Positions 1-55,600 of a stretch of DNA of 55,600 nt are shown one piece after another (position 1 is the first letter of the stretch; every line of letters starts with the position of its first letter). The position numbers and the translations under genes are program-made. The stretch comes from Deltaproteobacteria bacterium (lineage in GTDB: Bacteria > BMS3Abin14). The notes below the pieces were generated by a model. That model saw only the letters and a program-made list of their open reading frames with translations, was not told where the DNA came from and did no database searches. The stretch spans positions 1-55,600 of the forward strand of contig JAADHJ010000002.1 in assembly GCA_013151915.1 (NCBI GenBank), written 5' to 3'.

Positions 1-285
1 GACGGGACAGGCACTATTGACCTTCGGTCATGTTTGAGGTGGGATGCCCGCCTTCGTTATGCCTCCAGTCTTCGCTTTCAGCTTCGCCATGGCAAGTAGG
101 CGTAACTTCGATGGGACGAGTCGGCGTGGCATCTGAAAACGTAAAGGCCCCAAGGCAATTGTTATCACCGTAGGGCTTAAGTTCGAGTGCCCTTCGACGC
201 GGCACTCTTGCTTTCGGTGCCTTGCTCAGGACAACTCGACGCTGCTCGTGTCGTGCGTCTTCCGCATGTGGCCTGCCACGAGCAA

Positions 286-319
286 ATAAAAGCCCTTCCA
301 GAAATGGAAGGGCTTTTAT
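286..319. terminator. Stem-loop terminator, usable on both strands
   Basis: The arms aaagcccttcca and tggaagggcttt pair around a short loop, with A-rich sequence on one side and T-rich on the other, the form of a bidirectional rho-independent terminator. No gene is visible to its left inside the window, so the transcript it ends is unknown. The rest of 1-478 holds no convincing gene; it contains short GC-rich repeats, including two copies of tgaccttcggtcatgtt (17-33 and 389-405). Confidence 0.6.
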
Positions 320-327
320 GCGTCGAG

Positions 328-347
328 TGGAGCCGGGAATCGGACTT
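328..347 (-). repeat. Duplicate of the tRNA-Thr 3' end
   Basis: These 20 bases are identical to 479-498, the 3' end (CCA plus acceptor and part of the T arm) of the tRNA-Thr gene 150 bases away. The rest of a tRNA is not present here. It may be the relic of a second tRNA-Thr copy or of an attachment-site duplication left by a lost element. Confidence 0.6.
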
Positions 348-438
348 CCTTCGTCCCTCCTGAATCGGGACTCAGGACAGGTTCACTGGTGACCTTCGGT
401 CATGTTCAAGTCCTCCGGCAATCCAGCCGCGCCCCCAA

Positions 439-476
439 AAAAATACCCCATCATTGCGGATGGGGTATCGTTTTGG
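439..476 (-). terminator. Rho-independent terminator of tRNA-Thr
   Basis: On the minus strand a stem of taccccatc pairing with gatggggta is followed by a run of seven T. It begins a few bases after the CCA end of the tRNA-Thr gene and is a classical intrinsic terminator for it. Confidence 0.8.
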
Positions 477-478
477 GA

Positions 479-554
479 TGGAGCCGGGAATCGGACTTGA
501 ACCGACGGCCTACTGATTACGAATCAGTTGCTCTACCAACTGAGCTATCCCGGC
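479..554 (-). tRNA. tRNA-Thr (anticodon CGU)
   Basis: The reverse complement begins GCCGGGATAGCTC and ends in an encoded CCA. The 7-bp acceptor stem GCCGGGA/TCCCGGC, D arm, anticodon loop TTCGTAA between ACTGA and TCAGT, and the GGTTCAAGTCC T arm are all visible. The anticodon CGT reads the threonine codon ACG. The gene is 76 bases long including CCA and is followed by its own terminator. Confidence 0.96.
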
Positions 555-757
555 GTTGCATCAACGGCGGAATGATAGTCAAAGCCCGTGCGGCTGTCAA
601 GGAATCCGTCCCGTGTTGCCAACACAGGATTTTTCATGTAGCTTTCCCCATATTGAGGTAAGTTGTAAGCTATGTGAATACGATTATTTATGCCCATTCG
701 ATTTCAATAATGGGTTGATCGGCGGGAATTGACTGTTGGCGAAAGGAGAGCCTACCC

Positions 758-940
758 ATGTGTGGAGAATCAGCATTTGTCCTCTTTTTCCCGAAAGGCC
801 ACCGTCACCTGGACGATGTGGATCTCATGGAGTTTACGGATGAGGGGGTCAAACTGAGGGATATGAACGGGAACGAAACATCCGTACCGGGCCGGATCAG
901 AACCATTGATTTTGTGAACCGAAGGATCGAGCTTACGTAG
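758..940 (+). CDS. CooT family nickel-binding protein
   Basis: A 60-residue protein starting MCGESAFVLF. Length, the Met-Cys start and the pattern of a hydrophobic strand, an acidic D-x-x-L-x-E-F strand, a V-K-L-R-D turn and a final G-R-I-x-x-I-D-F match the CooT family. CooT is a small protein that binds nickel as a dimer through the N-terminal cysteine and serves nickel insertion into carbon monoxide dehydrogenase; many genomes have CooT-like genes away from CODH, with unknown roles. Cys2 is present here. A Shine-Dalgarno aaaggag lies nine bases before the ATG. No CODH gene is near, so the client is unknown. The gene stands alone, convergent with the ntrC gene. Confidence 0.75.
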   Translation: MCGESAFVLFFPKGHRHLDDVDLMEFTDEGVKLRDMNGNETSVPGRIRTIDFVNRRIELT

Positions 941-1185
941 AGGGGTAATTCAGGGTCTTAGGATCTTGGGTCTAGCCTTCGACCAGCTCAGGCCAGAGGA
1001 GTTCAGAGTCCAGAGGGGTTCGATACACACCCTGGTTGGAAAATGGCCGATGCAGCCTAAGCGGATATCCCCATGCGCCCATGGTTACCCACGAGATCGC
1101 TTCGCATGGAAAACGGCTCGCGATGACATCGCTGGACGTTGAACCTTGAACGTTGAACATTGAACTCTCTTTATCCCGTTGGACC
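941..1185. repeat. Intergenic dispersed repeats (CCAGAGTCC and related)
   Basis: No gene is visible. The stretch holds degenerate copies of motifs that recur across the window: a ccttcgaccagctcaggcc variant near 977, ccagaggagttcagagtcc near 992, a tcgcaatgac-type module (tcgcgatgac near 1120) and gttgaaccttgaacgttgaac near 1138. It separates the convergent cooT-like and ntrC genes. Confidence 0.55.
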
Positions 1186-2625
1186 TTAACTGTCCCCCTT
1201 CCGCTTTTTCCCACGTTTTCCCAGGAGGCCGTACTTCCTGAGCCTTTCCCGCAGAGTGTTCCGGTTAATCCCCAATATCCTGGCCGCCCTGAACTGGTTG
1301 CCCCCGGAGGCCTCCAGTGTCAGTTCGAAAAGGGGCTTTTCCATCCGTGTAAGGAGCTGGTCGTAAAGGTCCCCCTCCTCGAGGTTGCTCCACGTAGAGA
1401 CGATCTCCCCTATCCGCGCGCGAAGGACCTCCTCGAAGGAATTCTCCCCGTCACCGTCCTTTTCAATCCCATCCAGTTCCAGGTCCTCAGTCTGGATAAC
1501 CTGTCCCTGGGTCAGTACGGAAGCCCTTCTGATGGTGTTCATCAGCTCTCGGACGTTTCCAGGCCATGGATATCCGATAAGCAGGGCACGTGCGTCCTTG
1601 GACAGGCGCTTTGGGGGATGCCCGCTTTCCTCCGCGAAGACCCTCAGGAAATGCTCCGACAGGACAGGGATATCCTCCCTCCTTTCCCTCAACGGGGGAA
1701 CATGAAGGGAGACGACGTTGAGCCGGTAATACAGGTCCTCGCGAAACTCCCCCTTGGACACAGCCTCTCTCAAGTCCCGGTGGGTAGCCGAGATGGTCCT
1801 CACGTTGGCGGTTATGCTTCGGTGGCCCCCAACCCGTTCGAACTCCCTGTTTTCCAGAACGCGAAGGATCTTTGCCTGGAGGTTCATGGGCATATCACCT
1901 ATCTCATCAAGGAAGAGGGTACCTCCCTTCGCCAGTTCAAACTTTCCTTTGCGCGTTTCCGTGGCTCCGGTGAAAGCGCCCTTCTCATGCCCGAAGAGAA
2001 CGCTCTCGAGAAGTTCCCCGGGGATGGCCGAGGCGTTGACGGCGATAAAGGGCCCTCCTGAACGACCGCTGAAGCGGTGAATGGCCCGGGCCACCAGTTC
2101 CTTTCCAGAACCGCTTTCGCCCAGGATAAGAACGGTGGCTTCGGTTGCGGCGACGCGCCCCATGGCTTTAAAAAGATCCTCCATAATAGGGGAGCGGCCG
2201 ATCATGTCCTCCTTTTCCGGAAGTGGCTGGGTGGCCCCTGCCGGCGTACCCTCACCCTTTGCCAGCGCCAGCCCGCGTGCGACGTATTCCAGGAGGACGG
2301 GGATATCGAAAGGTTTGGGAAGATAATCAAAAGCCCCATGACGCATGGCCTCAATGGCGTTACTCATGATGTTCTGCGCTGTGATGATCAGGACGGGCAG
2401 TGATGGTTTTGATTCTTTTATCCTCTTTAAAACCGTGAGGCCGTCCATGTCGGGTATGAGGATGTCCAGAATCACCAGATCGGGATTATGTCGCCGGGCG
2501 ATGGAGAGCCCATCAATGCCCCCGGAGGCCGTTTCGACCAGGTACCCTTCCTTGGTAAGGGACTTTTCCAGAACCCATCGCATGCTCTGGTCGTCCTCGA
2601 TGATGAGTACCTTTTCCTCCGGCAT
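1186..2625 (-). CDS. NtrC-family sigma-54 response regulator
   Basis: A 479-residue transcription activator. The receiver domain (about 1-120) has acidic residues 10-12, phosphoacceptor Asp54 in VILDILIPD and Lys104. The AAA+ domain has Walker A GESGSGKE (169-176), the sigma-54-contacting GAFTGA loop (216-221) and Walker B GGTLFLDE (234-241). A Fis-type helix-turn-helix ends the protein. It should activate sigma-54 promoters when phosphorylated by the kinase encoded just upstream. The ATG at 2625 is preferred because AAGGA lies upstream and the kinase stop overlaps it as TGATG, implying coupled translation. The architecture equals NtrC, but the target regulon cannot be read from this window. 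No glnA or nitrogen gene is adjacent. Confidence 0.93.
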   Translation of the reverse strand: MPEEKVLIIEDDQSMRWVLEKSLTKEGYLVETASGGIDGLSIARRHNPDLVILDILIPDMDGLTVLKRIKESKPSLPVLIITAQNIMSNAIEAMRHGAFDYLPKPFDIPVLLEYVARGLALAKGEGTPAGATQPLPEKEDMIGRSPIMEDLFKAMGRVAATEATVLILGESGSGKELVARAIHRFSGRSGGPFIAVNASAIPGELLESVLFGHEKGAFTGATETRKGKFELAKGGTLFLDEIGDMPMNLQAKILRVLENREFERVGGHRSITANVRTISATHRDLREAVSKGEFREDLYYRLNVVSLHVPPLRERREDIPVLSEHFLRVFAEESGHPPKRLSKDARALLIGYPWPGNVRELMNTIRRASVLTQGQVIQTEDLELDGIEKDGDGENSFEEVLRARIGEIVSTWSNLEEGDLYDQLLTRMEKPLFELTLEASGGNQFRAARILGINRNTLRERLRKYGLLGKRGKKRKGDS

Positions 2626-3707
2626 CAACTGTTCCTTTCACTATTGGGAAGGGGCAGGATAACCCTTACCCGTGCACCACCTCCGGCCATATTTGCAAGC
2701 AGGAGATTTCCCCCGTGATTCTGAATGATCTGTTCGCTTATGGCAAGACCGAGGCCGACGCCTTTTGGTTTGGTGGTGAAGAAGGGAGCCGCGAAATCTT
2801 CAATGGAGGGATCAAAGCCCGGTCCATGGTCCAGGATATCAACCTCCAGAACGCCGCCGCGGCGGCCGGCGGCGGCGTTGTTTGTCCCTGCAACCGGTGC
2901 CAGAGTCCTGATGGTAATTATTCCATCTCCACCAGAGGCTTCCACCGAATTTTTGATGAGGTTAAGAAAAACCTGGACCAGGCCGCCCCTGTTTCCAAGT
3001 ATATGGGGAAGACTCGGATCGAAGTCCCTCGTAAATGTTGTATGGGCCGCGTCTTCCCACCGCCTGATGAGGCGAAGAACATCGTCAAGGACCTCGTGGA
3101 TGTTCAGAAGATTTAAGGGAGCGTTTTTTCTGGGGGCGGCGGCGAGCAGGTTTTCGAGAAGCGTGTCGATCCTCTCAACCTCGCGAAGAATGATATCGCA
3201 GTTTTCCAGGAGTGGACTGTCATCCCCCAGTTCGGATCGTAGAAGCTGGGTTGCGCCCTTGATCCCGCCTAGGGGATTCTTGACCTCATGGGCCATTCCC
3301 AGGTTGAGGCTGCCGATGGTTGCCAGGTGGTCCGCCCTGCGAAACGAGCGGGAAAGCTCGCTGAGCAGAGTTTCATCACTGGCCAGAAGGACGACTCCCA
3401 GTACCTTTCCATCCGGTTCCTGGAGGGGGGAAAGGCTGACGGAAAGTTGAAAGCGGTGCTCTTCAAGAGAAACGAGCTTAACCCCCCTGTTCGTTACGGG
3501 TCTGCCCTCCTTCAAAACGCCGGCGATAAGGTCGCACAGCTCGGTGTTCCCTGGAAATACCTCTTTGGCCGATCGGCCAAAGAGGTATTTTTCCGAGCGT
3601 CCAACGAACCTTTCTCCGGAAGGGTTGAGGCGGACAAGAACCCCTTTAGTATCGAAGATGAACAGTCCCTCGGAGAGGCTGGGTATGATGTAGCGTTCAA
3701 GGGTCAT
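2625..3707 (-). CDS. NtrB-like PAS sensor histidine kinase
   Basis: A 360-residue cytoplasmic kinase without membrane segments. A PAS domain covers about 1-115. The HisKA segment carries the phosphoacceptor in AHEVKNPLGGIKG (His140), and the ATPase domain has the N-box NLIKNSVEAS, the G1 box DHGPGF and the G2 motif GVGLGLAI. The soluble PAS-HisKA-HATPase layout and the downstream sigma-54 regulator match the NtrB/NtrC arrangement. The signal is unknown. Residues 40-51 of the PAS domain are encoded by a perfect 36-bp palindrome. Upstream lies repeat DNA, and I see no strong Shine-Dalgarno before the ATG at 3707. Confidence 0.92.
   Translation of the reverse strand: MTLERYIIPSLSEGLFIFDTKGVLVRLNPSGERFVGRSEKYLFGRSAKEVFPGNTELCDLIAGVLKEGRPVTNRGVKLVSLEEHRFQLSVSLSPLQEPDGKVLGVVLLASDETLLSELSRSFRRADHLATIGSLNLGMAHEVKNPLGGIKGATQLLRSELGDDSPLLENCDIILREVERIDTLLENLLAAAPRKNAPLNLLNIHEVLDDVLRLIRRWEDAAHTTFTRDFDPSLPHILGNRGGLVQVFLNLIKNSVEASGGDGIITIRTLAPVAGTNNAAAGRRGGVLEVDILDHGPGFDPSIEDFAAPFFTTKPKGVGLGLAISEQIIQNHGGNLLLANMAGGGARVRVILPLPNSERNS
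3555..3590. repeat. 36-bp perfect palindrome inside the kinase gene
   Basis: Bases 3555-3572 are the exact reverse complement of 3573-3590, centred on gatc. The arm is aaatacctctttggccga. Because the DNA is self-complementary, both strands encode the peptide YLFGRSAKEVF in one frame. In the kinase the peptide fits the PAS fold, so the reading frame is not disturbed. Confidence 0.95.
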
Positions 3708-4020
3708 CGTTTAGTTCCACGTTTCAGAGTCCAGCGTCCAGAGTCCAGAGTTTCAAGTTTTTCGACACTTCGGTTTGTCACGCTGTAGCCTTGGCATAGG
3801 TGGATGGCGAAGGCGGATACTCCCATACGCCCATACAAGTCCCGTCAGGAATGTCACTGCGAAGCCGCCTTCCGGGCCGCGGCAGTCTCGCCATGCGGGA
3901 TTGCTTCACACAGTTATCGGTTCGCAATGACTGCGCTTTGTTCCCCGCGTCATCCTTTCTTCGTGTCTCCGAGTCTGCTTTTCCCGCGTTGGACCTTGGA
4001 CGTTGGACTCTTCAACAGGT
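3708..4020. repeat. Intergenic dispersed repeats between dusB and ntrB
   Basis: No gene is visible. The stretch holds a cluster of gtccagagtccagagt motifs (about 3722-3760), a module of the type gggattgcttc...tcgcaatgac (about 3897-3930) and gttggaccttggacgttgg (about 3988-4006). The same motifs recur at 6.5-6.8, 36.6-37.0, 39.5, 42.0 and 53.7-54.2 kb. Confidence 0.6.
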
Positions 4021-5016
4021 TCAGCATTGAACCTGTCGAAGCCCCAGGAACTCCACCGCCAGGTCAACAATATCGTCGGGGTCATCCAGGCCGTTTATCT
4101 CCCTCCGAAAATCGGATCCGCCTGGAATCCCTTTGCTGTACCAACCGAGATGCTTTCGCAGATGTACCGTGCTTCTTTGGCCCGGCATCTCTCTTATTAT
4201 AAGGTCAATGTGTGTTGATATGAGCCGTCGCCTGAAGTGGACATCGGCTTCCTCCGGATGCCCTTCAAGACTGGACTTTATTTCCCCGAAGATCCAGGGC
4301 TTCCCAAAAGCCCCCCTGCCTATCATGACGGCGTCGCATCCCGTGGTCTGGAACATGGCAATGGCGTTCTCGCTTGTTCTGACATCGCCGCTTCCGATGA
4401 CGGGGATGGTGATAGCTTCCTTCAAATAGGCGATGTGCTTCCATTGGGCATCGCCGGCATAGCCCTGGACCCTTGTGCGAGGATGCAGGGTAATGGCCGA
4501 CAGCCCCTCGGATTCCAGGATGCGGGCGATGGATATGTAGTTCTCCTCCATGGCCGACCACCCCAGACGTATCTTGGCTGTCACAGGTACATCCACCCTG
4601 GCGACAACCGCCCGGGCGATGGCGCCGGCGCGGTCGGGTTCCCTCATGAGCTGAACCCCGCTTCCGCTCTTCAGGATCTTTTTGACGGGGCAGCCCATGT
4701 TGATGTCTATAATGCCGGCTCCGGCCTCGGCCAGGTATTGAGCCGCCAGGGCCATCTCTTCCGGCTCCCTCCCGAAGATCTGGGCCGCCACAGGATGTTC
4801 GTCCGGGTGGAAAACGCCCATTTCCTTCGTTCTGCGGGACCCGAATCTAAACGCCCTGGCGCTTATCATTTCCGTAAAGACCAGCCCGGCCCCTCCTTCT
4901 CGGCAGACACGCCGAAAAGGCCCGTTGGAAATCCCTGCCATGGGCGCGAGAAACAGGGGCGTTGCCCCAACAGGGCAGGGGAGGGGGGAGCTGTTCAGTT
5001 CAGCTCTTCGGAGCAT
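4021..5016 (-). CDS. dusB: tRNA-dihydrouridine synthase (DusB-type)
   Basis: A 331-residue FMN-dependent enzyme that reduces uridines in the D loop of tRNA. The family signatures are clear: LAPMAGISNGPFR near the N terminus (FMN binding), NMGCPVKKILKSGSG with the catalytic cysteine, and VMIGRGAFGKPWIF near residue 240. The ATG at 5016 follows AGGGGG and overlaps the end of the upstream cytochrome gene by 22 bases, so the two are probably co-transcribed. The last codons (LRQVQC) and the stop are made from a dispersed repeat, so the C-terminal tail is not conserved family sequence. Confidence 0.95.
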   Translation of the reverse strand: MLRRAELNSSPLPCPVGATPLFLAPMAGISNGPFRRVCREGGAGLVFTEMISARAFRFGSRRTKEMGVFHPDEHPVAAQIFGREPEEMALAAQYLAEAGAGIIDINMGCPVKKILKSGSGVQLMREPDRAGAIARAVVARVDVPVTAKIRLGWSAMEENYISIARILESEGLSAITLHPRTRVQGYAGDAQWKHIAYLKEAITIPVIGSGDVRTSENAIAMFQTTGCDAVMIGRGAFGKPWIFGEIKSSLEGHPEEADVHFRRRLISTHIDLIIREMPGQRSTVHLRKHLGWYSKGIPGGSDFRREINGLDDPDDIVDLAVEFLGLRQVQC

Positions 5017-6491
5017 ACCAACCCCCTGTCTCTGATATAGTTGAAGTCGTCATCGCGGGCGCCGGTATGGCAGGTGCGACAGACGCTTGCCTTCGGGATC
5101 TTTACCATGTGGTACAGACCGGGCGAGGAAACATGGAGAGACCCCATGCCGTGGCAGGCCTCACACTGGACGCCGAGGAGGTCCTTTCTCGGCCGGGCCG
5201 GAGCATACCCGGTGGGCCGGAGATACCCGGTAACGTGACAGGGAATGCAGTCCGGATCGGCCTCGGCGTCCTTGGGAGCAAGCGACTGGATGGCGGTTGA
5301 GTGAGGAGTTCCCTTCCAGAAGGCATACCTCCCCCTGTGACAGTCCAAACATGAGTCAGAACCTGTATATCTTATTTCCGTATCGGTTACGTCGCCGCCC
5401 GGATTGGCTTTACCGGCGGTCTCCTTGAGACCCCTTCGATAGTCCCTGATCATGGTGGCAATCTTCGGATCGTCCATGAAGGATGAAGCCAGGGATACCA
5501 TGTCGCCGTCATAGCGGGTCATCTTATCAAGCTTGGTCAACTCTTTTCGAAAGCCGCCGGCCTGTCCGCTCCCGGGGCTGGCTGGTCCCCTGTCTTTTTC
5601 CGAGGATATCCTTTTCCTGAGGAAGTCGATCCTCGGCCCCGAAGCCCACCCTCTGCCGGACCGGTCAGGTCCGGCAAGGTGAAGCAGAAGCTTGCCCACG
5701 GCCCTCCCCTGAAAATATCCCGAGGTGATAAGGGTGCCGCTCTCCTCCCTGGGGTTCTTGATCCACGTCCGGCTTTTTCCGCCTACGATAACGTCAATCC
5801 CCTTGACGGCCTTCGCCAGTTCCCTGTCCTTTGGAAAGCCTATATTGGTAAGGGCGATCACCAGGTCGGATTTCCTCTCCAGTTCGGGGACAATCCTGGA
5901 AGCGATCCTGATGGGATCGTCCACCCAGATGCCTGGTACGCGGCGTTCCATGAGATCAACATTCACCTGCCGGGAGGTCAGCCCGAGCACCCCGATCTTT
6001 GTGCCGCCCACATCGAAAACCGCCCACGGATCGAAGACGGGCTTTCCCGCGGAATTCTTAATGTTTGCGGAAAGAAACCTGATGCTGGTGGATGCCGCAA
6101 GCCGCTTCAGGTTTTTCTCCCCCAGGTAGAGGTCCAGTTCTCCCACGGCGGCTGCCCGGTAATCCATCATCTCCATTGCCCGAAGGATGAGTTCAGCCTT
6201 CTTCAACGCCGGTTCAAGGGCCGCGTTTGAAAGCGGCTTTTCAGCAAAGATGTTGCCGGAATCCAGCACCAGGATGGGGATTCCCTCCCTTTCTTCCTGG
6301 TGGATAAATGTGGCTCGACGGGGCAGTCCCCCCACCTGCGCCGTCTTTCAGCCGCACGGATCAATGATGCCCCCTACGTCCCCGGTGTAGATGATCTTCA
6401 CCGGGCCCACCGCTTTTTCTTCAGAACTGCAGCCCGAGACGAAGAAAACCGGCAAGAGCACCAGGAGAAATATGTAAGCGGTGTGCCGCAT
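4995..6491 (-). CDS. Selenoprotein: metallophosphatase-like tetraheme cytochrome lipoprotein, in-frame UGA
   Basis: Read from the ATG at 6491 the product is 498 residues. A lipoprotein signal peptide ends VFFVSGC (Cys21), so the protein is probably anchored to a membrane facing the periplasm. Codon 48 (6350-6348) is UGA in the context DPCG-UGA-KTAQVGGLPRR; related UshA-like proteins, as I recall them, have Cys-Gly-Cys here. Residues about 31-270 resemble a degenerate calcineurin/5'-nucleotidase domain. The C-terminal part has four heme motifs: CLDCH, CIPCH, CEACH and CRTCH (about 381-475), like cytochrome c554-type proteins. A SECIS-like hairpin follows the UGA. Conventional calling would start at GTG 6335 and lose the signal peptide, without which heme attachment in the periplasm would not make sense. 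Electron-transfer partner and substrate are unknown. Confidence 0.85.
6317..6350 (-). promoter_or_regulatory. SECIS-like stem-loop after the UGA codon
   Basis: Two bases after the UGA (6350-6348) the message can fold as GACGG, C/C mismatch, GCAG, a nine-base loop GUGGGGGGA, CUGC, CCGUC: nine pairs around one mismatch. An alternative fold, GGUGGGG with CCCCGUC, leaves a loop GGACUG starting 18 bases after the UGA, nearer the usual spacing of bacterial SECIS elements. Both put G in the first two loop positions, as SelB-binding loops usually have. Confidence 0.7.
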
Positions 6492-6848
6492 GTTAAGGTT
6501 CCACGTTCCACATGACTTTGATACTCCGGAAAAAGGTTTTCAAACCTGCCTCTATTCCCTCCATCCCTTTCATCCCTGTAAAATACACATATTTTTTTGC
6601 GGCTTCGCCTGAGATTGCCACGCCCGTAGTTTCACTCGGGGCTCGCAATGACATCTTTTCGTCCCCCGCGTCTGATCTTTCATCTCTGGACACTGGACCC
6701 TTCGACAGGCTCAGGGCAGGCTCTGGACTGACCCATCCCGTTGGACCTTAGACGTTGGACGTTCTTTACCCCTCTGGACTCTGGACCCTTCGACAGGCTC
6801 AGGGCAGGCTCTGGACACTGGACTATCCTTACGACCCCTCCAAACATT
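6492..6848. repeat. Intergenic repeats upstream of the selenoprotein gene
   Basis: No gene is visible. Two 36-base copies of a ctggacccttcgacaggc-type repeat lie at 6693-6728 and 6781-6816, 52 bases apart; a third copy is at 54140-54172. A tcgcaatgac-type module spans about 6598-6654. I see no clear promoter for the selenoprotein gene in this DNA. Confidence 0.65.
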
Positions 6849-8054
6849 CTACATGTCCTTGAGGACACGGTAAAGGTCCGGCAGCTGATCCTCCGAGGGA
6901 GGAGGGACGATGGCTATCGACCAGCCCTGTCCCCATGCCAACAGCAGTCCGCTGATGAGATCCTCCACAGGAATCCGCTCGCCGGTCACCCAGTTTTTAG
7001 ACTGGAATTTTAGGACAACTCGTGCCTTTTGTCCAAATCGTTCAGACAGGTCCTTAAGGGAGTTGTCCAGCAACTCGAGCGTCTGGGGTAACGTCAATCC
7101 CAACTCATCCTGTATCTGCCGGTGATAGAGCATGACACCCGCGTAGGAAGTGCCGTGGTCCAGTACGGAGCGCAGATCCTGGGATAGCCATAGCCGGCCG
7201 TTTTCCGGCGAGGTCACCGCCTCGTAGGTCAGATTCATTATCACACGTATTCCTGGATTGAATTTCCGGACCGTGTTCTCCAACTCCCGGGCCAGCGAGG
7301 TGATCCCCTCCGTTTTCCATCGCACCCACCGTTCGAATGACGGGGATGCCTTCATGTAGGTTTTCCCGTCGTCCCCGTGGTCCGAAAAAAGATATGTATA
7401 GGGCGGTACCCGGTCGCCGGTCTGCTGCGTGTAGCGGGCAAGGTTGCCCTCAGTGAAACCCTCTCCCATCCTGGATGCCAGGTCGTCCTGAAGGAGGATT
7501 CCGTCAACACCTGTTGAGGCCAGATCCATGTAGAGATTTTTCAGATAGGTTCTGACACGGGGATCGAAGATGTCCAGGTCCGTGAGGGTACGGAAGGTGT
7601 CGTCATCGGGGGAATAGGCAACGTCCTTCGGTAAATCGGCGTTACCAAAGGCTCCCTTTCTGGTAACCATCCACGCGTAGGCATTCAGCCCTTCCTGATG
7701 ACAAAGACGGACGAAGGTGGTCATCATGTCCTTCACCACGGGTGCGCGTCGGGTAGGAAAATAGACCCCCTCGCTCTTGATGCCGGGCTGTCCAGCGGCG
7801 GCCGCGTGGTAGCGATCCCCCTTCAATTGGAAAGCTCGCAGGATTACGGTGTTAAAGCCCATTTTTCGGACCCGGTTGAGCCAGAGAGAAGTGGATCTAT
7901 TGTCCCTGGGGCTGAGAACCAGGACCTGGACCGCCTTGATGCGTTTGAGCCCCTGGATCTCGGGCGCCTTTATGGTCCGGTGGTCCACGCAGCCCGAGAG
8001 GAGAATCAGGAGAGCAAGGGCGGCCGGGATGTATCTAGTCGAAAGCCGTGTCAA
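6849..8054 (-). CDS. Lipoprotein with GHL13 / PgaB C-terminal-like glycosidase domain
   Basis: A 401-residue predicted lipoprotein (signal ending LLILLSGC). The body resembles the glycosyl-hydrolase-like domain found at the C terminus of PgaB, the poly-N-acetylglucosamine deacetylase: a TIM-barrel pattern with FNTVILRAF, NAYAWMVTRKG, DIFDPRVRTYLKNLYMDL and the acidic GVDGILLQDDL motif. No deacetylase domain is present, so a hydrolase or glycan-binding role is more likely than deacetylation. The start is a TTG at 8054 with GAGGA upstream; it overlaps the end of radA by 20 bases, suggesting coupling. Confidence is moderate for the family and low for the substrate. Confidence 0.65.
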   Translation of the reverse strand: MTRLSTRYIPAALALLILLSGCVDHRTIKAPEIQGLKRIKAVQVLVLSPRDNRSTSLWLNRVRKMGFNTVILRAFQLKGDRYHAAAAGQPGIKSEGVYFPTRRAPVVKDMMTTFVRLCHQEGLNAYAWMVTRKGAFGNADLPKDVAYSPDDDTFRTLTDLDIFDPRVRTYLKNLYMDLASTGVDGILLQDDLASRMGEGFTEGNLARYTQQTGDRVPPYTYLFSDHGDDGKTYMKASPSFERWVRWKTEGITSLARELENTVRKFNPGIRVIMNLTYEAVTSPENGRLWLSQDLRSVLDHGTSYAGVMLYHRQIQDELGLTLPQTLELLDNSLKDLSERFGQKARVVLKFQSKNWVTGERIPVEDLISGLLLAWGQGWSIAIVPPPSEDQLPDLYRVLKDM

Positions 8055-9390
8055 GGGCGTCCTCGATGTTCCGGACAGGTATGATCTCTATTCCGTCGAC
8101 CCTGGGAAGGTGGTCCAGGCCGGAGGAGGATACAATTGCTCTTTCCATGCCGAGCCTTGCGGCTTCCCGGAGGCGTCCTTCCAGGCGCGGGACCGGCCTT
8201 ACCTCGCCGGCCAGTCCGAGTTCACCGGAAACTCCTGTCCTTGGGCGGATGGACCGTTCCCGCATGCTGGATACCATGGCAAGGGCGATTCCCAGATCAG
8301 CGGCGGGTTCGGTGAGTCTCAGGCCTCCGGCGACGTTGACGAACACGTCCAGGCCGCCCGTCTGTATCCCCGCTTTCCTCTCCAGGACGGCGAGAATCAG
8401 AAGAACCCTAGACATGTCGGCCCCGGTTACGGTGCGGCGGGGGTTGGCGAATGGGGATGGGGCGGTCAATGCCTGGATCTCGACCATGATGGGCCGCGTA
8501 CCCTCGATTCCCATGACAGCGGCGGAACCGGATGAGTGACGTCCGGGAGATGGGAGGAACAGACTCGACGGATCCGCAACCTCCACGAGGCCCTGCCCCG
8601 TCATTTCCAGCAGGGCTATTTCGTTGGTAGAGCCGAACCGGTTTTTGACCGCCCTCAGGATGCGGAAGCTGTGGGATGCGTCGCCCTCGAAATACAGTAC
8701 CGTGTCAACAAGGTGTTCGAGAACCCTTGGCCCGGCGATGGCCCCGTCTTTGGTTACGTGGCCCACGATCCAGACGGCTATTTCCTGGGACTTGGCAAGG
8801 GTGACGGCCTGAGATGCGATTTCCCGGACCTGGGTAATGCTGCCCGCCGAGGAGGGGATATCCGGATGGTATAGAGTCTGGACTGAATCGAGAACGACGG
8901 CGTCCGGGGCGGTGGAACGGATCGCTTCCAGTACGGATGGAAAACTGTTTTCAGCCAGGACAAGAAGATTGTCCGATTCGGCGCTGACTCTCCTGGCCCG
9001 AATCCCGATCTGCTTTGCGGATTCCTCGGCGGTGGCGTAAAGGACCTTTTTCCCGTTCCCTGAAAGGGCGGACATTGTCTGGAGAAGCAGAGTCGACTTG
9101 CCGATGCCCGGGTCCCCGCCCAGGAGAATGGCCGATCCGGGCACGATCCCTCCGCCAAGGACCCGGTCGAGTTCGGCCGAACCGGTGGAAAGCCGTTCGA
9201 CAGCATCCTCGGGAATCCGGGAAATCGGGACAGGTTCAGCCGCGGGGGAAAGGATATTTCTTTTTTCAACAGGCCGGTGGGGTTGTTCCGCAACCGATCC
9301 CCATGTACCGCAATCCGGGCACCGACCGAACCACTTCGGGCTGGTGGCACCGCACTCCTGGCAGGCGAAAATGGTTTTGGGTGCGGCCAT
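8035..9390 (-). CDS. radA: DNA repair ATPase RadA
   Basis: A 451-residue protein with the full RadA layout: a C4 zinc finger (Cys10, Cys13, Cys24, Cys27 in CQECG...CPDCG), a RecA-like ATPase with Walker A GGDPGIGKST (91-100), the RadA-specific KNRFGSTNE motif, and a C-terminal Lon-protease-like domain. RadA promotes branch migration and processing of recombination intermediates. It lies six bases downstream of mlaD in a long minus-strand run and overlaps the next lipoprotein gene. Confidence 0.97.
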   Translation of the reverse strand: MAAPKTIFACQECGATSPKWFGRCPDCGTWGSVAEQPHRPVEKRNILSPAAEPVPISRIPEDAVERLSTGSAELDRVLGGGIVPGSAILLGGDPGIGKSTLLLQTMSALSGNGKKVLYATAEESAKQIGIRARRVSAESDNLLVLAENSFPSVLEAIRSTAPDAVVLDSVQTLYHPDIPSSAGSITQVREIASQAVTLAKSQEIAVWIVGHVTKDGAIAGPRVLEHLVDTVLYFEGDASHSFRILRAVKNRFGSTNEIALLEMTGQGLVEVADPSSLFLPSPGRHSSGSAAVMGIEGTRPIMVEIQALTAPSPFANPRRTVTGADMSRVLLILAVLERKAGIQTGGLDVFVNVAGGLRLTEPAADLGIALAMVSSMRERSIRPRTGVSGELGLAGEVRPVPRLEGRLREAARLGMERAIVSSSGLDHLPRVDGIEIIPVRNIEDALDTAFD

Positions 9391-9396
9391 GATTTC

Positions 9397-10914
9397 TCAG
9401 GGGATTCCCGCGCTGCCAAGAACATACTTGATGTCATCGTCCCTGAAGGTGAGACCAAGCCCCAACAAAAGGGATGGGTTACGCACACTGTTGACAATAT
9501 CGTCCACACCGAGGTTGACATGGAAGTAGTCCAGAAATCGGTAGGCCATGTAGACGGTCAGGTGAGGATTTTCCTCACGGCTGAAATCGTAGGCGTCGAA
9601 CGTGAGGCGAAGGTTGTCGTCCAGGGCAAACTGATCCACACCGACCCCGAAGGCAGACTCGATGTATCCGATACGAAGCGCCGTGTCGTTATACCGCCTG
9701 CCGTACTCCACCGAAAGTTTAAATGTGTCCTCGGCTTTGACCTGGCTGGTTTGGGTGACGGTGGTTCCCCCTCCCGTGGTGGTAGTGGTCGTGGTGTCCT
9801 TCCATGTCCGTTTTCCCTCCGAATCATCCACCAGTTCGAGGCGGTAGAATTTGTTTTTTCCGGGAATGATGTCCAGGCCAGCGTAACCTTTGAACTCATC
9901 GGTTTTTTCGAAGTAGCTCCCGTAAAAGTCCCACTTCAATTTGATTGAATCCTTCTTCTGGATGGCCTTGTTAACCCCCGCAAGGGTCTCGTTGAGATTG
10001 TTGTATACTGCTTTCTCGTTGATGAGTTTGCCCAAGGTTCCCTGTCCCGACTCTATACGTTGTGCGATGGTCCTGACGGATTTCAGGGTATTTTCAAGGA
10101 TTTCCGAGTCCCGCTGAATGCGTTCGATGGTGGATTTGATATTCTCCCGGTTTTCGGAGATGATCCCGGTAACCTCGTCGGAGGCATTTCCAAGTTTTGA
10201 TGTAAGGGTGGGCAGATCATCCCTGAGGCTCTCCGATACCTGGCGGATATTGGAGATGGCCGTCCTGAACTCCTCCCTGTTTTCCGATGCGATGGCGTCC
10301 AGGTTTTTCGAAAGACTTTCAACGTTAGAGAGGATCCGTTTCACCTTGCCCTGGTTTTCGGAAACCATACGATTGAGGTTGCCGGAAAGGTCTCTGGTGT
10401 TTTTCAGGATCTGGGAGAGGGACTTTTCCCCCTCATCGGAGGCTATAACCTTTCGCAGGCTGCTGAGGAGACCGGACAGGTCCCGCCCGGCGGATTCCAG
10501 TGATTGAAACAGCTTGTCCATGTCAACGGACGATTTGGTACGCACCACCGTCTCGCCGGGACGATAATAGTCCTTCGCGGTCCCGGGCTCGATCTGTATG
10601 TACTTGTCGCCCAGAATCCCCTGGTTCTTGATGGACAGGGAGGCGTCACGATCCACGCTGAACCGCTCTTCGATGACCATGGTGACCTGGGCCTGGCGCT
10701 CAACAATATCTATGTTCTTCACCCTGCCCACGTTAACCCCCACCATCCTCACCGGCGCATTGATTTCAAGGCCGCTTGCGTCGTGGAAGACGGCCGTCAG
10801 CTCATAGCCGTTTTTTTCCCCGAGTTGGGTCACCTTCATGGTGCCCCAAACGAAGATGGCAAAGCCGACGATTACGAAGATTCCCAGGCGGGCTTCAGCG
10901 CTGAATTTTGCCAT
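9397..10914 (-). CDS. mlaD: MlaD-type MCE protein with long coiled coil and barrel-like C terminus
   Basis: A 505-residue substrate-binding component of an Mla lipid transporter. One N-terminal membrane segment (IFVIVGFAIFVWGTM) is followed by an MCE domain (about 38-115). A long heptad-rich helix (about 125-325) has repeated NxxxLSxNL / SENREN patterns. The last 170 residues alternate polar and hydrophobic positions in short strands, end in VLGSAGIP, and carry a threonine-rich loop (DTTTTTTTGGG). That tail looks like an outer-membrane beta-barrel or beta-sandwich and is absent from E. coli MlaD (about 180 residues). It is the last mla gene of mlaE-mlaF-mlaD. GGAGAG precedes the ATG. Confidence 0.9.
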   Translation of the reverse strand: MAKFSAEARLGIFVIVGFAIFVWGTMKVTQLGEKNGYELTAVFHDASGLEINAPVRMVGVNVGRVKNIDIVERQAQVTMVIEERFSVDRDASLSIKNQGILGDKYIQIEPGTAKDYYRPGETVVRTKSSVDMDKLFQSLESAGRDLSGLLSSLRKVIASDEGEKSLSQILKNTRDLSGNLNRMVSENQGKVKRILSNVESLSKNLDAIASENREEFRTAISNIRQVSESLRDDLPTLTSKLGNASDEVTGIISENRENIKSTIERIQRDSEILENTLKSVRTIAQRIESGQGTLGKLINEKAVYNNLNETLAGVNKAIQKKDSIKLKWDFYGSYFEKTDEFKGYAGLDIIPGKNKFYRLELVDDSEGKRTWKDTTTTTTTGGGTTVTQTSQVKAEDTFKLSVEYGRRYNDTALRIGYIESAFGVGVDQFALDDNLRLTFDAYDFSREENPHLTVYMAYRFLDYFHVNLGVDDIVNSVRNPSLLLGLGLTFRDDDIKYVLGSAGIP

Positions 10915-10969
10915 GTACTTCTCTCCGTGTTAAGTTCGCTCTAATTTTGACAACCGCGTAAAAAGTCCA

Positions 10970-11740
10970 TCAATTTTCCAGTTCCTCGGTTATGGGCCCC
11001 TGCGCTCTGCCGTTGATGAACTGTTGAACGTAGGGGTTGCCGGTTGTCCGGATCTCCTCCGGCGTTCCACTCTCTATAATCTTTCCTTTGTACAACATGG
11101 CGATGCGGTCGGCAATCTTGTATGCGCTGGTCATGTCGTGGGTAATGGATATTGAAGTAATTCCCAGGTCCTCCCTGAGCTGGACGATGAGGTCATTGAT
11201 GGTGGCCGCCATAATGGGGTCCAGACCTGTTGTGGGCTCGTCGTAGAGGAGGATCTCGGGTTCCGTCGCAATGGCCCTGGCGAGTCCCACCCTTTTGCGC
11301 ATGCCGCCGGACAGCTCGGCCGGAAAGAGATCAAGAATGTCGGAAAGGCCCACCTTGCCGAGCTTCTCCTCGACGATCCGCCGGATCTCCCTCTCCTTGA
11401 GGCCCGACTGCTGGATCAGGGCAAACCCGACATTCTCCCAGACCCTGAGGGAATCGAAGAGAGCCGCTCCCTGAAACAGCATCCCGAACTTCCTTCTCAT
11501 CCGGTCCATCTCTTCGGGAGGTTGACCGATGATAGAGACACCGTCAACCTCAATTTCCCCCGCATCGGGTTTCAGAATCCCGATGATGCACTTGATCAAG
11601 ACACTTTTGCCCACCCCGCTTCCGCCGATTACCACCAGGCTTTCGCCCTTCATGACGTCCAGGCCGGCGCCGTCGAGGACGAGCTTTTCCCCAAACGATT
11701 TTACCAGGCCCCTGACCTTTATCTTCGGCCGTGCGTTCAT
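10970..11740 (-). CDS. mlaF: Mla lipid transport ATP-binding protein MlaF
   Basis: An ABC ATPase of about 256 residues: Walker A GGSGVGKS, signature LSGGMRKRVGLARA, Walker B ILLYDEPTTGLDP and the H-loop SITHD. The methionine-arginine variant after LSGG is typical of MlaF. The frame is open upstream, but the real start is ATG 11740 (MNARPKIKV), which overlaps the mlaE stop as TGATG; the extra residues would duplicate mlaE sequence in another frame. It powers phospholipid movement between outer and inner membrane together with MlaE and MlaD. Confidence 0.95.
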   Translation of the reverse strand: MNARPKIKVRGLVKSFGEKLVLDGAGLDVMKGESLVVIGGSGVGKSVLIKCIIGILKPDAGEIEVDGVSIIGQPPEEMDRMRRKFGMLFQGAALFDSLRVWENVGFALIQQSGLKEREIRRIVEEKLGKVGLSDILDLFPAELSGGMRKRVGLARAIATEPEILLYDEPTTGLDPIMAATINDLIVQLREDLGITSISITHDMTSAYKIADRIAMLYKGKIIESGTPEEIRTTGNPYVQQFINGRAQGPITEELEN

Positions 11741-12516
11741 CAGAACATGAAAGCCGTGAGAAAATAGTTGAAGATAAGGATGAGGATGGATGCCCCCACC
11801 ACGGCTCTGGTAGTGGCCCTTCCCACTCCCTCCGCGCCTCCGCTGGCATGAAACCCCATGTGACATCCCACCAGCGCGATGATCATCCCAAAGATGGAGG
11901 CTTTAAAGAGACCGGCTGTTATGTCTGAAAATTCCAGGTATTGGAGGGTCCGGTTGACGTAGATGGCGCTGCTGGTCCCGAGAATGGTCACGGAGACCAG
12001 GTAGCCTCCAATGATGCCTATCAGGTCGGCGAACACCACGAGAAAAGGGAGCATGATCATTGCCGCGATGAAGCGGGGCACGACCAGGTAGCGGACCGGA
12101 TCTGTGGCCAGGGTGACGAGGGCGTCGATCTGCTCCGTCACCTTCATTGTTCCCAGTTCCGCCGCCATTGCCGAGCCGACGCGGCCTGCCACCATTATGC
12201 TTGCCAGCACGGGTCCCAGTTCGCGTGTCATTGACAGGGCGACCACGGTTCCTACCAGGCCCTCCGCGCCGAACCTCTTGAATCCACTGAAGGTCTGGAG
12301 GGCCAGAACAGCTCCGGTGAAAAGACCCGTAATCAGGACAACGGGAAGGGACCTGACCCCCACCTCCTCCATCTGCTGGATTGTCAGACGAAAGGGAACC
12401 GGCCGATGGAAGACGCCGCGGACGACCCTCACGAGCAGAAGAAAGCCGTCCCCTATTTCCTCCAGATATGTAAGGCTCAGTTCACCGATCCATTCGAAGG
12501 GGGAGGCAAGTCTCAT
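11740..12516 (-). CDS. mlaE: Mla permease MlaE
   Basis: A 258-residue inner-membrane permease (MlaE/DUF140 family). The hallmark segment TRELGPVLASIMVAGRVGSAMAAELGTM is split over the central region, and about five or six hydrophobic segments follow. It starts the mla set; the downstream mlaF ATG overlaps its stop. The ATG at 12516 lies four bases from the end of alr, so the whole alr-mla-radA stretch may be one transcript. Confidence 0.94.
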   Translation of the reverse strand: MRLASPFEWIGELSLTYLEEIGDGFLLLVRVVRGVFHRPVPFRLTIQQMEEVGVRSLPVVLITGLFTGAVLALQTFSGFKRFGAEGLVGTVVALSMTRELGPVLASIMVAGRVGSAMAAELGTMKVTEQIDALVTLATDPVRYLVVPRFIAAMIMLPFLVVFADLIGIIGGYLVSVTILGTSSAIYVNRTLQYLEFSDITAGLFKASIFGMIIALVGCHMGFHASGGAEGVGRATTRAVVGASILILIFNYFLTAFMF

Positions 12517-12520
12517 GATT

Positions 12521-13678
12521 CTACGTGCCTTTTAATCCTTCGTCGTGATAGAACCTCGGGACCCGGCTGGAAATGCCGCAGAATATTTCGTAGTTGATGG
12601 TATGACAAAGATCTGCGATTTCCTCAGCTGTTACGGACACATCCCCCTGTTGCCCTATCACCACCGCCTCGTCACCCGGAAAAATACCGTCGATCCCGGT
12701 AATGTCCACCATGGTCATGTCCATGGTCACCCGCCCCACCACCGGGACGCGTTTTCCTCCAAGGAGAACCTGTCCGCAGTTGGTAAGGGATCTTGGATAT
12801 CCGTCGGCGTATCCAACGGCGATGGTGGCGATCCGGCTGTCCCGGGAGGTGATGAAATCATGTCCGTAGCTGATCCCTGTCCCGGGAGGGATGTCCTTGA
12901 CCTGTATGACACGGCACTTCCACGTCAGGATGGGTGACAGTTCGCCGGTGGCGGTGTCAGGGGAAGGCGCTGCCCCGTACAGCATGATTCCAGGCCTTAC
13001 GCCGGTGCCTTCGGGGTATCTGGAGGTAAGGACAGCGGCTGAATTGGCCAGGTGGTAGAGGTTTCCCGGGAACCCGGATTTCCGAAGACTGTTCCGGACC
13101 TCCTCGAACCTTTCGATCTGGATCCTGGTCATCTCGGTGTCGGCGAGGTCCGCATTTGCAAAATGGGTGTAAACGCCCACCATTTCCAGGGCCGGCAGGC
13201 CCCGAATGGCGGTTGCCTCCTGCAGTGCGTCATGCCATGGAACGCCCAGCCGGGACATGCCGGTGTCCACCTTCAGGTGGACCTTCATCCTGCGGCCCCG
13301 GCCGACGGCTATTTCAGACAGCTTTTCAGCAAGCCGGGTGTGTGGGATGGTCAACTCCACGTTCCACCTGACTGCTTTTTCCAGGTCGGCCTCAATAGTT
13401 CTTCCCATGACCATCACCCGGCCGGAAATACCCGCCACGCGCAGCTCCCGGGCCTCTTCCACGTTGGCCACTCCCAGGATCGACGCGCCTTCCTCGACAA
13501 GCGCCCTGGCGACGGGTACCGCCCCATGGCCGTAGGCATTGGCCTTGATAATGGATATTACGGGTGTGTCGGGAGGAATTCGGCGGCGGACAAGCCTGAA
13601 ATTACGGCGCAGGGCGGACAGGTCAACTTCAACCCAGCAGGCGGTGTTTTCATGTGTCGGCGGTTTCGAATGCGACAT
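12521..13678 (-). CDS. alr: Alanine racemase
   Basis: A PLP enzyme of 385 residues that makes D-alanine for peptidoglycan. The PLP lysine lies in SIIKANAYGHG, and the second catalytic base is the tyrosine in GTGISYGHDF. VRPGIMLYG, the substrate-side motif, is also present. The open frame extends 62 codons further upstream, but that part is a shadow of dnaB; the ATG at 13678 (MSHSKPPTHENTACWVEVDL) gives the usual family length and begins eight bases after dnaB. Confidence 0.96.
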   Translation of the reverse strand: MSHSKPPTHENTACWVEVDLSALRRNFRLVRRRIPPDTPVISIIKANAYGHGAVPVARALVEEGASILGVANVEEARELRVAGISGRVMVMGRTIEADLEKAVRWNVELTIPHTRLAEKLSEIAVGRGRRMKVHLKVDTGMSRLGVPWHDALQEATAIRGLPALEMVGVYTHFANADLADTEMTRIQIERFEEVRNSLRKSGFPGNLYHLANSAAVLTSRYPEGTGVRPGIMLYGAAPSPDTATGELSPILTWKCRVIQVKDIPPGTGISYGHDFITSRDSRIATIAVGYADGYPRSLTNCGQVLLGGKRVPVVGRVTMDMTMVDITGIDGIFPGDEAVVIGQQGDVSVTAEEIADLCHTINYEIFCGISSRVPRFYHDEGLKGT

Positions 13679-13685
13679 GGAATTA

Positions 13686-15029
13686 TTAGAAAGTCTCGCG
13701 GTTAGTGAAGTCCTCGAATCGGGTGTACTTGTCGAGCCAGGCCAGCTTTCGGGTGCCCACGGGGCCGTTCCGCTGTTTGCCGATGATGATTTCAGCGGTG
13801 CCCTTGTCCGCCGAATTCTTGTCGTAGAATTCATCCCGGTAGATAAAGAAGATAACGTCGGCATCCTGTTCGATGGCGCCCGATTCCCTCAGGTCAGCCA
13901 GCATGGGCCTCTTATCCTGCCGGTTCTCCACCGCTCTGTTTAGCTGGGAAAGGGCGACAACGGGAAGGGCCAACTCCTTGGCAAGGGCCTTGAGCGAACG
14001 GCTGATTTCGGAGATCTCCTGTTCTCTGTTGTCGATTCTCCCTCTGCCGCGCATCAGCTGTAGATAGTCAACGATGACCAGATCCAGCCCCTTGTCCGCT
14101 TTCATCCGCCGCGTCTTCGCCCGCATCTCCATGGCGCTGAGAGCTGGGGTATCGTCTATGAAAATGGAGGCGTCCGACAGCAGGCCCGCGGCCCGCGTCA
14201 GCTTGGGCCAGTCGGTATCCCCAAGATACCCACTCCGCAGACGGTGAGCATCTATGCGTGCTTCCGAGCACAGCATCCTCGTTACGAGCTGTTCCCTGGC
14301 CATCTCCAGGCTGAAGATGGCCACGTTGAGTTTGCCGGCACACGCGGCGTTCTGTGCGATATTGAGGGCGAAGGCGGTCTTGCCCATGGAGGGGCGACCA
14401 GCTACGATAATCAGGTCGGAAGACTGCAGCCCGGATGTCAGATCGTCGATATCTTTAAACCCGGTAGGGACTCCGGTGACATGTTCCTTGCGGGCGTAAA
14501 GGCCCTCAATGGTTCTGAAACTGCTTTTGACGATCTCCTTGATGGAGAAAAACGTGGCGCCGATCCTCCTGTCGGATATCTGGAAGATACGGCGTTCAGC
14601 TTCATCAATGATTTCATCGACATCGCCGGGGGAATCGAAGCATTCCTCGACAATCTCGGAGGAAGTGGTGATAAGAGCCCGGAGGATGGCCTTTTCCTTG
14701 ACGATATTTGCATAGTGGGCGGCCCCGGCGGATGTGGGCACGGCCTCGGCCAGGGAAGGGATATAGGCCGCTCCACCCGCCCGTTCCAGGAGACCGTCTG
14801 ATCTCAATCGGTTGGTGAGGGTTACAAGGTCGATGGGTTGGCCACGCTCATTGAGGCTGAGCATGGAGGAAAAGATGGTTCGATGGCCCTCCTGGTAGAA
14901 GGCGTTGGGATCAAGGACCTCCAAAACCGTGAAAATGACCTCGTTGTCCAGAAGAATAGCGCCGAGGACGGCTCTTTCCGCCTCCAGGTTCTGAGGGGGG
15001 ACTTTCCTTGGATCAACGTGGTCAGGCAT
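13686..15029 (-). CDS. dnaB: Replicative DNA helicase DnaB
   Basis: A 447-residue hexameric helicase. The N-terminal domain starts PPQNLEAERAVLGAILLD; the RecA-like motor has Walker A GRPSMGKT, the DnaB motif LEMAREQLVTRML, Walker B LVIVDYLQLM and the C-terminal QRNGPVGT. No intein interrupts it, although dnaB is a common intein site. It lies eight bases after rplI in the same direction. Confidence 0.97.
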   Translation of the reverse strand: MPDHVDPRKVPPQNLEAERAVLGAILLDNEVIFTVLEVLDPNAFYQEGHRTIFSSMLSLNERGQPIDLVTLTNRLRSDGLLERAGGAAYIPSLAEAVPTSAGAAHYANIVKEKAILRALITTSSEIVEECFDSPGDVDEIIDEAERRIFQISDRRIGATFFSIKEIVKSSFRTIEGLYARKEHVTGVPTGFKDIDDLTSGLQSSDLIIVAGRPSMGKTAFALNIAQNAACAGKLNVAIFSLEMAREQLVTRMLCSEARIDAHRLRSGYLGDTDWPKLTRAAGLLSDASIFIDDTPALSAMEMRAKTRRMKADKGLDLVIVDYLQLMRGRGRIDNREQEISEISRSLKALAKELALPVVALSQLNRAVENRQDKRPMLADLRESGAIEQDADVIFFIYRDEFYDKNSADKGTAEIIIGKQRNGPVGTRKLAWLDKYTRFEDFTNRETF

Positions 15030-15037
15030 GGGGCATT

Positions 15038-15499
15038 TTATTGAGCTTCACTTTCCGCTTCCCCGACGACTGCGATTTTGACGGTAGCGGAAACATTCTG
15101 GTGGAGCTTGATGGATACCTCGAATTCGCCAAGTTCCTTGATGTTATCCTCAAGCAGGATATCCCTCCGGTCAATATTTATCCCTTCGGCGGCCAGGGCT
15201 TCTCCAATGTCCATGTTGGTTACGGATCCGAAAAGCCTTCCAGCCTCGCCGGCCTTTCTGGTCAGCGTCAGGGAAACTCCCAAAAGCTTTTCAGCAATCG
15301 ACTGGGCATCGGTACGTGTTTTCTCAACCTTTTTCTGAAGGGCTTGCAGCTGGTGTTCCTGAGACTTGATGTTTCTGGACGTGGCCTGAACCGCCAGTTT
15401 ACGGGGGATAAGGTAATTTCTGGCATAGCCCTGCCGGACTTCCACCGAATCTCCCATTTTGCCAAGGCTGGATACGTCTTCCAAAAGTATAACCTTCAT
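15038..15499 (-). CDS. rplI: 50S ribosomal protein L9
   Basis: A 153-residue protein starting MKVILLEDVSSLGKMGD and containing the L9 signature VRQGYARNYLIPRKLA, followed by the connecting helix and C-terminal domain. It binds 23S rRNA and helps to maintain reading frame. It is placed between the DUF2232 gene and dnaB, the usual order in this group. Confidence 0.97.
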   Translation of the reverse strand: MKVILLEDVSSLGKMGDSVEVRQGYARNYLIPRKLAVQATSRNIKSQEHQLQALQKKVEKTRTDAQSIAEKLLGVSLTLTRKAGEAGRLFGSVTNMDIGEALAAEGINIDRRDILLEDNIKELGEFEVSIKLHQNVSATVKIAVVGEAESEAQ

Positions 15500-15553
15500 C
15501 GTCTGTCTCCTCTGTCCGTTTGGTGAACCACAGCTAACAAAATGGTGATCGTC

Positions 15554-16546
15554 TCAACCATCTGATGGGGGGGCGGTACCCTCTCCGAGGGGAAACCGTC
15601 GCCTGAAGTCAAACCATGTGTCGAACAATCCAAGCAAGGCGATTGTCAGCATCAGGGCCATTGGCAACTGCATGGCCAGAAAAGCGAGGACAAGCGCCCT
15701 GAGGAATAACGGGAGTGAATAACGGGCAAATAAATGGCCCATGACCAGCATTCCCTGAACTCCGTAAAGAGTTGCAAGCGGCAACAGGGCGTTCAGGCCC
15801 ACATCCCTGATGGTTCCCTTACTGACCAGCACCATGAATGCCAGGCCGACAAAGACACCCACAAACGGAAACGGGAGCGCCCATGTGGAGAAGTAGTTGG
15901 GCGTGTCCCCGGCGGTGCCCTCTGATACCTGGAGCCATCTCCTGATAACCGACGAGTAGACGCTGATCAAAAGGATCAGTGTCGACAGCCAAATCCCGAC
16001 GAGCATGCGCTTCCAGATCTCCAGAAGCCAGGCAATGCGCGCACTATCCTCGGCGGAGATACCACCGGTGCCTCCGGACGGGAGAGATTTCATCATCAGG
16101 CCCATCTGGTTCAGGGTCTTTTCGTAAACTCCCGATATGCCTTCCCCGGAAACGGCTCCGTAGATGACAAGCGCCGCCAGGGCGGATGCGGCCACCAGAC
16201 CCACCGCCATTACCACTGAGATATAGGGCTGCCTGTTGGAACCTGAGACCCAGTAGATACCCAGACACATGGGAATGGTCTCAACCAGGAAATACAGGCC
16301 GGGCCCGACACCCTGGACAACCGAAACGACCAACGCGACGGCCGCGACGGCCGTCATGCCCTCCGGAACGTTTCGCCGTTTCATCCCATAGGCGAGGGGT
16401 AGGGGGATAAGGACAGCCAGGGCTCCCCCCAGCGGCGGGCTGAACGCCTGGACTGAAAGGGGAATCAGGGCAAACCCCAGGAGGCGCAGCCACAGGGAGA
16501 TAATCCCCTTGTGGGATGCCTCCAGCACGGTTTCCTCAGCGCTCAA
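15554..16546 (-). CDS. DUF2232 (YybS-like) membrane protein
   Basis: A polytopic inner-membrane protein of up to 330 residues with about eight hydrophobic segments. DUF2232 proteins are regularly encoded between rpsR and rplI; their function is unknown. The open frame starts at a TTG (16546) overlapping the end of rpsR by 11 bases; a GTG at 16528 with GAGGA just upstream is an equally good start. The C-terminal tail is short and charged ([19 protein letters not shown]). Confidence 0.8.
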
Positions 16547-16763
16547 CCGTGAAGGGTAAAAAGGCGATGTTGCGGGCTTTTTTTATGGCGTGCGTAAGCA
16601 TTCTCTGGTGTTTCGCACAGTTGCCTGAAATCCTGCTGGGAAGGATTTTACCCCTATCGGTAATATATCTTTTAAGGGCGATGGCATTTTTGTAATCGAC
16701 GTGATCAACCTTGTTCACACAGAAGTTGCAGACCTTTCGTCGCCTTATGAAATGTTTTTTCAT
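16536..16763 (-). CDS. rpsR: 30S ribosomal protein S18
   Basis: A 75-residue basic protein with the S18 core [34 protein letters not shown]. The N terminus has CNFC and a later Cys, the pattern of zinc-binding S18 forms. AGGA lies nine bases before the ATG. It follows ssb by 41 bases. Confidence 0.97.
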
Positions 16764-16804
16764 ATTATTTTTCCTGTCGGCAATATGTTCTCTTGTGACG
16801 TGCG

Positions 16805-17209
16805 TTAAAAGGGGATGTCTTTATCGTCAAACTCAGGGGGCGAATCATCGCCTCCCTTTTCCGAACGGTTCGTGTCGGATTTCCCGGACCCGAGGAACTG
16901 GACATTGGAGGCCACGACCTCGATCTTGCTCCGCTTTTGTCCATCATCGGTTTCCCACCGTCGCTGCTGGAGACGTCCCTCGATCAATATCGGGCGTCCC
17001 TTGCCCAGATATTCGCTGCAGTTTTCCGCCTGTTTGCCGAACACGACGATGTCGAAGAAGCTGGTCTCCTCCCGAACCTGGTCATCCCCCTTCCAACGGC
17101 GGTTGACGGCAAGCGAAAGGTTGGCTACCGCCGTCCCGTTTGGTGTGTATCTCAGTTCAGGATCGCGCGTCAGGCGTCCCATCAGGATTACCCGGTTAAA
17201 ATCTGCCAT
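16805..17209 (-). CDS. ssb: Single-stranded DNA-binding protein
   Basis: A 134-residue SSB: an OB fold with [34 protein letters not shown] and the conserved core [21 protein letters not shown], a short linker and the acidic C-terminal tip EFDDKDIPF that recruits partner proteins. The ATG at 17209 is preferred over an upstream in-frame start because it begins the OB fold; it overlaps the rpsF stop by 14 bases. Confidence 0.97.
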
Positions 17210-17564
17210 TATAACCTTCCCGTATGGATAAAGTCGGGTCGTCCAGGAGGTGAGGCCTGATCTTCTCCGCCGCGTCCATATCCTCAACCCGAACGGTCAT
17301 GAAGCGGATGCTCTGCTCGGAAATCCGCAGGTTTCTCTCAAGCTCGGCAATGGTTGGGGGGGTTCCCGTGAAGAGGAGCCAGACGAAGTTTCCCTTGACA
17401 TGGCCCTTAACTTTGTAGGCGAGTTTGCGGAGTCCCCAGATATCGGATTTGCGTACTTCCCCGCCCTGTTCGGTGATTACGCCTGAGAACCGTTCAGTGG
17501 TACCCTGCACCTCCTCCTCGGTGAGATCGGGGTGGAGGATTATTACTGTCTCGTAGCCTTTCAC
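17196..17564 (-). CDS. rpsF: 30S ribosomal protein S6
   Basis: A 122-residue S6 protein beginning VKGYETVIILHPDLTEEEV, with the RKSDIWGLRKLAYKVKGH core and an extended C terminus. I choose the GTG at 17564 because AAGGAG lies nine bases upstream; the longer frame begins inside non-conserved sequence. It is the first gene of rpsF-ssb-rpsR-DUF2232-rplI-dnaB. Confidence 0.95.
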   Translation of the reverse strand: MKGYETVIILHPDLTEEEVQGTTERFSGVITEQGGEVRKSDIWGLRKLAYKVKGHVKGNFVWLLFTGTPPTIAELERNLRISEQSIRFMTVRVEDMDAAEKIRPHLLDDPTLSIREGYNGRF

Positions 17565-17638
17565 GCAGATTTTCTCCTTTCGGGCTTCAGCCCCCACCCA
17601 CCGGGTGGTTCCGGCAATGGGAGCAAGGAGTTGATGTT

Positions 17639-17700
17639 CCCCCTAATGGGCGCGTTGATGACTTCACAAGAAGTCATCAACGTTGAGTATGTTGGGAAAT
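17639..17700. repeat. Fragment of the covarying hairpin repeat family
   Basis: The text cccctaatgggcgcgttgat followed by gacttcacaagaagtcatcaac matches the right end of the roughly 155-bp repeats at 22881-23039 and 43789-43947. Only the right portion is present. It lies in the 287-base gap upstream of rpsF, which holds no gene. Confidence 0.55.
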
Positions 17701-17791
17701 TTCTAGCACAATTACGGAACCTAATCAAGATGGACTTGCAAAAAGTCATCAGGCAGGGTTGCGCAGGGGAAAACCAGGGGTTAGTCAGGAA

Positions 17792-17832
17792 GGCTCTGAA
17801 TGCCGGCCCCTTGAGGGTCGGCATTCAGAGCC
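17792..17832. terminator. Large stem-loop downstream of hppA
   Basis: The arms ggctctgaatgccg (17792-17805) and cggcattcagagcc (17819-17832) pair perfectly; G-T and three G-C pairs extend the stem to 18 bp with a five-base loop. It starts 20 bases beyond the hppA stop, where a terminator is expected, but no T run follows on the minus strand, so it may be a transcript-end stabiliser instead. Confidence 0.55.
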
Positions 17833-17851
17833 GGATTGAAAGCGGACCGAC

Positions 17852-19861
17852 CTAATGGATAAGAGGGGTCACCGCGAGAAAGAGCGGCGCGAGCACCAGG
17901 GAGACCACCGACATGAGCTTGATCAGGATGTTCATGGCGGGTCCGGAGGTGTCCTTGAAGGGATCGCCCACGGTGTCCCCGACGACTGCGGCCTTGTGGG
18001 GTTCTGAGCCTTTACCTCCGAAGTGGCCTTCTTCGATGAATTTCTTGGCGTTATCCCATGCGCCGCCGCCATTGGACATGAAAAGGGCCAGGAAAACGCC
18101 CGTAACCGTCGCCCCGGCAAGGGTTCCTCCCAGGGCCTCCTTGCCGAGTATCAGCCCGACGAGCAGGGGAGTGATGATGGCGATGACGCCGGGCAGGATC
18201 ATCTCCTTGAGGGCGGCCTTGGTCGCAATGTCGACGCATCGCGCGGAATCAGGCTTGCCCGTGCCATCCATGATGCCGGGGATTTCACGGAATTGGCGCC
18301 GAATCTCCTCAACCATTGTGAAAGCAGCTTTACCCACAGAGGTCATGGTCAGTGCGGCGACCAGGAAAGGAACGATCCCGCCGATGAACATGCCGACGAC
18401 TACCGTGGGATCGATAAGGTTGATGTTTTTCAGGCCAACCGCGGATGCGTAGGCGGCGAACATGGCCAGGGCCGTCAGGGCCGCGGAACCGATGGCAAAG
18501 CCCTTCCCGATGGCGGCTGTAGTGTTTCCAAGGGCATCAAGACTATCCGTGATCTTCCTTGTCTCCGGTCCCAGGCCGGCCATCTCCGAGATACCACCGG
18601 CGTTGTCGGCGATGGGTCCGTAGGCGTCAACCGACATGGTGATGCCTACGGTTGCCAGCATCCCCACGGCTGCCACGGCGATGCCGTACAGCGGTTCGGG
18701 AGATGCCATTTTGGACGCAAGCAAAATGGAGATGGCGATGACCAGGATGGGCAGGGCCGTTGACTCGTAACCGACTGCTAGGCCCGTGATGATGTTCGTG
18801 GCCGGTCCGGTCTGACTGGCTTCCGCGATCCGGCGGATAGGTTTGGCCGAAGTGTAATATTCCGTAATAAGACCGATGAGAATTCCCGCCAGGGTGCCGG
18901 AGAGAATGGCGTAAAAGATGCCGGAGTTAACTCCGGTGACCCCAACAAGAAAATAGGCCGAGACCAGCATCAGGCCCGCTCCGATAAAGGTCGAGTATCT
19001 CAGCGCTGCCTGGGGGGACATCTTCTCCAGGATCTTGATGGAGAGAATTCCGATTGCGGAGCACACAAGGCCCGCCATGGCGAGGAGGATGGGCAGCTCC
19101 ATGTAGCCTAGTCGCATTTCGGGAGCGATGGAAATAGATGTTGCCCCGATGGCGATAGTCGCGATCATGGAACCGACGTAGGATTCGAATATATCGGCGC
19201 CCATTCCGGCGATGTCTCCCACGTTGTCGCCGACGTTGTCGGCTATGACTCCCGGGTTCCTCGGGTCGTCCTCGGGGATTCCGGCTTCGATCTTGCCGAC
19301 GAGGTCGGCGCCGACGTCGGCCGACTTGGTGAAGATACCTCCGCCGACACGGGCAAAGAGGGCAATGGACGAGGCACCCATTGCGAATCCATTGATATAC
19401 TTGGCCGTGGTCGGATCACCGAAGAAGAAAAATACGATCCCGACCCCGAAAAGCCCGAGGCTTGCCACCGATACGCCCATGACGGCCCCACCTGCGAAGG
19501 AAACGCTCAGTGCCTTGGCCTGACCGCTCTCGGTTGCCGCCTGGGAGGTCCTGACATTTGCTTTCGTTGCCGCGTTCATCCCGAAGTAGCCGGCCAGCAT
19601 GGAGCAGGTGGTCCCGCCCAGGAATGCCAGCGCGGTCTGCACCTCGAGTTTCCACCAGAGAAGTGCGAATACCACGACGATATAGACAATCAGGATCGTG
19701 TACTGACGCCTCAGGTAGACCATGGCACCGTCATGGATCATATCGGCGATTTCCGCCATTGTCTGGGTCCCGACGGGCTGTTTCTTGATGAAATTGTAGA
19801 TCCCCATGGCAAACAGCAAACCTGCGATGCCGAATAGGGGGGCAAGGGTAGTCAAACTCAT
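17852..19861 (-). CDS. hppA: Membrane-bound ion-translocating pyrophosphatase
   Basis: A 669-residue polytopic pump that couples pyrophosphate hydrolysis to cation export. The PPi-binding motifs are visible: [39 protein letters not shown] and [14 protein letters not shown]. The diagnostic segment reads [10 protein letters not shown]: Ala (not Lys) in the first position and Gly (not Thr) three residues on, the pattern of the K+-dependent class. That class includes both proton and sodium pumps, and I cannot tell which this is. The ATG overlaps the pth stop as ATGA. Confidence 0.96.
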
Positions 19862-20436
19862 AGCTCCTCCTCCGCTTCTGTTAAATTCATCGTGACAGTG
19901 TCCATCTCCCCCTCGGAGATGGCCCTCTCAGCCAGGTCGGCGGCGGTCTCCAGCATTCTGCCCACAACGGGAGATTCCTTCCGGGTGACTTTCGAGAGAA
20001 CGTAATCTACGTTTTCCCCGGTGTTTCCCGGCCTGCCGATTCCAAGCCTGATTCTTTTGATGTCTTCGGATCCAAGACGACGGATAATGGAATCCATACC
20101 CCTGTGTCCGCCGCTGCCTCCCCTTTTTTTGAAACGCACGGTGCCCAGGGGGAGATCCATGTCATCGAAGATAACAACAATGCGGTTCATCTCAATCCCC
20201 TCTCTGCGAACGAGGGGTTCAAGAACCTCACCGCTCCTGTTCATATATTCAAGGGGCTTTACCAGAAGGATGTCTTCCGTGCCGTATCGGCCTTGGCCCT
20301 GGTCAATGAACCCGGAATGCCGGGCGAAGGGAATTCCCCATCTTCGCGAGATGAGTTCCAATGCCCAAAAACCCAGGTTGTGACGCGTCCCCTCGTATTT
20401 TGGGCCGGGATTCCCCAGCCCAGCGATAAGCCACAT
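19858..20436 (-). CDS. pth: Peptidyl-tRNA hydrolase
   Basis: A 192-residue Pth that recycles tRNA from drop-off peptidyl-tRNA. Conserved [19 protein letters not shown] includes the catalytic His; [20 protein letters not shown] with the conserved Asp, and [15 protein letters not shown] follow. It lies 30 bases after rplY and overlaps hppA by four bases. Pth next to rplY and prs is common in bacteria. Confidence 0.96.
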
Positions 20437-20466
20437 ACAGATGGTCGGTCAAGAGGATATTGACTT

Positions 20467-21132
20467 CTAATCCTCCTTACCTTCCTCCTCATCCTTGCCT
20501 TTGCTGATAACCTCAGGTTCGGCCGATTCCTCCTCGACGGCGGCTTCAACCTCCTCTTCCTCTTCGGCGACAGCTCCTACGATGGTAAGGACAGTGAAGT
20601 TGACATCGTGATGGATGATGACGCCCTCGGGCGGCACGATTGACTCCACGTGGACGGAGTCGCCGATGTCCATGTCGCTGATGTCGATGGTGATGGACTC
20701 GGGAATGCTGTCGGGAAGGCAGGAGACCTCCAGTTCCCTCCGGTTGAACGTAAGGTTGCCGCCCATCGTGACCCCCTTGGAGTCACCCAGGAGTATCACC
20801 GGAACCTTGACGGTGAGTGTTTCATCCAGAGCGATCTCCTGAAAATCGACATGATAGATATACTCCCTGAAGGGATGTCTTTGAATCTCCCTGATAAGGA
20901 CATTTTTTTCGCTTGTTTTTGTGTCCTCCCCGATCTGAAGCTTCAGGACATTCGTCGTCGCCTTACCACCGGAGAGCAGGTGCGACAGTTCCTCGGAATT
21001 CAGAACGAGAGGTGTGGTGGCCTCGCCCTGGCCGTAAAGAACAGCCGGGATTTTTCCATCCCGACGAAGCTTTCGGGCAACGCCCTTTCCGGAATTCTCA
21101 CGGATCTCGGCAAAAAGTTTTAAAGCCGGCAT
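20467..21132 (-). CDS. rplY: 50S ribosomal protein L25/Ctc, long form
   Basis: A 221-residue L25 with the N-terminal 5S rRNA-binding domain (KLRRDGKIPAVLYGQGE) and the C-terminal TL5/CTC domain. The acidic tail (EEEEEVEAAVEEESAEPE, then DEEEGKED) is typical of long Ctc proteins. AAGGAGG lies ten bases before the ATG. Confidence 0.96.
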   Translation of the reverse strand: MPALKLFAEIRENSGKGVARKLRRDGKIPAVLYGQGEATTPLVLNSEELSHLLSGGKATTNVLKLQIGEDTKTSEKNVLIREIQRHPFREYIYHVDFQEIALDETLTVKVPVILLGDSKGVTMGGNLTFNRRELEVSCLPDSIPESITIDISDMDIGDSVHVESIVPPEGVIIHHDVNFTVLTIVGAVAEEEEEVEAAVEEESAEPEVISKGKDEEEGKED

Positions 21133-21159
21133 GCTGGTATTTCCTCCTTTTTAACCCCT

Positions 21160-22101
21160 TCAGACGAAGAGGGAACTGACCGATTCGTGGTTGTGTGTCC
21201 TTCGGATTGCCTCGCTCAGGATTCCGGCCACGCTCAACTGGACTATCTTGTCGCACTTCATTGCTTCAGGTCGCAGCGGTATCGTGTCCGTAACGATGAT
21301 CCGTTCAGCGGGAGACCGGGCAAGCCTTCCAACAGCGGATCCGGAAAAGACCGGATGCGTGGCACACGCAAATATCCGACGGGCTCCCGCCTTCAACAGG
21401 GATTCCATACCCTGGACCAGTGTTCCGCCGGTGTCAACAATATCGTCCACAATGACGACATCCTTTCCTTCCACGTCCCCGACGATATGCATGACCTGGC
21501 TGACATTGGGTCCGGTTCTTCTCTTATCAATAATGGCCAGACCGGCTTTCAGTCTCTTGGCGAAGGCGCGCGCCCTTTCAACCCCGCCCGCATCGGGTGA
21601 AATGACCACGGTGTTTTCCAGACGCAGTCCGTCCAGGTAGGAAAGAAGAACAGGGGCCGCGTAGAGGTTGTCGACGGGAATATCAAAAAATCCCTGTATC
21701 TGACCGGCGTGCAGATCCATGGTAAGAACCCGGTCCGCTCCGGCAACGGTGATTAGATTAGCCACCAGTTTGGCGGTTATGGGGGCCCTGGGGGCGACCT
21801 TGCGGTCTTGCCTCGCGTACCCGAAATAGGGAACAACCGCGGTTATCCTCCATGCGGATGCCCTTCTGAGAGCATCGATGAGGATCAACATCTCCATGAG
21901 GGTCCTGTTCCCGGGCTTTGAGGTGGATTGAATGACGAACACGTCCTCTCCCCGAATATTTTCGGAGATCTCAACCATGATCTCCCCATCGGAAAATTCA
22001 CGGACCACTGCGTTCCCCAAGGGCTCGTGCAGGTTATTACAGATAGACTGTGCGAGTTCAGGATTTGCGTTTCCTGTGAACAGCTTTATTCTGTTTGCCA
22101 T
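21160..22101 (-). CDS. prs: Ribose-phosphate pyrophosphokinase
   Basis: A 313-residue PRPP synthase that makes the precursor of nucleotides, histidine and tryptophan. Family motifs: [62 protein letters not shown], and the PRPP-binding loop [13 protein letters not shown]. It is transcribed just after tRNA-Gln in the same direction. Confidence 0.97.
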
Positions 22102-22140
22102 GATATTTCCGTGCCGTTGGTGCCGGTCATGTCGTTTATC

Positions 22141-22215
22141 TGGCTGGGGCGGTAGGATTCGAACCTACAAATGCGGGATCCAAAGTCCCGTGACTTACCA
22201 TTTGTCGACGCCCCA
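22141..22215 (-). tRNA. tRNA-Gln (anticodon UUG)
   Basis: The reverse complement begins TGGGGCGTCG and ends in an encoded CCA. The anticodon stem CGGGA/TCCCG encloses loop CTTTGGA, giving anticodon TTG (glutamine). The T arm GTAGGTTCGAATCCTAC is intact. The position between spoVG and prs is conserved in related deltaproteobacteria. Confidence 0.96.
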
Positions 22216-22284
22216 GGAAGAGTTGTTATCCTCTGCGCCCCTGGCCCTTGGAGTGTCCCCTCCGAAAAAACGATGGGGCCGTCT

Positions 22285-22821
22285 TTATTCCTCGTAGCTG
22301 AACGCCTTTTCCGGGTCATCCGAAGGCTCGATGGTCGGGTTATCGGTCGGTTGCTTTTCCGGTTCCGTATTCTCGACGGGCGTTGGGTCGCTTGTCTCCG
22401 TATCCGAAGGGATGATTTTCTCTGCCGTGTCCTCCGGTACGTTCGCGTCCACGTCAGGGAGGGAATCCGGTGTGGCATCCACCTCGGGAGGGGAATCCGG
22501 TGCGGCATCCACCTCGGGAGGGGAATCCGGTGCGGCATCCACCTCGGGTCCAGCCGGCTCGACGACGATTTCCGCCTCCTGTTCGTACACCTTGAGGACC
22601 GCCTCCTCGATCATTTTTCTGGTCTCGCTGTTCAGGGGGTGAGCCACGTCCCTGAAGGTGCCGTCCTTACGTTTCTTGCTGGGCATGGCGATGAAAAAAC
22701 CTTTGTTTCCGCTGATGACCTTCAGGTCCCTGACGATGAAACAGTTGTCGAAAGTGATCGTGGCGTAGGCCTTCAGTTTCTCCTCCTCCACCGGGAATAC
22801 CTTTACATCCGTTATATTCAT
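22285..22821 (-). CDS. spoVG: SpoVG family regulator with acidic repeat tail
   Basis: The first roughly 90 residues are canonical SpoVG (MNITDVKVFPVEEEKLKAYATITFD...GFFIAMPSKKRKDGTFRDVAHPL), a small DNA/RNA-binding regulator. SpoVG is usually 85-100 residues; here 178. The added tail is proline-rich and acidic, with tandem PDSPPEVDA-type units encoded by 30-bp DNA repeats (22449-22549), and ends in an acidic run. I prefer the ATG at 22821 (family start MNITDV) to the GTG at 22827. The role outside sporulating bacteria is not settled. The gene lies between ispE and tRNA-Gln. Confidence 0.92.
   Translation of the reverse strand: MNITDVKVFPVEEEKLKAYATITFDNCFIVRDLKVISGNKGFFIAMPSKKRKDGTFRDVAHPLNSETRKMIEEAVLKVYEQEAEIVVEPAGPEVDAAPDSPPEVDAAPDSPPEVDATPDSLPDVDANVPEDTAEKIIPSDTETSDPTPVENTEPEKQPTDNPTIEPSDDPEKAFSYEE
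22449..22549 (-). repeat. 30-bp tandem repeats in the spoVG tail
   Basis: Three full units (22449-22478, 22479-22508, 22509-22538) and an 11-base partial unit. Units two and three are identical over 30 bases; unit one differs at a few positions. Thirty is a multiple of three, so copy-number change keeps the frame and lengthens or shortens the acidic tail by ten residues. Confidence 0.9.
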
Positions 22822-22880
22822 CCCCACACCATCCTTTCACTGTTGTCGTATTTTGAAACCCGGAGGTTCAATTCTGGTAG

Positions 22881-23039
22881 GGTCGTAAAAAGTCCATTCA
22901 TGGCTTTTTACTCCTTTACTCCACGGAAAGCGAAAAGTGTCATTTCCACTTTCATCACAAATCAACAACTTGCCCTGCAAGTCATTGATTTGCGCGCCCC
23001 TAAGTGGGCGCCTTGATAACTTTTTGCGAAGTCATCAAC
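22881..23039. repeat. Covarying hairpin repeat, copy A
   Basis: This copy runs from ggtcgtaaaaagtccattca to gcgaagtcatcaa between ispE and spoVG. It contains an inner hairpin aaatcaacaacttgc/gcaagtcattgattt and a GC-rich hairpin gcgcccctaagtgggcgc. Its left part is longer than in other copies by about ten bases (ctcctttact). No protein frame is conserved between copies. Confidence 0.8.
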
Positions 23040-23095
23040 CCCAAATCAGAAACCGTTGCAGGTCTCATCAAGACAGTCTTCCGGATCACCGGCAT

Positions 23096-23959
23096 CTACG
23101 AAAAAACGGCTCGGGCGACGATCGCATCGAACCTTTCCAACCTCGTTATCTTCCGGGCGGCTTCTTTTGCGTCACCCATGTTTTCAAAAAGCCCGAAAAC
23201 AGCGGAACCGCTCCCCGACATCAAAGATGCCCTTGCTCCATGTCGGATTAACACTTCCTTGCATCTCTTGACCTGAGGAAAACGTTCAAAAACACAAGTT
23301 TCCAGGTCGTTAACGAGGAACCCACCCCACATGTCGGGGGACAACTCTCCCCTCATGGCTCTGGAAAGTGGAGAAATCCTATATTCCCCCGGGCTTTTTG
23401 TCAAACGGAAATTGGAATAAGCCCACCGGGTGGAAACCGCTACATCGGGATAGACAATGACAAAGACAGCGTTAATCCGGAGATCGGATGGTTTGACAAT
23501 CTCCCCCTTCCCACGGATGACCGCCGGTGATGGATGGAGGAACAGGGGGACGTCCGAACCCAGCTGTTCGGCAATGCCCAGGAGGACATCCCGGTCGAGG
23601 GAAAGCTTCCATATATGGTTAAGGCCCAGGAGTACGGCAGCCGCGTTGCTGCTGCCCCCCCCGAGGCCGGCCCCGTGGGGGATGTGCTTGTCGAGATGGA
23701 TCCGGACCCCCTTGGCCGGAATGTCGGCCGATTCCCGGAGCAGCTCAGCAGCCCTTTGGGCGATGTTCCCGGAATCTATGGGCAGTGTGGGATCATTACA
23801 CCGGAGCGTGATCCGCCCATCGGGGGAATTTTCAAGCGTGATCCTGTCGTAGAAATCCACCTTCTGAACGAGGCTTTCTATGTCGTGATATCCATCCGGG
23901 CGCTGGTTCAGGATCTGGAGGGTCAGGTTCACTTTGGCGGGTGCGAGGAGCCTTATCAT
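23096..23959 (-). CDS. ispE: 4-diphosphocytidyl-2-C-methyl-D-erythritol kinase
   Basis: A 287-residue GHMP kinase of the MEP isoprenoid pathway; it phosphorylates CDP-ME. Motifs: LLAPAKVNLTLQILNQRPDGYHDI at the start, the ATP loop HIPHGAGLGGGSSNAAAVL, and the C-terminal MSGSGSAVFGLF. The ATG overlaps the upstream lipoprotein stop as ATGA. Confidence 0.97.
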   Translation of the reverse strand: MIRLLAPAKVNLTLQILNQRPDGYHDIESLVQKVDFYDRITLENSPDGRITLRCNDPTLPIDSGNIAQRAAELLRESADIPAKGVRIHLDKHIPHGAGLGGGSSNAAAVLLGLNHIWKLSLDRDVLLGIAEQLGSDVPLFLHPSPAVIRGKGEIVKPSDLRINAVFVIVYPDVAVSTRWAYSNFRLTKSPGEYRISPLSRAMRGELSPDMWGGFLVNDLETCVFERFPQVKRCKEVLIRHGARASLMSGSGSAVFGLFENMGDAKEAARKITRLERFDAIVARAVFS

Positions 23960-24735
23960 TGCTCGATCTCGAGGTCACGCACAGGGATGTTTTGGGGGAT
24001 TGGGCGCAAAAAGGCCCCCGGCGGGATGGTTTTCAAAACCCTGGAGTCCTCCAGCTCTGCTTTAAGTGTGGCCGTATCCGACCGAAACTGGAACCGGACA
24101 GGCAGATGCGGCGCGTCTTTGGAGTTGACGACCCTTATCGTTCCCCCCTTGACCTGAGCGGACAGTTCCATCGGGTAGGGGACGGCGCCATGTCCAAAAA
24201 TGTATCGCAGGGACCCCCAATCCGGAACATCGAGGTAAAGTACCGTCTTCCCCGATTTCAATTCATAGGCCGTGGCCTCGGAGTAGTCAGAGCCGGGTGG
24301 CAGTGATCCTGTCACCAGGAAAGGGATCCAGGCTGGATCCAGGGGAAAGGGGAAGGGTAGGTAGGGAGAGAGGTCCATCCCGTGAGCTGAGGTGTGGTAT
24401 GCGGCGCCGGCTCTTGGGTAGTAGGCCCAGACATTCTCACCGTCGCCGACCATGAGAAGAAGGGTGCTTCCCAGGATTCCCGGAACCTCCAGACGGAAGC
24501 TTTGAGGCTGGGAAACAAGCAGATAGGCCTTCCCCTGGAAGTGCCTGCCGTTTTCCGTGAAATTCATCTGCATGGTTGTCGCGAACGCCCCTGCCATACG
24601 GGAGCGGTCCTTCAGGATATTGAGAAGTGGAGTGGGATCGACAGATCTGATCCGCCTTAATTCGGCCGGGGCGCAGGAGGCCAGGAGAATGGCGGTGACG
24701 CAAAGGATGATATATGTGCGGAGGCGGGTCCTCAT
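23956..24735 (-). CDS. LolB-like / DUF4292-type lipoprotein
   Basis: A 259-residue predicted lipoprotein (signal ending AILLASC). The body has the fold signature of LolA/LolB-like outer-membrane lipoprotein carriers: a curved beta sheet with MNFTENGRHFQGKAYLLVSQPQSFRLEVPGILGSTLLLMVGDGENVWAYYPRAG. It lies between a TPR lipoprotein gene and ispE, with four-base overlaps on both sides, the same order as lolB-ispE neighbours elsewhere. A role in receiving lipoproteins at the outer membrane is plausible but inferred. Confidence 0.7.
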   Translation of the reverse strand: MRTRLRTYIILCVTAILLASCAPAELRRIRSVDPTPLLNILKDRSRMAGAFATTMQMNFTENGRHFQGKAYLLVSQPQSFRLEVPGILGSTLLLMVGDGENVWAYYPRAGAAYHTSAHGMDLSPYLPFPFPLDPAWIPFLVTGSLPPGSDYSEATAYELKSGKTVLYLDVPDWGSLRYIFGHGAVPYPMELSAQVKGGTIRVVNSKDAPHLPVRFQFRSDTATLKAELEDSRVLKTIPPGAFLRPIPQNIPVRDLEIEQ

Positions 24736-26477
24736 TGACCGGCGGGGGATTGACCGAGTTTACGGAGTTCTTCGCGTATACGGTCATTATCAGGGTCGGT
24801 CTTCAGTGCGCGTTGGTAGTATTCCACCGCCTTGTCCACCTTCCCGATTTTCCGGTATGTGTCGCCGATATGTCCCAGGACCGTTGGATCCGTTGACATC
24901 TTCTCCTGGGCCTTCAGGAGGTACTCCAGCGCTTCCGGGTAACGGCCCATCTGAAAGTAGGTCCAGCCGAGGCTGTCCATTATGTATGGGGCGTCGGGTT
25001 TTATGTCCAACGCTTTCTTTACAAATTCGAGGGCTTCGTCAAGGTTGATCCCCTTTTCGGCCCACGAGTAGCCGAGGTAGTTTAAGGCATCGTAGTGGGA
25101 TGGATCCAACTTGATGATCTTCCGCATGATCGCCTCGGTTTTGGAGAAATCTCCGCTGCGGTCGTACATGATCCCAAGTTGGTAGAAAAGAGAGGTGTCG
25201 CCGGGATTTTTCTTCACACCCTCCTCAAGCAGGGCAACGGCCTCATCGTACCTCTTCATGTCCGCCAGAACCTGTGCCGTGAAGGTTATGATAGAAGTTT
25301 TTCCCGGTTCCAATGAAAGGGCCGTCTGTAGCTGGTTCAGGGTTTTTGCGGGATTCCCCATGGCCTCGTAGACGACGGCCATGTAGAAGTGGGGCTCGTA
25401 ACGGTTCGGTGCCAGCAGCGCGGCCTCCCGGAACGTCTTGATTGCCTCGTCGTAACGTTTGAGCTCCCTCTGGAGTGTCCCCGCCTCCATGGTAATCTCG
25501 TAACTTGAAGGGGACAATGCCTTTGCCCGTTTTATGAAGGAGAGGGCCTCCTCAAAATTTTTCTCCTGCGCGTTTACCAGACCCATCATCAGCAGGGCGT
25601 TACTGTTGTCCGGCTCCTGGGAAAGTATGATCTCCATCTCCTGCTTCGCCTCCTCGAATTTTTCCTCCTTCACGAGCAGGTGCACCAGGAGTTGCCGTAC
25701 GCTGTTCTCTTTCCCGTTGGTCTTCAAAAAATCCCGGTAAAGTTTTTCGGCTTTGTCGAGACTGTTCTGCTCTTCATAGATCTTTGCGAGTTGACTGATG
25801 GCCGACAGGAAGGAAGGATTGATCTCGATAGCTTTTTGCAGTGACTTCAGGGATTCATCGGAGTTTCCCCTGCGGGCGTGGAGCTGTGCCATGTAGTAGT
25901 AGGCGATAGCAGCGTGGTTTTCGTGAGAGGCAAGCTTCTGCAGTGTTCCCAGGGCCTTTTCCCAATCCCCTGTCTTTTCGTAAGCTTCGGTGAGGAGGAT
26001 GTAGGGGGTTATACCTTCCGGGTCAAGAGCGATGCTCTTCTTGAAATGTTCTACAGCCTCAGCCATCTCGCCCTTTTCCGCGAGAGTTCTGCCGATAAAA
26101 GTATGGACTTCCGCCCTGTTCGGATTGATTTTCATGATCCGCTGGGCGGTCTTCAAGGCTTCATCCTTTCTCCCCACGTCCAGGTAGAGTTTGAGCAGCT
26201 CCATCAGGATGGTGTCAGACTCAGGGTCGAGTTTGTCGGCCTGTTCAAAATCCAGGATGGCCTCGTTACGCCGTCCGGCCCCGGACTCGATGATCCCCAT
26301 AATAAAATGGGTGTAGGCATCCGATTGCCGGTCCGTTATTCCCCTGTGGCCGGATTCGGGGTATGCGCTCGCAGGAGGGTGTCCCTCAGGGAGCGGCGGT
26401 GTTCCCTTCTCTACCGGGAGCGTCGTACAGGCTGCGAGAAAAAGTGTTAAAAGAAAAGAAAGTGAGAGCATTTTCAT
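24732..26477 (-). CDS. TPR-repeat lipoprotein
   Basis: A 581-residue predicted lipoprotein (signal ending LTLFLAAC) consisting almost wholly of tetratricopeptide repeats, at least fourteen 34-residue units (A-x-x-x-L-G/Y-x-A-x-x-P pattern). The unit VLGHIGDTYRKIGKVDKAVEYYQRAL is typical. Such proteins scaffold complexes at the envelope. The linked order tsaD, TPR lipoprotein, LolB-like lipoprotein, ispE suggests an outer-membrane role. The specific partner is unknown. Confidence 0.85.
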   Translation of the reverse strand: MKMLSLSFLLTLFLAACTTLPVEKGTPPLPEGHPPASAYPESGHRGITDRQSDAYTHFIMGIIESGAGRRNEAILDFEQADKLDPESDTILMELLKLYLDVGRKDEALKTAQRIMKINPNRAEVHTFIGRTLAEKGEMAEAVEHFKKSIALDPEGITPYILLTEAYEKTGDWEKALGTLQKLASHENHAAIAYYYMAQLHARRGNSDESLKSLQKAIEINPSFLSAISQLAKIYEEQNSLDKAEKLYRDFLKTNGKENSVRQLLVHLLVKEEKFEEAKQEMEIILSQEPDNSNALLMMGLVNAQEKNFEEALSFIKRAKALSPSSYEITMEAGTLQRELKRYDEAIKTFREAALLAPNRYEPHFYMAVVYEAMGNPAKTLNQLQTALSLEPGKTSIITFTAQVLADMKRYDEAVALLEEGVKKNPGDTSLFYQLGIMYDRSGDFSKTEAIMRKIIKLDPSHYDALNYLGYSWAEKGINLDEALEFVKKALDIKPDAPYIMDSLGWTYFQMGRYPEALEYLLKAQEKMSTDPTVLGHIGDTYRKIGKVDKAVEYYQRALKTDPDNDRIREELRKLGQSPAGQ

Positions 26478-26480
26478 CTG

Positions 26481-27533
26481 CTATTGTCCCTTTCGAACGG
26501 GTCCGCGGGCCCGAAGCGATTTGGTAGAATATGCGTTTAAGCTCAGGATGTCCATTCCGGCCTGGTCGCGCATCCGGTATCCCATCGCGGCCACCATGGC
26601 GGCATTATCTGAACACAGTGAAGGGGGCGGAAAATGGGAACTGAACCCATCCCGCAATCCTGCATCCACCATACGGGTCCTCAGGAGACTGTTCCTGGCC
26701 ACCCCTCCTGTCACGACCAGATGTTTTACCCCGCAGTTTCTCACGGCCTGCCTGCATTTTGCCACCAGGACATCTATTACGGCAGCAAGATATGACGCGG
26801 CCAGGTCAGCGCTGCCCGGAAGCGGCCGGTCTGTTCCATTCGTGCCGGTGTCCAGGTACCCATTCCGGAGGAGATAGGTGTATAGAGCGGTTTTAAGGCC
26901 GCTGAAGGAAAAGTCCAGGTTATCCTTACCCACGAGGGGGCGGGGCAGGGCAAAGGCTTCCGGATTCCCTTTCAGAGCGGCTTTTTCCACTGCCGGCCCA
27001 CCCGGGTAACCAAGGCCGAGCAACTTGGCGGCCTTGTCGAGGGCCTCGCCCGCAGCGTCGTCCAGTGTCTTGCCCACGGATCTGATGGAGCCCGTGGGAC
27101 CGATTTCAAACAGCGTGGTATGACCGCCCGAGGCGACGAGAGCCACCGACGGGGTCGGAGTCCCCCCTGCAAGATCCATGGTCATCAGGTGGGCCTGGAT
27201 ATGATCCACTGCGACCAATGGCAGCCCCATGGAAAACGATAACCCCTTGGCGAAGGAAAGCCCCACCAGAAGGGAGCCAAGAAGACCGGGACCGGCGGTT
27301 ACGGCAATAAGTTCCATTTCCGCGGGGTTCGTATCCGCCTCGTCAAGGGCGGCTGCCACTACACTATCGATGCGCTCAAGATGGCAGCGCGAGGCCATCT
27401 CCGGGACGATCCCTTCATATGGGGCATGGATCGAGTCCTGGGATGAAACGATGGAGGACAGGACTTCCCTGCCATTTCGCACGACGGCCGCGGCGGTGTC
27501 GTCGCAGGATGTCTCAATTCCCAGAATCAGCAC
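26481..27533 (-). CDS. tsaD: tRNA threonylcarbamoyladenosine transferase TsaD
   Basis: A 350-residue metalloprotein that transfers threonylcarbamoyl to A37 of ANN-reading tRNAs, with TsaB and TsaE. Motifs: LGIETSCDDTAAAVV, the metal-binding HIQAHL (VDHIQAHLMTMDL), SGGHTTLFE, and VVTGGVARNSLLR. It starts with GTG at 27533, inside the last 20 bases of the upstream yibQ-like gene, implying coupled translation. Confidence 0.97.
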   Translation of the reverse strand: MLILGIETSCDDTAAAVVRNGREVLSSIVSSQDSIHAPYEGIVPEMASRCHLERIDSVVAAALDEADTNPAEMELIAVTAGPGLLGSLLVGLSFAKGLSFSMGLPLVAVDHIQAHLMTMDLAGGTPTPSVALVASGGHTTLFEIGPTGSIRSVGKTLDDAAGEALDKAAKLLGLGYPGGPAVEKAALKGNPEAFALPRPLVGKDNLDFSFSGLKTALYTYLLRNGYLDTGTNGTDRPLPGSADLAASYLAAVIDVLVAKCRQAVRNCGVKHLVVTGGVARNSLLRTRMVDAGLRDGFSSHFPPPSLCSDNAAMVAAMGYRMRDQAGMDILSLNAYSTKSLRARGPVRKGQ

Positions 27534-28416
27534 GAGCCAGCACCTCCTCCACCGTGCCCCAACGAATGCCCCGTCGCCGGGCCTCTTCAGCCAGCCTTTT
27601 CAGCGCTTCCGCCGTTTCAGGATAGGGATGCCCAATGCCGATGGCCCAGCCCCTTTTCTCGGCCCTGTCCAGAAGTTCCCCGGCCTGAATGTCAATGTCT
27701 TCGGGCGTCCGTTTGTTGTCAAGAAACACGTCTCTTTCGCCGGCGGACATTTTCATCCCGCTGGCGAGTTTGTAGGCGACACTGTCGATAGAGGTCCTGC
27801 TGTCTATGAAAAACAGCCCTTTTTTCTTGATGACTTTGAGAACGGCCGACATGGTCCGTTCGTCAGACGTGGCTTTTGACCCCATGTGGTTATTTATCCC
27901 CACCGCGAAAGGAAACTCATCAAGGTCATTCGTTATGGTCCGCTCGATTTCATCGGGATTAAAACCGACGAGGACGGCCCCTTTTCCGGGATTTACATGT
28001 GGATACCCCACAGGTTCCATCGGCAGATGGAGGAGAACCGTCTTCCCCGCTTCATGGGCCTCCCGGGCGAGGTCCCTCGAGTGTGGCCGCATGGGAAGAA
28101 ATGCGAGTGCGACAGGTTGGTCAAGCTCCAGAAACGGGGCGGCCGCCGGGCGGTTATGCCCGAGGTCATCGATAATGATGCAAAAAACATTGACTTTCGT
28201 CGGGGGTACGGGGACCGGTACCGGTATTGGGGGCAGAGGGGGAGGCGGTGCCGCCGGTGGCCTGAAGAACAGGACCAGGAAAAAGAGTGCGGCCAGCAGT
28301 ACACCGATCAGTAAAGCCTTTTCACTTCCTTTTACCCAACCGGAGACTGCCTTCCGCTCCTTTTTGTTTTTACCTTTGCCTCGGCTCTTTGCGCCGCCAG
28401 ACGATCTCTTGCCCAG
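27514..28416 (-). CDS. YibQ-like divergent polysaccharide deacetylase, probable CTG start
   Basis: A membrane-anchored protein of about 300 residues. It has a basic N terminus, one transmembrane segment (ALLIGVLLAALFFLVLFF), a proline-rich linker, then the divergent polysaccharide deacetylase domain: CIIIDDLGHN, FLPMRPHSRDLAREAHEAGK, LLHLPMEP, INNHMGS. Calling from the first ATG (28092) would remove the first third of the domain and the anchor. The frame is open from 28170, but contains no ATG, GTG or TTG before 28092. CTG at 28416 is preceded by CGGAG with seven bases between, at the ctpA stop, and is the best start. Next to envC-ctpA it probably works in cell-wall remodelling. Confidence 0.75.
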   Translation of the reverse strand: MGKRSSGGAKSRGKGKNKKERKAVSGWVKGSEKALLIGVLLAALFFLVLFFRPPAAPPPPLPPIPVPVPVPPTKVNVFCIIIDDLGHNRPAAAPFLELDQPVALAFLPMRPHSRDLAREAHEAGKTVLLHLPMEPVGYPHVNPGKGAVLVGFNPDEIERTITNDLDEFPFAVGINNHMGSKATSDERTMSAVLKVIKKKGLFFIDSRTSIDSVAYKLASGMKMSAGERDVFLDNKRTPEDIDIQAGELLDRAEKRGWAIGIGHPYPETAEALKRLAEEARRRGIRWGTVEEVLARADSGN

Positions 28417-28420
28417 TTGG

Positions 28421-29773
28421 TTACTCCGATGTTCCCTGAATTCCAGCCGATTGTTTGTTCCTGAAAAGGTTCAGGCCTTTCAGAAGGTCTACAGCTCTCA
28501 TAAGCTGATCATCGTCCTTGGGGTTGTTTGGGATCATGTTTATGTGAGAAGCGGATTCATCTCCCTTCGATGGTTCCTTTTTCCCCTTTAACTGTTCGTT
28601 ATCAAGATGTCCGGCGAGATCCTTTTCCCTGATGTGGCCTTCGGGCTTCCCTGAACGGTTTTCGACGACAATATCAGGTTCAATACCCGTATTCTGAATG
28701 GAACGTCCGCTGGGAGTGTAGTATTTGGCGGTCGTGACCCTCATGCCCGCTCCATCACCAAGTCGGTAGATAGTCTGCACAGACCCCTTTCCGAAGGTTG
28801 TCGTCCCGATTATGATTGCTCTTTTATCATCCTGCAGGGCGCCCGCGACGATCTCGGAGGCGCTCGCGGAACCGCCGTTTACCAGAACTACGATGGGATA
28901 ATCCGGCTCCGTTCCCTTCTTCTGGGCATTATAGGAATAGTTCTGGTTCTTCAAGCGTCCTTTTGTGGAGACAATGGGCCCGGAGCCGATGAACCTGTTG
29001 GCAATGTCTATGGCAGACATCAGGAGGCCGCCGGGATTGTTCCTGAGGTCTATGATAAGCCCCTTGAAGGAATCCTTTTTGCCCTTCCGGATCTTCCGCA
29101 GGGCCGCGTCGAATTCATCCTTGGTCTTCTTTTGAAACTGGGTGATCCGGATGTACCCTATGCCGTCATCGATTTCTTTTGTCTTGACGCTGATAAGGGG
29201 GATGACATCCCTGGTAATGGTAAAATCAATGGGCTTGTCTACACCCTCGCGGGCGATGGTGATGGTGACCTTCGTTCCCTTGGGCCCCCTCATGAGTTTT
29301 ACCGCCTCCATGAGGGACATATCTTTTGTAGGTTTGCCCTCGATCTTGACAATCTTGTCCCCGGCCAGGATTCCAGCCCTGAACGCGGGGGTATCATCAA
29401 TGGGGGCTATCACGGTCAGGATGTTTTCCCGGATTCCGATGGTGATGCCGACCCCCTGAAACTCACCGGTGGTGTCGATCTGCATCTCCTTGTACATGTC
29501 CGGATCCATGAATGAACTGTGTGGATCAAGAGTGCGCAGCATACCCTTGATGGCCCCACGCACCATCTTCTTGCTGTCAGGGACGTCCACATAGTTCTGC
29601 TGGACGATAGAAAAGGCCTGAGAGAAGATCTTGATCTGGTCGTAGGTGGATGATCCACCGGTTCCGGCAAAGGCCTGAACGTCTGCAACCGGGTGGCGGT
29701 CGCCTATCAATATGCCGAACAGGAAAAGCAGAGTGACCAGAATCCCGATTTTTCCCCAGCGAAAGCGCTTCAT
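28421..29773 (-). CDS. ctpA: Carboxy-terminal processing protease (S41)
   Basis: A 450-residue periplasmic protease. N-terminal signal/anchor (IGILVTLLFLFGILIG), a PDZ domain (about 105-190, GVGITIGIREN and IDDTPAFRAGILAGDKIVKIEG), and the S41 catalytic core with nucleophile Ser in NGGSASASEIVAGAL and the Lys in TFGKGSVQT. AGGAGG precedes the ATG closely. The tail after about residue 370 is charged and not conserved. In the envC-ctpA-yibQ order it likely processes cell-wall enzymes or lipoproteins. Confidence 0.94.
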   Translation of the reverse strand: MKRFRWGKIGILVTLLFLFGILIGDRHPVADVQAFAGTGGSSTYDQIKIFSQAFSIVQQNYVDVPDSKKMVRGAIKGMLRTLDPHSSFMDPDMYKEMQIDTTGEFQGVGITIGIRENILTVIAPIDDTPAFRAGILAGDKIVKIEGKPTKDMSLMEAVKLMRGPKGTKVTITIAREGVDKPIDFTITRDVIPLISVKTKEIDDGIGYIRITQFQKKTKDEFDAALRKIRKGKKDSFKGLIIDLRNNPGGLLMSAIDIANRFIGSGPIVSTKGRLKNQNYSYNAQKKGTEPDYPIVVLVNGGSASASEIVAGALQDDKRAIIIGTTTFGKGSVQTIYRLGDGAGMRVTTAKYYTPSGRSIQNTGIEPDIVVENRSGKPEGHIREKDLAGHLDNEQLKGKKEPSKGDESASHINMIPNNPKDDDQLMRAVDLLKGLNLFRNKQSAGIQGTSE

Positions 29774-29789
29774 CTTTTCCTCCTGTTAT

Positions 29790-30968
29790 TCATCCACCGG
29801 AAAACCATGGCATGGGATCCACCGGTTTCCCGTGGTGCCTGATCTCAAAATAGAGGGCGGGACCTTCCAGGGAACCGCTCTCTCCGGCGAGGCCGATTAC
29901 CTCATCAGTGTCAACCTCCTGGCCGATCTTCACGTTGATGGCCGAAAGGTGGCCGTAGAGGGTGTAATAGCCCCCCCCGTGATCCAGGATGATGATCCTG
30001 CCGTATCCCCGGAACCAGTCCGCAAAAAGTGTTTTCCCCTTGAAGACGGTCCTTACGGGCGTTCCTTCCGACGAGCGGATGGTGATTCCCCTCGACAGAG
30101 TGAAGGTGTTGAATTTGGCGTTCCTGTTCTTTCCAAAACCCACCATGATTTTGCCCGAGACGGGACGCTTCAGAGCGCCTTTGAGCATTGGAAAGGCGGA
30201 TTCACCGGTCTCGGCCTGCTGGTTGAGAGCCTCTATGAGTTTAATGAGCCGTTTGGAAGATGCCTCCAATTCACTGATAAGGCGGGAATATTTTTTCCTG
30301 TCATTCCTCACAGACGCCAGAAGGATACCCCTGGACCGCTTTTTTCGAGAAAGAACCGAAAGATCGGATTCCAGGTCCCGGCGCGTGCCGGCCAGGCGTT
30401 TCTTTTCCTCGAGGAGTCGGTTCTCCTCCTGTTGCCCCTGATGATAGAGATCGGCCGCGCGATGGAAAAGATTGGAATCGTACGCTGAAACCCTTCTCAG
30501 GTAGTACAGCCGGCGTGTCAGATCATCAATCCCGCTGGAGCCTAAAACCACCTTTAAATAGCTTACATTACCTGCTTTGTAAAGAGCGATGGATCTTGCC
30601 AGAAGCCGGTTTTTTGCCGCCTCCCGTTTTTTGGCTATGGACCTCAGGTTCTCTTCCGCCCGAGCGATGTCGGCGCGTAATTTCCGTTCCTTCCGCCGAA
30701 GAAGACCGACTCTTCTCTTCTTGTCCCCGATATCCCGGTCCAACGCCTCCAGCTCTCCGAGAATTGTCTTCTCCCTGTTCTTCGATTGCCGCACTTTCTC
30801 CTTCGCGGTATCCTTCTTCCTCTCAACTGCCTGAAGTTCCTTCCTGCTCTTCTCGATTGACCCTTTGGTGTCCCTTCCGGCGACGTTGGCAGGCATGATC
30901 CAGGCGAACAGGAGAAAGGCTGATAGGGCGGACAAAGAGATTGAAGAGAGGAAAGGCCGCCGAATCAT
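29790..30968 (-). CDS. envC: EnvC-like murein hydrolase activator (M23)
   Basis: About 392 residues: a signal peptide (SISLSALSAFLLFAWIMPANVAG), a long coiled coil (about 35-250), and a C-terminal LytM/M23 domain (GRIIILDHGGGYYTLYGHLSAINVKIGQEV...SGSLEGPALYFEIRHHGKPVDP). The domain keeps HxH-like residues, so activity cannot be excluded, but EnvC homologues mostly activate amidases under FtsEX control. The frame is open far upstream into ftsX; the ATG at 30968 is right because it begins the signal peptide and overlaps the ftsX stop as ATGA. Confidence 0.92.
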   Translation of the reverse strand: MIRRPFLSSISLSALSAFLLFAWIMPANVAGRDTKGSIEKSRKELQAVERKKDTAKEKVRQSKNREKTILGELEALDRDIGDKKRRVGLLRRKERKLRADIARAEENLRSIAKKREAAKNRLLARSIALYKAGNVSYLKVVLGSSGIDDLTRRLYYLRRVSAYDSNLFHRAADLYHQGQQEENRLLEEKKRLAGTRRDLESDLSVLSRKKRSRGILLASVRNDRKKYSRLISELEASSKRLIKLIEALNQQAETGESAFPMLKGALKRPVSGKIMVGFGKNRNAKFNTFTLSRGITIRSSEGTPVRTVFKGKTLFADWFRGYGRIIILDHGGGYYTLYGHLSAINVKIGQEVDTDEVIGLAGESGSLEGPALYFEIRHHGKPVDPMPWFSGG

Positions 30969-31843
30969 CTGGAAAATCTCCCTACGGAGGCCAGGCTTCC
31001 CACCCCTCCCAACGCCATGCCTCCAACAAGGATGGCGATGACGGCCACAGGAGGGAGAAAACGTAGAGAGGCGATTCCAAGGATCTGAAAAACCGTTGAG
31101 TCGATCCTGGCGACAAGAACCTGGTATAAAATTACAAGAAGCCCGATGGAAATGGCGGAACCGGCGAGACCCTGCATCAGCCCCTCTATGAGGAACGGGG
31201 TGCGGATGAACCCCTCCGTGGCGCCGACGAGCCGCATGATCTCCAGTTCCTCTTTCCTGGCCAGAACCGTCAGTTTGATGGTATTGGAAATGATAAAAAT
31301 AGCCGCCAGGCAGATGATGCCGCCCAGGATCGCGGCGATGAGATTGATCACTTCCATGACCTTTTCCAGACGCTGCAGCCACTCCTTTCCGTAAGCGATC
31401 TCCTCTACCAATGGATCGTCCCCGATCCTGGAGAGTATGGAACGGACCCCCTCCACGTTTCGGTATTCGCTGCGCGGCGTTAAACGCAGGCTGGCTGGAA
31501 GAGGCTGTTCGCCCAGGCCCTCAAGGAGATTTTTCTCCCCTCCGAGCATGGATTTAAACTCCTTTAATGCCTGCTCTTTGGTGACGTAGGTTACCGATTC
31601 CATCTCAGGAAACCCCGTCACCCTGTCGATCAGGGCGTTCACATCCGAAGCGCTGAAGCCGTCCCTCAGATAGATGGTTATCTGGACATCCTTCTTCCAC
31701 TGTTTAAGGACGCCGTTGAGATTGTGGTCCAAAAGGAGGTAGCTGCCGACCATCAGGAGGCTTATCGCGATTATGCCGGTGGTTATCGCGCTGCTGACCC
31801 AGCTTTGCCTGAGGTTGGCTATGGCCCTGAAAAGGGAAGACAC
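30965..31843 (-). CDS. ftsX: Cell division permease FtsX
   Basis: A 292-residue protein with four membrane segments: one near the N terminus (AITTGIIAISLLMVGSYLLL), a periplasmic domain, then three more. The motif RKEELEIMRLVGAT is the FtsX cytoplasmic signature. With FtsE it transmits ATP-driven motion to the periplasmic activator, encoded next. It begins with GTG at 31843, eight bases after ftsE. Confidence 0.95.
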   Translation of the reverse strand: MSSLFRAIANLRQSWVSSAITTGIIAISLLMVGSYLLLDHNLNGVLKQWKKDVQITIYLRDGFSASDVNALIDRVTGFPEMESVTYVTKEQALKEFKSMLGGEKNLLEGLGEQPLPASLRLTPRSEYRNVEGVRSILSRIGDDPLVEEIAYGKEWLQRLEKVMEVINLIAAILGGIICLAAIFIISNTIKLTVLARKEELEIMRLVGATEGFIRTPFLIEGLMQGLAGSAISIGLLVILYQVLVARIDSTVFQILGIASLRFLPPVAVIAILVGGMALGGVGSLASVGRFSR

Positions 31844-31851
31844 GAGGCGGT

Positions 31852-32517
31852 TCAGGGTGCCCCTCCCCGCGCAATGCTTCCATTTTCCAGATGAATGGCG
31901 TCCCTGCTCATGTTCTTGACCATATCAATATTATGGGTCGCTACGATAACGGTGGTCCCCCGGGCGTTCACGTCGGAAAAAATATCCATGATATGCCGGG
32001 AGGCCTCGTTATCCAGGCTTCCGGTAGGCTCATCGGCGATGAGGATAAGGGGTTCGTTGACCAGGGCCCGGGCGATGGCCACCCGCTGTTGTTCCCCTCC
32101 TGAAAGGGTCAACGGATTCGCCCTCATCTTGTGGTGGACACCAAGACGCTTGAGGACGAGCCATACCCGTCGGCTGATCTCTCGCCTGGGGATACCAAGC
32201 ACCTCCAGAGCCAGGGAGACGTTTTCAAAAACATTACGGTTGGGCAGAAGTTTGAAATCCTGAAATACCACGCCGATCTCTCTTCTCAACATCGGGATCT
32301 TCGAATTAGGCAGCCGCGCGATATTGCGGCCATGGACAAGTATCTGCCCGTTTGTCGGCCTTTCTTCGGCGAAAATGAGTTTCAGGAGTGTGCTTTTCCC
32401 CGCCCCGCTTGGACCGGTAATGAAAACGAAATCGCCCTTGGGAACGTGGAGGTTCATCTCGTGCAGAGCGGGCACGTCTTTCTGGTAATATTTGCTGACG
32501 TGAAATAGCTGAATCAT
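31852..32517 (-). CDS. ftsE: Cell division ATPase FtsE
   Basis: A 221-residue ABC ATPase: Walker [16 protein letters not shown]-loop VFQDFKLL, signature [15 protein letters not shown], Walker [14 protein letters not shown]-loop ATHN. Order ftsE-ftsX-envC-ctpA-yibQ on one strand suggests a cell-separation operon. Confidence 0.96.
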
Positions 32518-32544
32518 TCCGTCGTGGAGCCCATCATTCTATAG

Positions 32545-32613
32545 TGTCGTAAAAAGTCCATTCGCTGCTTTTTACTCCACGGAAAGCGAAAAGTGTCATT
32601 TTTACTTTCCTCA
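32545..32613. repeat. Covarying hairpin repeat, half copy B
   Basis: Only the left half of the repeat is here, from gtcgtaaaaagtccattc to ggaaagcgaaaagtgtcatt and actttcctca. It ends on the stop codon of the minus-strand gene at 32611-33051, so the break may have set that gene's 3' end. Confidence 0.75.
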
Positions 32614-33051
32614 TTCCTCATCCATCTCGGAGGCGAGGTATTCAAGGATCACCTGGTCGAGATTTTTCTCCCTGAAAGGTTCAGGGGAACGCGTCGGCCC
32701 CGGGGCGGTGTCAGGCGATTTCATGTCCGCCGGTTTGTCTGGAGGGGGGGGCTCAGGCGGTGGGGACCAGAAAGCAGATACGGAAGGAGCCGGGGGGGTG
32801 GAGGCGGATATGGACCCGGTTTTTACAGCCCTTATCATGGCCCGATGCTGATCCTCCAGCATGATCCGCAACCGGGTCAGAAAACCTTCAGTGCCGAGGA
32901 TCTCGGTGTAGTTTGTCTTCCTGGATGCTAGGATCCGCCCGCCTTGGTATACCAGGCTTACAATTACCGGGTGTTCTTCGCCGCCATCCTCCGTCTGGAC
33001 ATGGTAGACCGTGCCACCGCGTTTGATGTCGGTGTTATATCCGATGATCAT
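32611..33051 (-). CDS. Conserved small protein of unknown function
   Basis: A 146-residue soluble protein. The N-terminal 75 residues (GYNTDIKRGGTVYHVQTEDGGEEHPVIVSLVYQGGRILASRKTNYTEIL) look like a compact beta domain of a type I have seen repeatedly in deltaproteobacterial genomes, without known function. A proline-rich middle (PPPEPPPPDKP) joins it to a short acidic C-terminal helix (LDQVILEYLASEMDEE). The gene is upstream of ftsE in the same direction, separated by a half repeat. The extreme C terminus abuts that repeat. Confidence 0.6.
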   Translation of the reverse strand: MIIGYNTDIKRGGTVYHVQTEDGGEEHPVIVSLVYQGGRILASRKTNYTEILGTEGFLTRLRIMLEDQHRAMIRAVKTGSISASTPPAPSVSAFWSPPPEPPPPDKPADMKSPDTAPGPTRSPEPFREKNLDQVILEYLASEMDEE

Positions 33052-33140
33052 CTGGTGTCATACCTGCCCTCAAAGTTCCCGTCCCTTTTGGGGTTGATTA
33101 TATAACTCCTGTTCATTACTTCAAGACCCGACGAACATAT

Positions 33141-34046
33141 TCAGCGGGACGACCCGGTCAGACTCTCCAGAAGGCATTGGGCGGCCGGGAGAAGGCTCCT
33201 TGATCGATGGGTTACAATAAAAAACCCACGCCGCACCTCCAGCCACGGGGTGTGCATCTCGATGAGCTCTCCCGATACCAGCTCTTTCTCAACTGTCATA
33301 CGGGAAAGAAAGGCCCCCCCCATCCCGGTGAGGGTTCCCTCGAGTACGGACCTGGTACTGCCCAGCGTGGCGATCCAACGAAGCTTTTCAGGCTTGATAT
33401 CCGAATCCTTTAACGCTGCATCCACCGCCATCTGGGTCCCTGAGCCGGATTCCCTTCGTATGAGCGGCATGCGCTGGAGACCCACCTTGTCAATAACCGG
33501 AGGAATACCGTTCTTCTCGACAAGATCGGGTCCGGCCACGAGGATGATCCTGTCCTCCCTGAAAAGGCTTGAATGAAGGGATGGATGTGAGGCTTGGGTC
33601 CCTGCGAGGCCGAAGGCGGACCTGCCGCTGAGGACCTGTTCCATTACGGACTGCGAATCGCCGACGGCAAGATTGACCTGGACCTCTGGAAAACGTCGGC
33701 TGAAAATGGTCAGGATACGTGGAAGAAGGTACTCCCCGGGCACCGTGCTGGAGGCAATCCCCACCTCACCTCTGATCTCTCCCATGAAGGCGCTGACGGC
33801 CTGACTCGCCTGCCCGCAAAGGCTCAGAATCCTGTCGGCGTAATCGACGAAAATAGCGCCCGCGGGCGTCAGGGTGACCGTTCTGCCGGCCCTGTCCAAT
33901 AGCTTGACGCCCAACTCTCTTTCCAGATTCTGGATGTGCGTGCTTAAGGTCGGCTGGCTTATCTCCACCTCCCTGGATGCCTTTGAAAAACCGCCGTATC
34001 TCGCAACAGCGCTCAGTGCGCGTATCTGTCGAAGGTCAAAAGTCAA
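33141..34046 (-). CDS. LysR-family regulator, possibly selenium-associated
   Basis: A 301-residue LysR protein: winged helix (GGFSKASREVEISQPTLSTHIQNLERELGVKLLDR) and a co-inducer domain with STVPGEYLLPRILTIFSRRFPEVQVNL and the RRESGSGTQMAVDAAL motif, features of the CysB-like branch. From memory the pattern also resembles the regulators labelled selenium-metabolism-associated LysR. A selenoprotein gene and selC in this window make that attractive, but it is unproven. It starts with TTG at 34046, 42 bases after metH, so it could be co-transcribed with metH. Confidence 0.8.
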   Translation of the reverse strand: MTFDLRQIRALSAVARYGGFSKASREVEISQPTLSTHIQNLERELGVKLLDRAGRTVTLTPAGAIFVDYADRILSLCGQASQAVSAFMGEIRGEVGIASSTVPGEYLLPRILTIFSRRFPEVQVNLAVGDSQSVMEQVLSGRSAFGLAGTQASHPSLHSSLFREDRIILVAGPDLVEKNGIPPVIDKVGLQRMPLIRRESGSGTQMAVDAALKDSDIKPEKLRWIATLGSTRSVLEGTLTGMGGAFLSRMTVEKELVSGELIEMHTPWLEVRRGFFIVTHRSRSLLPAAQCLLESLTGSSR

Positions 34047-34088
34047 GACTAAAGCCCTCGCCCGGGTTATGGACTCTTCGTGGGCCCA

Positions 34089-36509
34089 TCACCGTTTTTT
34101 CCTTTCATCGAGAAGGCGCTGGAAAATGCCCACCGCCGCCGTGGCGTCCCCGGCGTACGCGTCCGCTTCGATCTCCTTTGCGAAATCCTCGGTCACCGCG
34201 GCGCCTCCGATCAACACGGGAAAATCGATTCCCGTCGTTTTCAGAGCATGGACGGCCTCTTTCATCTTGGCCATGGTGGTTGTCATGAGGGCCGAGAGCC
34301 CGACAGCGTCGACCTTTTCCTCTTTGGCCGTCCGGACAATCTTCTCCGCGGAAACGTTTTTCCCAAGGTCAAAGACCTCATAGCCGTGGTTTTCCAGGAG
34401 GGTAATGACTATGTTTTTACCTATGTCATGGATGTCGCCCTCGACCGTGGCCATAAGGATACGTCCGCGTGCCGGCAGACCCTCGCCTTTGAGCTTTTCC
34501 TTGATCGGTTCAAAGGCGGCTTTCATCGCCCTGGACGACATGATGACCTGGGGCAGAAAATACTCATTGGAGGCGAACCTGGCACCCACCTCGGACATGG
34601 CCGGGATAAGAATGCCTTCACCAATCTCCATGGGAAGAGCTCCCCCCTCGAGAAGTTCCCGGGACAGCTTGCGCGCCTGGTCGGGGTCCCCATGAATAAT
34701 GGATTTTGAAAGCTTCTCCTCGGGGGAGGTACCCTCCTCCTGCCGGGATATGGCCGCCCCCCCGTCATGTCCGGAATAAATCCGGATATATTCCCTGGCC
34801 TGGGAATCCTGGTTCAGGATGACCCGTGAGGCGCCCATGATTGCCATGGATGTTTTGTGGAAAGGATTGATGATGGCGGCCGAAAGGCCTGCCGACGCGG
34901 CCATTGCGAGGAAGGCCGCGTTAAGGTTTTCCCTGGCCGGCAGCCCGAACGACACGTTGCTGATCCCTAAAATGGTGTTTAGTCCCAGCTCATCGTGGAT
35001 CATTCTCAGGGCCTTGATGGTCTCGAACACCGATTCCTGCTCCGCCCCGGCGGAAAGCGTCAGACAGTCGATGACAACGTCGGCGGGATTCATTCCCGCC
35101 TTGACGGCCTCGCGGAGTATTCGTCGGGCAATGGCCACGCGGTCTGACGCCCTGGAAGGGATTCCCCTTTCATCGAGTGTAAGACCCAGGACGGCTGTTC
35201 CGTACCGCACCGCCAGTGGAAGGACCTTTTTAAGACTTTCGGAATCCCCGGTGACCGAATTGATGAGGACCTTTCCGTCAGCGGCTTTCAGCCCCGACTC
35301 GATTACCTCGGGGCGCGGGGAATCCAGGCTCAGGGGAACGCGGGAGGACTGCTGAACGACGAGGACCGCCTCGTGCATTGCGGCGGCCTCATCTACGCCG
35401 GGAACCCCGACGTTGATATCCAGGAGGTTGACCCCCGCCTCGACCTGAGCATGCGCCTCATCGCGGTAAAGATCCATTCTTCCGTCCTTGACGGCCTGCG
35501 CGAGGGCCTTTCTACCTGTGGGATTGAGCCGCTCTCCAATGGCCCGAATCGGGCTGTTGCCCCCCAGAAAGAGGACGGATTGACGACAGGAAAGCCTGGT
35601 CGCTTTCGGGTCGGTCAGAGTTCTGGGAGCCCGGGGAGCGGACCGGTCGAGTTTCTCGCGCAGTTTCGAAATATGCGCCGGCGTGGTTCCGCAGCACCCC
35701 CCGATAATTCCCGTGCCGATCCCCAGCAGCTCTTCAACGGTATCCGCCGTCTGGTCCGGTGTTGCCGGGAAAATCGTATTCCCATCCACCAGTTTGGGCA
35801 TGCCGGCGTTGGGAATGGAGGCCAGGGGCAGCTCCGTTGTCGAAGCCATGCGGCGAAGGATGTCAAGAATCCCCTCGGGGCCCAGGCCGCAGTTGGAACC
35901 TACCGCGTCCACTCCGAGAGCATCCAGAGTCACCGCGGCCGCTTCGGGGGATGTCCCCAGGAGGGTCTTCCCGACAGGTTCAAAGGTCATCATGGCGACG
36001 ATGGGGATTTGGCAAAGGGAACGGACGGCGATGACGGCGGCCCGCAGCTCCTTGATATCGGTAAAGGTCTCAAGGAGGATCAGGTCGGCCCCGGCCTCGA
36101 TGAGCGCGTCGGCCTGCTGACGAAAAACATCGAAAGCCTCGGAAAAATCCAGGTCGCCGACCGGGTTGAGAAATCTCCCCGTGGGGCCGATGCTCGCGCC
36201 CACCAGTGCCCGACCGGCCGCCGCCTCCAGGGCGATCCTTACAGCCCGGGCGTTGACCTTCTCAGTCTGGTCGTCGATTCCAAACGAGGAAAGCTTGATC
36301 CGGTTTCCGCCGAAGGTGTTTGTTTCGATAATGTCCGCGCCGGCCTCGATGTAGGCACGGTGAACGGCGGAAACGGTCTGAGGGTTCTGGATGTTGAGAA
36401 CCTCGGGGCACTGTCCCACCTGAAGGGCCGAGGACTGCAGCATGGTCCCCATGGCCCCGTCACAGAGCAGGGTCTTCTCCTTGAGCCTTTCATGGAATGA
36501 ATATGCCAT
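34089..36509 (-). CDS. metH: Cobalamin-dependent methionine synthase, short form
   Basis: An 806-residue enzyme. Order: homocysteine-binding zinc domain (1-290; LLCDGAMGTMLQ at the start and the zinc cysteines in GGCCGTTP), pterin/methyltetrahydrofolate domain (about 320-570; IRAIGERLNPTGRKAL), B12 cap (about 585-680) and B12-binding domain with DIHDIGKN (His694 ligates cobalt). The C-terminal AdoMet reactivation domain of E. coli MetH (about 1,227 residues) is absent, as in Thermotoga-like short forms; a separate reactivase would be needed. No clear cobalamin or SAM riboswitch is seen upstream. Confidence 0.96.
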   Translation of the reverse strand: MAYSFHERLKEKTLLCDGAMGTMLQSSALQVGQCPEVLNIQNPQTVSAVHRAYIEAGADIIETNTFGGNRIKLSSFGIDDQTEKVNARAVRIALEAAAGRALVGASIGPTGRFLNPVGDLDFSEAFDVFRQQADALIEAGADLILLETFTDIKELRAAVIAVRSLCQIPIVAMMTFEPVGKTLLGTSPEAAAVTLDALGVDAVGSNCGLGPEGILDILRRMASTTELPLASIPNAGMPKLVDGNTIFPATPDQTADTVEELLGIGTGIIGGCCGTTPAHISKLREKLDRSAPRAPRTLTDPKATRLSCRQSVLFLGGNSPIRAIGERLNPTGRKALAQAVKDGRMDLYRDEAHAQVEAGVNLLDINVGVPGVDEAAAMHEAVLVVQQSSRVPLSLDSPRPEVIESGLKAADGKVLINSVTGDSESLKKVLPLAVRYGTAVLGLTLDERGIPSRASDRVAIARRILREAVKAGMNPADVVIDCLTLSAGAEQESVFETIKALRMIHDELGLNTILGISNVSFGLPARENLNAAFLAMAASAGLSAAIINPFHKTSMAIMGASRVILNQDSQAREYIRIYSGHDGGAAISRQEEGTSPEEKLSKSIIHGDPDQARKLSRELLEGGALPMEIGEGILIPAMSEVGARFASNEYFLPQVIMSSRAMKAAFEPIKEKLKGEGLPARGRILMATVEGDIHDIGKNIVITLLENHGYEVFDLGKNVSAEKIVRTAKEEKVDAVGLSALMTTTMAKMKEAVHALKTTGIDFPVLIGGAAVTEDFAKEIEADAYAGDATAAVGIFQRLLDERKKR

Positions 36510-36619
36510 TGTCGACGACCTCGTGATAAATCCCCCGATTTTGGGGTTGATATTTCAATCTCCGCAACGTCTGGCTATTGAACTATTGAATTTATTGATA
36601 GGTATAGCATATCTATTAA

Positions 36620-36979
36620 ATCGGTTCATCCGGTAATGCGTACCTTAAGCCCGGGTTCAACGGGGGAAAGCAGTCCAGAGTCCATCCGCCTTCGCTCTTC
36701 GAGCTATGGGATAGAGCAGTCCAGAGTCCAGTGTCCAGAGTCCAGAGGAAAAAACAGGTCCAATGTCCAATGTCCAACAGGATAAAGCAGTCCAGTGTCC
36801 AGAGTCCATCCGCCTTCGCCCTTCGGGCTTCGTCGAGACATGGAGTCCAGAGGGAAGAAAAACGGGCGCCGTGACAAGCTTTTCAGCTCCGCCCGGGATT
36901 GCCGCGTCACTCTCGTTTCCCTCGATGCTCCTCGCAATGACAACAAAATAATAAGGTACGCATTAACCAGATGAACCGA
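36620..36979. mobile_element. TIR-bounded non-autonomous element
   Basis: The left end tcggttcatccggtaatgcg plus taccttaa is the reverse complement of the right end taaggtacgcattaaccag plus atgaaccga, with one mismatch and one one-base indel over 28 bases. Between them are CCAGAGTCC repeats (36672-36806) and a module gggattgccgcg...tcgcaatgac (36895-36940). No transposase is encoded in this 360-bp unit. Related ends occur at 42113-42140 and 53683-53708. Confidence 0.65.
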
Positions 36980-37075
36980 CTTCATAAGGCTTATTGGCCG
37001 CTGATACACGCTGATTTCCGCTGATAGATCTAAGACTAAACCCTAACCTGGGGGTTGAAAGGGAATCGCGACAAG

Positions 37076-37180
37076 ATGTTCCTTAACCAAAGATTTTGGT
37101 TGTTGGCTCTTGCAGGCGGAATATTCGGGTTCGCTTTTATGTGGATAATGGATATCCCAATACAATCATTATTGCGCTAA
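37076..37180 (+). CDS. Possible 34-residue membrane peptide
   Basis: An ATG-initiated frame encoding one hydrophobic segment (FWLLALAGGIFGFAFMWI) and ending SLLR. It lies in a repeat-rich gap and has only a weak AAAGGGA ribosome site. It could be a real small protein, a gene remnant or chance; I have no family match. Confidence 0.25.
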   Translation: MFLNQRFWLLALAGGIFGFAFMWIMDIPIQSLLR

Positions 37181-37193
37181 AAACTCATTCCAT

Positions 37194-37213
37194 GGTCTCT
37201 GACACCGGGGGTA
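37194..37213. repeat. REP-like motif (gtctctgacaccggggg)
   Basis: This motif and 37935-37955 share ggtctctgacaccgggggtat and flank the DUF4236 gene as direct repeats. Inverted or diverged forms occur at 50392-50406, 52103-52117 and 53598-53613 (ggtgtcagagacagg type). Confidence 0.6.
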
Positions 37214-37217
37214 TGCG

Positions 37218-37760
37218 CTACAGCCCCAACCGGGCGGCCACGTCCCCATAGTCGGGGTCATCGGCGTAAAGCTTCTCGAATTCCTTTCGCGCCCGTTTGC
37301 GCTGACCCATCTCCTCGTACACGAGGGCCCGTTCGTACCTGAGCGCCATAAAGCCGGCGAGGTACGCTCCGTCGGCCAGGTGGGCCGCCTGTTCGAGGTG
37401 CTCAAGCGCCTTGTCTTCATCCCCCAGGACCAACTCCCGGCAACCGTCCACCAGGACTTCCTCGTCGTCCGGTGTGATGAACCGTTTGAAGAAGCCAAGG
37501 GTCAGGCGGCTTTCCGCGCTGACCTTTGGGACGGCCGGAGCGACGTAGGATGCGTTTTTTCCTCCGCCTGACCTCCCGCCTGTAAAAGTCGAGGTGTAAA
37601 AGAGCCCCGTTCCCGGAATACCCACCGTGGCCCGCTTGCCGCGGGACCCGACGGTGAACTTCGCGCCGCGTGGCCCGAACGAGAGGGACCCACCCGCTTT
37701 GCTCAGGTTCATGGTCACCCCCGGTGCGATCTTTACTCTTCTCCAGAAACGAAAAGCCAT
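37218..37760 (-). CDS. DUF4236 domain protein
   Basis: A 180-residue protein. The N-terminal DUF4236 domain (MAFRFWRRVKIAPGVTMNLSKAGGSLSFGPRGAKFTVGSRGKRATVGIPGTGLFYTS) is of unknown function and common in accessory DNA. The C-terminal half is helical and TPR-like (ALRYERALVYEEMGQRKRAR). Its first 48 bases are duplicated at 39295-39342 on the far side of the Fic gene. REP-like motifs flank it. Confidence 0.8.
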   Translation of the reverse strand: MAFRFWRRVKIAPGVTMNLSKAGGSLSFGPRGAKFTVGSRGKRATVGIPGTGLFYTSTFTGGRSGGGKNASYVAPAVPKVSAESRLTLGFFKRFITPDDEEVLVDGCRELVLGDEDKALEHLEQAAHLADGAYLAGFMALRYERALVYEEMGQRKRARKEFEKLYADDPDYGDVAARLGL

Positions 37761-37934
37761 GCCTTTTTAACCGTATTCCTCTTTAGTTTCTACGAAATGG
37801 CTATTGTAAAAATCCAGCTTGCGCCGAACGGCCCTGTTCCCTGCCCGGCGAACTGTTAAGAATTTCTTGACAGTTGCTTCCGTAAAGCCCAGCCTGATTC
37901 AACGACGCTTTCAATGACTTCTTAATTCCACCAC

Positions 37935-37955
37935 GGTCTCTGACACCGGGGGTAT
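37935..37955. repeat. REP-like motif, second copy
   Basis: Matches 37194-37213 (ggtctctgacaccgggggtat). The gap 37761-38067 around it holds no gene that I can see, apart from AT-rich sequence (attattatattaataataat) just before the Fic gene's 3' end. Confidence 0.6.
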
Positions 37956-38067
37956 ATGCTCCATCCCCATCCCGATGTTGTGTCTCATGGAATAGCTACA
38001 CAAGGCATTGCTTCTCATATTATTATATTAATAATAATCAAATGCCTTTTTCGGTAATCCATGAGAA

Positions 38068-39186
38068 TCAAAATGCATCGTATCCATCTGCTATGTTTAA
38101 CAATTCAGTATACATGAATATTGCCGCAGTTCTTCCCTTTGCCTGGCGGATGTCTTTCAATATGCCATTTTTTTTCAATACACTGAGAATCCTGAATGCA
38201 GTTGGTTTCGGAATGCCTGCCGACCGAACAAAATCTGTACTTTTAAAAATAGGCCGCTCGAATATCCAGTCCAGGGCGAGAATGGCATATTGGGAATGGG
38301 TCAGATCCACAAATTTCGATTTCATCTGCTCATAAAGGTTCAAAATATCCCCGGCCTTACGCTGGTTTTCGTTGGCCTGTTCCCGTATAGCCTTCAGAAA
38401 AAAAATGCACCAGTCTGTCCAGGCACTTTCACTTGATACTCGCATCAGCCGTTCGTAATATTCATCACGGTGGGCTTCCAGATACGCACTGATATAGAAC
38501 ATGGGGCTGCTGATCATTTCCGCCTGGTACATAAAAAGCGGAACCAGCATGCGCCCCAGCCGGCCATTGCCATCCAGAAAAGGATGCAATGCCTCGAACT
38601 CGGCATGGATAATGGCAAGTTGTATCAGGCGGTCCGGCGCATCCGCATGCAGGTATTTTTCCCAGGAACTCATGGCCTTCGGTAGTTTATCTGCGGAAAT
38701 CGGCACAAACCGCGCCTCTTCGATGGAGCATCCGGGGGGCCCGATCCAGTTGGGCGTTTTGCGGTATTCGCCCGGGGATCTTCCATGACCCCTCACACCG
38801 GTCAATAAAATCCGATGTGACTCTTTAACTATTCGCTGACAAAGGGGAAGATCTTTCAACATGCTTTCGGAAGTCCGCATGGCCTGGCGATAGTTCAGAA
38901 TTTCGTGGATGTCGGCTGTGCGTTCCGGAGACAGTTTATCCGAGTCGCCTCCGGCTTCATATTCCAGAACTTCTCCCATGGTTGCCTGGGTCCCTTCAAT
39001 GCGGGAGGAGAGAACCGCTTCCCGGGTCGTCAACGGGCTGAGCAATACGGAGGCATTGGGAACAGCCGACAATATCCCATCGTACCGGGCTACGGCAGCG
39101 CTGGCCGGCCCGATCAGGGGAATCAGATGCTCCCATTCAAGTTTTTCAGGGGGGAATCCGCCTTCATGATAATAAGCAGGCGCCAT
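38068..39186 (-). CDS. Fic family protein
   Basis: A 372-residue enzyme that likely transfers AMP (or another nucleotide part) to target proteins. The Fic motif HPFLDGNGRLGR is complete. An N-terminal segment SSRIEGTQA matches the inhibitory (S/T)xxxE(G/N) helix, so the enzyme is probably self-inhibited and needs no separate antitoxin. A winged-helix-like C-terminal region follows (about 285-372). The ATG at 39186 is chosen because GAGGAG precedes it by eight bases; the longer frame adds eight residues. The locus lies between two copies of a DUF4236 gene start and is accessory in character. Confidence 0.93.
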   Translation of the reverse strand: MAPAYYHEGGFPPEKLEWEHLIPLIGPASAAVARYDGILSAVPNASVLLSPLTTREAVLSSRIEGTQATMGEVLEYEAGGDSDKLSPERTADIHEILNYRQAMRTSESMLKDLPLCQRIVKESHRILLTGVRGHGRSPGEYRKTPNWIGPPGCSIEEARFVPISADKLPKAMSSWEKYLHADAPDRLIQLAIIHAEFEALHPFLDGNGRLGRMLVPLFMYQAEMISSPMFYISAYLEAHRDEYYERLMRVSSESAWTDWCIFFLKAIREQANENQRKAGDILNLYEQMKSKFVDLTHSQYAILALDWIFERPIFKSTDFVRSAGIPKPTAFRILSVLKKNGILKDIRQAKGRTAAIFMYTELLNIADGYDAF

Positions 39187-39294
39187 TTTATTTATCTCCT
39201 CTATTCTCAAAGAAATCCACTTTAACCGATGCCGGTTTTCTGTGTGCCAACCGGGAAATCTCCGGCCAAGACGAAGGGGAGGTTATTGCTCATT

Positions 39295-39342
39295 GGTCAC
39301 CCCCGGTGCGATCTTTACTCTCCTCCAGAAACGGAAAGCCAT
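39295..39342 (-). pseudogene. Fragment of a DUF4236 gene start
   Basis: These 48 bases match 37713-37760 with two mismatches and encode MAFRFWRRVKIAPGVT before similarity ends. No remaining domain follows. With the intact gene it forms a direct repeat bracketing the Fic gene. Confidence 0.8.
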
Positions 39343-39469
39343 ATCAGATTCCCTTTCTCCCTGTCAGCAGTCCTTGGTGGACGTTCTTTCCCTCGCTGGA
39401 CCCAGGAACCAGGACGCGGCGGTAATCCCTTTCGTTGACACCACTCCCCACCGTAACGTACCATTATAT

Positions 39470-39670
39470 ATGAGTCCAGAGTCCAGAGTCCAGAGTCCAG
39501 CGAAGGGCAAGGCAGAAGCGGAGACGCGGGGAGGTATCGGAGTATCGATGTGTAAAAGCATTGAGGTTTTCTAGACCCCAGACCCAAGATCCTAGACCCT
39601 GCTTTCAGGAACCCGAGGAACGAAAGCTCCGAGCACGTTGAACCATTGAACCGTTGAACCTTTGAACCTT
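39470..39670. repeat. Intergenic CCAGAGTCC-type repeats upstream of the aminotransferase
   Basis: Tandem gtccagagtccagagtccag lies near 39475-39498, then a tagaccccagacccaagatcc segment and gttgaaccattgaaccgttg. The gap 39211-39698 otherwise holds only the DUF4236 fragment; no gene is visible. Confidence 0.6.
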
Positions 39671-39698
39671 TCTTTTAATGTCATTCAAGGGAGACACC

Positions 39699-40853
39699 AT
39701 GTCCCGTGAACCATCGAAACGGTCCCAGAAGCTGCCGCCGTTTATCGTGATGGATGTCCTTGAACACGCCCAGGAGCTCGAGCGTACCGGGCGTTCCATT
39801 ATCCATATGGAGGTGGGTGAACCGGACCTCGATACGCCCTCGTGCATAAGGGAAGCCGCGATTAGGGCCCTCAGGGACGGAGAGACGCACTATACCCACA
39901 GCCTCGGCCTGATCAAACTCAGGGAGGCCATCTGCGAGCACTACGATCGCCGGTATGGCGTTTCCGTCGGTCCGGACCAGATTGTTGTCACATCCGGCAC
40001 CTCTCCCGGCCTTTTTCTGGTCTTCGCGGCGCTTCTGGAACCTGGAGACGAGGTTGTGATGACGGATCCTCACTACGCCTGTTATCCAAACTTCGTGTCT
40101 TTCCTCGGCGGCAGCCCCGTGTTTACCACCGTGACGGCGCAGGGCGGTTACCAGTTGGACCTTGAAGATCTGGGCCGTAAACTTGGTTCAAGAACCCAGG
40201 CCATCCTTATCAATTCACCTGGAAATCCCACCGGGGCCGTCATGCCCCCGGAAACCCTTGCGAAGGTAGCTTCCTTGGGACCGCTGGTGATATCTGACGA
40301 GATCTACCATGGCCTGGTATATGGAGACAGGGAACACTCCATCCTGGAGTACACGTCGGAGGCCTTTGTCCTCAACGGTTTTTCCAAACTCTATGCCATG
40401 ACGGGGTGGCGCCTGGGCTACGTCATCGTCCCGAAACGGTTCGTGCGGCCCATGCAGAAGATTCAGCAGAATTTTTTTATTTCCGCGGGCTCCTTTGTCC
40501 AGTGGGCCGGTATCGCGGCCTTGAAGGAGGGAGGAGAGGACGCCCGACGGATGGTTGAAACATATGGAGAGCGGAGAAACCTGTTGCTGAAGGGCCTGAA
40601 GGAGATAGGTTTCCAGATCCCTGTCGATCCACAGGGGGCGTTCTACGTCCTCGTCGATACCCGCCATCTTGGTGATGACTCCTACCACCTGGCTTTTGAT
40701 ATACTAGACAGGGCCGGGGTGGCTGTAACACCGGGCATCGATTTCGGAGCTGCGGCGGAGGGACACCTCAGGTTTTCCTACACCAACAGCCTGGAAAATC
40801 TCAGGAAGGGACTGGACCGCCTGGAAGATTATGTGAGGGGGAGGGATATATGA
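39699..40853 (+). CDS. Class I/II pyridoxal-phosphate aminotransferase
   Basis: A 384-residue fold-type I aminotransferase related to AspC and similar enzymes. The PLP lysine is in NGFSKLYAMTGWRLGY; TSGTSPGLFLVF binds phosphate, INSPGNPTGA and SDEIYHGLVYG complete the active site, and RFSYTNS carries the substrate-carboxylate arginine. I choose ATG 39699 because AAGGGAG precedes it. The following lipoprotein gene overlaps by four bases. The amino acid substrate cannot be told from this. Confidence 0.93.
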   Translation: MSREPSKRSQKLPPFIVMDVLEHAQELERTGRSIIHMEVGEPDLDTPSCIREAAIRALRDGETHYTHSLGLIKLREAICEHYDRRYGVSVGPDQIVVTSGTSPGLFLVFAALLEPGDEVVMTDPHYACYPNFVSFLGGSPVFTTVTAQGGYQLDLEDLGRKLGSRTQAILINSPGNPTGAVMPPETLAKVASLGPLVISDEIYHGLVYGDREHSILEYTSEAFVLNGFSKLYAMTGWRLGYVIVPKRFVRPMQKIQQNFFISAGSFVQWAGIAALKEGGEDARRMVETYGERRNLLLKGLKEIGFQIPVDPQGAFYVLVDTRHLGDDSYHLAFDILDRAGVAVTPGIDFGAAAEGHLRFSYTNSLENLRKGLDRLEDYVRGRDI

Positions 40854-41473
40854 CAATCTTCAGTTATGGAAAATGGAATTCATGTCGAGGCCTGGCCTGT
40901 CTGGCGGCTCTGGCCATGGTTTTTACTCTTTCGTGCGCATCGAAACCTGTTAAAGACTACCGTCTGGTCGCCCAGGGGAGCCTTTCGGCATCCCGTGTGG
41001 TGATCGTCAACGGAGTGAAAGTCGCTGCCGTTTACCTTGACGAAAAACATCTGGCGGAAACGCTACGGGAAAAGGGATACGAGAGATTATCCAACACGCT
41101 GCAGGAACTGCCCCTGGATTATTTTCTGCTCACCATTACCAACGGAGCTTCACTCCCCGTAGACTTCAACCCCCGTGAAGCCAATCTTATGGATGGCGGC
41201 TGGAACAACCTGTCTCCCGTTGATTTTTCTGATCTATATATGCTCCTTCCACCGGGCTCGGGCCGAAAGACGGTTCTGCAGGACCTTCAGAAACTCACCT
41301 TGAACAGGGTGGTCAGGATAAAACCAGGCAAGACGCTGGAGGGAATGTTCCTGTTCCAGCGGCCGGAATCCATGGGAAAAAATGTGATCCTGGCGCTGGA
41401 CGGATTCTACCTTGACGGGAAACCGCTGACGGTGGTGCTCACCTTCAACGCCATCTCCCGGGAAGGGGAGTAG
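40850..41473 (+). CDS. Lipoprotein of unknown function
   Basis: A 207-residue predicted lipoprotein: the signal ends AMVFTLSCAS, giving Cys29. The rest forms alternating strands with NGVKVAAVYLDEKHLAE, a YFLLTITNGASLPVDFNPREANL segment and a final GKNVILALDGFYLDGKPL. It resembles DUF4352-like beta-sandwich proteins in outline, but I do not recognise the family. It is translationally coupled to the aminotransferase gene. Confidence 0.6.
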   Translation: MTIFSYGKWNSCRGLACLAALAMVFTLSCASKPVKDYRLVAQGSLSASRVVIVNGVKVAAVYLDEKHLAETLREKGYERLSNTLQELPLDYFLLTITNGASLPVDFNPREANLMDGGWNNLSPVDFSDLYMLLPPGSGRKTVLQDLQKLTLNRVVRIKPGKTLEGMFLFQRPESMGKNVILALDGFYLDGKPLTVVLTFNAISREGE

Positions 41474-41481
41474 CCTGAAAT

Positions 41482-41751
41482 TCAGGAATTCTGAAGCAGG
41501 GAGAGGATCTTCAGGGCCTTTGGGTCCTTGATGCAGTAGATGGAATGCCCCCCCTCCCGCCTGAGGGACAGGATGCCCCGGGACCGCAGAATTCCCAGGT
41601 GCTGGGAGATGTTTGACTGTTTCAGGTTCAATTTCTCCCCGATGTTGGTGACGCAGCGTCCTTCCTTCTGCAGCATCTCCAGAATGCTTATGCGTGTGGG
41701 GTGGGCGAGTGCCTTAAGGTACTCCGCCTGGGTTCCTCTATCCTCTTCCAT
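41482..41751 (-). CDS. ArsR-family transcriptional regulator
   Basis: An 89-residue winged helix-turn-helix protein: LKALAHPTRISILEMLQKEGRCVTNIGEKLNLKQSNISQHLGILRSRGIL. A cysteine in GRCVTNI occupies the position of the ArsR/SmtB alpha-3 metal site, but only one Cys is there, so metal sensing is uncertain. It converges with the upstream lipoprotein gene (9-base gap). Confidence 0.88.
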   Translation of the reverse strand: MEEDRGTQAEYLKALAHPTRISILEMLQKEGRCVTNIGEKLNLKQSNISQHLGILRSRGILSLRREGGHSIYCIKDPKALKILSLLQNS

Positions 41752-41799
41752 GCCGATATCCTCCGCGGCGCTCCAGTTACCCCTTCAAGACAGGCCATC

Positions 41800-41862
41800 G
41801 TGAATTTTCGATTTGCGCGCCCTTAAGTGAGTGCATTGATGACTTTGCGAGAAGTCATTAAA
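41800..41862. repeat. Covarying hairpin repeat, right-end fragment
   Basis: The text gatttgcgcgcccttaagtg followed by agtgcattgatgactttgcg and agaagtcatt matches the right half of copy A (22.98-23.04 kb). The left half is missing. Confidence 0.65.
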
Positions 41863-41871
41863 TTTGTGGAC

Positions 41872-42140
41872 CATCCTGGAAATGAGTACCTGGATGAGGA
41901 CCGTATCCCACCATTTGTCATCGCGCCTGTCCCGCCATAGCTCGAAGAGCGACGGCGGAAGCTGTAACCCATGCGACCTGTCCGCCATAGCCCGTAGGGC
42001 GGACGGCGGAAGCGATCCCATGGCGGCCGGAGGCGCCGTGACGGCCTTTTCAGCTTTGCACGGGATTGCCGCGCCTATGGTTTCACTCGGGCTCGCAATG
42101 ACAGTAAAATAATAAAGGTACGCATTAACCGGATGAACTG
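41872..42140. mobile_element. TIR-type repeat, second copy
   Basis: The right end (taaaggtacgcattaaccgg then atgaact, 42113-42140) equals the terminal inverted repeat of 36620-36979. A degenerate left end (catcctggaaatgagtacct) lies near 41875. The inside (gctgtaacccatgcgacctg ... gggattgccgcg ... tcgcaatgac) is closely matched, inverted, at 53683-53905. It holds no gene. Confidence 0.6.
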
Positions 42141-42195
42141 AATTTGTTTATCGTGATAATGTAATTATTAGAATATGATAATGCCTGTGTCAATA

Positions 42196-42222
42196 GAAAA
42201 CCACGCCCGGGGCGTGGTTTTC
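42196..42222. terminator. Bidirectional terminator after tatA
   Basis: The arms gaaaaccacgcc and ggcgtggttttc pair perfectly with a three-base loop, flanked by A and T runs. It ends the minus-strand rplC-RR-tatA group 33 bases past the tatA stop. Confidence 0.88.
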
Positions 42223-42254
42223 TACATCGTTTAAAGGATGGATGAAGGACAAAA

Positions 42255-42479
42255 TCAGGATTTGCTGTTTTCCTTTTTGCCCTTTTCGCTCTCTTCTCCC
42301 TCGTCGATCTCCTTCTTTTCCGGGGTCACATCGATCTCGTCTTCTCCAGATGTGGCTTTCTTGAAGTTTTTAATGCCCTTCCCAAGGCCGGCTCCTATTT
42401 CGGGCAGCTTTCCCGCCCCGAAGATGACGAGGACGATAACGAGGATGATTACCAGTTCCGAAACACCGAATCCAAACAT
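42255..42479 (-). CDS. tatA: Twin-arginine translocase subunit TatA/E
   Basis: A 74-residue protein: one N-terminal membrane helix ([18 protein letters not shown]) followed by [21 protein letters not shown], the hallmark hinge and amphipathic helix, and a charged tail. It forms the pore component of the Tat system for folded proteins. ATG 42479 (MFGFGVSEL) follows AAGGGGG. The gene is the last of the rplC-RR-tatA set. Confidence 0.93.
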
Positions 42480-42555
42480 CTTTTTCCCCCTTCTTTTTCC
42501 GCTCACCCGGGGACATGTCGGAGCTCCCCGACAGTCTTCCAGATGGAAACCCTCC

Positions 42556-42969
42556 CTAAGAAGATGTGGCTACACGTTGGACCAGTCCAGGCAGTTCATC
42601 AGGCGGGGTGGACTTGGAAATGTGCACTACCTTTGAAAACCCCTGTTGAGTGCCGCTCTCCCGGACAGTTCCTCCACTTTCCTTGACTGTTGAACTGTAG
42701 ACGACAAGCAAACCTTCCTTCCTGTTGGGAAGACCCTTCACGGACATGAGAAAACGGGTTCCGCCTGATTGGGACATGATCCTGTCCAGAATGACTACGT
42801 CCGGTAAAATCTTCCTGTACAGTACGAAGCCCTCATTGCCGTCAGGCGCCACAAAGGTTCTGTATCCCTGTTCCCGGAACGCGTCGCTGAGCGTGGCCCT
42901 GTAAAACTCCTCGTCGTCGATTATGAGAATAACGGGTTTGCTGCCGGGATGCAACTGTGAAGGGGTCAT
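42556..42969 (-). CDS. Single-domain response regulator
   Basis: A 137-residue receiver-only protein. [10 protein letters not shown] has the acidic pocket, [13 protein letters not shown] the phosphoacceptor Asp, VVYSS the conserved Ser/Thr region and SKSTPP the switch Lys. No output domain follows, so it probably works as a phosphorelay or binds a partner. Its gene lies 14 bases after rplC, an unusual neighbour; no kinase is near. Confidence 0.88.
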
Positions 42970-42983
42970 GATGCGCGGAGGGG

Positions 42984-43664
42984 CTATTCTTCCCCCTGGT
43001 CCTCATTCTCGGGGGTATGACGTGGAGCCTGGGGTTTCTTCATGGCGTTTTTGATGATGAGCAGACCGTTTTTTCCTCCGGGAACAGGGCCTTTGATGGC
43101 AATGAGGTTCTGATCTTCCCGGACGTCCACCACCTGGAGGTTCTGAACCGTCACGGCGTGATTGCCCATCCGGCCGGCCATCTTGGTACCTTTGAAGACC
43201 TTGGCGGGATACGCCGCGGCGCCGATTGATCCGCCACCCCGTTTGCTCTCATGGGTGCCGTGGGATGCCTTGAATCCTTTGAAACCGTGCCGCTTCATAA
43301 CCCCGGCAAACCCCTTTCCCTTGGAGGTGCCGGTGACGTCGATTAAGTCGCCCGTTTGGAATATCCCGGCGGTAATAACCTGCCCGGGCTTAAAGGACTC
43401 CGGATCGGGAACCCTGGCTTCCCTTAGATGTCTTTTCGGAGTGCTTTCGGATTTGGCGAAATGCCCGAGATCGGGCTTGTTGGTCCGCTTTTCACTCCTG
43501 TCGTCAAAACCGATCTGGATGGCATTATAACCTTCCTTTCCATCGGTCTTGACCTGGGTTACGGTGCAGGGTCCTGCCTGAACGAGGGTTACGGGAATGA
43601 TGTTTCCCAAATGATCGAAGATCTGGGTCATACCCAGCTTCTTTCCCAGGATCAAGGTGGTCAT
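42984..43664 (-). CDS. rplC: 50S ribosomal protein L3, isolated gene
   Basis: A 226-residue L3: LILGKKLGMTQIF at the start, then GFAGVMKRHGFKGFKASHGTHESKRGGGSIG, KVFKGTKMAGRMGN and a C-terminal VPGGKNGLLIIK. Length and motifs are intact. GGAGG lies eight bases before ATG 43664, which is preferred over the longer frame. L3 normally sits in the S10 operon after rpsJ; here its neighbours are a receiver gene and tatA. It may be a second copy or the only one, which this window cannot decide. Confidence 0.95.
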   Translation of the reverse strand: MTTLILGKKLGMTQIFDHLGNIIPVTLVQAGPCTVTQVKTDGKEGYNAIQIGFDDRSEKRTNKPDLGHFAKSESTPKRHLREARVPDPESFKPGQVITAGIFQTGDLIDVTGTSKGKGFAGVMKRHGFKGFKASHGTHESKRGGGSIGAAAYPAKVFKGTKMAGRMGNHAVTVQNLQVVDVREDQNLIAIKGPVPGGKNGLLIIKNAMKKPQAPRHTPENEDQGEE

Positions 43665-43788
43665 CTTGTGTGCCTCCATTGACTATCTTATCCGCACTCG
43701 ACCGCGGCGGATGTTTTAGCGGGAGGGGTGTCTTGTTACATGAAAAGGGGGTCTGCGTCAAGCCTCCCGAAAACCCGAATCCACAATG

Positions 43789-43947
43789 TTGATGACTTCG
43801 CAAAAAGTCCATTCGTGGCTTTTTGCTCTACGGAAAGTGAAAAGCGTCGTTTTTACTTTCCTCACAAATCAATGACTTACGTGGTAGGTCATTGATTTGG
43901 GCGCCCCAAGCGGGGCGCGTTGGGGACTTTTTGCGACTCTGTCAATG
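43789..43947. repeat. Covarying hairpin repeat, copy C
   Basis: A full copy, from ttgatgacttcgcaaaaagt to tggggactttttgcgactct. Inner hairpins: ggaaagtgaaaag.../...tttttactttcc, aaatcaatgac/gtcattgattt and gcgcccc/ggggcgc. The right edge is five bases from the CCA of selC, and a terminator role for rplC upstream DNA is possible but not shown. Confidence 0.82.
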
Positions 43948-43952
43948 TTACA

Positions 43953-44050
43953 TGGCGGAAGTGCATGGGAATCGAACCCACCGTCCCGGGTTTTAACCGG
44001 GACCACTGGATTTGAAGTCCAGGAGGGCCACCAGTGCCCTAGGCACTTCC
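43953..44050 (-). tRNA. selC: Selenocysteine tRNA (anticodon UCA)
   Basis: The reverse complement reads GGAAGTGCCTAGGGCACTGG and so on to GCACTTCCGCCA. It is 98 bases including CCA. Features peculiar to tRNA-Sec: an eight-base acceptor stem (GGAAGTGC/GCACTTCC), an anticodon loop CTTCAAA with anticodon TCA, and a long variable arm GTCCCGG...CCGGGAC. It reads UGA when delivered by SelB at a SECIS element, and so gives the means to read the UGA in the cytochrome gene at 6350. Confidence 0.97.
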
Positions 44051-44211
44051 AAGGAGAGAATATCCGCCGTCCGGGCTGGTGTCAAGAGTAACCCAGCGTC
44101 CAATGCCCGCCACGGCGTAGTCCACAGGACGAAGACGGGTTCAACGGGGAAAAAGCAGGTCATAAGCGAGGGATAAGTAAAATGGTCTAACAGGTAAGCG
44201 TCTCAAAATCA

Positions 44212-44240
44212 TTGACAAATTTCGTACAGTGAAATTAATC
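44212..44240 (+). promoter_or_regulatory. Sigma-70-like promoter of the racemase gene
   Basis: TTGACA (44212-44217), a 17-base spacer and TTAATC (44235-44240). The -35 box is perfect and the -10 box weak; ATG 44285 follows by 44 bases. Confidence 0.55.
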
Positions 44241-44284
44241 TTGGGAGAAAATGTTCAATAGTCTCCTTTTGCGTGGGGTGTTTA

Positions 44285-44977
44285 ATGAAAAAAATTGGAA
44301 TTATTGGCGGACTGGGACCGGAATCAACTATCGACTACTATAAGGGAATTATTAATGCCTTTCGGCAACGAGAGGTCGGTTTGGCTGCCCCGGAAATCGT
44401 AATCTACAGCGCGAATGTAACTAAACTTCTGGAATTGCTTGAATCCAGGAAATGGGATAACTTGGCTAGTTGGTTGATTGACATGGTCAACGCACTTCAC
44501 AAAGCAGGTGCGGAGTTTGCTGTAATTGCTTCCAACACACCGCATATAGTCTTTAATGAGGTAAAATCGAGATCTCCTATACCTATGCTGAGCATAGTTG
44601 AGGAAACATGCCGAAAGGCTGAAAGCTTAGGGTTAAAGAGACTCGGCCTCATGGGCACAAAATTCACCATGAAATCCGATTTTTTTCAGAAGCAATTTCT
44701 CGATAAAGGGATGTCGGTAGTCGTTCCCAAAAAAGATAATCAGCAAATCATCCATGATAAGCTCATGTCTGAAATTGAGTTGGGCGTTATAAAAAAATCA
44801 ACCAGAGAGGAGCTCTTGTCCATAGTCAAACAAATGATAGACAAAGATTCTATTGAAGCCTTGATCCTTGGTTGTACCGAACTTCCCATGATTCTCAATA
44901 AAGACGAATATGGCATCCCCTTTCTAAACACAACTGCTATTCACATCGATAGCATAGTGCGATATTGCATTGAATAA
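44285..44977 (+). CDS. Aspartate/glutamate racemase family protein
   Basis: A 230-residue protein starting MKKIGIIGGLGPESTIDYYK. PLP-independent racemases use two cysteines; the second is present (LGCTELPMIL) but the first site reads IASNTPH, with Ser in place of Cys. It may still act (some subfamilies have ASNT) or be a lyase-like relative. The ATG at 44285 begins the conserved strand. It starts the plus-strand accessory block beside selC, and codon use is visibly richer in A/T than the neighbouring core genes. Confidence 0.85.
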   Translation: MKKIGIIGGLGPESTIDYYKGIINAFRQREVGLAAPEIVIYSANVTKLLELLESRKWDNLASWLIDMVNALHKAGAEFAVIASNTPHIVFNEVKSRSPIPMLSIVEETCRKAESLGLKRLGLMGTKFTMKSDFFQKQFLDKGMSVVVPKKDNQQIIHDKLMSEIELGVIKKSTREELLSIVKQMIDKDSIEALILGCTELPMILNKDEYGIPFLNTTAIHIDSIVRYCIE

Positions 44978-44993
44978 CAGGGAAGTTGAATGA

Positions 44994-45158
44994 CCTCAAA
45001 TCACTGGAAACAGAGCCATTCCACTTTATGATGGAAGGGTCGAGAATATCTCGGTCACGGTGGATGGAAACGAATATTGTTATGAGGATTACAAGGGAAA
45101 TTTCAACCTCAAATTCGAACCGCACCCCGTCTGGAAAGGACACGTGGAGCGGGATTGA
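44994..45158 (+). pseudogene. C-terminal remnant of an unrecognised gene
   Basis: Between the racemase and the acetyltransferase a 55-codon frame without a start reads AIPLYDGRVENISVTVDGNEYCYEDY...FEPHPVWKGHVERD and stops at 45158. Its protein-like composition and stop just before the next gene suggest the tail of a lost gene. I do not recognise the family. Confidence 0.4.
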
Positions 45159-45177
45159 TCAATCCGGATTATTACCC

Positions 45178-45819
45178 ATGAATATCGTTCAGACCATAAG
45201 AAAAACTACCAGAAACTACCGGGACCATGGGTTGGGAATAACTGTTTCGAAAGCTTCACGGCGCCTTATCAGTTTCGCCTATGAAAGGCGGATCTATAGA
45301 ATTTACAGGATTCATCTCGACAATCATCCAGTAATGCAGCATGACGACAAAGGCTTTACATTCCGCCTGGTTCAACCCGAAGAACATGAGCTCGTGAAAC
45401 AGATCGAGGCGATGGAGGAATGGATCGAGGGCAAGGTCGCTGAAAAACTCCAATCAGGTTCCATCTGTCTCATTGCGAAGAAGGATGACCGGATGGCAGG
45501 TTTTAACCTTGTCTCCTTCGGAAGCGTGTTCATGCCCGTAGTGCAGATGAAAAGGACCTTTCGACCATCGGAGGCATGGTCCGAGCAGATCACTGTCAGC
45601 AGAAATTTCAGAGGAAAAGGCCTTGCTACCCTTCTACGTTATCATATCTTCGATGAACTGAAGAACAGAGGGATCAAGAGATTCTACGGCGGTACCCTGC
45701 TCTCAAACACCCCAAACCGAAAACTGTCCCGCAAGGTTGGCTTTAACGGGATAGCGGACATATGTTACAAGAAATCCATTGCTGAACGAACATGGACTTT
45801 TACCAGGGTAAACGGATGA
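45178..45819 (+). CDS. GNAT-family N-acetyltransferase
   Basis: A 213-residue protein. The acetyl-CoA loop lies in ITVSRNFRGKGLATLLRYHIFDEL, with NRKLSRKVGF near the C terminus, the GNAT pattern. The frame is open upstream over the remnant, but ATG 45178 (MNIVQTIRKTTRN) is a better start. The stop overlaps the next gene as ATGA, so it functions with the CapK-like enzyme, probably in modification of a surface polysaccharide or a small metabolite. Confidence 0.8.
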   Translation: MNIVQTIRKTTRNYRDHGLGITVSKASRRLISFAYERRIYRIYRIHLDNHPVMQHDDKGFTFRLVQPEEHELVKQIEAMEEWIEGKVAEKLQSGSICLIAKKDDRMAGFNLVSFGSVFMPVVQMKRTFRPSEAWSEQITVSRNFRGKGLATLLRYHIFDELKNRGIKRFYGGTLLSNTPNRKLSRKVGFNGIADICYKKSIAERTWTFTRVNG

Positions 45820-47267
45820 AGCCGGCAAGGAAATTAAATGAATTTCTGGTTGGCAACCTTCTTTTTCCGGCCACCAGCAATCTTTTTAACCGTAAAAAGA
45901 TCCTTTCCAACTACAGGGCATTCAGGAAATCTGAATGGTATTCCCCCGAGCGCTTAGCCGAGATCCAGACCGATAGCCTGAAAAGATTGGTCGATTATGC
46001 CTACAATTGGATCCCTTTCTACCGAACCAGGTTCGATGATATCGGCATGAAGCCCGGAGACATCAGAACCCTTGAGGACATCAGTTCCATCCCTCCGGTA
46101 ACCCGGCAGGATGTCATCGAACATCATCACCTCATGGTGGACAAACGGTTTGTCAAGTCGGCTCTCTTTGCCGATCAGGGCTCACGGAAAGCAGGCGCCC
46201 CTATCCCCTTCGCTCCACTCAGGAAAAACCGTCTGGTTCGCAACACCTCAAGCGGCTCTACCGGCGCTCCGACAGTCTTTTACGAGGATGGTTCCCGCAC
46301 CGCGATGAACTGGGCTCACGAACTGCGGTTCAGAAACTGGTTTGATATCGGCCCGGGTACCAGGGAAGCCCGTTTCGCCAGATTGTCCACCGATTTTATG
46401 CCCAACAGCCGTGATTTTTTGTTCCGGAAATATTTCTGGAACCAGCTGGTCTTGCCCGGGCTCAACCTTGCGGAGGAGGATTACGACATATGCCACAGGA
46501 GCCTTATGGAATACAGACCCGGGGTATTCTGGGGATCCACGTCCGCTCTCATCGGTTTTGCCCGGTATGTCAAGGACCATGAAATCGACTTTGCCCCTTA
46601 CCGACCGGAACTGATCATTACCTGGGCAGCTCCAATGTACGAACACGAGGAGGCACTTATGAGGGAAGTTTTTCAGTGTCACGTAACGAACATTTATGGA
46701 GCACGGGAGGTAGGACACATTGCCTGCCGATGCCCTGAGGGGAGTTACCATATCAATCAGGAGGTCCTGCTGGTTGAGCAGGAAGAGATTATGTCGGATG
46801 GTCATGGCGCTGGAGAGATCCTGGTCACGACCCTGGACACGACGATCATGCCCTTTATCCGCTACCGGATGGGGGACATCGGCAGGGTCTCCAGAGACAG
46901 AGACAAATGTTCCTGCGGGAGGACCCTCCAGACGCTGGAGAACCTCCTGGGCCGCACGGGTGAAGTTTTTACCACAAAAGATGGCCGCATGATCTCACTC
47001 ATCTTCTGGTGTGATGCATTCATGAACCCGGCGCTCAGCGAAAAGATTGTCCGTTTCCAGGTGATTTACAAAGCCAACGATGACATCAGGATAATACTCG
47101 TCAAAGGTAATGGTTTCAAACAGGATACGGAAAATGAACTATATCGGTTCCTCCGGGACAACTTCAGTGAAGATATAAAGATCTCTTTCCAGTATGCTGA
47201 TGAGATCAAACCACGAATTTCCGGAAAATATCAGATGGTTGTCAATGAAATGGAGACCCGGTCATGA
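45816..47267 (+). CDS. CapK / phenylacetate-CoA ligase-like adenylating enzyme
   Basis: A 483-residue member of the adenylate-forming family, CapK branch. NTSSGSTGAPTVFYEDG is the phosphate-binding loop, NIYGAREVGHIACRC the central motif, and IRYRMGDIGRV the hinge region, followed by CSCGRTL, a cysteine pair frequent in this branch. CapK-like genes occur in capsule, exopolysaccharide and O-antigen clusters; the substrate is unknown. ATG 45816 overlaps the GNAT stop. The two genes look like a piece of a polysaccharide locus without its glycosyltransferases. Confidence 0.88.
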   Translation: MKPARKLNEFLVGNLLFPATSNLFNRKKILSNYRAFRKSEWYSPERLAEIQTDSLKRLVDYAYNWIPFYRTRFDDIGMKPGDIRTLEDISSIPPVTRQDVIEHHHLMVDKRFVKSALFADQGSRKAGAPIPFAPLRKNRLVRNTSSGSTGAPTVFYEDGSRTAMNWAHELRFRNWFDIGPGTREARFARLSTDFMPNSRDFLFRKYFWNQLVLPGLNLAEEDYDICHRSLMEYRPGVFWGSTSALIGFARYVKDHEIDFAPYRPELIITWAAPMYEHEEALMREVFQCHVTNIYGAREVGHIACRCPEGSYHINQEVLLVEQEEIMSDGHGAGEILVTTLDTTIMPFIRYRMGDIGRVSRDRDKCSCGRTLQTLENLLGRTGEVFTTKDGRMISLIFWCDAFMNPALSEKIVRFQVIYKANDDIRIILVKGNGFKQDTENELYRFLRDNFSEDIKISFQYADEIKPRISGKYQMVVNEMETRS

Positions 47268-47399
47268 GAGACGCGAGAGTGGGGCTCCAGGGGGGCACCT
47301 GACATTTTTCCGCTAAACCCCAAAATGCAGGTGAACTCAAACCTTATGTGCCAAAAAACAGAGACAGAAGGAAACTAAATTGGCTAAGGGGTTCAGAAA

Positions 47400-47774
47400 A
47401 TGAAAATTTACGAAGTTCTTACCAGGATTTTCTTAAATCCTGAAGAGATAGATAGCACTATTTCCTTCTATGAAAATCTTTTTGGACAAAAATGCAAATT
47501 ACGGTTCAAATATCCTGAAAAAGGACTTGAACTAGCTTCAGTTGGTTCATTCTTGCTGATTTCAGGTTCAACAAATCACTTGAAACCATTCAGAGATACA
47601 AAAGTAACCTTATTGGTTGATTCAATTGATGATTTAAAGGAATTCCTTCAGGAACAGGGAGCAACCATATTGGAAGAACCGAAATCGGTCCCTACGGGAA
47701 GAAATATGCGAGTAAAGCATATAGATGGCTTGGTCGTTGAATATATTGAACACAACGCAGCAGATTGCCCATAA
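47400..47774 (+). CDS. VOC/glyoxalase family protein, cassette-like
   Basis: A 124-residue VOC protein: ISFYENLFGQKCKLRFKYPEKGLELASVGSFLLISG, VTLLVDSIDDLKEFLQEQGATI and a final HIDGLVVEYIE with the usual glutamate ligand position. The family covers glyoxalases, ring-cleavage dioxygenases and bleomycin or fosfomycin resistance proteins; function cannot be assigned. AAGGGG lies eight bases before the ATG. The gene is A/T-rich, and an attC-like site starts at its stop codon, so it resembles an integron gene cassette. Confidence 0.85.
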   Translation: MKIYEVLTRIFLNPEEIDSTISFYENLFGQKCKLRFKYPEKGLELASVGSFLLISGSTNHLKPFRDTKVTLLVDSIDDLKEFLQEQGATILEEPKSVPTGRNMRVKHIDGLVVEYIEHNAADCP

Positions 47775-47845
47775 CAACAGCATCAACTCGGACTGCCGAT
47801 TCCGCTGCGCTTCATCGCCATCCGGTTGTGCTGGGCATTATGTGC
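47769..47845. repeat. attC-like site after the VOC gene
   Basis: The left arm cataacaacagcatcaactc and right arm (reverse complement) cataatgcccagcacaacc pair imperfectly over about 30 bases with a short central region. R-box-like cataaca and ttatgtg ends and unpaired bases within the stem are the form of an integron attC site. The right R box is degenerate (A instead of G). Confidence 0.6.
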
Positions 47846-47865
47846 TTTAAGGTATAGAGAGAAGC

Positions 47866-48405
47866 ATGAAATATATTTCGATACTTCGTGGGATAAACGT
47901 CAGTGGGCAAAAGAAGATAAAAATGATCGAGCTGAAATTATTGTATGAGTCATTGGGTTTTCAAAATGTGGTGACTTACATTCAGAGTGGTAATGTAATA
48001 TTTGACGCAAGTGATAAAAATAAATCTAATATAAAAACGTTGATAGAAGAAGCTATAGAAAAGAAGTACAAATTTCATGTGTCTGTAGAAATTCGTACAA
48101 AACGAGAGATTGGGAACATTATTAAAAATAGTCCTTTTGGTCCTGTTGATCTAGTAGAAGATGGTACAAAGGTATTAGTAACGTTTCTATGCACTAAGCC
48201 GGATAAAGTTAAGATTTCAAATGTACTGAACTATGTTGTTTTACCCGAAAAGTTGGTTGTTAAAGGGAAAGAGGTATACCTATATTGCCCTAATGGCTAC
48301 GGGAAAAGTAAGCTGTCAAACACCTTTCTCGAGAACAAACTAGGGGTTAAGGCTACCACTAGAAACTGGAAGTCAGTGCATAAAATATATGAATTGTTAG
48401 TGTAG
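47866..48405 (+). CDS. DUF1697 family protein, cassette-like
   Basis: A 179-residue protein: MKYISILRGINVSGQKKIKM, VVTYIQSGNVIFDAS, and the C-terminal KLGVKATTRNWKSVHKI, the DUF1697 signatures. The function is unknown. The gene is much richer in A/T than its neighbours, starts 21 bases after one attC-like site and ends 9 bases before another, as a captured gene cassette would. Confidence 0.88.
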   Translation: MKYISILRGINVSGQKKIKMIELKLLYESLGFQNVVTYIQSGNVIFDASDKNKSNIKTLIEEAIEKKYKFHVSVEIRTKREIGNIIKNSPFGPVDLVEDGTKVLVTFLCTKPDKVKISNVLNYVVLPEKLVVKGKEVYLYCPNGYGKSKLSNTFLENKLGVKATTRNWKSVHKIYELLV

Positions 48406-48413
48406 CGTAAACG

Positions 48414-48527
48414 CACATAACCAGGCGCTCCAGCGGACAGCCGAAAGTGGAAACAAGGCCTAACAAATCGTTCGTTGGGACGCAGCGCCGCAACGCGGCT
48501 TGCGCCCCACAGCTCAGGCGATTAGCC
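48414..48527. repeat. attC-like site(s) after the DUF1697 gene
   Basis: Bases 48458-48527 start gcctaacaaatcgttcg and end ctcaggcgattagcc; ttgggacgca pairs with tgcgccccac around a ccgcaacgcgg centre. This is very close to classical attC sites, with an extra A in the right R box. A partial second site (cataaccaggcgctccagcg, 48416-48435) precedes it, suggesting a fused pair. Confidence 0.65.
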
Positions 48528-48541
48528 AGCCGGGCGCGGCG

Positions 48542-49318
48542 ATGGCAAGCAGAACGATGAGAAGCAGTAAGAAGGTGCTCGACAACTTGTGGACCTCAAC
48601 GCCTCAATCGGCCGGAATTTTGAAAAATGGAGACTTGGCCGCTTTGCCCGACGCGGCGCGCCGCTACTTGCAGCACGCGATTGTTGATGGCACACATTTG
48701 GCAACCATAGTCCGCTTGCGCATGCACGGCGAAATCAAGCTTGGTCGTTGGCTACCCTTTACTGCTGAACAGGTCATCCATCGCGATCGGGGCATGCTAT
48801 GGTGCGCTACGGTTCGGATGTTTGGTCTGCCTGTTCGAGGCTTCGACAGCTATCTGGATGGCCAAGGCGAGATGCGCTGGAAGATGTTGGGTCTCATCCC
48901 GATCGTTACCGGCTCCGGACCAGACATCAGCCGGTCGGCACTGGGCCGTCTTCAGGCTGAACTCGTGTGGTTACCCTCCGCGCTTTGTGGGCCTGAAGTG
49001 TCATGGACATCGTCTTCAGAGTACCAGACTCAGGCGGAGTTTCATTTACACGGTCACGCCGCAACGTTGGAACTTGCGGTGGATTCAGTTGGTCGCCTTC
49101 ACATGGTGAAGATGATTCGCTGGGGCAATCCGTCTGGCGGAGCCTATGAATCGTTGCCTTTCGGGGGAATCGTGGAAGATGAGTCGAGGTTCGGCGGATA
49201 CACTGTACCTAGTCGCCTTCGTGTTGGCTGGTATCTAGGTACAGAACGCTTCGATACCGAGGGGGACTTTTTTCACGTTACTGTCGATGATGCCGTGTAC
49301 CGGTGCGGGCGGCGTTAA
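48542..49318 (+). CDS. DUF6544-like protein, cassette-like
   Basis: A 258-residue protein starting MASRTMRSSKKVLDNLW. Tracts LPDAARRYLQHAIVDGTHLATIVRLRMHGEIKLGRWLPFTAEQVI and FGLPVRGFDSYLDGQGEMRWKMLGLIPIVTGSGPDISRSALGRLQAELVWLPSAL match what I recall of the DUF6544 family (unknown function). The start at 48542 is 14 bases after the attC-like site; the longer frame would begin inside that site. No attC-like site follows it. Confidence 0.7.
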   Translation: MASRTMRSSKKVLDNLWTSTPQSAGILKNGDLAALPDAARRYLQHAIVDGTHLATIVRLRMHGEIKLGRWLPFTAEQVIHRDRGMLWCATVRMFGLPVRGFDSYLDGQGEMRWKMLGLIPIVTGSGPDISRSALGRLQAELVWLPSALCGPEVSWTSSSEYQTQAEFHLHGHAATLELAVDSVGRLHMVKMIRWGNPSGGAYESLPFGGIVEDESRFGGYTVPSRLRVGWYLGTERFDTEGDFFHVTVDDAVYRCGRR

Positions 49319-49423
49319 CTGGCATTGGGGCACAGGCGAAGCGAATGATAGAAAAAGAAGTCACGTTTCAATCAGGGAACATCACCGGGGTTGACACCGG
49401 TCGGTAATACCTTGCCTTGCCTT

Positions 49424-50182
49424 CTAATGAATGATTTCCCAGCGAGCGCCTCGTCCCCTGCCGGCAAGCCGAATCTTGCCTTGTTTTTTTTGCTCGGCGA
49501 GAATTTTCTTGATCAACTGTGTGCTGGCTGACGGCAGTTGGGCCGCAAGGTCTCCCAGAGTGAACTGCTCCACCTGAGCGAGGATAGTCTGCCTTACCAA
49601 GTCGCTCTTGGCGGGACGGGCCTCCGTCGATTCCACCTGTCGCTCGAACTCCTTATAGGCAAGTCGCAACACGCTCAGGAAATAATTCCACCACGGCATA
49701 AGTTCATTCTTTCCTTCATGCCATCCCTGCGAACATTCAGCCAGGACGGCATAGTAATCTTCCTTGCTTTGCTCCACCAGACATTCCAAACTGACATACC
49801 GCGCTACCTGGAAACCATGTGACTGGAGCAAGAGCGTTGTAGCCAGTCGTGAAACGCGTCCGTTCCCGTCGCGAAATGGATGGATGCATAGAAGATCGAA
49901 AACGAAAGTGGCGACAATTAAAAGCGGTGGAACGCGTTGGTCGTCACAGGCTTCCCGATAATTCCAGCAAAGCGCATCCATGATTTTCGGGGTGTCTTTC
50001 GCGGACGTGGGAACAAACCTGATTTTTCTCTCGCCGTTCGGCAGAATATCCATGATTTCGTTATCCCGCTTTTTCCATTCACCCACATCGCCGGAAGAAC
50101 CTCCCTGAGCGAAGGCGTGAAGCCGCTGAATGACCGCCGGTATGACCGACACCTTGCGCTTCCGCGAGAAAATCCAGTCCAA
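49424..50182 (-). CDS. 5'-truncated Fic family gene
   Basis: A 252-residue Fic protein remnant: motif HPFRDGNGRVSRLATTLLL is intact and a winged-helix-like C terminus follows. The N-terminal Fic_N region with the inhibitory helix is missing. The frame stays open upstream to about 50270, where it enters a 105-bp repeat also present at 52184-52287; the only candidate starts are weak (TTG at 50182). I read it as a gene cut by the repeat, possibly still expressed. Without its inhibitory helix an expressed copy would be an unrestrained transferase, so loss of function is likely. Confidence 0.8.
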   Translation of the reverse strand: MDWIFSRKRKVSVIPAVIQRLHAFAQGGSSGDVGEWKKRDNEIMDILPNGERKIRFVPTSAKDTPKIMDALCWNYREACDDQRVPPLLIVATFVFDLLCIHPFRDGNGRVSRLATTLLLQSHGFQVARYVSLECLVEQSKEDYYAVLAECSQGWHEGKNELMPWWNYFLSVLRLAYKEFERQVESTEARPAKSDLVRQTILAQVEQFTLGDLAAQLPSASTQLIKKILAEQKKQGKIRLAGRGRGARWEIIH

Positions 50183-50271
50183 GGCCTGCCGATACCCTGC
50201 GAGTTCCTCTTCCGAGCGGTCCCGTGGCCTGACCTTTCCCCTCCGTCGTAGGCTTCGGGGGACAAGTCGCC

Positions 50272-50376
50272 GTACCTGGTGCCGAGGGACTGAGCGAGGG
50301 GAACACTCCCCACCGGTTCATCAGGGGACTGATGCTTTCGGAATAACGACGAAACGCGGTGCGCTGGGCAATTGAA
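50272..50376. repeat. 105-bp direct repeat, copy 1
   Basis: Close to identical (about five differences) to 52184-52287. The two copies bracket hipB-hipA. Copy 1 replaces the 5' part of the Fic gene; copy 2 is the upstream region of the DUF4143 gene. Confidence 0.88.
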
Positions 50377-50451
50377 ATACCACGCAGCCTAGGTGCCAGA
50401 GACAGGTAGGTGAGTAGGGGCGTAAGGGAAAACGAGGGTCGCCGTAGATAA

Positions 50452-50517
50452 ATGTTACCGATCGGTAACATAAGGCTTCCTTTTTAATTTTATACGTGTT
50501 ATTTACCCGTACGGTAA
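50452..50517 (+). promoter_or_regulatory. HipB operator candidates
   Basis: A 20-bp perfect palindrome atgttaccgatcggtaacat (50452-50471) and a second pair of half-sites ttacc-5-ggtaa (50503-50517) precede hipB. A related tcccgtacggga lies inside its first codons. HipB-type repressors bind such paired palindromes to autoregulate, so these are likely operators. Confidence 0.6.
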
Positions 50518-50538
50518 CATTTATGGAAAGGGGTAGGT

Positions 50539-50784
50539 ATGAAAGATCAAATTATCCCGTACGGGACCATAAGCTCATCGGAAGAGTTGGGTTCCATGAT
50601 AAGATACAAACGGAAATTGGACGGTTTGACCCAGTTTGAGGCCGCTTCCTTGTGTGGTGTCGGAAGGCGTGTTTTAAGTGAAGTCGAGCGTGGAAAAAAA
50701 TCCGCTGAAATCGGGAAGGTGCTTCAGATCATTTATGGCCTCGGCCTGGAACTCAGCGTAACACCCCGCAGGAGCAGATTTTGA
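50539..50784 (+). CDS. hipB: HipB-like antitoxin (XRE helix-turn-helix)
   Basis: An 81-residue DNA-binding protein with LGSMIRYKRKLDGLTQFEAASLCGVGRRVLSEVERGKKS, the Xre helix-turn-helix. It lies directly before hipA with a four-base overlap (ATGA). AAAGGGG precedes the ATG. By analogy it neutralises HipA and represses the operon. Confidence 0.9.
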   Translation: MKDQIIPYGTISSSEELGSMIRYKRKLDGLTQFEAASLCGVGRRVLSEVERGKKSAEIGKVLQIIYGLGLELSVTPRRSRF

Positions 50785-52046
50785 TGAAAGCGTTGTCTGT
50801 TTATATGGGGTTGGAGAAGGTGGGGCGCCTTGAATGCGACGATAAGGGTCGATTCGGCTTCCAATATGATCCGAAGTGGATAAGTAAGGACAATGTTCCA
50901 CCTCTTTCACTCTCCTTGCCGCTGCGTAAAGAAGTATATGATGACGAATCAGCAAGGCCGTTCTTCACAAATCTGCTTCCAGAATCTGCGTTGAGAGAGG
51001 CTGTGGCGCGAAAACTTGGGATCTCCCCCAGAAATGAATTTGCTTTGCTTGCGGCATTGGGTGGTGAATGTGCCGGTGCGGTTTCTTTGCTTCCTCCCGA
51101 TACCGATCCTGTGGCTGACGGTGACTATCGTGAACTGTCCGAAGATGAACTCCATAAGATTGTCAGGGAATTGCCCAACCGTCCTTTTCTGGCCGGGGAA
51201 GAAGGAATCCGTCTTTCCCTTGCCGGCGCACAGGATAAATTGCCTGTTTATATGAAGGGCAACAGGATCTTTATCCCACGGGGATCGTTCCCCAGCTCCC
51301 ACATTCTGAAGCCGAATATCAAGGGCATCGATGGTAGTGTCCGCAACGAGGTGTATTGCATGGCTCTTGCGGCTGAACTGGGGCTTCAGGTTCCATCAGT
51401 CACAGTAAAAACAGGGTTGGATGAGTTGTTCGTCGTTGACCGTTATGACCGCTGTCAGGACGAAAGCGGAAATGTTTACCGTTTGCACCAGGAGGACTTC
51501 TGCCAGGCGTCAGGTCTCGTGGCTGAAACAAAGTACGAAACGGAGGGCGGCCCATCGTTTGCCGATTGTTTCAAAGTTCTCGAACAATATTCGACCAGTC
51601 CTGCCCTTGACCGAAAGAAATTACTGGAATGGACAGTGTTTAATACACTGATCCATAATGCGGATGCCCATGCAAAAAATATCTCGCTTCTGCTGTTGCC
51701 TGACGAGATAAGGCTGGCTCCGTTTTACGACTTGCTGTGTACAAAAGTATATGAGGGTGTGAGTGAAAAGCTTGCCATGAAAATTGGTGGAGAAAATCGA
51801 CCGCAGTGGATTCAGTTGCGCCATTGGGAACGATTTGCCGAGGCAGTGGGAATCGGCTCGAAATTGGTGATTAAAACAGTCAGTGATTTGACCGGGCGGA
51901 TCAACTCGGCAGCAAGAGAAGTGGCGGATGCACAGAGCAGGATCTGGGGTGATGCCCCCGTTGTTCATAAAATTCTGCGGGTTATCGCAACGCAGGTCAG
52001 GCATGTTGAGCAAACCCTGCTCCAGTATCCAAGATCCGACATCTAA
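50781..52046 (+). CDS. hipA: HipA-like serine/threonine kinase toxin
   Basis: A 421-residue kinase of the HipA/PI3-like fold. SLAGAQDKLPVY is the HipA N-terminal signature, the nucleotide-binding loop follows in SSHILKPN, the catalytic HNADAHAKNISLLLL and the metal motif APFYDLLCT are intact. HipA phosphorylates glutamyl-tRNA synthetase in E. coli and slows growth. All key residues are present, so it is probably active. It overlaps hipB. Confidence 0.93.
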   Translation: MMKALSVYMGLEKVGRLECDDKGRFGFQYDPKWISKDNVPPLSLSLPLRKEVYDDESARPFFTNLLPESALREAVARKLGISPRNEFALLAALGGECAGAVSLLPPDTDPVADGDYRELSEDELHKIVRELPNRPFLAGEEGIRLSLAGAQDKLPVYMKGNRIFIPRGSFPSSHILKPNIKGIDGSVRNEVYCMALAAELGLQVPSVTVKTGLDELFVVDRYDRCQDESGNVYRLHQEDFCQASGLVAETKYETEGGPSFADCFKVLEQYSTSPALDRKKLLEWTVFNTLIHNADAHAKNISLLLLPDEIRLAPFYDLLCTKVYEGVSEKLAMKIGGENRPQWIQLRHWERFAEAVGIGSKLVIKTVSDLTGRINSAAREVADAQSRIWGDAPVVHKILRVIATQVRHVEQTLLQYPRSDI

Positions 52047-52183
52047 CGTCCAACGTGACAAAACAGCTAGACCCCAGACCCTTGATCCTGTGTTCCAGCC
52101 CAGGTGTCAGAGGCAGGTAGGTGAGTAGGGAAGTATTGAGGTATCGAGGTATAGGCCGATAAGGGATAAGTACCTGGTACCTG

Positions 52184-52287
52184 GTACCTGGTGCCGAGGG
52201 ACTGGGCGAGGGGAACACTCTCCGCCGGTTCATCAGGGGACTGATGCTTTCGGAATAACGACGAAACGCGGTGCGCCGGCAATTGAA
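52184..52287. repeat. 105-bp direct repeat, copy 2
   Basis: Second copy of 50272-50376. It begins in a short tacctgg tandem (52171-52191) and ends exactly at the inverted repeat in front of the DUF4143 gene. A ggtgtcagaggcagg motif (52103-52117) and gacccttgatcctg repeats lie between it and hipA; no gene is present in 52047-52339. Confidence 0.88.
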
Positions 52288-52331
52288 TTACCATGAAAAT
52301 CCTTCTTGTAATACACGATTTTCATGGTAAT
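52287..52331 (+). promoter_or_regulatory. 15-bp inverted repeat before the DUF4143 gene
   Basis: The arms attaccatgaaaatc (52287-52301) and gattttcatggtaat (52317-52331) are exact reverse complements separated by 15 bases. The right arm ends nine bases before the GTG start, over the expected promoter/leader, as an operator or a hairpin leader would. An alternative is an inserted-element end. Confidence 0.55.
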
Positions 52332-52339
52332 ATGGCACC

Positions 52340-53494
52340 GTGGTCGAGCGCAAATCCATACTACACATGCTCAAAAGCGCCCTTTCCCGAAGTCGGGTCG
52401 TGGTGCTGACGGGGCCACGCCAGTGCGGCAAGACGACGCTGGCGCGGGAACTGCTTCCGGAGGACTCCGTCAATTACTTCGACCTGGAAGATCCATCCAA
52501 TCTGGCCCGACTGGATGAACCCATGACTGCGCTAAGGCCTTTGACCGGCCTGGTAGTGATCGACGAGGTGCAGCGGCGTCCTGACCTCTTCCAGGTTCTG
52601 CGCGTGCTGGTGGACCGCAGGGAGAACCTTGCGCGTTTTTTGATTCTCGGCAGCGCCTCGGGTGACCTGCTGCGTCAGACATCGGAGAGCCTGGCCGGAA
52701 GGATGGAACGAGTGACCATCGGCGGCTTTTCCTTGCAGGAACTGGGCGCCGAAGCGGAGCAATCGTTGTGGCTTCGCGGTGGTTTTCCGCTTGCATGGCT
52801 GGCCGACAGCGAAATCGACAGCATTGCCTGGCGCAAGAACTTCATTCAGACCCTGTTAGAGCGGGACTTCCCGCAGTGGGGGATCCGGGTGCCTGTCACC
52901 GCCTTGCAGCGCTTCTGGACCATGCTTGCCCATTATCACGGGCAAACCTGGAATGCCGCCGAACCGGCTCGTGCCCTGGGCGTGAGCGAATCCACCACCC
53001 GGCGCCATCTTGATCTGCTGACCGATGCCTTTATGGTCCGCCAGCTTCAGCCCCTTCACGCCAACTTGCGCAAGAGGCAGGTAAAGGCGCCGAAAATATA
53101 TGTCCGGGACAGCGGACTCCTGCACCAGTTACTCGGCATCGACTCGCTTAAAGGCCTGCTGACCCACCCGAAAGTGGGAGCTTCGTGGGAGGGGTTTGTC
53201 ATCGAACAGGTGTTGATGACCGAATCGTATGACGAGGCGTTCTTCTGGGCTACCCACCAGGGAGCGGAGATCGACCTTATTCTGAGGTGCGGAAATGATC
53301 TGTTTGGCCTGGAGTGCAAACGCACCGACTCACCGCGTCTGACCCCTTCAATCCGTAACGCCCTTTCTGATCTGAAATTGAAACGTGTAATCGTACTCTA
53401 TCCCGGTACAAAGCGTTTTCCTCTTGAGCGACGGGTGGAAGCCGTGCCGCTGCAGGACCTCGCAAAAGGCAAATCGATATTCAAAAGCGGCTAG
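52340..53494 (+). CDS. AAA ATPase with DUF4143 domain
   Basis: A 384-residue protein. The AAA part has Walker A VLTGPRQCGKTTLAREL and Walker B LVVIDEVQRRPD; a winged-helix-like segment follows, and the C-terminal DUF4143 domain carries GASWEGFVIEQVL and FWATHQGAEIDLIL...LECKRTD, a PD-(D/E)XK-like nuclease core. Such proteins are abundant and scattered in accessory DNA; function is unknown. It starts with GTG. Confidence 0.93.
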   Translation: MVERKSILHMLKSALSRSRVVVLTGPRQCGKTTLARELLPEDSVNYFDLEDPSNLARLDEPMTALRPLTGLVVIDEVQRRPDLFQVLRVLVDRRENLARFLILGSASGDLLRQTSESLAGRMERVTIGGFSLQELGAEAEQSLWLRGGFPLAWLADSEIDSIAWRKNFIQTLLERDFPQWGIRVPVTALQRFWTMLAHYHGQTWNAAEPARALGVSESTTRRHLDLLTDAFMVRQLQPLHANLRKRQVKAPKIYVRDSGLLHQLLGIDSLKGLLTHPKVGASWEGFVIEQVLMTESYDEAFFWATHQGAEIDLILRCGNDLFGLECKRTDSPRLTPSIRNALSDLKLKRVIVLYPGTKRFPLERRVEAVPLQDLAKGKSIFKSG

Positions 53495-53682
53495 GACTAA
53501 CCACGGACGAGTATCCTCGCGTCTGGACCACTTCCCAGGACCGGCCCCCGTACTCTCAGCTTCCAGGATTCCCGGTCACTTTCAATTCGAGCAAGCCCGG
53601 TGTCAGAGACAGGGGTATCGAAGTAAGGGCGTAGGGGAGTATGGGGGCCCTCCTGGTGGAAGCGAAATTATACTTGCCCCTT

Positions 53683-53905
53683 ATTCAATCGGTTAATGCG
53701 TACCTTTATTATTGCAGTCATTGCGAGCCCGAGTGAAACCGTGGCGCGGCAATCCCGTGCGGCTTGTCACGGCGAAGTCGAAGAACGAAGCCGGGAGCTG
53801 AAACGGCCATCACGGCGCCCTCCGGCCGCTACGGGATCGCTTCCGCCGTCGCCCTACGGGCTATGGCGGACAGGTCGCATGGGTTACAGCTCGCGATGAC
53901 ATTCT
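53683..53905. mobile_element. TIR-type repeat, third copy (inverted)
   Basis: The left edge attcaatcggttaatgcg plus tacctttatt is the TIR seen at 36620 and 42140. The inside matches 41925-42110 in reverse orientation (tcattgcgagcccgagtgaa, gggatcgcttccgccgtcg, gcgacctg complement), differing by a ~40-base insertion. No right TIR is visible. It lies in the 690-base gap before uvrA, which holds no gene. Confidence 0.65.
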
Positions 53906-53942
53906 TTTGCTCCATGTCCGCTTTTCCACGTTGGGCTTTGAC

Positions 53943-54095
53943 ATAGTCGCAAAAAGTCCATTCGCGGCTTTTTGCTCAACGGAAAGCGAAAAGTGTCATT
54001 TTCACTTTCCTTACAAATCAACGACTTACGTTGCAAGCCGTTGATTTGGGCGTCCTCCCCGGACGCGTTGATGGACTTTTTGCGAGTCCATCAAC
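53943..54095. repeat. Covarying hairpin repeat, copy D
   Basis: Full copy from atagtcgcaaaaagtccatt to tggactttttgcgagtccat. Ends pair with each other (tcgcaaaaagtcca/tggactttttgcga), and inner hairpins aaatcaacg.../...cgttgattt and gcgtcc/ggacgc are present. It lies 90 bases past the uvrA stop. Confidence 0.82.
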
Positions 54096-54139
54096 TTTGG
54101 ACGTTGGACCCGTCTTATTCCTCTGGACTCTGGACTTTC

Positions 54140-54172
54140 GACCCTTCGACAGGCTCAGGGCAGGCTCTGGAC
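54140..54172. repeat. CCTTCGACAGGCTCAGG repeat, third copy
   Basis: Matches 6693-6728 and 6781-6816 over 33 bases. It is next to the uvrA stop codon. Confidence 0.8.
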
Positions 54173-54184
54173 TTCTGGTGAGCC

Positions 54185-55600
54185 CTAAGTGCCGGCCAGT
54201 ACTCTGCCCAGAAACTGCCCGGTGCAGGACTCCAGGCATTGAGCCACCTCTTCAGGGGTTCCCGATGCCACCACCGCCCCGCCGCGGTCACCCCCCTCCG
54301 GTCCAAGGTCTATGACGTAATCGGCGGACTTGATCATCTCGAGGTTGTGTTCGATGACGATCACCGTGTTGCCTTTTTCCACGAGATTGTTGATTACAGC
54401 GAGGAGCTTGACCATGTCATCGAAGTGAAGGCCCGTGGTCGGTTCGTCCAGGATGTAGAGCGTGTTTCCCGTGTCCCTCTTGGATAGCTCCCTGGAGAGC
54501 TTTACGCGCTGTGCTTCACCCCCCGAGAGGGTCGTGGCGGGTTGTCCGAGGCGGATATATCCCATCCCCACCTCCTGCAGGGTTTTAAGCCGCCGTGCGA
54601 TGGCCGGAACGTTGGCGAACAGCTCCGCGGCCTGGTTGACCGTCTTCGACAGGACCTGGGAAATGTTTACGCCCCGGTAGGTAACCTCCAGGGTTTCCCT
54701 GTTGAACCGTTTGCCTTCGCACACCTCGCAGGTCACCTGTATGTCGGGGAGAAAGTGCATCTCGATTTTTTTTACGCCATCGCCCTGACAGGCCTCGCAG
54801 CGGCCGCCTTTTACGTTGAAGCTGAACCTTCCGGGCTTATAACCCCTTACCCTTGACTCGGGGACCTGGGCGAACAGTTCCCTGATGGGGGTGAAGGCGC
54901 CGGTATAGGTCGCAGGATTGGACCGGGGAGTCCTGCCGATGGGCGATTGGTCAATATCGATCACTCTGTCAATGAACTCGGCCCCCTGGATCTTAGCGTG
55001 GTTCCCCGGCCTGGGGGCGGAAACCGCGCGCCTTCTTGCCAGAGCGCGGTAGAGGGTGTCGATAACCAGGGAGGATTTTCCCGAACCGGACACGCCCGTG
55101 ACGCAGGTAAAAACGCCGATGGGGAAATTGACGTCAATGTTCCGGAGGTTGTTGTGCGTGGCGCCCGTAACCTTCAGACTTTCTCTTACACCGGGCCGCC
55201 GCCGTGTCTCCGGGACGCCGATGGACATCCGGCCTGAAAGGTACTTGCCTGTCAGTGAACGGTCTGAGGCCATGATGGTTTCAGGCGTTCCCGAGGATAC
55301 CACCTCTCCGCCCAGGATGCCGGCTCCGGGCCCCATGTCGATCACGAAGTCGGCCGCCCGGATCGTCTCCTCATCGTGTTCAACCACAATCACGGTATTC
55401 CCCATGTCCCTCATCTGCATCAGGGTTTTCAGGAGGCGGGTGTTGTCGCGGGGGTGAAGTCCTATGCTTGGTTCGTCCAGGATGTAGAGGACCCCCACGA
55501 GGCTCGAACCGATCTGGGTCGCCAGGCGAATCCGCTGTCCCTCGCCTCCGGAGAGGGTTCCCGATGCCCTGTTCAAGGTGAGGTAATCCAGGCCCACGGC
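54185..55600 (-). CDS. uvrA: Excinuclease ABC subunit A, 3' part
   Basis: The C-terminal 471 or so residues of UvrA, cut by the window edge; the 5' part is beyond 55600. The end of the first ABC module shows [19 protein letters not shown] and [13 protein letters not shown]. The second module has Walker [12 protein letters not shown], the zinc finger [19 protein letters not shown] and [10 protein letters not shown], and [15 protein letters not shown] with [10 protein letters not shown]. UvrA scans DNA for bulky damage with UvrB. The stop is TAG at 54185. Confidence 0.96.

Follow-up and report, generated by a model that had tools for sequence, protein, structure and literature searches.

UshA-like selenoproteins are already described: a UshA-like protein of COG0737 with a CxU motif is listed in a table of the GOS study (PMC2398784), and the same protein and motif appear in reviews of 2022 and 2026 (PMC9312934 and PMC13188914), the later of which cites the NCBIfam model NF041198 (UshA_like_PCGU, 'UshA-like (seleno)protein'). 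A related UshA-type domain is represented by NF049981 (UshA-like (seleno)protein family 2), whose published motif is CxxU and not CxU, and the same review covers ExtKL, another multiheme cytochrome selenoprotein (PMC9312934 / PMC13188914). Here we analyse a 55,600-nucleotide stretch of DNA from a Deltaproteobacteria bacterium (hereafter referred to as the window), which encodes a protein that is a new member of the already curated bacterial family NF041198 and not the founder of a new family. The first-pass annotation of the window had pointed to UshA-like selenoproteins; such proteins are in the literature, and NCBIfam contains the exact family. It had also considered the fusion to a tetraheme module a notable form, a view that did not hold, because the NF041198 model spans both the phosphatase-like and the cytochrome halves and the fusion is thus the normal architecture of the family.

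The complete selenoprotein gene occupies positions 4995 to 6491 on the minus strand. A single frame runs from the ATG at 6489–6491 through the UGA at 6348–6350 (codon 48) to the UGA stop at 4995–4997 with no stop between, as the first-pass annotation had read it through to four CXXCH motifs, and its translation has 498 codons with selenocysteine (Sec) at position 48. A plain open reading frame caller instead starts at the GTG at 6335 and yields 446 amino acids, so that the signal peptide and the CGU motif are lost in standard gene calling; the loss of the export signal without the upstream part had been foreseen. The lipoprotein signal peptide (6429 to 6491, minus strand) contains the lipobox VFFVSGC with the presumed lipidated Cys21, and relatives within the family share this start and have comparable lipoboxes. 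Against NF041198 (curated cut-off 275), the product reaches 337 bits and the genome reading 329 bits, the latter in two blocks, profile positions 2–268 and 343–518, the second of which is the cytochrome part. The first block underlies a degenerate 5′-nucleotidase/UshA-type metallophosphatase-fold domain that carries the CGU motif (5667 to 6404, minus strand), with PCGU following the first strand. The second belongs to a C-terminal tetraheme cytochrome c554-type module (5046 to 5369, minus strand; PF13435, 60 bits; similar to PDB 1bvb and 6i5b), in which the heme motifs CLDCH (5337 to 5351), CIPCH (5235 to 5249), CEACH (5151 to 5165) and CRTCH (5067 to 5081), all on the minus strand, are at residues 381, 415, 443 and 471.

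The window protein shares PCGU and the phosphatase-like and cytochrome model parts with NF041198, and shows no essential difference from it; its identity to L001, the closest outside relative in the alignment, is 60%. Fewer of the old metal ligands survive in its clade than in NF041198 members of other phyla. It falls well short of family 2 (NF049981; 58.9 bits, cut-off 140), and ExtKL (NF040886; 5.9 bits, cut-off 250) is a separate family. With the 5′-nucleotidases UshA and CD73 and with SoxB it has the fold of the N-terminal domain in common, whereas it lacks their dimetal ligands and C-terminal nucleotide-binding domain and has instead CGU and the tetraheme module. The C-terminal region resembles cytochrome c554 and multiheme c cytochromes, but in the window protein it forms the tail of a selenoprotein domain. 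We are close to certain of the joint claim that the UGA is decoded as Sec and that the protein belongs to NF041198.

We propose that the window protein probably serves in electron transfer and does not act as the nucleotidase that its name implies, because the catalytic metal site is lost, the CGU pair is present and hemes are fused to it. From its sequence, it is most likely a periplasmic lipoprotein in which a thiol–selenol centre trades electrons with four hemes. SelB and tRNA-Sec would decode the UGA at codon 48 by means of a hairpin at 6317–6336, and the product would be exported as a lipoprotein bearing four c-type hemes, as the lipobox and CXXCH motifs suggest. The N-terminal domain retains the 5′-nucleotidase fold without the dimetal hydrolase site, with the CGU selenol–thiol pair placed in the loop directly after the former first metal-ligand motif. 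Within the former active-site cleft, Cys46 and Sec48 may reduce or oxidize a small substrate, and the CGU centre may exchange electrons with the tetraheme module, which could link it to a periplasmic or outer-membrane electron-transfer chain. Taken as a whole, including the redox mechanism, this explanation of a heme-coupled selenol–thiol NF041198 protein whose N-terminal domain lacks a hydrolase site has our moderate confidence. For the entire UshA-like CGU/CGC family, we give an even chance to the broader proposal that it is no family of nucleotidases: a dead metallophosphatase would have been put to new use, with a selenol–thiol centre in place of the dimetal site and a tetraheme wire in place of the nucleotide-binding domain. 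If true, several phyla would possess an uncharacterized class of heme-coupled selenoenzymes. The comparison also suggests that the label in print (UshA-like, esterase or nucleotidase) steers experiments towards the wrong activity, as hydrolase-site loss, the CGU pair and the fused hemes speak for redox chemistry.

The hemes accompany the selenol domain in most Sec homologues. Four CXXCH motifs are present in 35 of the 47 Sec rows of our alignment (the window included), and one further row is cut by a contig end. The remaining eleven (L035, L075, L102, L107, L111 and L113–L118) carry no CXXCH in the open frame of the CGU domain, which shows that the selenol domain also occurs with no hemes fused to it. 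The AlphaFold model, built without hemes, has a pLDDT below 50 both in the CGU loop (residues 45–54) and in the heme domain, and was set aside as a guide to the geometry between them. In other proteins, pairs of the CXC type are ligands of soft metals, and the CGU/CGC motif might accordingly bind a thiophilic metal or metalloid instead of acting as a redox pair, with the hemes, which alone could supply the electrons, reducing or oxidizing the bound ion. We consider this unlikely: Sec normally serves at sites where redox chemistry matters, and no linkage to metal-resistance genes was noticed in the contexts examined, for which family searches put a name to only a few neighbours.

Less probable still is a working selenium-dependent nucleotidase or phosphoesterase, in which Sec48 and the remaining acidic and histidine residues would bind a hydrolytic metal and the cytochrome would be an accessory. 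The fold itself fits such an enzyme: the N-terminal domain is that of a 5′-nucleotidase by sequence similarity and by Foldseek comparison of the AlphaFold model with CD73, 2z1a and UshA (E about 1e-20), and most relatives retain D1, D2, H2 and H3, with Glu at the Asn position. The metal site of the window protein argues against it. Where PDB 2z1a and 3ivd have the canonical metal-binding and catalytic residues DHDNHHHH, the window protein has DGNELNKR, with only the first Asp unchanged; the GNHE motif has become GELD; and the UshA catalytic set (D-x-H, D, GNH(E/D), H and GH-x-H) is not found. 'Metallophosphatase', the term used in the first-pass annotation, therefore describes the fold but not the catalysis. 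The loss extends across the family, in which none of the Sec or Cys homologues (85 aligned CGU/CGC rows) keeps an intact phosphatase metal set: the Asn and the catalytic His of GNHE are missing in all 85, and the first His of the canonical set in all but three. In many relatives from other phyla, the former site is still surrounded by D, D, E, H and H, and these proteins may therefore bind one metal together with the Sec. Furthermore, neither Metallophos nor 5_nucleotid_C matches the window protein, the latter at E values up to 1, whereas the canonical control homologue (L045) matches both (5_nucleotid_C, 7e-31), and the tetraheme cytochrome c554-like region stands where the nucleotide-binding domain would be. 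In the literature that we searched, not exhaustively, we found no description of hydrolase-site loss in the UshA-like family.

The reading of UGA codon 48 as Sec, on which the electron-transfer proposal builds, is strongly supported by sequence comparison, and the checks suggested in the first-pass annotation (a Sec/Cys column, a SECIS-like hairpin and the sel genes) all favour it. In 91 aligned N-terminal domains, the codon 48 column, two residues after a Cys, holds Sec in 47 rows (an aligned UGA) and Cys in 38, counts that are inflated by near-copies because the homologues were sampled from the best matches; the six rows without CGU or CGC include two solved nucleotidases. The Cys rows bear out the earlier suggestion that Sec replaces the second Cys of a Cys-Gly-Cys pair. 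In a 14-sequence alignment, residues 46 and 48 are invariant as Cys/Sec. Among the relatives are members of the window's own family, of Candidatus Eisenbacteria, of a second further phylum and of a phylum with large genomes, which is probably Myxococcota (inferred name). On the tree, the Sec label changes seven times, at least four of which are forced by well-supported branches, as would be predicted if Sec and Cys replace each other at a functional residue.

The genome (2.27 Mb in 60 contigs, listed as 100% complete) contains selA, selB, selC and selD, the set required for bacterial selenoproteins and including the three genes that the first-pass annotation had named for a genome search. selA and selB are adjacent on contig C44, and selD lies on contig C8 (67245–68165; L055) with one in-frame TGA inside the match, which suggests that SelD is probably itself a selenoprotein. 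The tRNA-Sec gene selC, previously noticed in the window, is found at 43953 to 44050 on the minus strand by both ARAGORN and Rfam RF01852 (74.8 bits).

A bacterial SECIS stem-loop with a 7-bp stem (6317 to 6336, minus strand) presents the 6-nt loop GGACUG at 6324–6329, with G first in the loop and, in a position-specific pair test, seven of seven pairs formed against 4.2 expected. All eight own-family members have a 7-bp stem and a 6-nt loop, GGNCUN, that begins 18 nt after the UGA, and their second stem pair alternates between A-U, G-C and G-U. The probable Myxococcota phylum has a stem of different sequence at this position, and its loop is GGUCUG; the SECIS loop of Escherichia coli fdhF is similar (GGUCUG). 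Sec homologues form 5.04 of the 7 pairs compared with 3.92 under synonymous codon shuffling, whereas Cys homologues show no pairing excess (3.41 compared with 3.47), and the two groups differ with a Mann–Whitney p of about 1e-5, which is optimistic since the rows are related. In a set of 15 long-stem sequences, pairing holds in 96% of cells, both sides change at three of the pairs, compensatory changes at one stem pair run through G-C, U-A, C-G and A-U across phyla, and the covariation score of 0.62 compares with 0.19 in shuffles and no more than 0.20 when partners are slid. Because these 15 rows were picked for having the stem, the pair test is the fairer of the two measures. The stem-loop with its leading G, which had been called strong in the initial reading, is thus upheld by pairing and covariation, but its folding energy is unremarkable in the window sequence (z about −1.2 to −1.4; −0.4 against synonymous shuffles). 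Sec and Cys homologues as groups also do not differ significantly in folding energy (p = 0.11), and we dropped this measure in favour of the pair test, so that the case for the SECIS element rests on fixed position, complete pairing and covariation across relatives. The reading of the UGA as a genuine stop, or as an artefact of sequencing or assembly, with the gene a pseudogene or two reading frames, finds its only support in the splitting of the gene by a standard caller and is rejected as extremely improbable, given that the UGA stands in one column in 47 rows of several phyla with a Cys codon in others, and that the Sec machinery is complete and the SECIS covaries. The gene is a selenoprotein gene shortened by ordinary gene calling, in a lineage with few named relatives.

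In its own family, the gene lies in the order alr, ABC-transporter/MCE-type genes, radA, a GHL13 lipoprotein, the selenoprotein gene, dusB, a sensor kinase and a response regulator, several of these names being read from the sequences. The GHL13 lipoprotein is missing in some members. No neighbour is common to the own-family genomes and the genomes of other phyla examined, and no operon partner was found for the selenoprotein gene. As the neighbourhood is conserved within the family only and consists mainly of housekeeping genes, it was of no use as a hint to the substrate.

Three minor observations concern the surroundings of the gene. The conserved neighbour at 6849–8054 encodes a lipoprotein whose GHL13 domain resembles the C-terminal portion of PgaB and which has no deacetylase portion. 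dusB (TIGR00737, over the cut-off) has a possible start at 5016, in a different frame within the 3′ end of the selenoprotein gene; with that start, the two genes would overlap by about 20 bases (4995–5016). In addition, an exact 17-base repeat, CCTGAGCCTGTCGAAGG, occurs in the window at 6699–6715 and 6787–6803, both just upstream of the selenoprotein gene, and at 54143–54159; a reversed control pattern has no copies, and the repeat itself is present in 16 exact copies in the genome of the window and in up to 24 in family members.
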